In this document: piece by piece, positions 1 to 40,689 of the stretch | Numbering within the stretch: the first letter of the stretch is position 1 | Layout: each line of letters begins with the position of its first letter | Program-made: the position numbers and the translations under genes | Notes under the pieces: model-generated | Told to the model about the DNA's origin: nothing | Database searches by the model: none | What the model saw: the letters and a program-made list of their open reading frames with translations, nothing else | NCBI GenBank assembly: GCA_036270875.1 | Contig: DATBBR010000097.1 | Coordinates: forward strand, 1-40,689 | From: Acidimicrobiales bacterium | GTDB taxonomy: Bacteria > Actinomycetota > Acidimicrobiia > Acidimicrobiales > AC-9 | Length of the DNA stretch: 40,689 nt | Direction of reading: 5' to 3'

Positions 1-292
1 GCTGATACAGCGCGCCCCAGGCCGAGTTGCTGTAGCGAGGTGGTCCCCCGAGCCATTCGGCAAAGAATCGCTTCTGCCTGTTGCGGCCATTCGCGAGGTC
101 CCTGCCGAAGAACGGTCGGATCACGGCGTCGGCCTCGAAACGGTCGTAGAGGGAGTCCACGAGCCGGTCGACGGTGCCCTGTCCACCAATGCGGTCGAAC
201 AGGGCGCGGTCCTCGAGCGGCCGAAGGCCAGGCTCGAGGTCCAAGAAGCGACGGTGGCCCACCTCCGGGTCGACACTCAAGCCTTGTCGCAT
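1..292 (-). CDS. Truncated haemoglobin, group 2-like (partial, C-terminus beyond window)
   Basis: Reading the minus strand from the ATG at 292 gives about 97 codons without a stop to the window edge. The translation has the hallmarks of a 2-over-2 truncated globin: a pre-helix LFDRIGGQGTVDRLVDSLY segment (Tyr in the likely B10 position), then RPFF and a GGPPRYS segment that in group 2 (TrHbO) proteins precedes the proximal-histidine helix. The proximal histidine lies beyond the edge and cannot be checked. Such proteins bind haem and O2 or detoxify NO in the cytoplasm. A TAG lies six codons upstream in frame, so the start is confined to this ATG or the GTG just before it; a GGAG sits very close upstream. 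It is divergent from the SDR-like gene at 479. Confidence 0.82.
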   Translation of the reverse strand, partial: MRQGLSVDPEVGHRRFLDLEPGLRPLEDRALFDRIGGQGTVDRLVDSLYDRFEADAVIRPFFGRDLANGRNRQKRFFAEWLGGPPRYSNSAWGALYQ

Positions 293-465
293 CACTCCGT
301 GACGCTATCCCATCGGTGTTCGGCGCGGCCTCAGCGACGAAACGTTCGATGAAGTCGAATCCCCTCGACCCCGCCCATAACGTCGCGGCATACGCCCAAC
401 ATGGCCACCGACCGAGCTATCCCACACCGCCGGCTGAGAGACGTATGGCAGTCGAAGCGATTCGG

Positions 466-471
466 TAGGCT
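466..471 (+). promoter_or_regulatory. Leaderless-type -10 box of the SDR-like gene
   Basis: TAGGCT lies 7 nt before the GTG at 479. There is no Shine-Dalgarno sequence between them, so transcription would begin at or next to the start codon. This is the same layout seen at several other genes in the window. No convincing -35 is visible. Confidence 0.45.
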
Positions 472-478
472 TCTGATA

Positions 479-1426
479 GTGAGAGTGTTCTTGCTGGGGG
501 GGACCGGCGCAATCGGCCGCCACGCTCTGCCGGCACTCGTCGCGGCTGGCCACGAGGTCTCCGCGCTCGTGCGGACCGCAGAAAAGGCCGCAGCGGTCAA
601 GGCCCAGAGCGCGACCCCGGTGTTGGCGTCGATCTTCGACCGGGCTGTCCTCTTCGAGGCCGTCCGCAACCACGAGGCGGTGGTGAACCTCGCCACATCG
701 ATGCCCTCTACGGCGGCCTTCGCGTTCCGACACGCCTGGGAGCCGACCGAGCGGGTCCGCATCGGAGGCTCGGCGGCGGTGGTCGACGCTGCGCTGGCCG
801 CTGGCGTTCCACGCCTGGTGCAGGAGTCGGTCAGCATGATTTACCCCGACTCAGGCGACCAGTGGATCGACGAGGATACCTTGCCGGACCGGTACCCCAA
901 CACAAGCGGCAACCTCGGTGCCGAGGCCAGCGCGCAACGCTTCACCAAGGCGGGCGGCACCGGGGTCATTCTCCGGCTGGGCCTCTTCTACGGCCCAGGT
1001 GCCCGCCACAGTGAACAGTTCCTCGCAATGGCACGCCACCACGTCACGCCCCTCATGGGACACCCCGAGTCGTACGTGTCGTCGATCGACGTCGCCGATG
1101 GCGGGGCAGCAGTCGTAGCGGCGCTGCAGGTTCCCGCCGGTGTCTACAACGTCGTGGATGACGAGCCGCTCACCAAGCGCGAGTACGCACAGGCGTTGGC
1201 CACCGCGGCTAGCAAGCGGCCGTGGCTGCGTGGCCCGGGTCGGCTGGCGCTACTACTCGGCAATCGACTTACATCGTTGACCCGGTCTCTGCGGGTGAGC
1301 AATCGGAGGTTCTGCGAGATCAGCAGATGGCAACCGCGGTACCCAAGTGCCAGGCAGGGCTGGGTCGCCATGGCCGAGAGCATCTACGGGGCGTCCCCAA
1401 ACGCGCGGACTATCAGCGCCAAGTAG
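479..1426 (+). CDS. NAD(P)-dependent epimerase/dehydratase-like protein (extended/atypical SDR)
   Basis: The protein (315 aa from GTG 479) opens with MRVFLLGGTGAIG, the GxxGxxG dinucleotide-binding motif of the extended/atypical SDR superfamily. It continues with the typical order of the fold: a VVNLATSMPS segment, a QESVSMIYP segment in the active-site strand, RLGLFYGPG, and SSIDVADGGAAVVAAL. The usual YxxxK pair is not clear where expected (a Leu-Gly occupies the Lys region), which suggests an atypical SDR with non-classical or non-catalytic NAD(P) use. The substrate is not predictable. An in-frame extension to 401 exists, but the GTG at 479 fits the fold and is preceded by a leaderless-type promoter. 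It stands alone, convergent with the acetyltransferase gene that ends at 1483. Confidence 0.8.
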   Translation: MRVFLLGGTGAIGRHALPALVAAGHEVSALVRTAEKAAAVKAQSATPVLASIFDRAVLFEAVRNHEAVVNLATSMPSTAAFAFRHAWEPTERVRIGGSAAVVDAALAAGVPRLVQESVSMIYPDSGDQWIDEDTLPDRYPNTSGNLGAEASAQRFTKAGGTGVILRLGLFYGPGARHSEQFLAMARHHVTPLMGHPESYVSSIDVADGGAAVVAALQVPAGVYNVVDDEPLTKREYAQALATAASKRPWLRGPGRLALLLGNRLTSLTRSLRVSNRRFCEISRWQPRYPSARQGWVAMAESIYGASPNARTISAK

Positions 1427-1482
1427 CCCGCCACCTCACTCGCCCAGAACGCCGACGGTGGGCGGCATCATGGATCCGGACC

Positions 1483-2052
1483 TCAGCCCCGGGGGCGTCG
1501 TGCTCGCCAGTCGACGGCGGTCACGCGGTAGAGCACGAATCTGCGATGCGGATGCCCTACGGGATACCACGGCCCATCGAAGTCGTCGTCAGTGTTGTGG
1601 CGCATACCGAGTCGGCGCATGACTGCTTGGGACTGCTCGTTGGCACTCGTCGTGTGGGACACCACCTCAGGGAGTCCAACCACCTCGAAGACGTAGTCCA
1701 GAGCCCCCGTGGCGCCCTCTGTAGCGTAGCCGTATCCCCACGCATCACGATCCAGGTGCCAGCCGATATGAACCTGCGGCGAGAAGGGAGAGTCGTCGTC
1801 CGCGACTTCCAGTCCGATGAAGCCGATAACTCGCCGGTCCTCGATGCGCTCGACAGCCCACTGGCCGAAGCAGTGCTGGTCGAAACAGGCCTCAATGTTG
1901 TCGATCAGGTCGTAGCTCTCCTGGCGAGTCAGCGGCTTGAAGCGGTAGCGCATGACCTCTGGATCGGCGTTGATCTGCGCGAAGACCTCACGGTCGTCGC
2001 CCGCCCATCGGCGGAGCAGAAGACGCTTCGTGTGGAGGGTCGGGGGTTTCAT
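1483..2052 (-). CDS. GNAT family N-acetyltransferase (RimJ/RimL-like)
   Basis: The 189-aa product begins MKPPTLHTKRLLLRRW, the usual first strand of RimJ/RimL-type acetyltransferases. It has HIGWHLDRDAWGYGYATEG, the region that carries the acetyl-CoA pyrophosphate loop (R/Q-x-x-G-x-G/A), and ends with the late SHTTSANEQSQAVMRRLGM motif. Proteins of this family move an acetyl group from acetyl-CoA to an alpha-amino group of a protein, an antibiotic or a small molecule; nothing here fixes the substrate. The frame stays open to 2223, but the upstream residues are low-complexity Arg/Gly/Pro and do not match the family, so the ATG at 2052 is preferred. No good ribosome binding site is seen. Confidence 0.82.
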   Translation of the reverse strand: MKPPTLHTKRLLLRRWAGDDREVFAQINADPEVMRYRFKPLTRQESYDLIDNIEACFDQHCFGQWAVERIEDRRVIGFIGLEVADDDSPFSPQVHIGWHLDRDAWGYGYATEGATGALDYVFEVVGLPEVVSHTTSANEQSQAVMRRLGMRHNTDDDFDGPWYPVGHPHRRFVLYRVTAVDWRARRPRG

Positions 2053-2315
2053 GGGCCAGCAGCACGGTAATCCGATCTGGCTCACCGTGGTCTCCATTAC
2101 CGCCGGGCTCAGCTTGGGACGACCACGGCCGCGCCGTATGCCCGATCCGCGCCCGGGGCCCCGACGTCCGCTGCTCGGTACAAAGGGACGTGGAAGGACG
2201 GTTCCCGCACGACCAGCCGACACGACCGGGGTGTCCCATATTCGCGGCCTATCTCCGTGGAGGTCAGGGCGCCCCGAACGCCGGCTCCGAGGCGCGTTAC
2301 CTGACCGAATTGCTC

Positions 2316-2687
2316 ATGACCGAGCGCGGCCCACGACCTGGCTACCACTCAGTCACTCCACGACTTGTGGTGACCGATGTGGCGGCACAGGTTGATTTCC
2401 TGCGCCGGGTCTTCGGCGCTCAGCGGGAGTTCGAACCAGGGCGCCCAGCCGAGGTCCACATCGGTGACTCACTGATCATGATATCCCCAGCGACCGAGCG
2501 AGACCCGTTCCCGGGCTTCCTATACGTCTACGTCGACGACGCAGACCGATCCTACGAGAATGCCCTGAACGCTGGCGCCGTCTCGCTGGAAGCGCCGCTC
2601 GACACTCCCTATGGCGATCGTCGGGCCATGGTGCGCGATTACTTTGGGAATGTGTACCAAATCGCCCGGCCCGCAGGAGAGACCTGA
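2316..2687 (+). CDS. VOC-fold protein (glyoxalase/bleomycin-resistance, PhnB-like)
   Basis: A small 123-aa protein with one set of the paired beta-alpha-beta-beta-beta modules: SVTPRLVVTDVAAQVDFLRRVFGA, then HIGDSLIMIS, GFLYVYVDDADRSYENALNAGA, and a final RAMVRDYFGNVYQIA. This matches the PhnB/glyoxalase-like branch of the vicinal oxygen chelate superfamily. Metal ligands are incomplete by eye, which is common in this branch. The function could be binding or resistance rather than glyoxalase activity. The frame is open from 2190 but homology starts at ATG 2316. It is monocistronic; the 248 nt that follow show no gene. Confidence 0.8.
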   Translation: MTERGPRPGYHSVTPRLVVTDVAAQVDFLRRVFGAQREFEPGRPAEVHIGDSLIMISPATERDPFPGFLYVYVDDADRSYENALNAGAVSLEAPLDTPYGDRRAMVRDYFGNVYQIARPAGET

Positions 2688-2935
2688 ACCAACGCCTTCA
2701 CAACGCCCGACTTGTCTTGGTGGGGCGCACATAACGTACGCCCGACCACGCGCGCGAACGCCCCAGTACGCCGGAACCTGGTGAGCACCGCTCGTTCTCA
2801 GGAGAACGATTATTACGCGTACGGTTGAAGCCAGGAGTCGATGGTGAGTTGCCTCCACCAGGCAGGTCGGTAGCGCTTGGCCGCCCATAATGGGGGATGG
2901 ACGTCACGTCTGATCCGGCAGGAGGGTGATTCGTA

Positions 2936-3985
2936 ATGTGCACTGACTACACGGACCCAGCGCACCTGCACCAGCCAGATCCAAAGGTGTTGCACGACTT
3001 CGAGCCCCGGGTGCTCTTCGACTTGGAGCCGGTCGACGCGGTCACCGTCACCACGCTCATGGACAACGTCACCGACATCTTCATGCCCGATCAGGGACCG
3101 GCCCACCGTGCACCGATTGGGGTCGGCGGCCGCCAGCCGGCCGCCATCATGGAAGGCGGAAACGCTCCTGTGGCGCTGCTGGCCGAGCACGGGTTCTCGG
3201 TCCTGGTGACGTTGACCAAGGACAGCGTCCAGCACCAGATCCTCTTCGACGCCGGCACAACCCCCGAGGGGATGGTCGAGAACATGGGCCGCCTGGAGGT
3301 CGACCCTTCGGGCATCGAGGCCATCGTCTGCAGCCACGGCCACTTCGACCACACCACTGGGCTCGACGGCCTGATCCGCCGGCTCGGGAGGGTCAACCTG
3401 CCGGTGCTCATCCATCCCCAGTTCTGGCGCCGGCGGCGGGTGAGCCTGCCCGGACGGGATCCGATGGAGATCCCGAGCACCAGCCGAGGGGCCCTGGTCG
3501 ACGCTGGCTTCGAGGTGATCGAGGAGCAGCAGCCCAGCTTCTTGTTCGATCGCTCTGTACTGGTGACCGGCGAGGTGCCACGCACCACCGGATACGAGCC
3601 GGGCTTCCCCCCACAGCAGGCCTGGGTGGACGGGCGCTGGGAACCGGACCCCCTGGTCCTCGACGACCAAGGCTTCATCGTCGACATCAAGGACAAGGGG
3701 TTGCTGGTGATCACCGGCTGTGGCCATGCAGGCATCGTCAACATCTGCCACTACGCCCGACGGCTAACCAAGGACCGACCGTTGTACGCCGTCATGGGCG
3801 GCTTCCATCTCAACGGGCCGATCTTCGAACCTCTTATCCCCCGGGTCCTCAACGACCTGGGCGCCCTGGCCCCCTCCGTGGTCGTCCCGGCCCACTGCAC
3901 CGGATGGCGGGCCCAGCACGCCATGAGTGCCCGCTTCGGCGATGCCTTCATCCCCAACAGTGTCGGGACCCGCTTCGCGTTGTGA
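2936..3985 (+). CDS. MBL-fold metallo-hydrolase (MptA-/dihydropterin-phosphate-synthase-like subgroup)
   Basis: A 349-aa metallo-beta-lactamase-fold protein. The metal motif HxHxDH is seen as SHGHFDHTTGL (His134, His136, Asp138, His139). Later ligand motifs are TGCGHAGIVN (His264), GGFHLNG (291) and PAHCTGW (His320). The CGHAG and PAHCTG pair is characteristic of the subgroup annotated as 7,8-dihydropterin-6-methyl-4-(beta-D-ribofuranosyl)-aminobenzene-5'-phosphate synthase-like. In Actinobacteria this is a fold-level name; the real substrate is unknown. AGGAGG lies 10 nt before ATG 2936, so this gene has a conventional Shine-Dalgarno, unlike several others in the window. No neighbour suggests a pathway; tRNA-Val lies convergently downstream. 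Confidence 0.86.
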   Translation: MCTDYTDPAHLHQPDPKVLHDFEPRVLFDLEPVDAVTVTTLMDNVTDIFMPDQGPAHRAPIGVGGRQPAAIMEGGNAPVALLAEHGFSVLVTLTKDSVQHQILFDAGTTPEGMVENMGRLEVDPSGIEAIVCSHGHFDHTTGLDGLIRRLGRVNLPVLIHPQFWRRRRVSLPGRDPMEIPSTSRGALVDAGFEVIEEQQPSFLFDRSVLVTGEVPRTTGYEPGFPPQQAWVDGRWEPDPLVLDDQGFIVDIKDKGLLVITGCGHAGIVNICHYARRLTKDRPLYAVMGGFHLNGPIFEPLIPRVLNDLGALAPSVVVPAHCTGWRAQHAMSARFGDAFIPNSVGTRFAL

Positions 3986-4079
3986 TGCAGTGCAACGAAC
4001 CCAACACGAAACCCAACAAGGGGGGAGCGGGCCGATACGGCCTGACCAACATCAGAAACGGTCTGACTGGGCATTCGCG

Positions 4080-4154
4080 TGGGCGCTGAGGGACTCGAAC
4101 CCCCGACCTGCTGGTTGTAAGCCAGCTGCTCTGACCAGACTGAGCTAAGCGCCC
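4080..4154 (-). tRNA. tRNA-Val (anticodon TAC)
   Basis: The minus strand folds as a cloverleaf. The acceptor stem GGGCGCT pairs with AGCGCCC, discriminator A is at 4080, and the anticodon stem GCTGG/CCAGC closes the loop CTTACAA, giving TAC (decodes GUA). The T-arm is GGGGGTTCGAGTCCCTC-like. CCA is not encoded. Confidence 0.95.
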
Positions 4155-4482
4155 GACAATGTGACTCTGATCCGCACTGCGTCATACGCTCCCCACTGAG
4201 TTGGGGAGCGATCCACCAGGTTAGTAATGCAGTGCCATCGGCGAGAACCCCAGCAATCTTCGCACCACGGACGTTGACCACATGCATGAGGCTGACAAGT
4301 TGACGGGTCCCCTCCGACCAATAGCCCCGTTTGTGATCGCCTTTCGGCGCTACGACCGAAGCCAGGGCGATTCGTAGCTCCAGGCTCACGCGCGCGGGAT
4401 GGCAGACGTGGCCGGCCCCCTTGCCGGGTGCAGCCGGGTGGCAACCGGCAACCGTGGCCCTCGCCGAGCTGGAGGTAGCGGT
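4155..4482. other. 328-nt stretch without a recognisable gene
   Basis: Between tRNA-Val and the amidohydrolase operon end no reading frame resembles a known protein. The long minus-strand frame here runs through the tRNA and is an artefact. It contains the perfect 9-bp hairpin at 4187-4210 and short GCCGGGTG direct repeats near 4425-4440. Confidence 0.6.
4187..4210. repeat. Perfect inverted repeat (9-bp stem, 6-nt loop)
   Basis: CGCTCCCCA and TGGGGAGCG flank the loop CTGAGT. It lies just upstream of tRNA-Val on the tRNA's strand. There is no T-tract on either side, so it is not a standard intrinsic terminator. It could be a processing hairpin, an operator or an end of decayed mobile DNA. Confidence 0.55.
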
Positions 4483-5754
4483 CTAACTGCCCACCGGGAC
4501 CTCGAGGGCCTCGGTGCCCGTCAGCCACGGGCGGCCGGCGGCGGCCAGCTCAGACCACTTGCCGAGGTCGTCGCCGGTCTGGCCCAGGTCCTCCGGGGTG
4601 GGCCCGAAGCGGTCGGCCAGGGGGAGCAACGCCGCGGTGTCGAACTGGTAGCAGGAGGCGGCGTTTCCCCCCAGCATCTGCTGGGTCTCGTCCACGGGGA
4701 TGTCGTGGAAGGCGCTCCGCAGCCATTCCCTCGTGTGTGGCCACGTGCCCTCGGGGTGGGGGAAGTCGTTGCCCCACATGAGGTTGCCGACACCGATCTC
4801 GTAGCGTCGGGCCAACTCCCGCCGGCGGGTGTTGGACGCCCCGATGAAGCAGTTGCGGTCGAAGTACTCGCTGGGGCGCATGCTCAGGTGCGAGGTCAGC
4901 TGCTTGCCCAGCTTCTTGGCCGCGTGCTCCCGGTCGTAGACGATGTCCGATGTCCACAACAGATCGGGTGCCCAGAAGGCTCCGCACTCGGTGGTCACGA
5001 AGCTCAGCGTCGGGAAGCGCTCGAAGACCCCGGCCCACAGCAGGAACCACAGAGGCCGGATCGACCACCACCGGACCTCTGCCACGTAGATCCCGACGTG
5101 CTCGCCGTACGACGCCCGGTCGGCCGCCCCCGAGTGTACGTGCACCGGCATCTGCAGGTCGGCGCACGCGGCCCAGACGGCGTCGTATTTCGGGTCGTGA
5201 TAGGGCTCGTGGGGCTGCCACATCGACGGGATGAGGATCCCACCGCGCAGTCCCGACTGTCGTGCCCGATGGATCTCGGCCACCGCCGCCTCGACGTCGA
5301 AGATGGGCACGATGGCCACTCCGGCCCGGCGCGCCGGGTTGGTCGAGCACAGCTCGGCCAGCCAGCGGTTGTGAGCTCGGGCCCCGGCCATGAGCAGGTC
5401 GGTGGGCACGTCGGCGCTGGCCCCCAGGCCGGCGCCGAACGGTGCCGACGCCCCGCCCGTCACCGCGTCAGCGTCGGGGAAGATGACCTCGCCGACGACC
5501 CCGTCTGCGTCGAGCTCGCGGTCGCGCCGAGCGGCGTCCCAGCCCCCGTGCAGGCCTTCGGCGTTCTCGCTCTCCCACTCCTCGGCGAACTCTTCGTTGC
5601 GCAGCCCCTGCTCGGCCAGGTCGGCCTCGACCGCGGCGCGCGCCGTGAGGTACTGCCCGAACACCTCGCGATACGCGGGGTCCAACCATTCCCGGTACTC
5701 CTCGCTCGGCAGCCCGGCATGGCAGTCCGACGAGATCACCATGTACCTGCTCAT
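4483..5754 (-). CDS. Amidohydrolase family 2 protein (ACMSD-like TIM-barrel), copy A
   Basis: A 423-aa metal-dependent hydrolase/decarboxylase of the amidohydrolase_2 group. The N-terminal metal motif is SSDCHAG (Asp10, His12). Other candidate ligands are MPVHVHSGA (His205, His207), TTECGAF (Glu256) and the C-terminal WGNDFPHPE (Asp330). QQMLGGNAA near residue 358 is the usual end-of-barrel signature. Relatives hydrolyse or decarboxylate ring-cleavage or aromatic acids. It is the last gene of a four-gene minus-strand operon and a paralogue of the first gene (7467-8675). GGAAGGAG lies 7 nt before ATG 5754; the frame continues upstream to 6117 but only as antisense of the SDR. The substrate is not predictable. 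Confidence 0.87.
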   Translation of the reverse strand: MSRYMVISSDCHAGLPSEEYREWLDPAYREVFGQYLTARAAVEADLAEQGLRNEEFAEEWESENAEGLHGGWDAARRDRELDADGVVGEVIFPDADAVTGGASAPFGAGLGASADVPTDLLMAGARAHNRWLAELCSTNPARRAGVAIVPIFDVEAAVAEIHRARQSGLRGGILIPSMWQPHEPYHDPKYDAVWAACADLQMPVHVHSGAADRASYGEHVGIYVAEVRWWSIRPLWFLLWAGVFERFPTLSFVTTECGAFWAPDLLWTSDIVYDREHAAKKLGKQLTSHLSMRPSEYFDRNCFIGASNTRRRELARRYEIGVGNLMWGNDFPHPEGTWPHTREWLRSAFHDIPVDETQQMLGGNAASCYQFDTAALLPLADRFGPTPEDLGQTGDDLGKWSELAAAGRPWLTGTEALEVPVGS

Positions 5755-5788
5755 CCATGTGCTCCTTCCGCCGACACCAGCGGCGTCG

Positions 5789-6664
5789 TCATCCCGGTAC
5801 CGCCCGCAGGTAGGTGGGATTCTCCCGCTTGAGCATCGACTCGGCCCGACCCTGGATCTGGCTGTCGGTATGGGCGCTCGGTGGCAGGATCCAGAAGTCA
5901 CCAGCGACGACAGCGGTGGCGACCTGCTCCGCGACCTCATCCGGCTCGGTGTAGTTGGGCTCGATGCCGGCGGCCCGCATCTGGGCCTCGATGTCCTCGA
6001 TCGTGGCGTAGGGAGTCGCCCGCGGCCGCTGCTTGGCCAGCTCCGCCGGCCGGTTGCGCCATGAGGTGAAGATCCCGGTTCGCAGCATGTTCGGTCCGGG
6101 GAACAGGACCGAGGCACCGATCGGCGCCCCCGAGTCCTGCAGCTGGGCGTAGAGGCACTCGGTAAGGGTCACCACGGCAGCCTTCGTCACCGCGTACTGG
6201 GGAGTGCCAGGCAGCGGCGACACGCCCCCGTTTCCCGATGACGTGTTCACCACGTGGCCTGCCTCGCCGCCGGCCAGCATGACGGGCACGAAGGCGTTGA
6301 TGCCATGGATCACGCCGTACACGTTCACGCCGAACGCCCACCGCCAGTCGTTCAGCTCGTGCTCCCACAGCGCCCCCTCGGCGCCGGCGCCGATCCCGGC
6401 GTTGTTGCACACCAGGTTGACTGAACCGTAGCGCTCGAGCGTGCGGTCGCGGAGCGCCTCGACAGACTCGTAGCGGGCCACATCCGTGAGGACCCCTGTC
6501 ACCTCGAGTGACTGAGAACCCAGCTCAGCGACGGCCCGATCGAGGGCCCCCTGCTCGACGTCGGCGAGCACCACCTGCATCCCCGCCCGGGCGAACCGCT
6601 CTCCCATGGCCCGGCCGATCCCGCCGGCACCGCCGGTGACGACGGCGACCCCCTCCAGCTCCAC
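5789..6664 (-). CDS. SDR family NAD(P)-dependent oxidoreductase
   Basis: A classical short-chain dehydrogenase/reductase of 291 aa. It has the cofactor motif TGGAGGIG (residues 10-17), Asp35 at the end of the second strand (favours NAD(H)), NNAG (87-90), Asn114, and the catalytic set Ser142/143, Tyr157 and Lys161 in QYAVTKAA. The GTG at 6664 is preceded by GAGGAG and lies 4 nt past the stop of the acetoacetate-decarboxylase-like gene, so the two are translationally coupled. In this operon it would oxidise or reduce a hydroxyl/keto intermediate handled by the two amidohydrolases and the decarboxylase-like protein; that link is inferred from order alone. Confidence 0.9.
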   Translation of the reverse strand: MELEGVAVVTGGAGGIGRAMGERFARAGMQVVLADVEQGALDRAVAELGSQSLEVTGVLTDVARYESVEALRDRTLERYGSVNLVCNNAGIGAGAEGALWEHELNDWRWAFGVNVYGVIHGINAFVPVMLAGGEAGHVVNTSSGNGGVSPLPGTPQYAVTKAAVVTLTECLYAQLQDSGAPIGASVLFPGPNMLRTGIFTSWRNRPAELAKQRPRATPYATIEDIEAQMRAAGIEPNYTEPDEVAEQVATAVVAGDFWILPPSAHTDSQIQGRAESMLKRENPTYLRAVPG

Positions 6665-6668
6665 CGCG

Positions 6669-7448
6669 CTACTCCTCGCCCACCGGCGACAGGTCGTCGT
6701 AGCGCTGGTGGACGAAGGGCCGGAGCCACTCCCCCGGCACCGTGCCGTGGATCTCGCCCCGCTGGACGCTGCTCCGCTCGCCGAGGAGGATCGGGCCAGG
6801 CCGGCGCACGGGCAGGTCCGCCACCGGGTCGAAGCGCGACTCGCGCAGGATGACCTCGCCGTCGACACCCTCGAGCTTGCGGGTCTGCTCTCGCCGATGG
6901 CAGTACACGAGCGCCGGGTCGGTATCGAAGCCCTTGCCGTCAGGCGACGGGAGGAACTTGAAGTAGAAATCTGTGCGGTTCTCCTCCGCCGGCGGCTCCA
7001 GCTCTCCTGCCACGTGCCCGGTCACGGTGACGATGTCCGCGCCCATGCGGGAGATGCGGCCCGTCACCCGGTCGCCGTCGCGCTCCAGGGTGACCTGTCC
7101 GAGCTTCTTGGGCTCACCGAAGGTCTCCCGTCCCCCGATCACGGACTGTTCGGTGGTCATGGGCATCAGCAGGGCGTAGTAGCCGTCGGTCCCCTCGTGC
7201 CGAGCGCGCACCGAGAAGCTGCCGGCGCCAAAGGTCGGATAGCCCGAGATGTCGACGGTGGCGATCGTCACCTTCACCTGCGGTTCGCCACCGGGCTCGA
7301 TCGGCGGCGGCAGCACGGCGGCGATGACGTCGGGATCCGTCAGGTAGGTGGCGACGAGCGTCGTCGCCCACACGTCGACCGAAGTCGCCTCCACCTCCCG
7401 GTTACGCAGCTGCTCCTCCGACCTCGCTCCGTACCTGACCTTGGCCAT
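6669..7448 (-). CDS. Acetoacetate decarboxylase family protein
   Basis: The 259-aa product matches the acetoacetate decarboxylase-like superfamily. The segment RETFGEPKKLGQVTLE carries the Lys-Lys pair (Lys114-Lys115) that in true acetoacetate decarboxylase supplies the Schiff-base lysine and its pKa-lowering neighbour. It lies in a strand-rich setting with FYFKFLPSPDGKGF later on. Many actinobacterial relatives act on other substrates (hydratases, aldolases, cyclases), so decarboxylation of a beta-keto acid is possible but not proved. ATG 7448 has AAGGGGG close upstream; a TTG at 7466 is an alternative. It is the second gene of the four-gene operon, 18 nt after the first amidohydrolase and coupled to the SDR. 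Confidence 0.85.
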   Translation of the reverse strand: MAKVRYGARSEEQLRNREVEATSVDVWATTLVATYLTDPDVIAAVLPPPIEPGGEPQVKVTIATVDISGYPTFGAGSFSVRARHEGTDGYYALLMPMTTEQSVIGGRETFGEPKKLGQVTLERDGDRVTGRISRMGADIVTVTGHVAGELEPPAEENRTDFYFKFLPSPDGKGFDTDPALVYCHRREQTRKLEGVDGEVILRESRFDPVADLPVRRPGPILLGERSSVQRGEIHGTVPGEWLRPFVHQRYDDLSPVGEE

Positions 7449-7466
7449 CACGCCCCCTTGCGTCAA

Positions 7467-8675
7467 TCAGCCGGCGAACGCCGGACACCGCTTGGCCTCT
7501 GCTGGGATCTCCTCGACCGGCAGGACCTGGTCGATCTCCTCGTGGGTCGGGCCCACACGCGCCCCCACCTCGGCGAGACGGGCCATATCGAACTGGTAGA
7601 GCTCGGCCGCGTTGCCGCCCAGCATCTGCTGCACCTCGGCCGGGTCGATGCCCGCAAAGGTACGCCGGAGGGCGGCCCGGCTGAACGGAAAGCTCGACTC
7701 CCTGTGGGGGTAGTCGCTTCCCCACATGATCTTGTCCAGCCCGACGACGTCGCGTAGCGCAGCCTCCGCCGGACGCATGAAGCTCGACCCGACATGACAC
7801 TGCCGCGCCCAGTACTCGCTCGGACGGAGGGAAAGCTTGCCGACGACCTGGGCGCCCCACTCCTGCTCCTGCGAACCCGTCGACGAGCCCATGCGCGAGA
7901 AGAAGTAGTCGAGGGTTCCCAGCGTCTCGGGGATCCACGAGGTTCCCTGCTCGGTGAACACCAGCTGCAGCGAGGGGTGGTCCTCGAGGACCCCTCCGAA
8001 GATCAGGTGCCAGAGCGCGCGGTGGGCCCACCAGGTCACCTCGAGCAGGAACATCACGTTGTCGACGGGCTGGTCGCCCAGCGGCGGCACCGCGCTCCCG
8101 CTGTGATGGTTGAGCGGCAGACCCGTGTCGGCGCACGCCTTCCAAAGCGGCTCGTACACCGGTGAGTACAAGGGCTCGAGCCCCGATCCGGGGGGCGCGC
8201 CAGGAAGAAGTATGCCGCCTGTGAGCCCGGCCTCCGCCGCCCACTCGACCTCCCGAACAGCGGCGTCGACGTCGTGCAGCATGATCTGGGCGATCCCGGC
8301 CCGCCGACCAGGAGCGGCGGCGCAGAAGTCGGCCAGCCAGCGATTGTGGGCCCGCAGCCCGGCCCACCGCAGCCCGAGGTCGCCGTCGGTCGCCCCCGGC
8401 ATCTGCACCTTGAGCGAGGGTTCGGGGTAGAAGGGTGGGATCGTGTTGGGGAACACGACCTCGGCGACGATGCCGTCGCGCTCGAGGTCGGCCAGCCGGC
8501 GATCGTGATCCCAGTTCCGGCCGCCATCGTCGCCCATGAGATCCTCGTAGGGGATGGCGTAGTCGCGGGCCCAGGTGTCGAAGCGCTCGTGGTAGCGGTG
8601 CTCCAGATAGTCCTTGTACTCGTGCAGCTCGGCTCCGCCATGACAGTCGGCCGAGATGATCACGTAGTGGTCCAT
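7467..8675 (-). CDS. Amidohydrolase family 2 protein, copy B (first gene of operon)
   Basis: 402 aa, clearly homologous along its length to the protein at 4483-5754. It has ISADCHGG (Asp10, His12) at the N-terminus, LNHHSG, VFTEQGTSW, IMWGSDYPHRE and QQMLGGNAAELYQFD. It is expected to be a metal-dependent TIM-barrel hydrolase or non-oxidative decarboxylase. ATG 8675 is supported by alignment with copy A (MSRYMVISSDCH versus MDHYVIISADCH). No Shine-Dalgarno lies upstream; instead a palindrome fills the 19 nt to the divergent TetR gene, so a leaderless transcript under TetR control is likely. Retention of both paralogues in one operon suggests two different steps or substrates. Confidence 0.87.
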   Translation of the reverse strand: MDHYVIISADCHGGAELHEYKDYLEHRYHERFDTWARDYAIPYEDLMGDDGGRNWDHDRRLADLERDGIVAEVVFPNTIPPFYPEPSLKVQMPGATDGDLGLRWAGLRAHNRWLADFCAAAPGRRAGIAQIMLHDVDAAVREVEWAAEAGLTGGILLPGAPPGSGLEPLYSPVYEPLWKACADTGLPLNHHSGSAVPPLGDQPVDNVMFLLEVTWWAHRALWHLIFGGVLEDHPSLQLVFTEQGTSWIPETLGTLDYFFSRMGSSTGSQEQEWGAQVVGKLSLRPSEYWARQCHVGSSFMRPAEAALRDVVGLDKIMWGSDYPHRESSFPFSRAALRRTFAGIDPAEVQQMLGGNAAELYQFDMARLAEVGARVGPTHEEIDQVLPVEEIPAEAKRCPAFAG

Positions 8676-8676
8676 G

Positions 8677-8696
8677 ACAATGTAGCATTGTTACAT
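8677..8696. promoter_or_regulatory. Palindromic operator between divergent amidohydrolase and tetR starts
   Basis: ACAATG-TAG-CATTGT is a perfect 6+6 inverted repeat (8677-8691). Overlapping it is ATGTA (8680-8684) with TACAT (8692-8696). It occupies nearly all the space between the two start codons (8675 and 8695). TAGCAT at 8683-8688 stands 6 nt before the tetR ATG, as in a leaderless -10. A TetR dimer bound here would block both promoters. Confidence 0.65.
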
Positions 8697-9363
8697 GGGT
8701 GGTCGAAAGGGTCAACCCGGTCGAGCTCGAGGGCCGCGACCAGGCACCCGGGACGTCACGTTGTCGCGCGACCACGTCCTGGACACCGCCTTCGAGATCC
8801 TCGAGAGCGACGGGATCGAGCGGCTCACCGTCCGCGCGCTGGCAGCCAAGCTGGGGGTCGCCGTCACCGCCATCTACTGGCACGTCGGGGACAAGCAGGC
8901 CGTCCTCGACGGCCTCGTGGAGCGGATCATCGCCCAGCTGGGACCGGTCCAGGTCCGCGGCCGCGCCCCCGAGGCACGGATCATGTCGATCGGCCGCTCG
9001 CTGCGCCAGACGCTGCTGCGACAACCCGACCTGGTGGCTGTGGTCCATCGACAGGGCCGGACGGCGGCGCTCTTCCAGCCGGCCCGGCAGGTGCTGGTCC
9101 GCGAGCTCGCCGGGGCCGGTCTCCACGGCGCCGACGCCGCCCTGGCCGTCCAGGCCGTCCTCAACCTGATCATCGGCTCGGTCCTCGTCGACCGGCAGCT
9201 CGAACGCCAGCCGGCCCAACAGCAGACCCCCGAGGAGCTCTGGACAGCAGATGACGTACCCGACGCACCCGAGCTCCTCGAGCACCTCACCCACCCCGTC
9301 GACGAGGAGAAGGTGTTCGACTTCTCCCTCGGAGTGCTCGTCCGGACACTCGTGCGCGGGTGA
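8695..9363 (+). CDS. TetR family transcriptional regulator
   Basis: 222 aa with an N-terminal TetR helix-turn-helix: LSRDHVLDTAFEILESDG, then LTVRALAAKLGVAVTAIYWHVGDKQAVLDG (about residues 23-75), followed by an all-helical ligand domain. It is the likely local repressor of the divergent four-gene operon and of itself, through the palindrome that overlaps its start. ATG 8695 fits a leaderless promoter; a TTG at 8761 would begin nearer the HTH and is an alternative. The stop overlaps the GTG of the LLM gene by 4 nt (GTGA), so regulator and flavin enzyme are co-translated. The effector is presumably a substrate or intermediate of the pathway (inference). Confidence 0.9.
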   Translation: MGGRKGQPGRARGPRPGTRDVTLSRDHVLDTAFEILESDGIERLTVRALAAKLGVAVTAIYWHVGDKQAVLDGLVERIIAQLGPVQVRGRAPEARIMSIGRSLRQTLLRQPDLVAVVHRQGRTAALFQPARQVLVRELAGAGLHGADAALAVQAVLNLIIGSVLVDRQLERQPAQQQTPEELWTADDVPDAPELLEHLTHPVDEEKVFDFSLGVLVRTLVRG

Positions 9364-10334
9364 GCGCCAGGCCGCTGGCGTCGGGCTCGATCTCGATCCG
9401 CCTCTACCCCCATACCGACCTGCCAGCATCAGCCATCGTCGACGAGCTCCGGGCCCAGGCCGCCCTGGCCGACGAGCGTGGTTTCGACGGGGTCATGACG
9501 AGCGAGCACCACGGTGGGCTCGCCGGTTACTCGCCCAATCCGCTCCAGCTCGCCGGGTGGCTGCTCGAGGCCATGCATGGCGGCTGGGCGGCGGCGTGCC
9601 CCCTCCTGCTCACCCTGCGGCCAGTGGCACTGGTGGCCGAGGAGGTGGCCTGGCTCGCCGCCCGCTTTCCCGAGCGGGTCGGCGTCGGGGTGGCGGCGGG
9701 TGCCCTGGCGAGCGACTTCGAGATCATGGGCGTGGCCCATCATGACCTCGCGGCGCGGTTTTCCAGGTCGCTCGGCGAGCTGGCCAGGATGCTCGGGGGC
9801 ACCAGCCTCGGCCGCCTCGCCGACGATCCGGCCATCGCCCGCTGCCGCCTCCATCCCGTGCCCGTCGTCAGCGCGGCCATCGGCCTCACCGCCGCCAGGC
9901 GGGCCGCCGACGCGGGCGTCGGCATCGTGCTCGACTCGCTGGCCACCACCGAGCGCTGCCGCCGGCTCACCGACACCTACCGCCAGGCCGGGGGCACCGG
10001 GCCTTGTGTCCTCATCCGCAGAGCCTGGCTTGGCGATCCGCCGCGCGATCGCCTCGAGCGCCAGGTCGACGTCTACCGCGGCTATGCGTCGCCCGCCGCC
10101 CAGTCGCATTGGAGTAGCGACCAGCTCGTGAGCGGGACCGACGCCGGCCTGCTCGCTGACCAGCTGGCCGACACCGCTCGCCGGGCCGGCGCCGACACAC
10201 TCAACCTGCGGGTGCAGGTCCCCGGCGTGTCGCCAGCCGACGCTCGAGGCCAGATCGTGCGCCTCGGAGACGAGGTGCTACCGGAGCTCCGCCAGCAATG
10301 GCCGTTACCAGGGGCGCCTGACCAGGGCAGTTAG
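9360..10334 (+). CDS. LLM-class (luciferase-like) flavin-dependent oxidoreductase
   Basis: 324 aa with the luciferase-like monooxygenase layout: ISIRLYPHTDL at the first strand, an ADERGFDGVMTSEHHGG motif typical of the second strand, ERVGVGVAAGALASDFEIMG, and later VPVVSAAIGLTAARRAADAGVGI. Family members use reduced FMN or F420. The SEHHGG motif is common in the FMN-type monooxygenase branch, but the cofactor cannot be settled by eye. GTG 9360 overlaps the tetR stop, so the gene is coupled to the regulator and probably belongs to the same catabolic locus as the amidohydrolases, perhaps as an oxygenation or hydride-transfer step. Confidence 0.82.
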   Translation: MSARPLASGSISIRLYPHTDLPASAIVDELRAQAALADERGFDGVMTSEHHGGLAGYSPNPLQLAGWLLEAMHGGWAAACPLLLTLRPVALVAEEVAWLAARFPERVGVGVAAGALASDFEIMGVAHHDLAARFSRSLGELARMLGGTSLGRLADDPAIARCRLHPVPVVSAAIGLTAARRAADAGVGIVLDSLATTERCRRLTDTYRQAGGTGPCVLIRRAWLGDPPRDRLERQVDVYRGYASPAAQSHWSSDQLVSGTDAGLLADQLADTARRAGADTLNLRVQVPGVSPADARGQIVRLGDEVLPELRQQWPLPGAPDQGS

Positions 10335-10344
10335 ACTCCCGGCC

Positions 10345-10569
10345 GTGCGCTCGCCGACACGGACGCTCTACCTGGGTCTCGACGCCTGCGACCTGGACCT
10401 CGCCAAGGAGTTCGCGGCGGACGGTGACATGCCCTCGCTGGCCGGCCTGTTGGACACGGCGGCGGCGGTCGAGACGGTGGCGCCGCTCGGCTCCTTCGTC
10501 GGCGGCAACTGGCCGACGATCTGCTCGAGGATGAGCGAGCGCGGGAACGCCGTCGCCGGCCGGGGCTAG
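10345..10569 (+). pseudogene. Truncated alkaline phosphatase/type I phosphodiesterase remnant
   Basis: A 74-codon frame whose first 60 residues (LYLGLDACDLDLAKEFA, DMPSLAGLLD, then FVGGNWPTI) look like the N-terminus of the type I phosphodiesterase/nucleotide pyrophosphatase family. The first Asp of the metal site lies in GLDACD. After NWPTICS the similarity ends and the frame closes within 14 codons; family members are usually several hundred residues. No continuation is seen before the TMEM175-like gene at 10576. TAGACT stands 7 nt before GTG 10345, a leaderless-type promoter inside the end of the preceding gene. A 3' deletion is the simplest explanation; a short functional peptide is less likely. 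Confidence 0.65.
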
Positions 10570-10575
10570 CCCGAG

Positions 10576-11187
10576 ATGGACAGTGCCCGGCTGGAGGCCT
10601 TCAGCGACGGGGTCTTCGCCGTGGCCATCACCCTGCTCGCCCTCGACCTGGTGGTGGCGGGACCCGGCCACGGCACCCTCGCCCATCAGCTCGCAGACAA
10701 GTGGCCCGCGTTCGCCGCCTACTTCATCAGCTTCCTGACCATCGGCATCATCTGGGTCAACCACCACACGATCTTCAAGAACCTGGCCGACATCGACCGG
10801 ACCCTTCTGTTCCTCAACCTCCTGCTGCTCTTCTTCGTGGTGAGCATCCCCTTCGCCACCTCGACGATGGCGACCTACCTGACCCTGGGCGGCACCGACT
10901 CCCACATCGCCGCCGCCATGTTCATGGGGGCGTACGAAGGCATGTCGATCGCCTTCGCCCTGATCTTCTGGTGGTCGATCCGCCACGAGCACCTGAAGGT
11001 TCCCCTGCCTCCCGCCGACGCCCGCCGGGCCATGGTCCGGTTCGGCATGGGTCACATCTTCTATATCGCGGGGATCGGCATCGCCTTTGTCAGCGCGACC
11101 GCCACGCTCGTCATCAGCGCCGTCGTCGCCGCCTACTACGTCGTCGAGCAGACCCCCAGGCGGGACGCGGCAGCGGACGCGGGCTAG
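10576..11187 (+). CDS. TMEM175/DUF1211-family membrane protein (potassium channel-like)
   Basis: 203 aa, strongly hydrophobic. The N-terminus MDSARLEAFSDGVFAVAITLL carries the RxxxFSDG motif (Arg5, Phe9-Ser10-Asp11) that defines the TMEM175 family. About six membrane helices follow: 10-28, 46-64, 74-98, 110-133, 155-175 and 175-195. Bacterial relatives form cation channels with a preference for K+, in the cytoplasmic membrane. The single six-helix repeat fits the bacterial tetrameric form. It starts 6 nt after the phosphodiesterase remnant and ends facing the whiB7-like gene. The physiological role here is unknown. Confidence 0.88.
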   Translation: MDSARLEAFSDGVFAVAITLLALDLVVAGPGHGTLAHQLADKWPAFAAYFISFLTIGIIWVNHHTIFKNLADIDRTLLFLNLLLLFFVVSIPFATSTMATYLTLGGTDSHIAAAMFMGAYEGMSIAFALIFWWSIRHEHLKVPLPPADARRAMVRFGMGHIFYIAGIGIAFVSATATLVISAVVAAYYVVEQTPRRDAAADAG

Positions 11188-11296
11188 AACGGTCACACTT
11201 CCGCTACCAGACTCGGTCTGACCGACGAGCGTGAAGGTAGTGCGGGGTCGCGCCAGCCCCGGCGAACGCCGACGGCAGACAGCGGCGCCACTGGGG

Positions 11297-11623
11297 CTAG
11301 GCCGTCATCTGGGCTGGAGGGTTCTTCGGGGGACGCCCGCGCTTGCGCTTGAACGGCAGGATGCGGCCGTTGGCCAGGAGCTGGCCGCCCCAGACACCCC
11401 AGGGCTCGCGCCGGCCGAGCGCACCCTCGAGGCACGGGCCGGAAAGCGGGCAGCCGGCGCAGATGGCCTTCGCCCGGGCGATGTCGTCGAGCTGTTCGGA
11501 GAAGAACAGCTCGACCATGCCGGCAGTTCCGTCGCGACAGCTGGCCTCGTCCCAGTCGGCGCCTGACCGCGCGTCGGTGAGCAGGGCCTCGATGCCTCTG
11601 GCTTCTTGGGCTGCGGCGAGCAT
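11297..11623 (-). CDS. whiB7: WhiB7-like iron-sulphur transcriptional regulator with AT-hook
   Basis: 108 aa. Four cysteines that would bind a [4Fe-4S] cluster are at 29, 55, 58 and 64 (CAGCPLSGPC), followed by the WhiB turn EPWGVWGGQLL (73-82). The C-terminus FKRKRGRPPKN is a basic tail with an RGRP AT-hook, the feature that separates WhiB7 from other WhiB paralogues. WhiB7 binds the primary sigma factor region 4 and AT-rich DNA next to the -35, switching on intrinsic drug-resistance genes and its own gene; the partner RpoD is encoded in this window at 19147-20487. The 5' leader of about 340 nt carries an upstream ORF and a terminator (separate entries). The whiB7 assignment rests on AT-hook plus leader architecture. 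Confidence 0.85.
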   Translation of the reverse strand: MLAAAQEARGIEALLTDARSGADWDEASCRDGTAGMVELFFSEQLDDIARAKAICAGCPLSGPCLEGALGRREPWGVWGGQLLANGRILPFKRKRGRPPKNPPAQMTA

Positions 11624-11685
11624 CTCGCCATCCCCTTTCGGTCAGGATCGGATCTCCAGACAGCCGCAGCGAGCTGCACGGAGGG

Positions 11686-11717
11686 AAACAAAAAGGCCGC
11701 CGGAGATTCCGGCGGCC
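11686..11717 (-). terminator. Intrinsic terminator/attenuator in the whiB7 leader
   Basis: On the minus strand GGCCGCCGG pairs perfectly with CCGGCGGCC (11695-11703 with 11709-11717, 5-nt loop), followed at once by TTTTTGTTT. It lies 62 nt upstream of the whiB7-like ATG and 29 nt after the upstream-ORF stop, where it would stop most transcripts before the regulator gene. Confidence 0.9.
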
Positions 11718-11746
11718 TCTGAGCCAAGCTCTGGAGCGGAGGATGT

Positions 11747-11920
11747 CTATCCAGTGGCTGCTCCAGGCGGGCTCGTCGGCCGCACGGCCTTAGAGGCGTT
11801 GGCGGTCATACGCCCCTTGTGGTCTGCCGCAAAGGGCGAGAGGGGGTGACCGCCGCCCGGCCGCGTCCAGATGAGGGCGTGGCGACCGGCCGTGAGGTCG
11901 ATCACAGCGACGTTCTGCAT
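11747..11920 (-). CDS. Upstream ORF (57 codons) in the whiB7 leader
   Basis: ATG 11920 is preceded at 7 nt by AGAGGGAG, a good ribosome binding site. The frame encodes 57 residues starting MQNVAVIDLTAGRHALIWTR and ending SPPGAATG. It begins about 40 nt after the predicted transcription start and stops just before the terminator hairpin. In mycobacterial whiB7 and Streptomyces wblC, slow translation of such a leader ORF under antibiotic stress prevents terminator formation. The 3' part contains GCGGCC, which could pair with the GGCCGC arm of the terminator as an anti-terminator. The peptide itself resembles nothing I know; its role is probably in being translated. Confidence 0.7.
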   Translation of the reverse strand: MQNVAVIDLTAGRHALIWTRPGGGHPLSPFAADHKGRMTANASKAVRPTSPPGAATG

Positions 11921-11967
11921 CAACGCGCTCCCTCTTGCCTGGCGCGAGGACCTTCCCCGCAGCAGCC

Positions 11968-12005
11968 ATCCGACCACGACCCCCGGGGCACCGTCAACCG
12001 ATTTT
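11968..12005 (-). promoter_or_regulatory. WhiB7-type autoregulated promoter
   Basis: Reading the minus strand: AAAAT (12005-12001), 3 nt, TTGACG (-35, 11997-11992), 18 nt, TCGGAT (-10, 11973-11968). An AT-rich block three bases upstream of the -35 is the DNA feature known for WhiB7-dependent promoters. The predicted transcript start is near 11961. Confidence 0.65.
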
Positions 12006-12019
12006 CCGGTCCGGCCCGA

Positions 12020-12772
12020 TCACTCCCCCGGCAGGGACACCCTCGCCGTCACCAGGGGGCTCAGCAGCGCCGAGGTGGCCGCCGCCACTGGCGCCCGGCG
12101 GTCGGCATGGCCCAGGGCCACCAGCGCACGTCCCCGAGCGTCGACGATCGCCGCACCGGCCTCGAGGCACACCAGCGTGCCACCCAGATAGTCCCAGGGG
12201 CCCTGGCCGGAGCGGCTGCAGTCGACATAGGCGTCCACGGTTCCCTCGGCGACGGCGCACAAGTCCAGGGCGGCGGCTCCCAAGGCCCGGAACTGCCCCC
12301 AGCCGAGGTGGCGCGCCGGATACCCCGACAGGGCGACGACCGCTCGGTCGAGGATCTCGCACCCCGACGCCGTGAGCGGCCGCCCGGCTCGCCGGGCCCC
12401 GCCCCCGCGCACCGCCTCGAACCGGACGCCGCTGGCCTGGTTGGCCACCACCGCGACCCGTGGACCCTCCGCATCGACCGCGCACAGGCTGGTGGCGTAC
12501 CACGGCAGCCCGTGGGCAGCGTTGGTCGAGCCGTCGACAGGATCCAGCACGGCCACGACGGGGCGCCCCATCCCGGCCAGGCCCGACTCCTCGCTCAGCA
12601 CTCCCAGGCCCGCTTCCAGGAGGATCGGAACGGCGGCCGCGTCAGCGACCAGGTCCGACCGGTATTGGCTGGGCCGGGTGCCGGCCAGACCCCAGTCGTC
12701 GAGGTCGGCCAGGGCCGCGGCCACGGCCGTCACGGCCTCGTGGAAAAGCTCCAGCAACTGGTCGTCGTCCAC
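12020..12772 (-). CDS. Inositol monophosphatase family protein
   Basis: 250 aa with the Mg2+-dependent sugar/inositol phosphatase motifs: LSEESG (Glu61, Glu62), LDPVDGSTNAAHG (Asp77, Asp80, the DPIDGT motif) and GPWDYLGG (Trp193, Asp194). Relatives hydrolyse myo-inositol-1-phosphate, histidinol phosphate, fructose-1,6-bisphosphate or 3'-phosphoadenosine 5'-phosphate. Inositol use is plausible in an actinobacterium, but the substrate is not fixed by these motifs. GTG 12772 has TAACGT 9 nt upstream and no Shine-Dalgarno. The gene is divergent from the unknown gene at 12835 and ends 15 nt before the AT-rich box of the whiB7 promoter. Confidence 0.88.
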   Translation of the reverse strand: MDDDQLLELFHEAVTAVAAALADLDDWGLAGTRPSQYRSDLVADAAAVPILLEAGLGVLSEESGLAGMGRPVVAVLDPVDGSTNAAHGLPWYATSLCAVDAEGPRVAVVANQASGVRFEAVRGGGARRAGRPLTASGCEILDRAVVALSGYPARHLGWGQFRALGAAALDLCAVAEGTVDAYVDCSRSGQGPWDYLGGTLVCLEAGAAIVDARGRALVALGHADRRAPVAAATSALLSPLVTARVSLPGE

Positions 12773-12834
12773 CGGTGGGCGACGTTAACCGCGCGAGAGT
12801 CCTGCGACCCACCCCCCCACTAGGCTGGCGGCTC

Positions 12835-13395
12835 GTGGCGGTCATCGACGTCGCTGGCTATGTGGCCGAGCTCAAGGACCACGCCGTGGACCACGGGTTT
12901 CACGTGCACGACGAGCGGCATTTCGTGGAGACCTACTCACTGCGCCAGGTGTGGGAGGTCGACCTGCACCCCGAGGAGGGCTGCGGGGGACCGCTGGATC
13001 TCCACCTTGCCCTGGAGGTCGACCCCCGCGTGCTGCTGTCGTTCGAGGACGCCGTCGTGGACCTGCCCGAGGACTCCGACCCGGCCGACGAGTTCCACTT
13101 CCCCCTGACGTTCACGTGGGCGCTCCCGCCGCTTCCGAGCGGCCCCGACCTTCTCCGCCTGGCCATCGATCTCGCCGGGGTGGGGGGCCTCGAGCTGCCG
13201 CTGGAGGCGTCGGCGATCGACTCCTTCGCATCGGCCACCGACGCCCCCGAGCGGCGCCTCACGGTCGTGGCCCGTCATCAGGTGTCCCTGGCGCGGGTCC
13301 TCGCCGGCGAGGAGCTGCTCTGTGAGGTGTTCGACCGCTCGCTGGCGGTGAGCCGGTTCCTGCTCGAGGCAGCACCCGCTTGGCTCGGAGAGTAG
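12835..13395 (+). CDS. Conserved-looking protein of unknown function
   Basis: 186 aa from GTG 12835 (MAVIDVAGYVAELKDHAVDHG). Acidic and soluble, with no signal peptide or membrane helix. Features visible are HVHDERHFVETYSLRQVWEVDLHPEEGCGGPLDLHLALEVDP near residues 22-65 and an Asp/Glu-rich EDSDPADEFHF stretch. I do not recognise the family. The frame extends upstream to 12460 only as antisense to the phosphatase gene. TAGGCT lies 8 nt before the GTG, supporting this start as near-leaderless. It is followed after 17 nt by a lipoprotein gene on the same strand, so the two may be co-transcribed. Confidence 0.72.
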   Translation: MAVIDVAGYVAELKDHAVDHGFHVHDERHFVETYSLRQVWEVDLHPEEGCGGPLDLHLALEVDPRVLLSFEDAVVDLPEDSDPADEFHFPLTFTWALPPLPSGPDLLRLAIDLAGVGGLELPLEASAIDSFASATDAPERRLTVVARHQVSLARVLAGEELLCEVFDRSLAVSRFLLEAAPAWLGE

Positions 13396-13412
13396 GTTCC
13401 CGGGGCCCACGC

Positions 13413-13793
13413 ATGCATGGCCGACCTCGAAAGGTGACGATCGGCCTCTCGGTGCTGGCGCTAGGGTCCCTCGCCGTAGTGACCGGCTGCAGCGGGAACC
13501 CGGACACCACCGCCAAGCAGGCCTGTCAGCACGTGGAGCGCTCGCTGCGCCTCTATGCCCAGGCGTCGTCCGAACCCGATCCCGCCGCCGCCGATCGTGA
13601 GCGGGTTGGTGCCCTCGTCGAGCTGAGGACTGCCCTTCCGTTGGCGTCCGTGGCGGCGGCCGGCTCGGGACAGTGGGAGGCGCTGCGAACGACCCTGAGC
13701 GAAAGCCCGAACGTCGACGAGAGTCGCCTCGTGCACGCGCTCACCCAGCAGTGCCAGAGCGCGCTGTCACCCCCGAGCGCCCGCACCTACTGA
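13413..13793 (+). CDS. Small putative lipoprotein
   Basis: 126 aa. The N-terminus MHGRPRKVTIGLSVLALG has a positive region and a hydrophobic core ending in the lipobox VVTGC (Cys26), so a lipid-anchored extracytoplasmic protein is expected. The mature part is short, Ala/Ser/Glu rich and helical, with two further cysteines (TAKQACQH and TQQCQS) that could form a disulphide. No family is recognised. The frame is open from 13380, but ATG 13413 gives a proper signal peptide. It lies 17 nt after the preceding gene and 75 nt before another lipoprotein gene. Confidence 0.7.
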   Translation: MHGRPRKVTIGLSVLALGSLAVVTGCSGNPDTTAKQACQHVERSLRLYAQASSEPDPAAADRERVGALVELRTALPLASVAAAGSGQWEALRTTLSESPNVDESRLVHALTQQCQSALSPPSARTY

Positions 13794-13868
13794 CTCACGA
13801 ACCGGGCCGCGAGCGCCGCCTACCATTCCCCTACCTCATCGAAGAGGTCGCACGTAAGGGAGGACGGG

Positions 13869-14555
13869 ATGCGGCGCCTGGTTGCCACGACCGGGCTGCT
13901 CACCATGGCGGTGGCGGCCGGGTGCGGCGGCGGCTCGTCGGGGTCTGGGCAGAGCTCGTCGGCCGACATCGCCTCCGCCGCTCGCATCAACCTCCGACAG
14001 CGCGACTTTCCCGCAGGCTGGCAGGCTCACCCCAACCCGGTGAGCGCGGCGGCCAACGCCAACGTGGAGCGCACCCTCTACGGCTGCCTGGCGACGCCGC
14101 CTCCCGAGTCGCACACGACCGCCAACGTCAACTCCCCCGCCTTCGTCCTCAGCGCCCAGCAAGCCAGCTCCAACGTCAAGGTCGCCCACACGACGGCCGA
14201 GAGCCAGGCCGACTACCGGGTCCTCGCCCAGCCGACCTTCGGGGAGTGTGCCCGTCGGGTCCTGCTGAGCACCCTGCCCGGAGCCCTACCCGCCGGGTCC
14301 ACTGTGACCTCGAGCGCGGCGAGGACCGTGCCAGCCACGGCTCCCGCGGGCGACCAGGTGACGGCGACCGCCGTCACCGTCAACGTGGTCGTCCAGGGAG
14401 GCCGGACGACGGTCGACGCCGGGTTCACCAGGATCCTCCGGGGTCGAGCCCTCGTCGCCGTGCAGACGATCGGCCTGGGTCAGCCCTTTCCGGCCGACCT
14501 GGGGCGGGCGATCGTGTCCAATGTCGAGAACAGAGCCAATCAGCTACCTGCCTAG
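13869..14555 (+). CDS. Putative lipoprotein
   Basis: 228 aa beginning MRRLVATTGLLTMAVAAGC, a lipoprotein signal with lipobox VAAGC (Cys19), then a Gly/Ser-rich linker. The mature domain has paired cysteines (YGCLATPP and GECARR) and a beta-rich second half (TSSAARTVPATAP, then VTVNVVVQGGRTTVDAGF), as seen in many actinobacterial surface lipoproteins of unknown role. GGGAGG precedes ATG 13869 by 6-7 nt. The SDR gene follows after 8 nt, so they form an operon, although no functional tie is obvious. Confidence 0.78.
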   Translation: MRRLVATTGLLTMAVAAGCGGGSSGSGQSSSADIASAARINLRQRDFPAGWQAHPNPVSAAANANVERTLYGCLATPPPESHTTANVNSPAFVLSAQQASSNVKVAHTTAESQADYRVLAQPTFGECARRVLLSTLPGALPAGSTVTSSAARTVPATAPAGDQVTATAVTVNVVVQGGRTTVDAGFTRILRGRALVAVQTIGLGQPFPADLGRAIVSNVENRANQLPA

Positions 14556-14563
14556 GAGAGGTC

Positions 14564-15358
14564 ATGGGCACCATCGTGATCACAGGCGCCTCCAGCGGTA
14601 TCGGGGCGGCCACCACCGAACGGCTGGTGGGTGACGGCCACCGGGTCATCGGCGTGGACGTGAAGGACGCCGACGTCGTGGCTGATCTGGGGACACCAGC
14701 GGGGCGGCGCGCCGCGGTCGACGGCGTGGCCGCGCACGCCGACGGCACGGTGGACGGCCTTGTCACCTTCGCCGGCCTGGCCGGGCTCACCGCCAGACCG
14801 GGAGCGCTGTTGGTGGCGGTGAACTACTTCGGGACCGTCGAGCTCCTGGCTGGCCTGCGAGGGATGCTCGCTCGCGGCACGGGCCCAGCCGCAGTTGCCA
14901 TCAGCTCCAACTCGACGACCTGCCAACCGGGGGTGCCGACCGACCTCGTCGACGCCTGCCTCGCCGGTGACGAGCTCGCGGCCCAGGAGATCGGGGACGC
15001 GGTCGGCTCGCTGGCCGCCTATCCGGCGACGAAGATGGCGATCGCCCGCTGGGTCCGTCGCCACGCGACAAGCGCCGACTGGATGGGGGCGGGGATCACG
15101 CTCAACGCGGTCGCGCCCGGGCTCACCCAGACACCCATGACCGACGAGATCCGGCGCGACCCGACCATCGGGTCGGCGCTCGACCAGTTCCCCGTCCCCG
15201 CTGGGCGCGTCGGTCGGCCAGAGGAGATCGCGGGGCTCGTCGCCTTCCTGCTGGGCCCCGATGCCAGGTTCCTCTGTGGGTCTATCGTGTTCGTGGACGG
15301 AGGTACGGACGCGCTCCTCCGTCCCGACGACTGGCCCGCGCCGATGCGGGCTGGCTGA
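14564..15358 (+). CDS. SDR family oxidoreductase (3-alpha-hydroxysteroid dehydrogenase-like)
   Basis: 264 aa. It has TGASSGIG (7-14), Asp32 after the second strand (NAD(H) preference), Ser114/Ser115 in AISSNSTT, and Tyr153/Lys157 in AAYPATKMAIARW. The C-terminal FLCGSIVFVDGGTDAL is the usual SDR end. The long insertion before the catalytic Tyr (PGVPTDLVDACLAGDE) and the unusually short cofactor-to-substrate region resemble the 3-alpha-hydroxysteroid dehydrogenase/carbonyl reductase branch. The real substrate is unknown. AGGAGAGG precedes ATG 14564. Confidence 0.88.
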   Translation: MGTIVITGASSGIGAATTERLVGDGHRVIGVDVKDADVVADLGTPAGRRAAVDGVAAHADGTVDGLVTFAGLAGLTARPGALLVAVNYFGTVELLAGLRGMLARGTGPAAVAISSNSTTCQPGVPTDLVDACLAGDELAAQEIGDAVGSLAAYPATKMAIARWVRRHATSADWMGAGITLNAVAPGLTQTPMTDEIRRDPTIGSALDQFPVPAGRVGRPEEIAGLVAFLLGPDARFLCGSIVFVDGGTDALLRPDDWPAPMRAG

Positions 15359-15369
15359 CAGGTGGCCAC

Positions 15370-16017
15370 ATGCGGACCTCACGATCCCCTGCCGGGACGG
15401 CGGACTTCGAGAACCTCCTGACAACCAGCGGCAGCACCGACGGAGCGACAGGCGAGACGATTCGTCTGCCCGATCCGTTCTCGGACGTGTCGCCGGAGCT
15501 GCCGCGGCCGGTCGAGGACCGAGCCCCCGAGTCGAACCCGTTCCCTGATCGGCCGCGTGGTCCCTACCGCCCGTACTGGCGTGAGTCGACCTTCCTTCGA
15601 GCCGTCGGCCTCGGGTTCGCCCCGTGCCTGGCCGCCGTGCACGAGTGGGGCCAGCGCGCTGGCGAGCGGGGCGTCATCGAGGTCGGGCGCGGCCAGCTGG
15701 AGGTCGCCTCTGACCTGGGGCGGCAACCTGGCCGATGCGCGCTCAGGGCCCGGCTGCACCGAGGCTCGGTCTGTTCATTCGCCGTGCCGATGGAGCTCGA
15801 GCTCATCCCGTGGCCGGAGGTCTTCGCCACGACGTGGTTGGCGCTGTGTCCCCGGCGGCGAGTCCATCTCAGCGGGCGCTACTTCCGAGCTGGGCACGCC
15901 CTGCTCGACCAGGTGTCGGCGGGACTCCTGCTCCTCGCCGGCGGAACGCCGCAGCCTCATCGGGAGCAATCCCGGCAGGTCGGTGACCCAGGGCGCCCTG
16001 GCGGTGGGCCCGCCTAG
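15370..16017 (+). CDS. Protein of unknown function with arginine-rich C-terminal module
   Basis: 215 aa starting 11 nt after the SDR stop. The N-terminal 70 residues are Pro/Ser/Asp-rich and probably disordered. The second half has MELELIPWPEVFATTWLALCPRRRVHLSGRYFRAGHALLDQVSAGLLLL, a pattern I associate with small uncharacterised actinobacterial proteins, without a firm family. No membrane segment or signal peptide. The final 20 residues are low-complexity. It may form an operon with the lipoprotein and SDR upstream, or be the first gene before the phosphatase module. The start is the first ATG, without a clear ribosome binding site. Confidence 0.6.
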   Translation: MRTSRSPAGTADFENLLTTSGSTDGATGETIRLPDPFSDVSPELPRPVEDRAPESNPFPDRPRGPYRPYWRESTFLRAVGLGFAPCLAAVHEWGQRAGERGVIEVGRGQLEVASDLGRQPGRCALRARLHRGSVCSFAVPMELELIPWPEVFATTWLALCPRRRVHLSGRYFRAGHALLDQVSAGLLLLAGGTPQPHREQSRQVGDPGRPGGGPA

Positions 16018-16093
16018 CTCCAGAGACGACGCCGGGCCTAAGCTCGCCGACGTCCGAAGGGATGGGTGTGCTCATGTATCGGGGGGGAAGTCA

Positions 16094-17785
16094 TTGATTC
16101 GTGCGACCGCGATTGAGTCTCCGGTCAGCACGGCTCGACTCCCGACTGATGGTGGTACCAGCAGAGAACCGACGAGGCGGCCGGCTCGGTCCCGATCGTG
16201 GCGACCACACCCGCTGAGTGTCGTCGTCCTTTTTGTCAGTCTTGCCCTGGTTGGCCTCCTCACCTGGGCGTCGTGGGAAGACCACAACAACAACGAGCAA
16301 CGTCTCCTCGACGTCCGCGTTCGTGAGGCCGGCTCTGTGCTCACTGCCGCAACTTCGACGGTGCAGACGCCGCTGGCGTCGGCTGCCGAGCTCGCGCAGG
16401 CGACCAACGGTGACCCACAACGGTTCAGGGGTTTCATTGCACCGTACGTCGGAGCTGGACGCCCCTTCGTGTCTGCCTCTCTCTGGTCGTTGCCACCAGG
16501 GACCACTCCGGCGATAGCCGTCGTCGGTACTGGCCCGGCGGTCGCCGCCTCGCTCCCGCAGGTCCAGGCGCTTCTCGTCCGTGCGGCGCGGTCTCCGGTG
16601 CTGAGCGTGACGGGAATGCTCAACCAGCCCCAGCCGCGCCTGGGATACGCATTCGCGGCCCCCGGTGCGGGCGGGGGCTTCGCCGTCTATGCCGAATCTG
16701 CCATCCCGCCCAACCGCCGGCTGCAGATCGAGAGCAACTCTGCCTTCTCCGACTTGAACTACGCGCTGTACCTGGGCAGGACACAGCGGCCGGCCAACCT
16801 CGTCGCGACAGACCTGAGTCACCTGCCCGTCAGCGGGCGACACGCCGTGACGACAGTTCCGTTCGGCGACGCCGCGTTCACGCTGGTGATGACGGCCCGG
16901 GGCAACCTCGGTGGAGGGCTCTCCCAGGACCTCCCGTGGGTCGTCGCCGTGCTGGGAGCGCTGCTGGCTGTCATCGCGGCCCTGGCGACCGAGCGACTCA
17001 TCCGGCGGCGCACGAACGCGGAGGCGGCCGCCACCGAGCTGGGCGTGGTCGCAGGCGAGAACCAGCGGCTCTATTTCGAGCAGCGCGGTCTTGCCGAGGC
17101 GCTGCAACACGCGCTCCTTCCGCTCGAGGTGCCCGGCTTCGCCGGCGTCGAGATCAGGGTGGAGTACCTACCTGGAGTCGGTGGAGTCGAGATCGGCGGC
17201 GACTGGTACGACATCATCCACCTCGACGATGGAGCCTTCCTCCTGGTAGTGGGTGACGTATCTGGCCGCGGCCTGCGCGCGGCCACCGTCATGGCGTCGC
17301 TGCGCTATGCCATTCGGGCGTACGCAGCCCAGGGAGATCAGCCCTCGATCATCCTCGACAAGCTCTCGGAGCTGTTGAGCGTCGCCGGCGATGGCCACTT
17401 CGCCACGGTCATCTGCGCGCTCGTCGACATCAAGCGCCACCAGATGATCGTCGCCAACGCTGGGCATCTGAACCCCTTGCTCGTCGTCGGCCACGAAGCT
17501 CGCTTTGTTGCGACCGATGTCGGTGCACCGGTCGGCGTGTCCGAGCACACTTCCTATCACTCGGTGACCGTTCCCGTTCCTGGCGGCGCGACGCTCGTGA
17601 CCTTCACTGATGGCCTCATCGAACGACGCGGAGAAGACCTCGACGTCGGCATGGAAAGGATGCGTCGAGCAGTGCTGGCCAGCAACGGCTCGCTCGACAA
17701 CATGATGCGAAACGTCCTCCACGACCTGACGCCCGATGGATCCGACGATGACATTGCTCTCGTGGGGGTGAAATGGCAGGCCTAG
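16094..17785 (+). CDS. Membrane-bound PP2C/SpoIIE-type serine phosphatase (RsbU/RsbP-like)
   Basis: 563 aa from a TTG start. Membrane helix 1 is at about 41-60 and helix 2 at 281-299, enclosing a 220-aa extracytoplasmic sensor domain that I cannot assign to a named fold. A short linker (300-345) leads to the SpoIIE/PP2C phosphatase domain with its acidic metal ligands in GGDWYDI (Asp370), VGDVSGRG (Asp388), FTDGLIERR (Asp506) and the C-terminal SDDDIALV. Its substrate should be the phosphoserine of the STAS protein encoded next. The frame is open far upstream (15557), but that part overlaps the previous gene. TTG 16094 has a G-rich stretch just before it; this start is only moderately certain. 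Confidence 0.88.
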   Translation: MIRATAIESPVSTARLPTDGGTSREPTRRPARSRSWRPHPLSVVVLFVSLALVGLLTWASWEDHNNNEQRLLDVRVREAGSVLTAATSTVQTPLASAAELAQATNGDPQRFRGFIAPYVGAGRPFVSASLWSLPPGTTPAIAVVGTGPAVAASLPQVQALLVRAARSPVLSVTGMLNQPQPRLGYAFAAPGAGGGFAVYAESAIPPNRRLQIESNSAFSDLNYALYLGRTQRPANLVATDLSHLPVSGRHAVTTVPFGDAAFTLVMTARGNLGGGLSQDLPWVVAVLGALLAVIAALATERLIRRRTNAEAAATELGVVAGENQRLYFEQRGLAEALQHALLPLEVPGFAGVEIRVEYLPGVGGVEIGGDWYDIIHLDDGAFLLVVGDVSGRGLRAATVMASLRYAIRAYAAQGDQPSIILDKLSELLSVAGDGHFATVICALVDIKRHQMIVANAGHLNPLLVVGHEARFVATDVGAPVGVSEHTSYHSVTVPVPGGATLVTFTDGLIERRGEDLDVGMERMRRAVLASNGSLDNMMRNVLHDLTPDGSDDDIALVGVKWQA

Positions 17786-18102
17786 ATGACAGCGGCGGTC
17801 CCGAGGGGTCCGTCGAGACGTCACTCGACGAGACCGGTACACCAGTCGTCAGGCTCAGCGGTGAGATCGACATGGCGAATGCCGATTCCATCGCCGCCGC
17901 CATCGAGCCCATCATGGCCAAGGGACCCGAGCGACTCATCGTCGATGCGAGCGGCCTCGATTTCATGGACAGCTCCGGAATCGCCCTGCTGCTGCGCTGG
18001 GCCCGAGACTCGGTCCGAGTCGAGCTTCGGCACCCGTCCCGGATCATCCGCCGAACTGTGGAGAGCATGGGTCTGACTGACGTTCTCCACATCGAACCAT
18101 GA
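17773..18102 (+). CDS. rsbV: STAS-domain anti-sigma factor antagonist (RsbV-like)
   Basis: 109 aa, the size of SpoIIAA/RsbV. The STAS fold is seen as PVVRLSGEIDMANADSIAAAIEP, then LIVDASGLDFMDSSGIALLL. Asp66-Ser67-Ser68-Gly is the conserved phosphorylation site motif. When unphosphorylated, such proteins bind and sequester the anti-sigma kinase, freeing the sigma factor; the phosphatase upstream would reactivate it. ATG 17773 overlaps the phosphatase gene by 13 nt, and its stop overlaps the kinase start (ATGA), so all three are co-translated. Confidence 0.92.
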   Translation: MAGLDDSGGPEGSVETSLDETGTPVVRLSGEIDMANADSIAAAIEPIMAKGPERLIVDASGLDFMDSSGIALLLRWARDSVRVELRHPSRIIRRTVESMGLTDVLHIEP

Positions 18103-18518
18103 GATCCACGCGCAGCTTTACCGCCGGGCCCGCCTCGATCGGGGCGGCTCGCCGCTTCGCGTCAGACAGTCTCCCCGAGCTCCCGCCGGACGCACTGGAC
18201 GCTGTCGTCCTGATGGTCTCCGAGCTTGCGACGAACTGCATCCGGTTCACGCCGGGCGCCTTCAGTATCAGCATCGAGGACGACACCCGTAGCACTCGCG
18301 TCGATGTGACCGACCGCGGAGGGGGCAAGCCGACCGTGCGCTCCCCGCGCGCCACCGACCTGTCTGGTCGCGGGCTTCAGATCGTCGAGGCCATGTCGGA
18401 CGACTGGGGAGTCGTTCCGGCGAAGTCGTGTCCGGGGACAACTGTCTGGTTCACCTTGGGGCACCGTGAGAACCCGGCTGACAAGCCGGGTCTGCGGCCT
18501 CTGCCCCTCGCCGATTGA
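18099..18518 (+). CDS. rsbW: Anti-sigma factor serine kinase (RsbW/SpoIIAB-like, HATPase_c)
   Basis: 139 aa GHKL-type kinase. The N box is LMVSELATNCIRF (Glu42, Asn46), the G1 box is VDVTDRGGGKP, and the G2 box is SGRGLQIVEAMSDDWGV. It should phosphorylate the STAS protein and bind an alternative sigma factor. No alternative sigma gene is found in the window, so the target sits elsewhere or the kinase works on another effector. The ATG overlaps the STAS stop by 4 nt. The last 20 residues are Pro/Arg rich and outside the fold. A structured intergenic region and two tRNAs on the other strand follow. Confidence 0.9.
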   Translation: MRSTRSFTAGPASIGAARRFASDSLPELPPDALDAVVLMVSELATNCIRFTPGAFSISIEDDTRSTRVDVTDRGGGKPTVRSPRATDLSGRGLQIVEAMSDDWGVVPAKSCPGTTVWFTLGHRENPADKPGLRPLPLAD

Positions 18519-18520
18519 CC

Positions 18521-18580
18521 GCTGCCGGCTCAGGGGCAGCACAGGTCGTCCGAGGGGATCGCCCTCCCTGCTACGACCTG
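18521..18580. repeat. Hairpin-rich convergent intergenic region
   Basis: Two inverted repeats occur in a row: GCTGCC/GGCAGC (18521-18540) and CAGGTCGT/ACGACCTG (18542-18580), the latter enclosing GAGGG/CCCTC. They lie between the kinase stop and the convergent tRNA. There is no T-tract, but the position suits transcript ends of the module. Confidence 0.45.
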
Positions 18581-18617
18581 CGGACTACGACGGACGAGCG
18601 AGTATCCCTCTGCTAGG

Positions 18618-18690
18618 TGGGCCGGGCAGGGATCGAACCTGCGACCAAGGGATTATGAGTCCCGTGCTCTGACCACTGAGCTACCGGCCC
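18618..18690 (-). tRNA. tRNA with CAT anticodon (Ile2 or elongator Met)
   Basis: Acceptor GGGCCGG/CCGGCCC, discriminator A, anticodon loop CTCATAA. The anticodon stem lacks the three G-C pairs of initiator tRNA. The D-arm and the CTTGGTCGC variable region resemble tRNA-Ile2, whose C34 is modified to lysidine, but elongator tRNA-Met is not excluded. Confidence 0.9.
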
Positions 18691-18712
18691 GATTGGGCTG
18701 CGACGCGACGAG

Positions 18713-18785
18713 CTCCGGGGGCGAGACTCGAACTCGCAACCTAGTGGTTAACAGCCACCCGCTCTGCCGATTGAGCTACCCCGGA
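18713..18785 (-). tRNA. tRNA-Asn (anticodon GTT)
   Basis: Acceptor TCCGGGG/CCCCGGA, discriminator G, anticodon stem GGTGG/CCACT with loop CTGTTAA, and a T-arm GCGAGTTCGAGTCTCGC. CCA is not encoded. It lies 22 nt upstream of the CAT tRNA on the same strand, probably one transcript. Confidence 0.95.
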
Positions 18786-18894
18786 AGCGACTCGACCATA
18801 GCAGCGCTCCAGTTTGCCCCACGATGGCCCCGAGCAGCGACGATACGCTTGGGTGCGGGCCCCAGGCCCCCCTCCCAAGGAGTACGGAGAACGT

Positions 18895-19140
18895 ATGAGA
18901 TTACGTATCGGGTTCATCGCCGGCTTTGCCCTCGGTTACTACCTCGGGTCCATGGCGGGGCGTGAACGCTACGAGCAGATCAACCGGCTGCTGCGCCAGG
19001 CTCAGGGCTCGAACGCCCTCGAAGGGGCGGCGGGCAAGGCCCGGGCGGTCGTCGACCTCGGCCGAGAGCGGGCACGCGATGTCGTCGGGGCCAAGTCGCC
19101 GGACGGGGCGAGCTCGAAGGGCACCGAGACGCCGATCTGA
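18895..19140 (+). CDS. Small single-span membrane protein (YtxH-like)
   Basis: 81 aa. One N-terminal membrane helix with glycine spacing, IGFIAGFALGYYLGSMAG (residues 5-22), is followed by GRERYEQINRLLRQA and a charged helical tail. This is the pattern of small actinobacterial YtxH-like proteins, whose role is undefined. ATG 18895 is preceded by GGAGA at 4 nt and AAGGAG further up. The stop is 6 nt from the end of convergent rpoD. Confidence 0.72.
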   Translation: MRLRIGFIAGFALGYYLGSMAGRERYEQINRLLRQAQGSNALEGAAGKARAVVDLGRERARDVVGAKSPDGASSKGTETPI

Positions 19141-19146
19141 GGTTTG

Positions 19147-20487
19147 CTACTCGGCGTCGAGATAGTCGCGCAGCGGCTGGCTCCGCATGGGGTGACGCAG
19201 CTTGGCGAGCGTCTTGGCCTCGATCTGGCGTATGCGCTCCCGCGTGACCCCGAACGTCCGTCCAACCTCTTCCAGCGTGCGGATGTGACCGTCCTCCAGC
19301 CCGAAGCGGAGGCGGACGATGTCCTGCTCGCGGGGGCTCAGCTCCGAGAGGGCCTTCTTCACCGCCTCGTTGAGCAGCACCCGCGTGGCCGCGTCGGGTG
19401 GTACCACGGCGCCCTGGTCCTCGATGACGTCGGAGAGGCTGAAGTCCTCCTCGTCTCCCATCGGCTGCTCGAGCGACACGGTGTCCTGATTGATGCGCTG
19501 GATGTCGCGGACGCGCTCCACGGCCAGCTCGAGCCGGAACGCAAGCTCGTCGATGCTCGGCTCACGACCGAGCTCCTGGAGCAGCTGCCGTTGAGCTCGC
19601 GCCACCTTGTTGATGGTCTCGACCATGTGGACCGGAATGCGGATGGTGCGCGCCTGATCGGCGATCGCTCTGGTGATCGCCTGACGGATCCACCACGTGG
19701 CGTAGGTCGAGAACTTGAAGCCCCTCGTGTAGTCGAACTTCTCGACCGCGCGCATGAGGCCGAGGTTGCCCTCCTGGATCAGGTCCAGGAACGCCATGCC
19801 CCGGTTGCGGTACCGCTTTGCGATCGACACCACCAGACGGAGGTTGGCCTCGACCAAGAGGTCCTTGGCCTCGAGTCCGCTGGCCACCAGGCGCCGTTGC
19901 TTTCTCAGCGTCTCGCGCGGCACGCCGTCGGGACCGTGGCGCTCCTCGAGCTCGGCGATGCGCTCGCCGGCGGCAAGGCCCTTCTCGATCCGACGAGCGA
20001 GCACGACCTCGAGCTCGGCGGTGAGCAGCGGGACCTTCCCTATCTCACGGAGGTAGGTCCGCACCGGATCGATCGCCGCGCCCGGGTCTCCTGACAGATC
20101 AACCGGTGGACGCGCCAACGCACGATCGGGCACCGCCTCGGCAACGCCTCGGCCGCCGGACGCCTGGCTCGGAGTCAAACCGACGTTTGACGGGGCGCCA
20201 GGAGCGACCCCCCCTTTGGGGGGCGTCGCTACCCCGGGTCGCCCATTACCGCCGACATCGACGTGCGGGTCGTGATCGTCGTGCTCGTCGACGTAGCTGA
20301 TCCCCTCGGCCCTGACCCTGCTGATGAGCGCGTCGATCAGAGGAGCGCTGAGCTCGATGCTCTCCAGCACCGTGATCAGGTCGTCCTGGGTCAGGACGCC
20401 ACGAGCTCTTCCCCGCTCCAGGAGCCGGGAAAGCCCCCCCTCTGGCAAACCGTCCCATGTAGACAGGGCCGGTACCGCTTCGCTCAC
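19147..20487 (-). CDS. rpoD: Primary RNA polymerase sigma factor
   Basis: 446 aa. Region 1.1-like sequence is at about 18-70, then a low-complexity linker (70-135), region 1.2 ([16 protein letters not shown], 140-155), region 2 with [18 protein letters not shown] and [15 protein letters not shown] (212-283), region 3, and region 4 with [19 protein letters not shown] (405-423). This is the housekeeping sigma factor (SigA/HrdB type) that directs promoter recognition; its region 4 is also the expected docking site for the WhiB7-like protein. GTG 20487 overlaps the dnaG stop (GTGA), with GGGAGGA at 4-5 nt. The dnaG-rpoD order recalls the macromolecular synthesis operon. Confidence 0.97.
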
Positions 20488-22382
20488 GCGTCCTCCCGCG
20501 CCGATTCCACAAGCCAGGGTAGCAATCCGTTCACGGCTTCGACGGCGGTCACGGGTTGGCGCAACTCCTCGATCTTGAGACGGAGCCAGGTGGTGAGCGG
20601 TGCAAGCTCGAGAAAGCGCGCCTCTGACGCACGGGCTTGGGACTCGAGATCGGCCAGTGCACGCAAAGCCGCCAGCTCCACCAGCCGCGTCACCACCTCG
20701 TCGGCGTTGGCGTCGGTATCCTCGACGGCGAGGCGCTCCAGGAGCGCCGCCGCGGCCGGCTCGGCCCCGTCGATCGCCTCGTGCAGTGTGGTCGACGAGG
20801 CCAGAGCCTCGAATCCCGCGCGCTGGACCTCGTTCGAGAAGAGCACCGACTCGATGCGGTCGGCGACCTCCTCCGGACGGTGAACGGCCAGCCGCAACGC
20901 CTCGATCCCGGGACCATCGTGATCCGGTACTGGACGTCGGCGCGGTTGGCGGTCAGTGTCGGGCGCGTGCGACAGGACGTCACGACGGGCGTCATCGATG
21001 TCGTCTCCGCCAGCGCGATCAACTGCCTGCTGGGATCCTGATCGGGCCCCCCGTCTCGTCGTCCTCGTGACGCGCGTCCGCTCACGCCGGAGCTCGTGAA
21101 GTCGCGAACGCAACCGATCCGCGTCGATGCGACATCGGTCCGCCACGCTCATGACGTACTGGTCGCGTACGAGATCGCTCGGATGCTCCGCCACCACGAT
21201 CAGGGCCGCTTCGGCAGCCTTGGCCCGACCCTCCGCGCTACGCAGATCCGCCTCCGACAGCGCCCGCTCCAGCCGGAAGGCCAGAAACGGCTTGGCTTCA
21301 GCGACGGCGGCGCGCAGAGCGTCCGGATCGGTCCTGGCCATCTCGGCCGGGTCCGTGCCGGCGGGCAGATCGGCGACCGCCACATCGAGCTCGTGGCGGC
21401 GCTCCCATTCGTAGACCCGGCCGGCTGCGGTCTGCCCCGCCGTGTCGGCGTCGTAGGCCAGGACCACGCGCCGGGCAAAACGACGCAGGATCTGGAAGTG
21501 GTCTTCACCGAGCGCGGTACCGCACGTGGCCACGGCGCGGCGAAGCCCGATCCCGAACAGGGCGATCACGTCGGTATAGCCCTCGCACACGATCGCTTCT
21601 CCGGATTGGACGATCTCGCCCTTGGCCCAGTTGAGCCCGTACAAGGTGCGGCGCTTCGAGTAGATCGGCGTCTCGGGCGAGTTCTTGTACTTGGGACCAT
21701 CGGCGGCGCCGCCGCCGTTGTCGCGGACCGGGAGGACCCGCCCGCCGAAGGCGACGGGTCGACCGCCGGTGTCGAAGATCGGGAACAGCACACGGGCCCG
21801 AAAGGCGTCCTGCTGGCGTCCCAGGCGATTGACGAAACCAAGTCCGGCGTCGGCCAGTACCTCGCCCGGCACCGCCAGCGCCCGAGCCAGCGCATCCCAG
21901 TCGTCGGGCGCCCACCCCAGCGAGAAGGCTCGCACCGTCGACGCGTCGTAGCCGCGCGAGCGGAGGTAGTCCCGGGCCCGACCACCGTCGGGGTGGTGGA
22001 GCAAGCGCTCGTGGTACCACTCCACGGCGGCGCCCATGGCAGCCAGGAGGCGATCGCGGCGCTTGCGCTCCCGTCCGCCGCCAGCATCGTCGTGCCGGAT
22101 CGGGATGCCGGTCCGCTCGGCGAGACGCTCGACGGCCTCCACGAAGTCGAGGTGGTCGACGGCGCGGACGAAGCTGATGGCGTCGCCTGCGGCCTGGCAC
22201 CCGAAGCAGTAGTAGAGGCCCTCCTCCGCGTTCACCGTGAACGACGGCGTCCGCTCGGAATGAAATGGACACAGGCCGACCCAACGCCGGCCCTGGCGCC
22301 GCAGGGCGACGTGCTCGCCCGCCAGGGCCACGAGGTCGGTCGCCGCCCGCACCTGGGCCACGGCCTCGTCGGGGATCGCCAC
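20484..22382 (-). CDS. dnaG: DNA primase
   Basis: 632 aa from GTG 22382 ([18 protein letters not shown]). The CHC2 zinc ribbon has Cys38, His41, Cys59 and Cys62. The Toprim catalytic domain includes VCEGYTDV (Glu267) and AYDADTAGQ (Asp311, Asp313). A variable C-terminal region interacts with DnaB. It synthesises RNA primers for replication. A longer frame starts at 22457, but residues before 22382 overlap tldE and are not primase-like; TACCGT lies 7 nt before the GTG, again without a Shine-Dalgarno. The stop overlaps the rpoD start. Confidence 0.96.
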
Positions 22383-22426
22383 GGTTTGGACGGTACCGGT
22401 CGGCGGGCGCCTTCGCCGCGATTGCC

Positions 22427-23812
22427 TCAGCCCCTGGCCCCTCCGGTGAAGTTCCACGAGGCGAGGTGCAAGCTGGGGACGAAGGCGCTGCTGTTGACGA
22501 GGCGGGCGTCAGGAGCGATCCCCTTGACGTGGCCGGGCGCCACGGCTCCGGCATAGGACTGGGTGAAGCGGAGGTTGCGCACCCCCCGGGACAGCTGTCC
22601 GTCCTCGATGAGGAAGAGCCCGTTGCGGGTCAGGCCGGTCACGACCTGGGTCTTGGGGTCGAGGATGCGGGTGTACCAGAAGTCGGTCACGAGCAGTCCC
22701 CTCCTCACGGCCCCCACGACCTGGTCCAGGGTTCCCCCGCTCGCCGGCGCGCCGGTCCCCGAGCCGACGTCGCCGGCGGCCCCGAGGAAGACGTTCGTCG
22801 GATAGGCACCGAACCGCTCTCCGCCCTCGATGGCGTGGCCGGTGGAAGTGGTGCCCGCCTTGGCAGCCGTGCGCCGGTCGTGGACCAGGCCCACCGACAC
22901 CCCGGACTCCACCATGGGGACCCGGCGCTTGGGGGTGCCTTCGGCGTCGAATCCGAGGCCCACGGCGCGGTTGTCGGTGGCGTCGTCCCACAGGCTCACG
23001 GCGGGATCGAACTGCGCCTCGCCCAGGTGCACGAAGGACCGCCCGTCTGCGTGCATCTTGGCGTTGAAGCCGAGGCCGGCCAGGAACTGGCAGATGTCGG
23101 CCACGCAGGCGGGCTCCAGGACGACCTCGTAACGGCCTGGTGGCAGCTCGATCGCCTCCGCTCCCAGCGCCGCCCTCGCCGCCGCGTCCTGGCCCGCGCT
23201 GGCGCCGTCCAGCGAGGCCAGGTCGACCGCCGTCTGGGAGCCGCTGCCGTCGGCCGAGCCCTGCCGCAGGATGCCGTCGATCGTGGCCTGGGTGGACCGC
23301 CCGGTGAGCCGCTGGCCGTCGCTGTTGGCGAAGCCCGCCACCTCGCTCGTCGTCTGGCAGTACCCCGCCCCCAGCATGCCGGTTCCGCCGCCCGCGTCCA
23401 GGAAGGCCGCCACCACCTCGGCCCGCTGCCGGGGCGAGGCCTCGTCGGTGGCCCGGTCGTAGTGGTCGACAGGGGCGACCGGCGCGGGCGGGGCCAGACC
23501 GGGCCAGTCCGGATCGGGTGGCCGGAGGCTGGCCGCCTCGCGGGTCCGCTCCACGAGTGCCCGCAGGGCATCGTCGTCCACCCGGTTGGTGCCCGCTCGG
23601 GCCAGCCGTCCGTCGGCCACCAGGGTAAGGGTGACGGCGCACTTGTCCTCGGCGACGTTCTGATGGATGAGGGAGTTGGCGAAGCGGGTGAGCGACCGCC
23701 GACCCGACGACACCCGGACCTGGGCCGCGGCGGTGGCGCCGACGATCTCGAGCACCCGGTCGCAGACGGCCAGCTCCCCATCGGCCGCTGCCGAGCCCAG
23801 CTCGGCGCTCAA
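22427..23812 (-). CDS. tldE: TldE/PmbA-family metalloprotease subunit
   Basis: 461 aa from TTG 23812, which overlaps the tldD stop (TTGA). The sequence shows the PmbA/TldE domain order: SGRRSLTRFANSLIHQN near residue 35, a middle region with GYCQTTSEVAGFANSDGQ, and the C-terminal TRNGLFLIEDGQLSRGVRNLRFTQ. The HExxxH zinc motif is absent, as expected: TldE lacks zinc and forms a heterodimer with TldD that cuts unfolded peptides, including antitoxins and peptide natural products in other bacteria. No RiPP precursor or toxin gene is visible close by. Confidence 0.92.
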   Translation of the reverse strand: MSAELGSAAADGELAVCDRVLEIVGATAAAQVRVSSGRRSLTRFANSLIHQNVAEDKCAVTLTLVADGRLARAGTNRVDDDALRALVERTREAASLRPPDPDWPGLAPPAPVAPVDHYDRATDEASPRQRAEVVAAFLDAGGGTGMLGAGYCQTTSEVAGFANSDGQRLTGRSTQATIDGILRQGSADGSGSQTAVDLASLDGASAGQDAAARAALGAEAIELPPGRYEVVLEPACVADICQFLAGLGFNAKMHADGRSFVHLGEAQFDPAVSLWDDATDNRAVGLGFDAEGTPKRRVPMVESGVSVGLVHDRRTAAKAGTTSTGHAIEGGERFGAYPTNVFLGAAGDVGSGTGAPASGGTLDQVVGAVRRGLLVTDFWYTRILDPKTQVVTGLTRNGLFLIEDGQLSRGVRNLRFTQSYAGAVAPGHVKGIAPDARLVNSSAFVPSLHLASWNFTGGARG

Positions 23813-25263
23813 CCCGCCACCCCGACCCGCACCCCACGAAACCGGGCCGGCACCGCCGGATGACCGGTGTGGCCCACCTGGCTGGGCTGGCCCTTGCCGC
23901 AGTTGGGGGTCCCCCAGAAGGCCCACTCGTCCGGACCACCCAACCGGTCCAGCGATCCCCAGAACTCCGGCGTGATGCCGGTGTAGGTCGGGTTGCGCAG
24001 CATCCGCCGCCGCCTCCCACCCTTGACCTCCCACGCGATCTCGCAGCCGAACTGGAAGTTGAGCCGCCGGTCGTCGATCGACCAGGAACGGTTGGTGTCC
24101 ATGAAGATGCCGTCCTCGGTCTCGGCGATCATCTCCTCGAGGGAGGAGTCGCCGGGCAGCAGCCCGATGTTGGTCATGCGCACCATCGGCAAGCGGTTGA
24201 AGCCGTCTGCTCGCACCATCCCTCCGGGCGGCACCCCGGCCAGGCGGGCCGAGTCCCGGCCCGACAGCACGCCGACCCAGACCCCGTCACGGACGATGTC
24301 GACCCGCTGGGCGGGAGTGCCCTCGTCGTCGTAGCCGAACGATCCCAGGGCTCCCGGCAGGGTGGCGTCGGCGGTGATGTTCATCAGCTCCGAGCCGTAG
24401 CGGAGGCGGCCCAGGTGGGAGAGGTCCAGGAAGGACGTCCCGGCGAAGGCGGCCTCCCAGCCGAGGATCCGGTCCAGCTCGACGGCGTGGCCCACCGACT
24501 CGTGGATCTGGAGGGCGAGCTGCTCGCTGCCGAGGATGAGGTCGGTGGTGCCGGCCGGGCAGGGTGGAGCGTGCAGGAGCGCCACCGCCTCCTCGGCTAT
24601 GCGGCCCGCATTTCCGCCCAGATCGATGCCTAGGACCAGCTCCCAGCCCCGCGTGCCGTACTGGCCCCGTATACCGGGGTAGGACCGGCGCTGCGTCTCG
24701 CTGTCGCCAATGGCGGTGGCCGTCATCGACGCCCCGCACTCGACCAGGCGCTGGGAGATCCGGTGGCCCTCGCTCGAGACGAACCACTTCTCGGTGTCCC
24801 ACACCGTGGCGTCGGCTTCGGCGAGTGAGATCCCGGCGACCGAGCGCATGGTCGTGGTCGCCTCGATGAGCAGATCTGCCTTCTCGCTCAGCGAGACCTC
24901 GAACGGGTGCACCTCGTAGCGCGACTCCCAGTGGGCGACCACCGGAGGCACCTCCGCCAGGCCACCGGGCCCAGGGCCACGGCCCGATCCGGCCACCAGC
25001 GCCGACGCCCTGGCGATCTCGGCCGCCCGCTCCCCTGCCTGGCGCGCAGAGGCAGTGCTCGTCTCGGGTGTAGCGAAGAACCCCCACGACGAGCCGATCA
25101 GTGCCCGCGCCCCGACGCCGATCGCCTCACCCTGGCTCAGGGTCTCCACCGTCTCGTCGCGAGCGCTGATCAGCTGGGATCGAGAGAGCACGACCCGGGC
25201 GTCGGCGTAGGTGGCGCCGGCAGCGAGGGCACCCTCCACCGCCGCCTCGGTGACGTCGAACAT
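23809..25263 (-). CDS. tldD: TldD-family zinc metalloprotease subunit
   Basis: 484 aa. The metal motif HESVGHAVELDR gives HExxxH (His254, Glu255, His259). A third ligand is probably Cys455 in PNCGKGQPSQVGHT, and NITADATLPGALGSFGYDDEGTPA is the conserved central strand-turn. TldD is the catalytic half of the TldD-TldE heterodimeric peptidase; both halves are encoded with a 4-nt overlap, which supports 1:1 assembly. ATG 25263 lies 26 nt after the ppdK stop, so it likely belongs to the same transcript. Confidence 0.95.
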   Translation of the reverse strand: MFDVTEAAVEGALAAGATYADARVVLSRSQLISARDETVETLSQGEAIGVGARALIGSSWGFFATPETSTASARQAGERAAEIARASALVAGSGRGPGPGGLAEVPPVVAHWESRYEVHPFEVSLSEKADLLIEATTTMRSVAGISLAEADATVWDTEKWFVSSEGHRISQRLVECGASMTATAIGDSETQRRSYPGIRGQYGTRGWELVLGIDLGGNAGRIAEEAVALLHAPPCPAGTTDLILGSEQLALQIHESVGHAVELDRILGWEAAFAGTSFLDLSHLGRLRYGSELMNITADATLPGALGSFGYDDEGTPAQRVDIVRDGVWVGVLSGRDSARLAGVPPGGMVRADGFNRLPMVRMTNIGLLPGDSSLEEMIAETEDGIFMDTNRSWSIDDRRLNFQFGCEIAWEVKGGRRRRMLRNPTYTGITPEFWGSLDRLGGPDEWAFWGTPNCGKGQPSQVGHTGHPAVPARFRGVRVGVAG

Positions 25264-25289
25264 CGCCGCCGCAGCCTCAGCCGGCGGCG

Positions 25290-27983
25290 TCAGACCTTGC
25301 CGTCAGCGGCAAGGACGGCCTGGGCGGCGGCGAGGCGGGCGATGGGCACCCGGAAGGGGGAACAGCTGACGTAGTCGACGCCGGCCCGGGCGAAGATGGC
25401 GATCGAGTCGGGGTCGCCACCATGCTCGCCGCACACGCCCACCTTGAGGTCGGGCCGGGTGTGCCGCCCCCGCTGCACACCGATCGATACCAGCTCGCCC
25501 ACGCCGCCGGCGTCGACGGTCTCGAAGGGATTGTGCGGAAGGAGCCCCTTCTCGAGGTAGGCGCTCATCAACCGCCCCTCCACGTCGTCCCGACTGAAGC
25601 CGAAGGTCATCTGGGTGAGGTCGTTGGTCCCGAAGGAGAAGAAATCCGCCTCCTCGGCGATCTCGTCCGCCCGGAGCGCGGCTCTCGGAGTCTCGATCAT
25701 GGTGCCGATCGAGACCTCGAGGCGCCGCCGTCTCGCCTTGGCGCCGTTCCCCGCAGAGCCTCCCGCGCGACCCTTGGCGCTGGCAGGCGAGTCGCCCACC
25801 ACCTCGGCGACCGCGGTCGTGACCCACGATCGGGCCAGCGCCAGCTCCTCCCGGGAGACGGTCAGCGGGATCATGATCTCCACGATGGGCGCCCCCCCGG
25901 CGGCGGCCCGCTCGACAGCGGCCTCCATGAGGGCGCGGACCTGCATGGCGTACAGGCCGGGCTTGATCACCCCCAACCGGACACCGCGCGTGCCGAGCAT
26001 GGGGTTGACCTCCTGCCAGGCCAGGGCCGCATCGAGGAGCAGCCGCTCCTCGGCTTCGAGGCCCTCGGTGGCCACCTTCACCAGCAGGTCTTCGGTCTTC
26101 GGCAGGAACTCGTGGAGGGGTGGGTCGAGCAGCCGGACGGTCACCGGGAGACCGTCCATGGCCTCGAGGATGGTGGCGAAGTCAGCCTTCTGCGCCACCC
26201 GGAGCTCCTCCAGAGCCGACTCCTCTTCCTCTGGGGTAGCGGCGAGGATCATGCGACGCACGATCGGCAGCCGTTCGTCGCCCAGGAACATGTGCTCGGT
26301 CCGGCACAGCCCGACGCCTTCGGCACCAAAGCTGCGGGCGTTGGCGGCATCGGGCCCGGTGTCGGCGTTGGCTCGGACGCCCAAGCGCCCGCGGCGGATC
26401 TCGTCCGCCCAGCCGAGGACGGTGACAAACTCGGCCGGCGGGGCCGCCGCCGTCAGTGGCACCTCACCCACCACGACCTCACCGCTGGTGCCGTCGAGCG
26501 AGATGTAGTCACCTTCCGACACGGTGACATCGCCCACGGTGAAGCGCGTACCCGAGATGCGGACCGCCTCGGCGCCCACCACGGCGGGCTTGCCCCATCC
26601 TCGGGCCACCACAGCGGCGTGGCTGACCAGCCCACCGCGTGCGGTGAGGATGCCCTCGGCGGCCATCATCCCGTGGACGTCCTCGGGCGAGGTCTCGGTC
26701 CTCACCAGCACGACCTGCTCTCCCCTCCCGGCGGCGGCCACGGCCGCGTCGGCAGTGAAGCAGGCACGTCCGACAGCTGCACCAGGCGACGCCCCGAGGG
26801 CCTTGGTCAGCACCGTGACGTCGCCGGAGGCGAACCGGGGGTGGAGGACCTGGTCCAGGTGGTCGGCATTGATGCGTCCCACCGCTTCGGCCCGGGTGAG
26901 CTTGATGCGGCGGTCTTTTGTCATGTCCACGGCCATCTTCAGCGCCGCAACTCCGGTGCGCTTGCCCACCCTGGTCTGGAGCATCCACAGCTTGCCCTGG
27001 TCGATGGTGAACTCGGTGTCGCACATGTCCCGGTAGTGCTGCTCGAGGCGCTCGAAGATCGCCAGCAGCTCCTTGTAGATCTTGGGGAAGCGGTCGTCGA
27101 GAGCAGCCAGTGGCTCGGTGTTGCGGATGCCGGCGACGACGTCCTCGCCCTGAGCATTGACGAGGAAGTCGCCATACGCGCCCTGTGCTCCGGTGGCCGG
27201 GTCCCGGGTGAAGCCCACGCCGGTACCGGAGTTGTCGTCGCGGTTGCCGAAGACCATGGCCTGCACGTTGACGGCCGTGCCCAGATCGTGGGGGATGCGC
27301 TCGCGGTTGCGGTAGGTGACCGCCCGGGGCCCGTTCCAGGATCCGAAGACGGCCTCGATGGCACCCCGCAGCTGCTGGGTCGGCTCCTGGGGGAACGGCG
27401 ATCCGGTGGAGCGCTCGACGATCTGCTTGAACGACGTCACCAGGTAGCGGAGCAGCTCGGGCGGGACGTCGGCGTCGGAGGTGGTGTTGGCCAGCTCCTT
27501 GGCCGCGTCGAAGAGCCCGTCGAACTCCTCGCCCGGCAGGCCGAGCACGATGCGGCCGTACATCTGGATGAACCGCCGGTAGGAGTCGTAGGCGAAGCGC
27601 TCGTCGCTGGTCTGCTTGGCCAGACCCTCGACCGACTCGTCGTTCAGGCCGAGGTTCAGCACGGTGTCCATCATCCCCGGCATCGAGAACTTGGCCCCCG
27701 AGCGCACGCTCACCAGGAGCGGGTCCCCGGGGTCGCCGAGGTGCTTGCCCATGGCCTTCTCGAGCTTGTCCAGGGCCCGGTCGATCTCCTTGGTGAGCCC
27801 GTCCGGCCAGCCGCCGGCCATATAGGCGCGACAGGCATCGGTGGAGATCGTGAACCCGGGCGGCACCGGCAGCTCCAGCACCGACGTCATCTCGGCCAGG
27901 TTGGCACCCTTGCCGCCGAGGAGGTCCTTCATCTCCATCGGCGGCTTGCGGTGCTTGTGGTCGAAATTGAAGACGTACGCCAT
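25290..27983 (-). CDS. ppdK: Pyruvate, phosphate dikinase
   Basis: 897 aa, full length for the family. The ATP-grasp start is GGKGANLAEMTSV (24-35), the phosphohistidine domain has ARGGLVSHAAVVARGWGKP with His455, and the C-terminal PEP/pyruvate domain ends with VCGEHGGDP (catalytic Cys) and DYVSCSPFRVPIARLAAAQ. It interconverts pyruvate + ATP + Pi and PEP + AMP + PPi in the cytoplasm. The residue two before the catalytic His is Val, not the Thr that plant-type regulatory proteins phosphorylate, so that form of control seems absent. It lies between glyS (65 nt upstream) and tldD. Confidence 0.97.
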   Translation of the reverse strand: MAYVFNFDHKHRKPPMEMKDLLGGKGANLAEMTSVLELPVPPGFTISTDACRAYMAGGWPDGLTKEIDRALDKLEKAMGKHLGDPGDPLLVSVRSGAKFSMPGMMDTVLNLGLNDESVEGLAKQTSDERFAYDSYRRFIQMYGRIVLGLPGEEFDGLFDAAKELANTTSDADVPPELLRYLVTSFKQIVERSTGSPFPQEPTQQLRGAIEAVFGSWNGPRAVTYRNRERIPHDLGTAVNVQAMVFGNRDDNSGTGVGFTRDPATGAQGAYGDFLVNAQGEDVVAGIRNTEPLAALDDRFPKIYKELLAIFERLEQHYRDMCDTEFTIDQGKLWMLQTRVGKRTGVAALKMAVDMTKDRRIKLTRAEAVGRINADHLDQVLHPRFASGDVTVLTKALGASPGAAVGRACFTADAAVAAAGRGEQVVLVRTETSPEDVHGMMAAEGILTARGGLVSHAAVVARGWGKPAVVGAEAVRISGTRFTVGDVTVSEGDYISLDGTSGEVVVGEVPLTAAAPPAEFVTVLGWADEIRRGRLGVRANADTGPDAANARSFGAEGVGLCRTEHMFLGDERLPIVRRMILAATPEEEESALEELRVAQKADFATILEAMDGLPVTVRLLDPPLHEFLPKTEDLLVKVATEGLEAEERLLLDAALAWQEVNPMLGTRGVRLGVIKPGLYAMQVRALMEAAVERAAAGGAPIVEIMIPLTVSREELALARSWVTTAVAEVVGDSPASAKGRAGGSAGNGAKARRRRLEVSIGTMIETPRAALRADEIAEEADFFSFGTNDLTQMTFGFSRDDVEGRLMSAYLEKGLLPHNPFETVDAGGVGELVSIGVQRGRHTRPDLKVGVCGEHGGDPDSIAIFARAGVDYVSCSPFRVPIARLAAAQAVLAADGKV

Positions 27984-28048
27984 CCGGGCCCTCCTGCCAC
28001 GTTCTACGCCCCGAGCCTACCCACAAGGCCGGCGCGGCCGGGAGGCCC

Positions 28049-29356
28049 TCAGGTGAGCGGGAGCCGAGCCCTCAGCTCGTCGATCAAGCTGTCGATGGGC
28101 ACACGGACCTGGTCGGTGCTGTCCCGTTCCCGGATGGTCACCGCCATGTCGTCGAGGCTGTCGAAGTCGACCGTGACGCAGTAGGGCGTGCCGATCTCGT
28201 CCTGGCGACGGTAGCGGCGACCAATCGACTGCGTCTCGTCGTAGTCGCACATGAAGTGGGGCTGGCACAGCGCGAGCACCTTGCGGGCCACCGGCGTCAG
28301 CGTTTCCTTCTTCGACAGCGGGAGGATGGCGACGTCGTAGGGCGCTATCCGGTGATGGAGGCGCAGGATCGTTCGATGCTCGCCGCCGACCTCGTCCTCG
28401 TCGTAGCCGGCCAGCAGAAAGGCCATCATGGCCCTGGTGGCGCCAGCGGCCGGCTCGATGACGTAGGGGACGTAACGCTCCCCTGTCGATTGGTCGAAGT
28501 ACTCCAGCCGCTCCCCCGAGGCGGCGGAGTGCGCCTTCAGGTCGTAGTCGGTGCGATTGGCCAGACCCTCGAGCTCGCCCCAACCCCAAGGAAAGGCGAA
28601 CTCGATGTCGGCGGTGCGGGCCGAGTAGTGGGACAGCTCCTCGGCGTCGTGCTCCCGGAGACGGAGGCGATCCTCGGGGATCCCCAGGCCCCGGTACCAC
28701 GCCATGCGCTCCGCGCACCAGTACTCGAACCAGGTGTCCGCCTCCGCCGGAGGCACGAAGTACTCCATCTCCATCTGCTCGAACTCACGGGTGCGGAAGA
28801 CGAAGTTGCCTGGGGTGATCTCGTTGCGGAACGACTTGCCGATCTGGGCGATACCGAACGGCGGCTTCTTCCGCGTCGTCTGGAGCACGTTGTTGAAGTT
28901 GAGGAACATGCCCTGGGCTGTCTCCGGTCGGAGGTAGGCCACTGAGGCCTCGTCCTCAACCGGTCCCACGAAGGTCTTGAACATCATGTTGAACGCTCGG
29001 GGCTCGGTGAGATCCTTCGAGCCACAGTTGGGACAGACCCCGCCGATCTCATCCGCCCGCCAGCGCTCCTTGCAGTTTCGGCAGTCGACGAGCGGGTCGG
29101 CGAAGTTGGTGAGGTGGCCCGAGGCCTCCCAGACCTTGGGGCTGGTGAGGATGGCCGCATCGATGCCGACGACGTCGTCGCGCAGCTGGACCATGGACCG
29201 CCACCAGGCATCCTTCACGTTCCGGAGGGCGAGCACGCCGAGCGGCCCGTAGTCGTAGGTCGAGCGGAACCCTCCGTAGATCTCGGCCGACGGGAACACG
29301 AAGCCCCTGCGCTTGCAGAGGTTGACAACGCGCTCCATCAGGTCCTCGGGGGGCAT
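28049..29356 (-). CDS. glyS: Glycyl-tRNA synthetase (single-chain alpha2 type)
   Basis: 435 aa from ATG 29356 ([19 protein letters not shown]). Class II synthetase: [17 protein letters not shown] (motif 1 area), [25 protein letters not shown] (motif 2), and [18 protein letters not shown] with [15 protein letters not shown] (motif 3 and anticodon-binding domain). A zinc site is formed by CRNCKERW and CPNCGSKDL. This is the eukaryote-like single-chain enzyme, not the bacterial alpha2beta2 form. A start at ATG 29386 is also open, but its GGAGGG abuts the codon; TATCCT 6 nt before 29356 matches the leaderless pattern and the family start. Confidence 0.95.
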
Positions 29357-29362
29357 GGGCCG

Positions 29363-29368
29363 AGGATA
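29363..29368 (-). promoter_or_regulatory. Leaderless-type -10 box of glyS
   Basis: TATCCT on the minus strand, 6 nt before ATG 29356. It helps choose between two possible glyS starts. Confidence 0.45.
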
Positions 29369-29413
29369 CCGGAGGCCTCCAGCCATCCCTCCGGCGTATA
29401 TCTTCCGACGTCG

Positions 29414-30130
29414 TCAGGTGCGTTCGAGCATGCGCAGGGCGCGCAGACGACGCTCGAGATGGTGCTCGAGGGCGCTGGACGCCAGCACCTCGACCTCGTG
29501 CGTGGCGGGTCCGGCCGGCTCCTCGAGGGCGCCGGCCAGGTCACCGCCCAGGATCCGACGGACAAGGTCCAGCGCGTGGGGGCTCACGGCGGCGCCGCGC
29601 CGACAGGACCGGCACAGCGTCCCACCCTCGGAGAGGTCGAAGGCGACGAGCGGCGCTTCGGCCCCGCAGATGGCGCAGGCGTCGAGGAGGGGCTGATAGC
29701 CCTCCAGGGCCAGCAACTTCCAGAAGAAGGCCGGCACCACCAGGGGTGCGTCCCGCGCCGCCAGCGCCCGGAGGGCGCCGACGAGCATCTCGTACAGGCG
29801 AGGATTGGCTTGGCGCTCCTGGGCGACCTGGTCCACGGCCTCGAGCATGGCGGTGGCCCGGGAGAGGCGGTTCAGGTCCTCGCGCACGATCCGAAGGTGG
29901 TCGAGCACCTCCGCCTGGGTGACGACGTCGAGCTCCCGACCCTGCCAGCACAGGAGGGCCACGTGGCTGAGGGGCTCGAGCCTGGCACCGAACCGGCTCT
30001 TGGTCTTGCGCACCCCCTTGACGACCGCCCGCACCTTTCCATGATCTGCCGTCACCAGGGTGACGATGCGATCCGCCTCACCGAGCCGCATCGTGCGCAG
30101 CACCACCCCCTGGTCCCGGTACAGGCTCAT
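29414..30130 (-). CDS. recO: DNA repair protein RecO
   Basis: 238 aa. The N-terminal OB fold is SLYRDQGVVLRTMRLGEADRIVTLVTADHGKVRAVVKGVRKTKSRFG; the helical C-terminal domain carries the zinc site CAICGAEAP and LCRSCRRG (four Cys). RecO anneals ssDNA and with RecR loads RecA in the RecF pathway. ATG 30130 matches the family start; the frame extends to 30199 without similarity. No clear Shine-Dalgarno; it follows the small membrane protein gene by 13 nt and is probably in the uppS transcript. Confidence 0.93.
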   Translation of the reverse strand: MSLYRDQGVVLRTMRLGEADRIVTLVTADHGKVRAVVKGVRKTKSRFGARLEPLSHVALLCWQGRELDVVTQAEVLDHLRIVREDLNRLSRATAMLEAVDQVAQERQANPRLYEMLVGALRALAARDAPLVVPAFFWKLLALEGYQPLLDACAICGAEAPLVAFDLSEGGTLCRSCRRGAAVSPHALDLVRRILGGDLAGALEEPAGPATHEVEVLASSALEHHLERRLRALRMLERT

Positions 30131-30143
30131 GGAAGGGCAAGGC

Positions 30144-30305
30144 TCATCGGACCTGGCCGCCCACGATGATGAACGCGACGAGCGCGAATACGACCACAAG
30201 GATGGCCACGGCCGCCGAGAAGCCCTCGACGGCCAGGAAGGCGACGAGGACCACCCCGACGAACACGGCGATCACCGCCACGGGGATGGCCAGGCGGGCG
30301 TTCAC
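30144..30305 (-). CDS. Very small two-helix membrane protein
   Basis: 53 aa from GTG 30305, which overlaps the uppS stop (GTGA). MNARLAIPVAVIAVFVGVVLVAFLAV and FSAAVAILVVVFALVAFIIVGG form two membrane helices joined by a short EGFS turn; almost nothing lies outside the membrane. No family recognised. Its position between uppS and recO, coupled to uppS, hints at a membrane role near the undecaprenyl pathway, but this is only context. Confidence 0.65.
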   Translation of the reverse strand: MNARLAIPVAVIAVFVGVVLVAFLAVEGFSAAVAILVVVFALVAFIIVGGQVR

Positions 30306-31021
30306 GCCTCGACCCCGCCGTACCGTCGGTCGCGCCGCTGGAACTCCCGCACCGCCTCGAACAGATGCTGGCGGCGGAAGTCGGGCCACAGCACGTCGCT
30401 GAACACGAGCTCGCTGTAGGCCAGCTGCCACAAGAGGAAGTTGGAGATCCTGAACTCTCCCGAAGTGCGGATGACCAGGTCGGGATCGGGCGCGTCAGGG
30501 TAGTAGAGGTGGGCCCGGATGGCCCGTTCGTCGACCCGGGAGGGCGAGACGCCCGAGGCCACCAGGTCCCGCACGGCGTCGACGATCTCGGCCCGGCCGC
30601 CGTAGTTGAAGGCCATGGTGAGCGTGAGGCGCCGGTTGTGCCGGGTCAGGGCTTCGGACTCCTCGATTCGGCGGAGGAGGCGGCGGGGCACGCGCCAGTC
30701 GCGGCGCCCGGCGAAGCGGATGCGCACCCCCTTGCCGTTGAGCTCGTCCCGCCGGCGGACGAGGAGACCCTGGTTGAAGTTCATCAGGTACCGGACCTCG
30801 TCCGGGGGCCGCCGCCAGTTCTCGGTGGAGAAGGCGTACACCGTGAACCACCCGATCCCGAGCTCCAGCATCCCCTCGACGGCGTCGAAGAGGGCCTCCT
30901 CGCCGGCGCTGTGGCCCTCGGTCCGGGGCAGGCCCCGCTTCTGGGCCCACCTGCCGTTGCCGTCCATCACGCAGCCGATGTGGACCGGAAGGCGCCTGCT
31001 GTTGATGCCGTCGAGGTCCAC
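30302..31021 (-). CDS. uppS: Isoprenyl transferase (undecaprenyl/polyprenyl diphosphate synthase)
   Basis: 239 aa cis-prenyltransferase. Conserved blocks are IGCVMDGNGRWAQKRGL (Asp20 binds Mg2+; Asn22, Arg24, Trp25), VYAFSTENWRRP, LTMAFNYGGRAEIVDA and DLVIRTSGEFRISNFLLWQ. It adds isopentenyl units in cis to make the lipid carrier for cell-wall synthesis. GTG 31021 has TAGCTT exactly 6 nt upstream and no Shine-Dalgarno, so the message is probably leaderless and this is the first gene of the uppS-recO unit. Confidence 0.95.
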   Translation of the reverse strand: MDLDGINSRRLPVHIGCVMDGNGRWAQKRGLPRTEGHSAGEEALFDAVEGMLELGIGWFTVYAFSTENWRRPPDEVRYLMNFNQGLLVRRRDELNGKGVRIRFAGRRDWRVPRRLLRRIEESEALTRHNRRLTLTMAFNYGGRAEIVDAVRDLVASGVSPSRVDERAIRAHLYYPDAPDPDLVIRTSGEFRISNFLLWQLAYSELVFSDVLWPDFRRQHLFEAVREFQRRDRRYGGVEA

Positions 31022-31027
31022 AAGGCG

Positions 31028-31033
31028 AAGCTA
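31028..31033 (-). promoter_or_regulatory. Leaderless-type -10 box of uppS
   Basis: TAGCTT on the minus strand, 6 nt before GTG 31021, in the 35-nt gap after the LLM gene. Confidence 0.5.
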
Positions 31034-31056
31034 CCCCCGGTCAGGCCGGACCGGGG

Positions 31057-32001
31057 CTACCCCCCGAGCTGGGGCACGACCTCTTCGGCGATCAGCTGAA
31101 GGTGGTCGAGATCGGTTACGTCCAGGATCTGGAGGTAGACGGCCTCCGCGCCCACCTCCCGATAGGCGTTGAGCCGTTCGGCCACCTCGGTCGGGGTGCC
31201 GGTGGCGCCGTTGCGCCGCAGCTCACCGACATCGCGGCCCACGGCCGTGGCTCGTCGGACCACCTCGTCGTCGTCCGACCCGCAGCACACCGTCACGGCT
31301 GCTGACCGCACGAGCCCCGCCGGATCCCGCCCCAGCTGCTCGCACGCCGCCCGTACCCGCTCGTACTGACGCTGGCAGTCCTCGGGCGAGTGAAACGGCA
31401 GGTTGTACTCGTTGGCGTACCCGGCGGCCAGCCGGGGCGTCCTGGTGGCGCCGGCCCCACCCAGCACGATTGGCGGGTGAGGCCGCTGGACGGGCTTGGG
31501 GAGGGCCGGGCTGTCCTCGAGGGCGTAGTGACGGCCGCGGAGGGTGAACCGTTCGCCCGGCGGTGTGCTCCACAGCCCTGACACCACCGCCAGCTGCTCC
31601 TCGAGCAGCTCGAAGCGCTCACCAAGGGGCGGGAACGGGATGCCGTAGGCCCGGTGCTCGCCGTCGTACCAGCCGGCACCGAGACCGAGCTCCACCCGCC
31701 CGCCGCTCATGATGTCCACCTGGGCGACCGAGATGGCCAGGGGCCCCGGAAGACGGAACGTCACCGGAGACAGGAGGGTGCCCAGCCGGATCCGGCTCGT
31801 CTCCCGGGCCAGCCCGGCCAGCGTGATCCAGGCGTCCGTCGGGCCGGGCTCGCCCGTGCCCCCGGTCACCCCGGGGATGTGCAGGTAGTGGTCCGAACGG
31901 AAGAAGGCGTCGAAGCCGCACTGCTCCGCGGTTCGGGCGACCGCCAGCAGCTGGTCGTAAGTAGCCCCTTGCTGGGGCTCGGTGAAAATCCGGACTCGCA
32001 C
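31057..32001 (-). CDS. LLM-class F420-dependent oxidoreductase
   Basis: 314 aa. Typical elements are RIFTEPQQGATYDQLLAVARTAEQCGFDAFFRSDHYLH, then TSRIRLGTLLSPVTFRLPGPLAISVAQVDIMSGGRVELGLGAGWYDGEH and RPHPPIVLGGAGATRTPRLAAGYANEYN. The SDHY motif and the ISVAQVDIMSGGRVELGLGAGW signature are those of F420-binding members (Flavin-utilising monooxygenase-like fold), so coenzyme F420 is the probable hydride carrier. Substrate unknown. GTG 32001 has AGAGGGA at about 6 nt. It is not a close copy of the LLM protein at 9360. Confidence 0.88.
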   Translation of the reverse strand: MRVRIFTEPQQGATYDQLLAVARTAEQCGFDAFFRSDHYLHIPGVTGGTGEPGPTDAWITLAGLARETSRIRLGTLLSPVTFRLPGPLAISVAQVDIMSGGRVELGLGAGWYDGEHRAYGIPFPPLGERFELLEEQLAVVSGLWSTPPGERFTLRGRHYALEDSPALPKPVQRPHPPIVLGGAGATRTPRLAAGYANEYNLPFHSPEDCQRQYERVRAACEQLGRDPAGLVRSAAVTVCCGSDDDEVVRRATAVGRDVGELRRNGATGTPTEVAERLNAYREVGAEAVYLQILDVTDLDHLQLIAEEVVPQLGG

Positions 32002-32217
32002 GAACGATCCCTCTCAGCCCGACGGGGCCCGTCACACTCCAACCAGCGCCGAGGCCCCGGCCGAGACGGATGCTGCACGGCGCGCGGGCCCGCGCACCAG
32101 TATGACGACCTCGCAATGCCGCTGTGAAGCCGCTGGACTGAGCGGTCGAGAACGAACTCGCGGACCGCTCACATGGCATCTCGTCGTCACCGGTGCTCCG
32201 TGGTCACACCGTGTGGC

Positions 32218-32223
32218 TACATT
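32218..32223 (+). promoter_or_regulatory. Leaderless-type -10 box of the DinG-like helicase gene
   Basis: TACATT lies 6 nt before GTG 32230. It supports this GTG over the upstream ATG at 32173. Confidence 0.5.
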
Positions 32224-32229
32224 GACTGG

Positions 32230-34206
32230 GTGCCCAGATCGGACGTCTCGAGCGCGCTGGACCGGGTTGTGGGGGCGCTTCCCCAAGGCGGCGAGGCTCG
32301 TGAAGGTCAGCGGGCAATGGCCCAGGCGGTGGCACGCGCGATTCAGGATCGTCGTCATCTCGTCGTAGAGGCCGGAACTGGGACGGGGAAGTCGCTGGCC
32401 TACCTGGTCCCTGCCATCCTCTCGGGGAAGAAGGTGATCGTCGCCACCGCTACCAAGGCGCTGCAGGACCAGCTGGCCAGCAAGGATCTTCCATTTCTCG
32501 CCCGCCACCTGGGCCACCCATTTCGGTTCGCTGTCCTCAAGGGCAGGTCCAACTACCTGTGCCGCCAGCGAGCCGCCGAGGTCGCCGGAGGCGCCGAGCA
32601 GCTGGGCCTGGAGGAGGCGGCCGACTGGAGCGAAGGGGGCAGAGGGGCAAGCTCCGGCGAGACTGCGGGCGTCGCCGCGCAGGTGCGCCGCCTGGTGAGC
32701 TGGGCTGCTCGATCACCCAGCGGAGACCGCGCCGAGCTGGACTTCGAGCCGAGGCCCCAGGCGTGGGCGATGGTGAGTGTCGGTCACAGAGAGTGTCCGG
32801 GAGCACACCGCTGTCCATCCGGTGAGACCTGCTTCACCGAAGCAGCTAGAGAGCGCGCCGCGGAGGCCGACGTCATTGTGGTCAATACCCATCTCTACGG
32901 GTCGCATCTGGCCAGTGGGGGTGCCGTACTTCCCGAGCACGACGTGGTGATATTCGACGAGGCTCACGAGGTCGAGGACGTCGTTATCGCCAGCTTCGGC
33001 ACCGAGGTGGCGGCCGGGCGCTTCCGCGCCCTCTCTCGACTGTTGCGCGCCGTGCTGCTCCGGGACAGTTCGACAATCCCCGACGAGATAGCCGGTGCCG
33101 GCGACACGCTGGAGACCGCCTTGGAACGCCACACCGGCCGGCGCGTGGCGGCGGACATGGATCCCGCATTGGCGGGTGCACTAGAGGTGGCGGCCGGGCG
33201 CCTCGCCCGCGCCACTTCAGCGCTCAGGCGTGACACCGCTCCCGCTAGCGACGAATCGGCCCAAGCAACTGCAGTGAGGACGAGGGCGCTGTTAGCCGCT
33301 GGCCATCTGGCTGACGATGTCGCTACCGCCTCCAATGTCGGTCCGGCCCAGGTCGCCTGGGTCGAGGGACCCACGGAAGCGCCGGTCCTGAAGGTCGCGC
33401 CGCTCGATGTCGGCCCCGTGCTGGCCGAGGCCCTCTGGGCTCGCGCCACGGTCGTGCTCACCAGCGCAACCATCCCGCCGGGGATCGGGCGGCGGCTCGG
33501 CGTATCCGATGGGGCGAGCGACGACCTGGACACCGGCAGCCCGTTCCCCTACTCCAGCAACGCCATGCTGTACTGCGCCGCCCACCTGCCGGACCGTCGC
33601 CTCGAGGGCGCCGAGGCCGTCCTGCACGACGAGCTGGAGGCCCTGATCGAGGCTGCCCGAGGCCGCACCTTGGCGCTGTTCACCAGCTGGCGCGCCATGG
33701 AGGGGGCCGCGAAGGCGCTGCGCGAACGAATCCCATTTCGCCTCCTGACCCAATCGGAGCTCCCGAAGCCGGCGCTTATCGAGGCCTTCTCCAGCGAGGA
33801 GTCGTCCTGCCTGTTCGCCACCTTAGGCTTCTGGCAGGGCGTTGACGTCCCCGGTCCGGCTCTCTCCCTCGTGGTCATCGATCGCATTCCGTTTCCGAGG
33901 CCCGATGAGCCCTTTCTCCAGGCCCGCCGAGAGCGGTTCGGCCAGGCAGCCTTTCGAGAGGTGGACCTTCCCCGAGCCGCCACCCTCCTCGCTCAGGGGG
34001 CTGGACGGCTGATCCGTTCCGCCAGCGACCGCGGTGTCGTCGCCGTGCTCGACTCGCGTTTAGCCAAGGCCAGCTACCGCTGGGAGCTCGTCGAGGCGCT
34101 CCCGCCGATGACCCGGACGCGCCACCTCCACGATGTGGCGGCATTCTTGACAGATCCGAAGGCGCCTCAGTGCGGGATGGGCTCAGCCGCGCCGGCGACG
34201 CGCTAG
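32230..34206 (+). CDS. dinG: DinG/XPD-family ATP-dependent DNA helicase
   Basis: 658 aa superfamily 2 helicase. Walker A is VVEAGTGTGKS (Lys54), motif Ia ATATKALQDQL, and Walker B FDEAHEVEDV (DEAH). Cysteines in NYLCRQR and ECPGAHRCPSGETC match the iron-sulphur cluster domain of the XPD/DinG group. The C-terminal helicase lobe includes LFTSWRAMEGAAKAL, FATLGFWQGVDVPG and QGAGRLIRS. Such enzymes unwind DNA 5'-3', including R-loops and G-quadruplexes. Start GTG 32230 rests on the promoter box 6 nt upstream. Its 3' end overlaps the convergent methyltransferase gene by 24 nt. Confidence 0.92.
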   Translation: MPRSDVSSALDRVVGALPQGGEAREGQRAMAQAVARAIQDRRHLVVEAGTGTGKSLAYLVPAILSGKKVIVATATKALQDQLASKDLPFLARHLGHPFRFAVLKGRSNYLCRQRAAEVAGGAEQLGLEEAADWSEGGRGASSGETAGVAAQVRRLVSWAARSPSGDRAELDFEPRPQAWAMVSVGHRECPGAHRCPSGETCFTEAARERAAEADVIVVNTHLYGSHLASGGAVLPEHDVVIFDEAHEVEDVVIASFGTEVAAGRFRALSRLLRAVLLRDSSTIPDEIAGAGDTLETALERHTGRRVAADMDPALAGALEVAAGRLARATSALRRDTAPASDESAQATAVRTRALLAAGHLADDVATASNVGPAQVAWVEGPTEAPVLKVAPLDVGPVLAEALWARATVVLTSATIPPGIGRRLGVSDGASDDLDTGSPFPYSSNAMLYCAAHLPDRRLEGAEAVLHDELEALIEAARGRTLALFTSWRAMEGAAKALRERIPFRLLTQSELPKPALIEAFSSEESSCLFATLGFWQGVDVPGPALSLVVIDRIPFPRPDEPFLQARRERFGQAAFREVDLPRAATLLAQGAGRLIRSASDRGVVAVLDSRLAKASYRWELVEALPPMTRTRHLHDVAAFLTDPKAPQCGMGSAAPATR

Positions 34207-34893
34207 GGCCCCAAGCCGCTGGAGGTGGCGGGGTCGAGACGGGGCCGGGAGCGGGCGAGCCCGGAGATTCTCGGTCACGAAGTCGGCGAGATAGCTGTCG
34301 ACCTCCTCCGGTCCCACAAGAATCTGCTCCCTGAACTCGAAGCCGTCTTCCCACCACATGCACTGGACCCGATCGTCCTGTGAGAGCCGCTCGTGGAAGC
34401 CCGGAGGAAAGTGGTCGCTGGGCCGGTTATGGAGCACGTGATGCTTGAAGGCGAAACGAACCTGTCCGGGCACGATGTCGACGAGCCAATGGTGATGCCC
34501 CCATCCCACCCAAGGACCCTGCACCCCATAGCTCTGCTCCTCCAGTCGAGAGGGCACCTCGATATAACCAGCCTTGGCGACACGTACCAGCTCGTGACAG
34601 ACCCAGATCGGGTCTCTCACGTCCTCGAGGGTGTGGGAACAGACGGCGTAGTCGAATTTCTTGTCGGGGAACGGCCATGGGGTGTGGTCGCATATGTCAC
34701 GGCGGACCCACGTCTCGCTGCTAAATCGCTCCTCCTCGACGCCGTCCCGCCCGTAAAGGCCACGGGTCTCATACGGCATCTGGTCGAGCACCCAGTCGGC
34801 CCTGGTGAACGGCTTAGCCCAACCGCCGACGTCCAATACAAGAGCTTCATCGCCAACGCGCTCGATTATCCTCCCGAGACTGGAGAGGATCAC
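34183..34893 (-). CDS. Class I SAM-dependent methyltransferase-like protein
   Basis: 236 aa. The Rossmann-like SAM-binding core is LVLDVGGWAKPFTRADWVLD (motif I with GG rather than GxGxG), followed by DICDHTPWPFPDKKFDYAVCSHTLEDVRDP, the post-motif II segment of Methyltransf_11-like proteins, and HELVRVAKAGYIEVPS. Similar proteins occur in polysaccharide or glycan gene sets and often have no known target. The surrounding DNA looks less GC-rich than the era operon, which could mean transfer. The gene overlaps the dinG 3' end by 24 nt on the opposite strand. GTG 34893 lacks a Shine-Dalgarno. Confidence 0.82.
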   Translation of the reverse strand: MILSSLGRIIERVGDEALVLDVGGWAKPFTRADWVLDQMPYETRGLYGRDGVEEERFSSETWVRRDICDHTPWPFPDKKFDYAVCSHTLEDVRDPIWVCHELVRVAKAGYIEVPSRLEEQSYGVQGPWVGWGHHHWLVDIVPGQVRFAFKHHVLHNRPSDHFPPGFHERLSQDDRVQCMWWEDGFEFREQILVGPEEVDSYLADFVTENLRARPLPAPSRPRHLQRLGALARRRRG

Positions 34894-35032
34894 CAGGCAC
34901 GCTCATCTCGACGCCAAGTTCCACGCGGCCGTAGCCACACCCAGCAAGCCTCGATCACACCCATGACTTCGACAAGGCCGTCCAGGCCTCCTCCGACGGC
35001 GACGCCGCGGCAACCATTGCCCCGTTTCGCTT

Positions 35033-35869
35033 TTAGTACCCCAGCCGCTCCAGGGCACGTGGGCGGCGCTGCCAGTCCTTGTCGACCTTGACGAACAGCT
35101 CCAGAAAGGCCCCGGGCTCCAGCTGCGCCCGCACGGCCTCGCCGACCGCCTTGAGGACGGCGCCGCCCCGGCCGATCACGATCCCTTTCTGGGACTCACG
35201 CTCGACGAGGATCTCACAGCGGATGCGCGGCCACTCCCATTCGGTGACTCGGCAGGCGATGGAGTGGGGCAGCTCCTCGCGCGCATGAGCCAGTAGCTGC
35301 TCGCGGACCAGCTCGGCGACCCACACGGCCTCGGGGATATCGGCGGCGACGTCCGACGGGTAGTAGGCCGGTCCCTCCGGCATCCGCGCCAGGAGGGTGG
35401 AGACGAGGGCCTCGACTCCCTCGCCGGTGACCGCCGACACGGGGTGGTACTCGGCCAGCTCGAGGCCGGCGGCCGCCTGCAGCTGGGCCAGTACCTGGGC
35501 GGGCGATGCGACATCGATCTTGTTCACCACGACGACGGAGTCAGGCGGCACCTGCGCGGCCACGAAGCGGTCCCCCCGTCCCAGGGGGGCAGTGGCGTCG
35601 AGCACCAGCACGACGACGTCAACGCCGTTGATCGAGTCGGCAGCGAGGTCGTTGAGGCGCTCGCTCAGCGCGGTCCGGGGCTTGTGGATGCCCGGGGTGT
35701 CGACAAGGACCATCTGAGCCCCGGGTCGGTTGAGCACGCCACGAATTCGCAGCCGCGTTGTCTGGGGCTTGTCCGACGTGATGGACACCTTGGTTCCGAG
35801 AATGCGGTTGACGAGGGTGGACTTTCCGACGTTGGGCCTTCCCACCAGGCCGGCGAACCCTGTTCGCAC
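35033..35869 (-). CDS. era: GTPase Era
   Basis: 278 aa. GTPase motifs: G1 GRPNVGKST (10-18), G2 around TSDKPQTTR, G3 DTPG, G4 NKID. The C-terminal KH domain has ESQKGIVIGRGGAVLKAVG. Era binds the 3' end of 16S rRNA and assists 30S assembly. GTG 35869 lies 9 nt after the stop of the CBS-domain gene and shares a GGGAG with that stop region, so translation is coupled. It is the last gene of the phoH-ybeY-corC-era operon. Confidence 0.97.
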   Translation of the reverse strand: MRTGFAGLVGRPNVGKSTLVNRILGTKVSITSDKPQTTRLRIRGVLNRPGAQMVLVDTPGIHKPRTALSERLNDLAADSINGVDVVVLVLDATAPLGRGDRFVAAQVPPDSVVVVNKIDVASPAQVLAQLQAAAGLELAEYHPVSAVTGEGVEALVSTLLARMPEGPAYYPSDVAADIPEAVWVAELVREQLLAHAREELPHSIACRVTEWEWPRIRCEILVERESQKGIVIGRGGAVLKAVGEAVRAQLEPGAFLELFVKVDKDWQRRPRALERLGY

Positions 35870-35878
35870 GTGTGCTCC

Positions 35879-37186
35879 CTACTCCGGGGGCTTGTCAGCC
35901 GTCTCGGCGGGTTCACCGGGCAGCTTGGCGATGCGGACCCGACCGATGCGGCGACCCTGGATCTTCTCGGCTGCCAGGCGAACACCGTTGGCCTCGACGC
36001 TCTCGCCCTCGGTCGGCACGTGGCCGAGGAGGCTGAACACCAGTCCGCCCACGGTGTCCCAGTCGCCGTCTGGCAGCTCGGCGTGGAGGAACTCGTTCAC
36101 CTCGTCGACGGGCATCCGGGCGTTGACCCGGTACTCGCCGTTGGCCAGCGGCTCGATGGCCGGCTCCTCGACATCGTACTCGTCGACGATCTCACCGACG
36201 AGCTCCTCGATGAGGTCCTCGAGGGTGACGAGCCCGGCCGTTCCTCCGTACTCGTCGATGACGATGGCCATGTGGAACTTCTGGTCTTGCATCTCCCGCA
36301 TGAGCTCGGCAATCCGCTTGGTCTCAGGCACGAAGTGGGCCTCTCTAACCAGGTTGCGCACCGGGGTCTCGTCCCGGTCGTCGAGGTCCGCCCGCATCAG
36401 GTCCTTGGCATAGACGATGCCGATGATGTTGTCGATGTTGTCCTCGTAGACGGGGATGCGGCTGTAGCCGCGCTGCATGGCCAGCTCGATGACGTCCGAC
36501 ACCGGCTGGCTCGCCTCGGCGGCCACGATGTCGGGCCTGGGGACCATGACCTCCCGCACCACGGTGTCGCCGAACTCGATGATGGAGTGGATCAGCGCCC
36601 GCTCCTCGGTCTCGATCACGTCCGCCTCCTCGGCCACGTCGGCCATGGCCAGGAGCTCGCGCTCGGAGACGTAGGCGTCAGGACGGCCCTTGCCGCCGGG
36701 CAGGATCAGGTTGGCCAGGCCGATGAGGATGCCCGACAGGAGGCGAACCGGTGGGAACCGGATCAGGGCCGCCACGATCGGCGCCGCGAAGAGGGCCGCC
36801 CGTTCCGGGTGCCGCACGGCCCAGTTCTTGGGCACGGCCTCGGCCAGAACGAAGATCACGGTCACCTCGAACACGGTGGCCAGGGCCACGCCCAGGGCGC
36901 CGAACAGGTGCTCTGACACCACGCCGACCAGCGTGGCGGCAACAAGCTGGCACACGAGCACGAGCAGCAGGACCGGGTTGAGGAAGCGCTCGGGGTTCTC
37001 GACGAGGCGGGCGAGCCGGCGAGCGCCTCGGCGTCCCTCCTCCTCGAGGCTCAGCGCCTTCACGCGGCTGGTGCGGACCAGGCTCGTCTCGGCCAGGGCA
37101 AGCACGGCGGCGAAGAGGAGCAGGACCACGATGGCCACGACAAGCACGGAATCGGTCGTCTCCCACCCGGTCGTGGCAAGGAGCAC
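35879..37186 (-). CDS. CNNM/CBS-domain transporter-associated protein (HlyC/CorC family)
   Basis: 435 aa. An N-terminal DUF21/CNNM membrane domain has about four helices: 14-34, 75-95, 100-125 and 140-165. Two CBS domains follow (MVPRPDIVAAEASQPVSDVIELAMQRGYSRIPVYEDN and LVREAHFVPETKRIAELMREMQ with VIDEYGGTAGLVTLEDLIEELVGEI). The end is a CorC_HlyC domain (YRVNARMPVDEVNEFL and the DWDTVGGLVF segment). Relatives take part in Mg2+ or Co2+ efflux. GTG 37186 directly follows the ybeY stop. Confidence 0.94.
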   Translation of the reverse strand: MLLATTGWETTDSVLVVAIVVLLLFAAVLALAETSLVRTSRVKALSLEEEGRRGARRLARLVENPERFLNPVLLLVLVCQLVAATLVGVVSEHLFGALGVALATVFEVTVIFVLAEAVPKNWAVRHPERAALFAAPIVAALIRFPPVRLLSGILIGLANLILPGGKGRPDAYVSERELLAMADVAEEADVIETEERALIHSIIEFGDTVVREVMVPRPDIVAAEASQPVSDVIELAMQRGYSRIPVYEDNIDNIIGIVYAKDLMRADLDDRDETPVRNLVREAHFVPETKRIAELMREMQDQKFHMAIVIDEYGGTAGLVTLEDLIEELVGEIVDEYDVEEPAIEPLANGEYRVNARMPVDEVNEFLHAELPDGDWDTVGGLVFSLLGHVPTEGESVEANGVRLAAEKIQGRRIGRVRIAKLPGEPAETADKPPE

Positions 37187-37188
37187 GA

Positions 37189-37728
37189 TCAGACCTCCGT
37201 CGGCGACGACGAGGCTCCGGACGGTCCTCGCCGGTGGTAGCGGTCGAGCAGCTCGCGCTCCCGCCGCTCCATCGCCGTCGCCTCCTCCTCGTCGACGTGA
37301 TCCATCCCCAAGAGATGGAGGATGCCGTGGACGATCAGGAGGGCGAGCTCGTCCTCATAGGTCCCAGCGTGATCGGGGGCATTGCGCCAGGCCACGGCGG
37401 GACAGATCACCACGTCGCCGAGGAGGTTCGGCACGTCGGTGGGCTCGGGTGGGACCCAGCCGGGACCAGTGCCACCCGAGTCGGGCGACCGACCGCTCTC
37501 AAGCGGCTCTTCGTCGATGGCGAAGGCCAGCACATCGGTCGACCCCTCTTCGCCCAGGAAGCGCTCATTGAGCTGGGCCATGTCCTCCTCCTCGACGAAG
37601 AGGACCGACAGCTCGGTGTCACCGGTCACGCCCTCAGCGGACAGGACCGCCTCGGCCAGGCCCATCCACCGAGAAGGCTCGACCGGACGGGTCGATTGCT
37701 CGTCTGCGACGAAGACCTCGATGGCCAC
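37189..37728 (-). CDS. ybeY: Endoribonuclease YbeY
   Basis: 179 aa. The zinc motif HGxLHLxGxDH is HGILHLLGMDH (His134, His138, His144), after a typical LNERFLGEEGSTDVLAFAID strand-helix. A Gly/Pro-rich insertion of about 25 residues (76-100) separates it from NLLGDVVICP; this loop is longer than in many homologues. YbeY takes part in 16S rRNA 3' maturation and ribosome quality control. It sits between phoH and the CBS gene, with 18 nt to phoH. Confidence 0.95.
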   Translation of the reverse strand: MAIEVFVADEQSTRPVEPSRWMGLAEAVLSAEGVTGDTELSVLFVEEEDMAQLNERFLGEEGSTDVLAFAIDEEPLESGRSPDSGGTGPGWVPPEPTDVPNLLGDVVICPAVAWRNAPDHAGTYEDELALLIVHGILHLLGMDHVDEEEATAMERRERELLDRYHRRGPSGASSSPTEV

Positions 37729-37746
37729 CCTCGCCAGCTGCCCCTC

Positions 37747-38835
37747 TCAACGCGGCCCGGCCGAAGCCGGGCCAGGTGCCCACTCGGGCTCGGCCTCGGT
37801 CGCCAGCCCGCGGGGCGACCCGCCGTCGGGGAGCGCCGTCCGGGACGTTCCCGCGGTATGTCCGGTCGCCGGCCCACGGCCGCCGTGACTGGTGCCGCCC
37901 ACCCGCTCGTAGGCCGAGACGATGTCAGCCACGATGCGATGCCGCACGACGTCGCGCTGGGTGAGCCACACGAACTCCAGGTCGTCGATGCCGCCGAGGA
38001 TCCGGTCGAGCCCGACCATCCCCGAGCGTCCCCCCGCCAGGTCGACCTGGGTCACGTCGCCGGTCACCACCGCCTTCGAGCCGAAGCCGATCCGGGTGAG
38101 GAACATCTTCATCTGCTCAGGAGTGGTGTTCTGCGCCTCGTCGAGGATGATGAAGCTGGAGTTGAGCGTCCTCCCCCGCATGAAGGCCAAGGGAGCTACC
38201 TCGATGGTGCCTCGGTCCATGAGACGCTGCATCGCCTCAGGCTCGAGCATGTCATAGAGGGCGTCGTACAGCGGTCGGAGATATGGGTCCACCTTGGCCA
38301 TGAGGTCGCCGGGCAGGAAACCGAGCCTCTCCCCAGCCTCGACGGCGGGGCGCGTGAGGATGATCCGGTTCACCTGTTTCGCCTGGAGGGCCTGAACGGC
38401 GAGGGCGACGGCCAGGTACGACTTCCCGGTGCCGGCCGGACCGACGCAGAAGGTGATCACGTTGTCGCGGATCGCGTCGGTGTAGCGCTTCTGCCCGGCA
38501 GTCTTGGGCCGGACGGTCCGCCCTCTCGCGGACCGCAGCACCTCGGCGCTCAGCACCTCCGAGGGCCGCTCGTTGGCCTTTACCATGTCGATGGTCCGGC
38601 CCACGTTGACGGCGTCGAGGCCGTGGCCCTTCTCCAGCAGGAGCACCAGCTCCTCGAAGAGGCGGCCCACCCGCTCGGCGTCCTCGCCTTCCACGGTGAT
38701 CTCGTTCCCCCGAACCAGGATTCGGGCTCCCCCGAAGGCCTCCTCCACCAAGCGCAGCAACTCGTCGCGCTGCCCCAGGAGGCCGACCATGAGATGGTTG
38801 CCCGGAACGAGGATCTTGACTTGGGTCGAGGACAC
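37747..38835 (-). CDS. phoH: PhoH family ATPase
   Basis: 362 aa. A KH-like N-terminal segment leads to the P-loop GPAGTGKS (132-139), then LTRPAVEAGERLGFLPGD and Walker B SFIILDEAQNTT, with VVTGDVTQVDL later: the complete PhoH/PhoL ATPase set. The C-terminal 50 residues are disordered-looking. PhoL proteins are linked to RNA metabolism together with YbeY. GTG 38835 gives MSSTQVKILVPGNHLMV, the family start; an upstream frame to 38898 is not similar. First gene of the era operon. Confidence 0.93.
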   Translation of the reverse strand: MSSTQVKILVPGNHLMVGLLGQRDELLRLVEEAFGGARILVRGNEITVEGEDAERVGRLFEELVLLLEKGHGLDAVNVGRTIDMVKANERPSEVLSAEVLRSARGRTVRPKTAGQKRYTDAIRDNVITFCVGPAGTGKSYLAVALAVQALQAKQVNRIILTRPAVEAGERLGFLPGDLMAKVDPYLRPLYDALYDMLEPEAMQRLMDRGTIEVAPLAFMRGRTLNSSFIILDEAQNTTPEQMKMFLTRIGFGSKAVVTGDVTQVDLAGGRSGMVGLDRILGGIDDLEFVWLTQRDVVRHRIVADIVSAYERVGGTSHGGRGPATGHTAGTSRTALPDGGSPRGLATEAEPEWAPGPASAGPR

Positions 38836-38898
38836 AGGTATCCGCGACGAGGCTACCAGCGGGGGCAGCTCGTGCCGGTGCTGTGCTGCACTCCGCAA

Positions 38899-40365
38899 TC
38901 AGCCCCGTCGTCGCCGCGACGAGGTTAGAGCGCGCAGAGGGGCCGCCGACCCGGTCCTCGAGCGGAGGACGTCGCGGATGAGCAACACGGCTGCGCTCGC
39001 CAGCGCCAGGACTGCCATCGCCAGGCCAGCGGCGGCGCCATTGGCCGTGCTCGGAACTTGCCGGAGAGCGACCAGCCCACTCTCCACCGGCTTCGAGGGG
39101 CCGCTCGACGCCTTGTCAGAGCCGTCGGCAGTCGAAGAACCGACGGCAGCGGGTCCGAGGAATCCCGTGCCGGAAGCTGCACCGGGCCCGCTTCCCGCGG
39201 AGCCGGCTCCATCCGAGCTCGGAGATCCGCCCGAGGGAGCGGGTCTAGTGACCGCATGGGGGCTCGGGCCGGGCAGTGACGTGCCAGGCGTCCATGCTGA
39301 GGGCGCAAGACCTGGTCCCCCACCAGCGTTCACGGACTGGACGCCGATCAGGCTCTCGGCAGGCTTGCTCTCGGGACTTCGGGGATCGCCATCATTCCAG
39401 GCCCACCACAGCACCCCGCCCCACCAGGGCTGGCCGACAAAGGTGTCCAGCAGCGCTCGGTAAGCAAGGTACTGCAGCGCCGGATCAGCGGGGTTCGGGG
39501 CGTTCCACCAGGGCTGGTTGGCGGGGTAGGTGGTAGCGGTATACCCCGCCTCGCCGAAGATGATCGGCTTGTCCCATCGTCGGGCGAACCCGGCAACCGT
39601 AGTGAAGGCATCGTAGGTCTGGCTCTGGCCTGGATACTGGTAGGCGTGCCAACCGGCCTCGAGCTGACCAAGCGTCGGGTACTGCTCGTTCGAGAGCGGG
39701 AAGTAGGCGGAGAGCAGCAGATCGTCCAGTGCGTCGCCCCAGCTGAATTGGGGGATCTCCCGCCAGTCGACCTCATAGGCGATCGGCCCCATGAAGTACC
39801 GGCGGGCAGAGGCGATCACCTGGCGCCAGTAGCCGGCATATCCGTCAGAGGCGATCATCTCGCTGCCCACGAGGAACATGGAGATCCCTGCCTGCTGGGC
39901 CAACGAGGCGTAGTGGTCGACCATTGTCTGGTAATTGGAGAAGAAGGTGGCCGGATCGGGAGGGTTGTACTGGCCACGCCAGCCACTGTTCCCGCTGTTC
40001 GAACCGATCACGACCTTTGGCGTGAGGGTTACCTTGAGGCCGGCATTGTGTGCTTCCTGCGCCGCTGCGAGTATGTCAGCGTCGGAATCGGTGCCACCGG
40101 GTACGGGGGTCACCGTGCTCGAGGACGACGTAGGAACCTGCCACCAGACGTCGAACGAGACCGTGTTCGCTCCATCTGATCTGATCCGCTGGAACTCCGA
40201 GGCAGCCTGGCCGATCGTCCTGTAGCCGGTGAGGAAGTCGACGCCTGATAACCGGCCGTCGGACTGCCCAGTGCTCGCTCGCGCCGCGGGCGCTGGAGCC
40301 TCCACCAGCAGAAGTCCGGTGAGGAGGACCGCCCCAATCGCGAATCGAAGGATCGGCCGACCCAT
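38899..40365 (-). CDS. Secreted membrane-anchored TIM-barrel glycosidase-like protein (GH113/GTA-TIM-like)
   Basis: 488 aa. A signal peptide (1-30, ending APAARA) precedes a TIM-barrel domain (about 40-330): GVDFLTGYRTIGQAASEFQRI, then WWQVP, LKVTLTPKV, FLVGSEM (Glu169, candidate acid/base) and PIIFGEAGY (Glu272, candidate nucleophile), ending GGVLWWAWNDGD. The layout is that of clan GH-A enzymes near GH113. A 100-aa Ser/Gly/Pro linker leads to a single membrane helix (443-463) and a basic tail SSRRRRG, so the catalytic domain would face outwards on the membrane. There is no LPXTG. ATG 40365 fits the signal peptide; TACAAT is 9 nt upstream. Confidence 0.85.
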   Translation of the reverse strand: MGRPILRFAIGAVLLTGLLLVEAPAPAARASTGQSDGRLSGVDFLTGYRTIGQAASEFQRIRSDGANTVSFDVWWQVPTSSSSTVTPVPGGTDSDADILAAAQEAHNAGLKVTLTPKVVIGSNSGNSGWRGQYNPPDPATFFSNYQTMVDHYASLAQQAGISMFLVGSEMIASDGYAGYWRQVIASARRYFMGPIAYEVDWREIPQFSWGDALDDLLLSAYFPLSNEQYPTLGQLEAGWHAYQYPGQSQTYDAFTTVAGFARRWDKPIIFGEAGYTATTYPANQPWWNAPNPADPALQYLAYRALLDTFVGQPWWGGVLWWAWNDGDPRSPESKPAESLIGVQSVNAGGGPGLAPSAWTPGTSLPGPSPHAVTRPAPSGGSPSSDGAGSAGSGPGAASGTGFLGPAAVGSSTADGSDKASSGPSKPVESGLVALRQVPSTANGAAAGLAMAVLALASAAVLLIRDVLRSRTGSAAPLRALTSSRRRRG

Positions 40366-40374
40366 TTCGACCCG

Positions 40375-40405
40375 ATTGTACCGACACCCGTCCAGCTCGG
40401 TCCAA
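40375..40405 (-). promoter_or_regulatory. Promoter of the secreted glycosidase-like gene
   Basis: Minus strand TTGGAC (40405-40400), 19-nt spacer, TACAAT (40380-40375), then 9 nt to ATG 40365. The -10 is close to consensus; the spacer is slightly long. Confidence 0.5.
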
Positions 40406-40466
40406 AAGGCACGAAACCCAACCCAACGGCGCGCCAGTTCCACCTCGTGGTCCAGCCTCCCGTACC

Positions 40467-40689
40467 TCAGCCCACGCCAAGCAAGCCCGACAGCACTGCT
40501 ATCCCCGCCGGGGTGGGGCGATAGCTCGCGCCAGGACCGACGTCGGCAAGCAGGTCGAACTTGCCCGACGTAGTCCCGTCCCATGCGAAGGCCGTCCACC
40601 CCCAGCCGTGGGCCTCCGCGAACTTGACGACATTGGTGATATACCGACCGTCGTTCGGATCCGGCCAGCCGAATTCCGTGATCACGACA
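40467..40689 (-). CDS. Glycoside hydrolase family 5-like protein (C-terminal fragment, runs off right edge)
   Basis: The minus strand is open from the right edge to TGA 40467, giving about 74 residues. VVITEFGWPDPNDGRY carries the TEFG motif with the nucleophile Glu of clan GH-A beta-glycosidases, followed by AEAHGWGWTAFAWDG and GIAVLSGLLGVG, the usual last strand and helix of GH5-like barrels. The N-terminal portion, signal peptide and start are outside the window. It lies upstream of the membrane-anchored glycosidase gene on the same strand; an independent promoter between them suggests separate transcription. Confidence 0.78.
   Translation of the reverse strand, partial: VVITEFGWPDPNDGRYITNVVKFAEAHGWGWTAFAWDGTTSGKFDLLADVGPGASYRPTPAGIAVLSGLLGVG

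Follow-up and report, generated by a model that had tools for sequence, protein, structure and literature searches.

A probable whiB7-type attenuation leader in the Acidimicrobiia and the amino-acid repertoire of its upstream peptides

The window analyzed here, a whole stretch of 40,689 nucleotides from an Acidimicrobiales bacterium (contig DATBBR010000097.1, assembly GCA_036270875.1), carries a leader that is very probably a ribosome-mediated transcription attenuator of the whiB7/wblC type, with the WhiB7 orthologue of this Acidimicrobiia member under its control. This leader type is already known, and the Acidimicrobiia example is a further member of it. The part that specialists may find surprising, offered here as a hypothesis, is the class-wide amino-acid repertoire of the upstream peptides.

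The leader, its gene and their conservation

The leader lies on the minus strand and is read from 12005 down to 11297 in the order AT-box and -35 element, weak -10 element, Shine-Dalgarno (SD) sequence, upstream open reading frame (uORF), hairpin, second SD sequence and whiB7. The individual features are as follows.

11992 to 12005, minus strand: AT-box and -35 element AAAAT-CGG-TTGACG, read from the sequence; the same element is found in most leaders of the class
11968 to 11973, minus strand: weak -10 element TCGGAT with an 18-nt spacer, read from the sequence; TCGGAT, TCCGAT or GCGATA lies at similar spacing in orthologues
11928 to 11935, minus strand: SD sequence of the uORF, AGAGGGAG, from the sequence and orthologue comparison
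11747 to 11920, minus strand: uORF of 57 codons, MQNVAVIDLTAGRHALIWTRPGGGHPLSPFAADHKGRMTANASKAVRPTSPPGAATG, with the ATG at 11920 and the stop codon TAG at 11749-11747
11712 to 11783, minus strand: predicted extended antiterminator with the uORF stop codon inside, from folding, own-partner pairing and covariation
11686 to 11717, minus strand: predicted intrinsic terminator with a 9-bp GC stem, loop AATCT and TTTTTGTTT; the hairpin GGCCG(C/T)(C/T)GG is conserved in orthologues
11633 to 11639, minus strand: SD sequence of whiB7, AAAGGGG, read from the sequence
11297 to 11623, minus strand: whiB7 orthologue of 108 amino acids with C29, C55, C58 and C64, GVWGG and an RGRPPK AT-hook, from Pfam, orthologue alignment and a PDB profile search

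An AT-rich element set 3 nt ahead of the TTGAC -35 is a hallmark of whiB7/wblC leaders, and the window has one: AAAAT occupies 12005-12001 and TTGACG 11997-11992, with CGG between them. The window has a single match to the pattern AAAAT-N3-TTGAC-N-AT, and 100 shuffles gave none. With TCGGAT taken as the -10 element, transcription is predicted to start near 11961. The terminator hairpin, GGCCGCCGG-AATCT-CCGGCGGCC at 11717-11695 followed by the T5GT3 tract, is the top terminator-like site in 1.8 kb. An earlier note, made from the sequence alone, had described the AAAAT-3nt-TTGACG element with a -10, an upstream ORF of 57 codons with its own SD sequence, a perfect 9-bp GC hairpin with T5GT3 and an AT-hook WhiB gene after the terminator; direct reading of the minus strand bears all of these out, save that the -10 site, while present, matches the consensus only weakly. 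No Rfam family attains its gathering score on the leader of the window. Downstream of whiB7 lies a convergent gene for a TMEM175-family potassium-channel-like protein (Pfam PF06736, window 10576-11187, plus strand).

The 108-residue protein matches the Pfam Whib model (E 4.5e-14, 53 bits). The four cysteines and the G(V/I)WGG motif that define the Wbl iron-sulfur domain are present, C29, C55, C58, C64 and GVWGG being invariant in ten orthologues, and the C-terminus carries the AT-hook KRKRGRPPK. In a PDB profile search with the ten-orthologue profile, WhiB7 (7kif) is the top match (81.9 bits, E 2.6e-22); the best structure other than WhiB7 is WhiB1 (44.6 bits, E 9.8e-11), and WhiB3 and WhiB4 also fall far below WhiB7. 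A closer match to another WhiB paralogue, which the earlier note had named as the case against the assignment, is thus not what the search returns. The genome has ten Wbl matches, and RGRP occurs in the window's protein only. By its nearest solved relative and as the sole Wbl protein of its genome with RGRP, the protein is, at the sequence level, a WhiB7 orthologue. Its closest named relatives come from metagenome-assembled genomes of Acidimicrobiales and Acidimicrobiia.

At the E-value used, whiB7 orthologues were found in 43 of 59 order-level relatives and in 112 of 296 genomes of the class. Comparison of their leaders, suggested in the earlier note, found both the uORF position and the terminator conserved: in 62% of 165 leaders, an SD-led ORF of 45-95 codons has its stop codon 22-36 nt before the terminator; shuffles give 1.4 ± 0.7% (at most 3%), and a 30-nt shift of the uORF end point leaves 0.6%. 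In a second leader sample the AT-box was present in 73, the terminator in 86 and the uORF in 79 of 97 leaders. Its recurrence ahead of whiB7 throughout the class shows that the layout is more than chance. A covariance model built from 23 leaders matched only 5 of 198 class genomes; this low yield, which comes from variable loop lengths and strict search filters, is not evidence of absence.

Several class members have two whiB7-like copies about 1 kb apart (G008:C1:679925-681171, G204:C1:3754013-3755197, G082:C1:4345979-4347344). Family f23, with small genomes of 1.5-2.2 Mb, has no whiB7 match in any genome listed, possibly a loss accompanying genome reduction. Among genomes of the phylum outside the class (L183-L186, L188, L197-L199), an AT-box, a uORF and a GGGCC(A/G)TCGG or AAGGCCGTGGG terminator are in part found before whiB7, so the layout extends beyond the Acidimicrobiia.

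The upstream peptide and its amino-acid repertoire

All three species of the genus (the window and two congeners) share a uORF length of 57 codons, without indels. Changes within the genus fall on the three codon positions as 16/19/34, with pN/pS 0.49, and by these counts the uORF is shown to be under weak purifying selection. In more diverged uORF groups pN/pS is 0.4-1.0, which is weak evidence for constraint at the peptide level; the peptide therefore evolves fast. Between families, uORFs are about 19% identical and share no motif beyond a C-terminal RP, which encodes the antiterminator strand. Clustering of 129 uORFs by alignment score was uninformative, with 110 of them chained into one group.

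We counted amino-acid types in uORF bodies, leaving out the last 12 codons because these are constrained by the RNA fold. The background consisted of conserved protein stretches of the same length; it replaced the longest ORFs per locus, which probably included antisense frames. In a first sample of 72 non-redundant uORFs, the mean was 17.65 types, compared with 15.5 ± 0.2 in conserved protein stretches and 16.1 ± 0.14 when bases were shuffled within codon positions. A second sample of 57 uORFs, each less than 50% identical to the first sample, gave nearly the same result (17.49 versus 15.54 ± 0.25 and 15.86 ± 0.16). When each of 53 families was represented by a single uORF, with a median pairwise identity of 19%, the mean was 17.68 versus 15.60 ± 0.26 (0 of 2000 samples). 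All 20 amino acids are present in over a third of the uORFs versus about 4%, and the other frames of the same DNA encode 13-14.5 types. The uORF of the window itself encodes 17 types, with Cys, Glu and Tyr absent.

A near-complete repertoire suggests, on the strength of these counts, that the peptide may sense not only antibiotics but also the supply of all amino acids. Stated as a selective claim, selection in the Acidimicrobiia would keep nearly every amino acid represented at least once in the whiB7 leader peptide; a shortage of any one charged tRNA, like any ribosome drug, would then stall the ribosome and turn WhiB7 on, in contrast to the Ala-rich mycobacterial leaders. We hold this claim tentatively, at somewhat less than even probability. 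When a once-only residue is lost at its aligned site, it reappears elsewhere in the peptide in 71.5% of cases versus 69.0 ± 3.2 expected, which is not significant; part of the signal may therefore be ancestry or nucleotide-level constraint. In mycobacteria, the amino-acid composition of the uORF reportedly sets the sensitivity of whiB7 to starvation (Poulton 2024 is said to have found this), and finding almost the full repertoire throughout a class would carry that result further. In the literature searched, whose scope excluded the primary whiB7/wblC leader papers, we found no paper describing such a repertoire in a leader peptide. With some 130 mostly unrelated peptides having it, a single peptide reporting on all amino acids becomes a testable hypothesis.

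The strongest rival explanation, which we nevertheless consider unlikely, sees the uORF as a drug-specific arrest peptide in which particular residues, for instance the single Trp, halt the ribosome together with a ligand, in the manner of ErmCL or TnaC, instead of any stall sufficing. In favour of this, Trp occurs exactly once in 93 of the 129 non-redundant uORFs (variance/mean 0.27) and in 15 of 18 uORFs from Mycobacteriaceae, and at aligned sites it is the most conserved residue (78%). However, its distance from the stop codon varies from 0 to 80 residues, identity between families is low, and the only common motif is the RP of the antiterminator strand.

Terminator, antiterminator and the proposed switch

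The earlier note had pointed to a GCGGCC within the uORF as able to pair with the terminator arm. This pairing proved to be conserved and specific to its own partner, and can now be refined as the outermost helix of a longer predicted antiterminator. The outer helix joins GCGGCC (11783-11778) to GGCCGC (11717-11712) of the terminator arm, the next joins GAGCC (11774-11770) to GGCTC (11725-11721), and the inner one joins CTGGAGC to GCTCCAG; the inner stems enclose the uORF stop codon. Comparison of leaders gave the pattern GCGGCC-NNN-G(A/G)GCC ... GG(C/T)(C/T)C-NNN-GGCCGC as an extended hairpin. The window's antiterminator has a minimum free energy of -40 kcal/mol (z -4.2), and in 84 leaders the region has a mean z of -3.3, whereas control stretches from these leaders give -0.6 and -0.9.

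In 64 non-redundant leaders, the ends of the uORFs pair more strongly with the terminator-arm region of their own leader (-23.9 kcal/mol) than with that of swapped partners (-20.1; 0 of 5000 permutations), a test from which shared ancestry is not wholly removed and which the terminator arm alone passes as well. Variant terminator arms are often matched by corresponding uORFs, GGCCGCTGGG occurring with CCCAGCGGC and GGCCGTCGGG with CCCGACG. An alignment of 23 leaders has 95% of its cells paired. Its covariation score of 0.209 compares with 0.140 after shuffling (0 of 500) and with no more than 0.079 after sliding; this support belongs to the inner helix, because the outer helix is nearly invariant. 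Folding and alignment together show a predicted terminator and antiterminator that are mutually exclusive, with covarying pairing.

At equilibrium, the terminator dominates in the full-length free RNA (P about 0.999), and equilibrium folding combined with a ribosome walk did not separate the two states, since the terminator wins there. The switch must therefore be kinetic and decided during transcription, and a model that folds the growing transcript was used instead. In this model, the 5' arm of the terminator is paired upstream with a probability of about 1 through roughly 20 nt of growth, and the antiterminator is displaced only when about 3 nt of the terminator's 3' arm are left unexposed. 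Antiterminator probability exceeds 0.8 in 95% of 84 leaders. As modeled, readthrough must involve kinetic trapping, which is beyond what static folding can show.

For the whiB7/wblC systems the attenuation mechanism is established (PMC11550727, PMC12421871, PMC13236596). We infer termination, readthrough, inducing signals, autoregulation and regulon in the Acidimicrobiia by the following scheme, which agrees with that published mechanism. The AT-box promoter would start transcription, presumably activated by WhiB7 itself together with the housekeeping sigma factor. A ribosome that reaches the uORF stop codon would cover the 5' side and the interior of the antiterminator, the 9-bp terminator would form and the transcript would end near 11686. 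A ribosome stalled or slowed in the uORF body, by a ribosome-targeting drug or an uncharged tRNA, would let 11783-11712 fold on emergence; this fold would capture the 5' arm of the terminator, and RNA polymerase would read through into whiB7.

Could control be mainly translational, with the leader fold hiding or freeing the whiB7 SD sequence? A leader of about 340 nt with strong folding would lend itself to this, but the T-tract after the hairpin is conserved among orthologue leaders, the partner of the antiterminator is the terminator arm and not the SD sequence, and the latter lies about 46 nt past the T-tract, which makes this account very improbable. That the hairpin merely terminates the upstream same-strand gene for an inositol-phosphatase-family protein (12772-12020), whiB7 having its own downstream promoter, is scarcely credible, since that gene stops at 12020, about 300 nt before the hairpin, with the AT-box promoter and the SD-led uORF in between, the layout precedes whiB7 in many families, and the stretch from the hairpin to whiB7 showed no promoter-like site. 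Transcription attenuation is the reading that we retain.

Candidate regulon and known systems

AT-box-like sites number 9-12 per genome versus 1-3 in reversed controls. Two such promoters, AAAT-CCC-TTGAC and TAAT-AAT-TTGAC, are conserved in congeners before genes for a DHA2/EmrB-type drug efflux pump and an MsbA-related ABC exporter, which makes the pump and the exporter candidate members of a WhiB7 regulon. Congener comparison placed the conserved sites as follows.

G000:C78:43447 (L145): AT-box-like site, conserved in the congener locus L151
G000:C49:6771 (L130): AT-box-like site, conserved in the congener locus L126

Further AT-box-like promoters in the same genus precede genes for a DUF3039 protein and an ArsR-type regulator (L142/L135; L139/L132/L134).

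In the literature searched, no paper names Acidimicrobiia and WhiB7 together, so that the earlier description of a little-studied lineage appears fair. The whiB7 attenuation circuit is known from antibiotic producers and mycobacteria, and is now placed across a mostly uncultured environmental class. From this spread over the Acidimicrobiia, the inducible ribosome-stress response looks old and widespread in Actinomycetota.

In Streptomyces coelicolor, the wblC leader (Lee, Lee and Roe 2022, Mol Microbiol 117:179) has a uORF, a Rho-independent terminator and an antiterminator, and PMC11550727 and PMC12421871 state that many ribosome drugs, as well as amino-acid starvation, induce it. The window's leader shares these three elements, a likeness taken from the published description, and differs in lineage and in the sequence of its uORF. 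A promoter pattern search did not find the AT-box element in Streptomycetaceae-like loci.

The Mycobacterium whiB7 leader (Burian 2012/2018, Poulton 2024) combines an AT-rich element, a uORF, a terminator and an AT-hook WhiB7, as described in PMC11550727 and PMC13236596. The window's leader resembles it in all four, including the 3-nt distance of the AT-rich element from the -35. The AAAAT-N3-TTG element recurs in the Mycobacteriaceae-like loci examined here, whose uORFs often have just one Trp (for example L201, L203 and L280). Their 18 uORFs are 25% Ala with little excess variety (17.6 versus 16.8 types, z 2.0), whereas in Acidimicrobiia uORFs the Ala share is 15% and the excess is marked (18.6 versus 16.6, z 12.5).

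Amino-acid attenuators of the ilvBNC/trp type, of which M. tuberculosis ilvB1 is an example (PMC13236596), likewise let the position of the ribosome on a leader peptide select terminator or antiterminator. While those leaders repeat codons for the end product of one pathway, the peptide of the window's leader contains nearly every amino acid and its target is a stress regulator.
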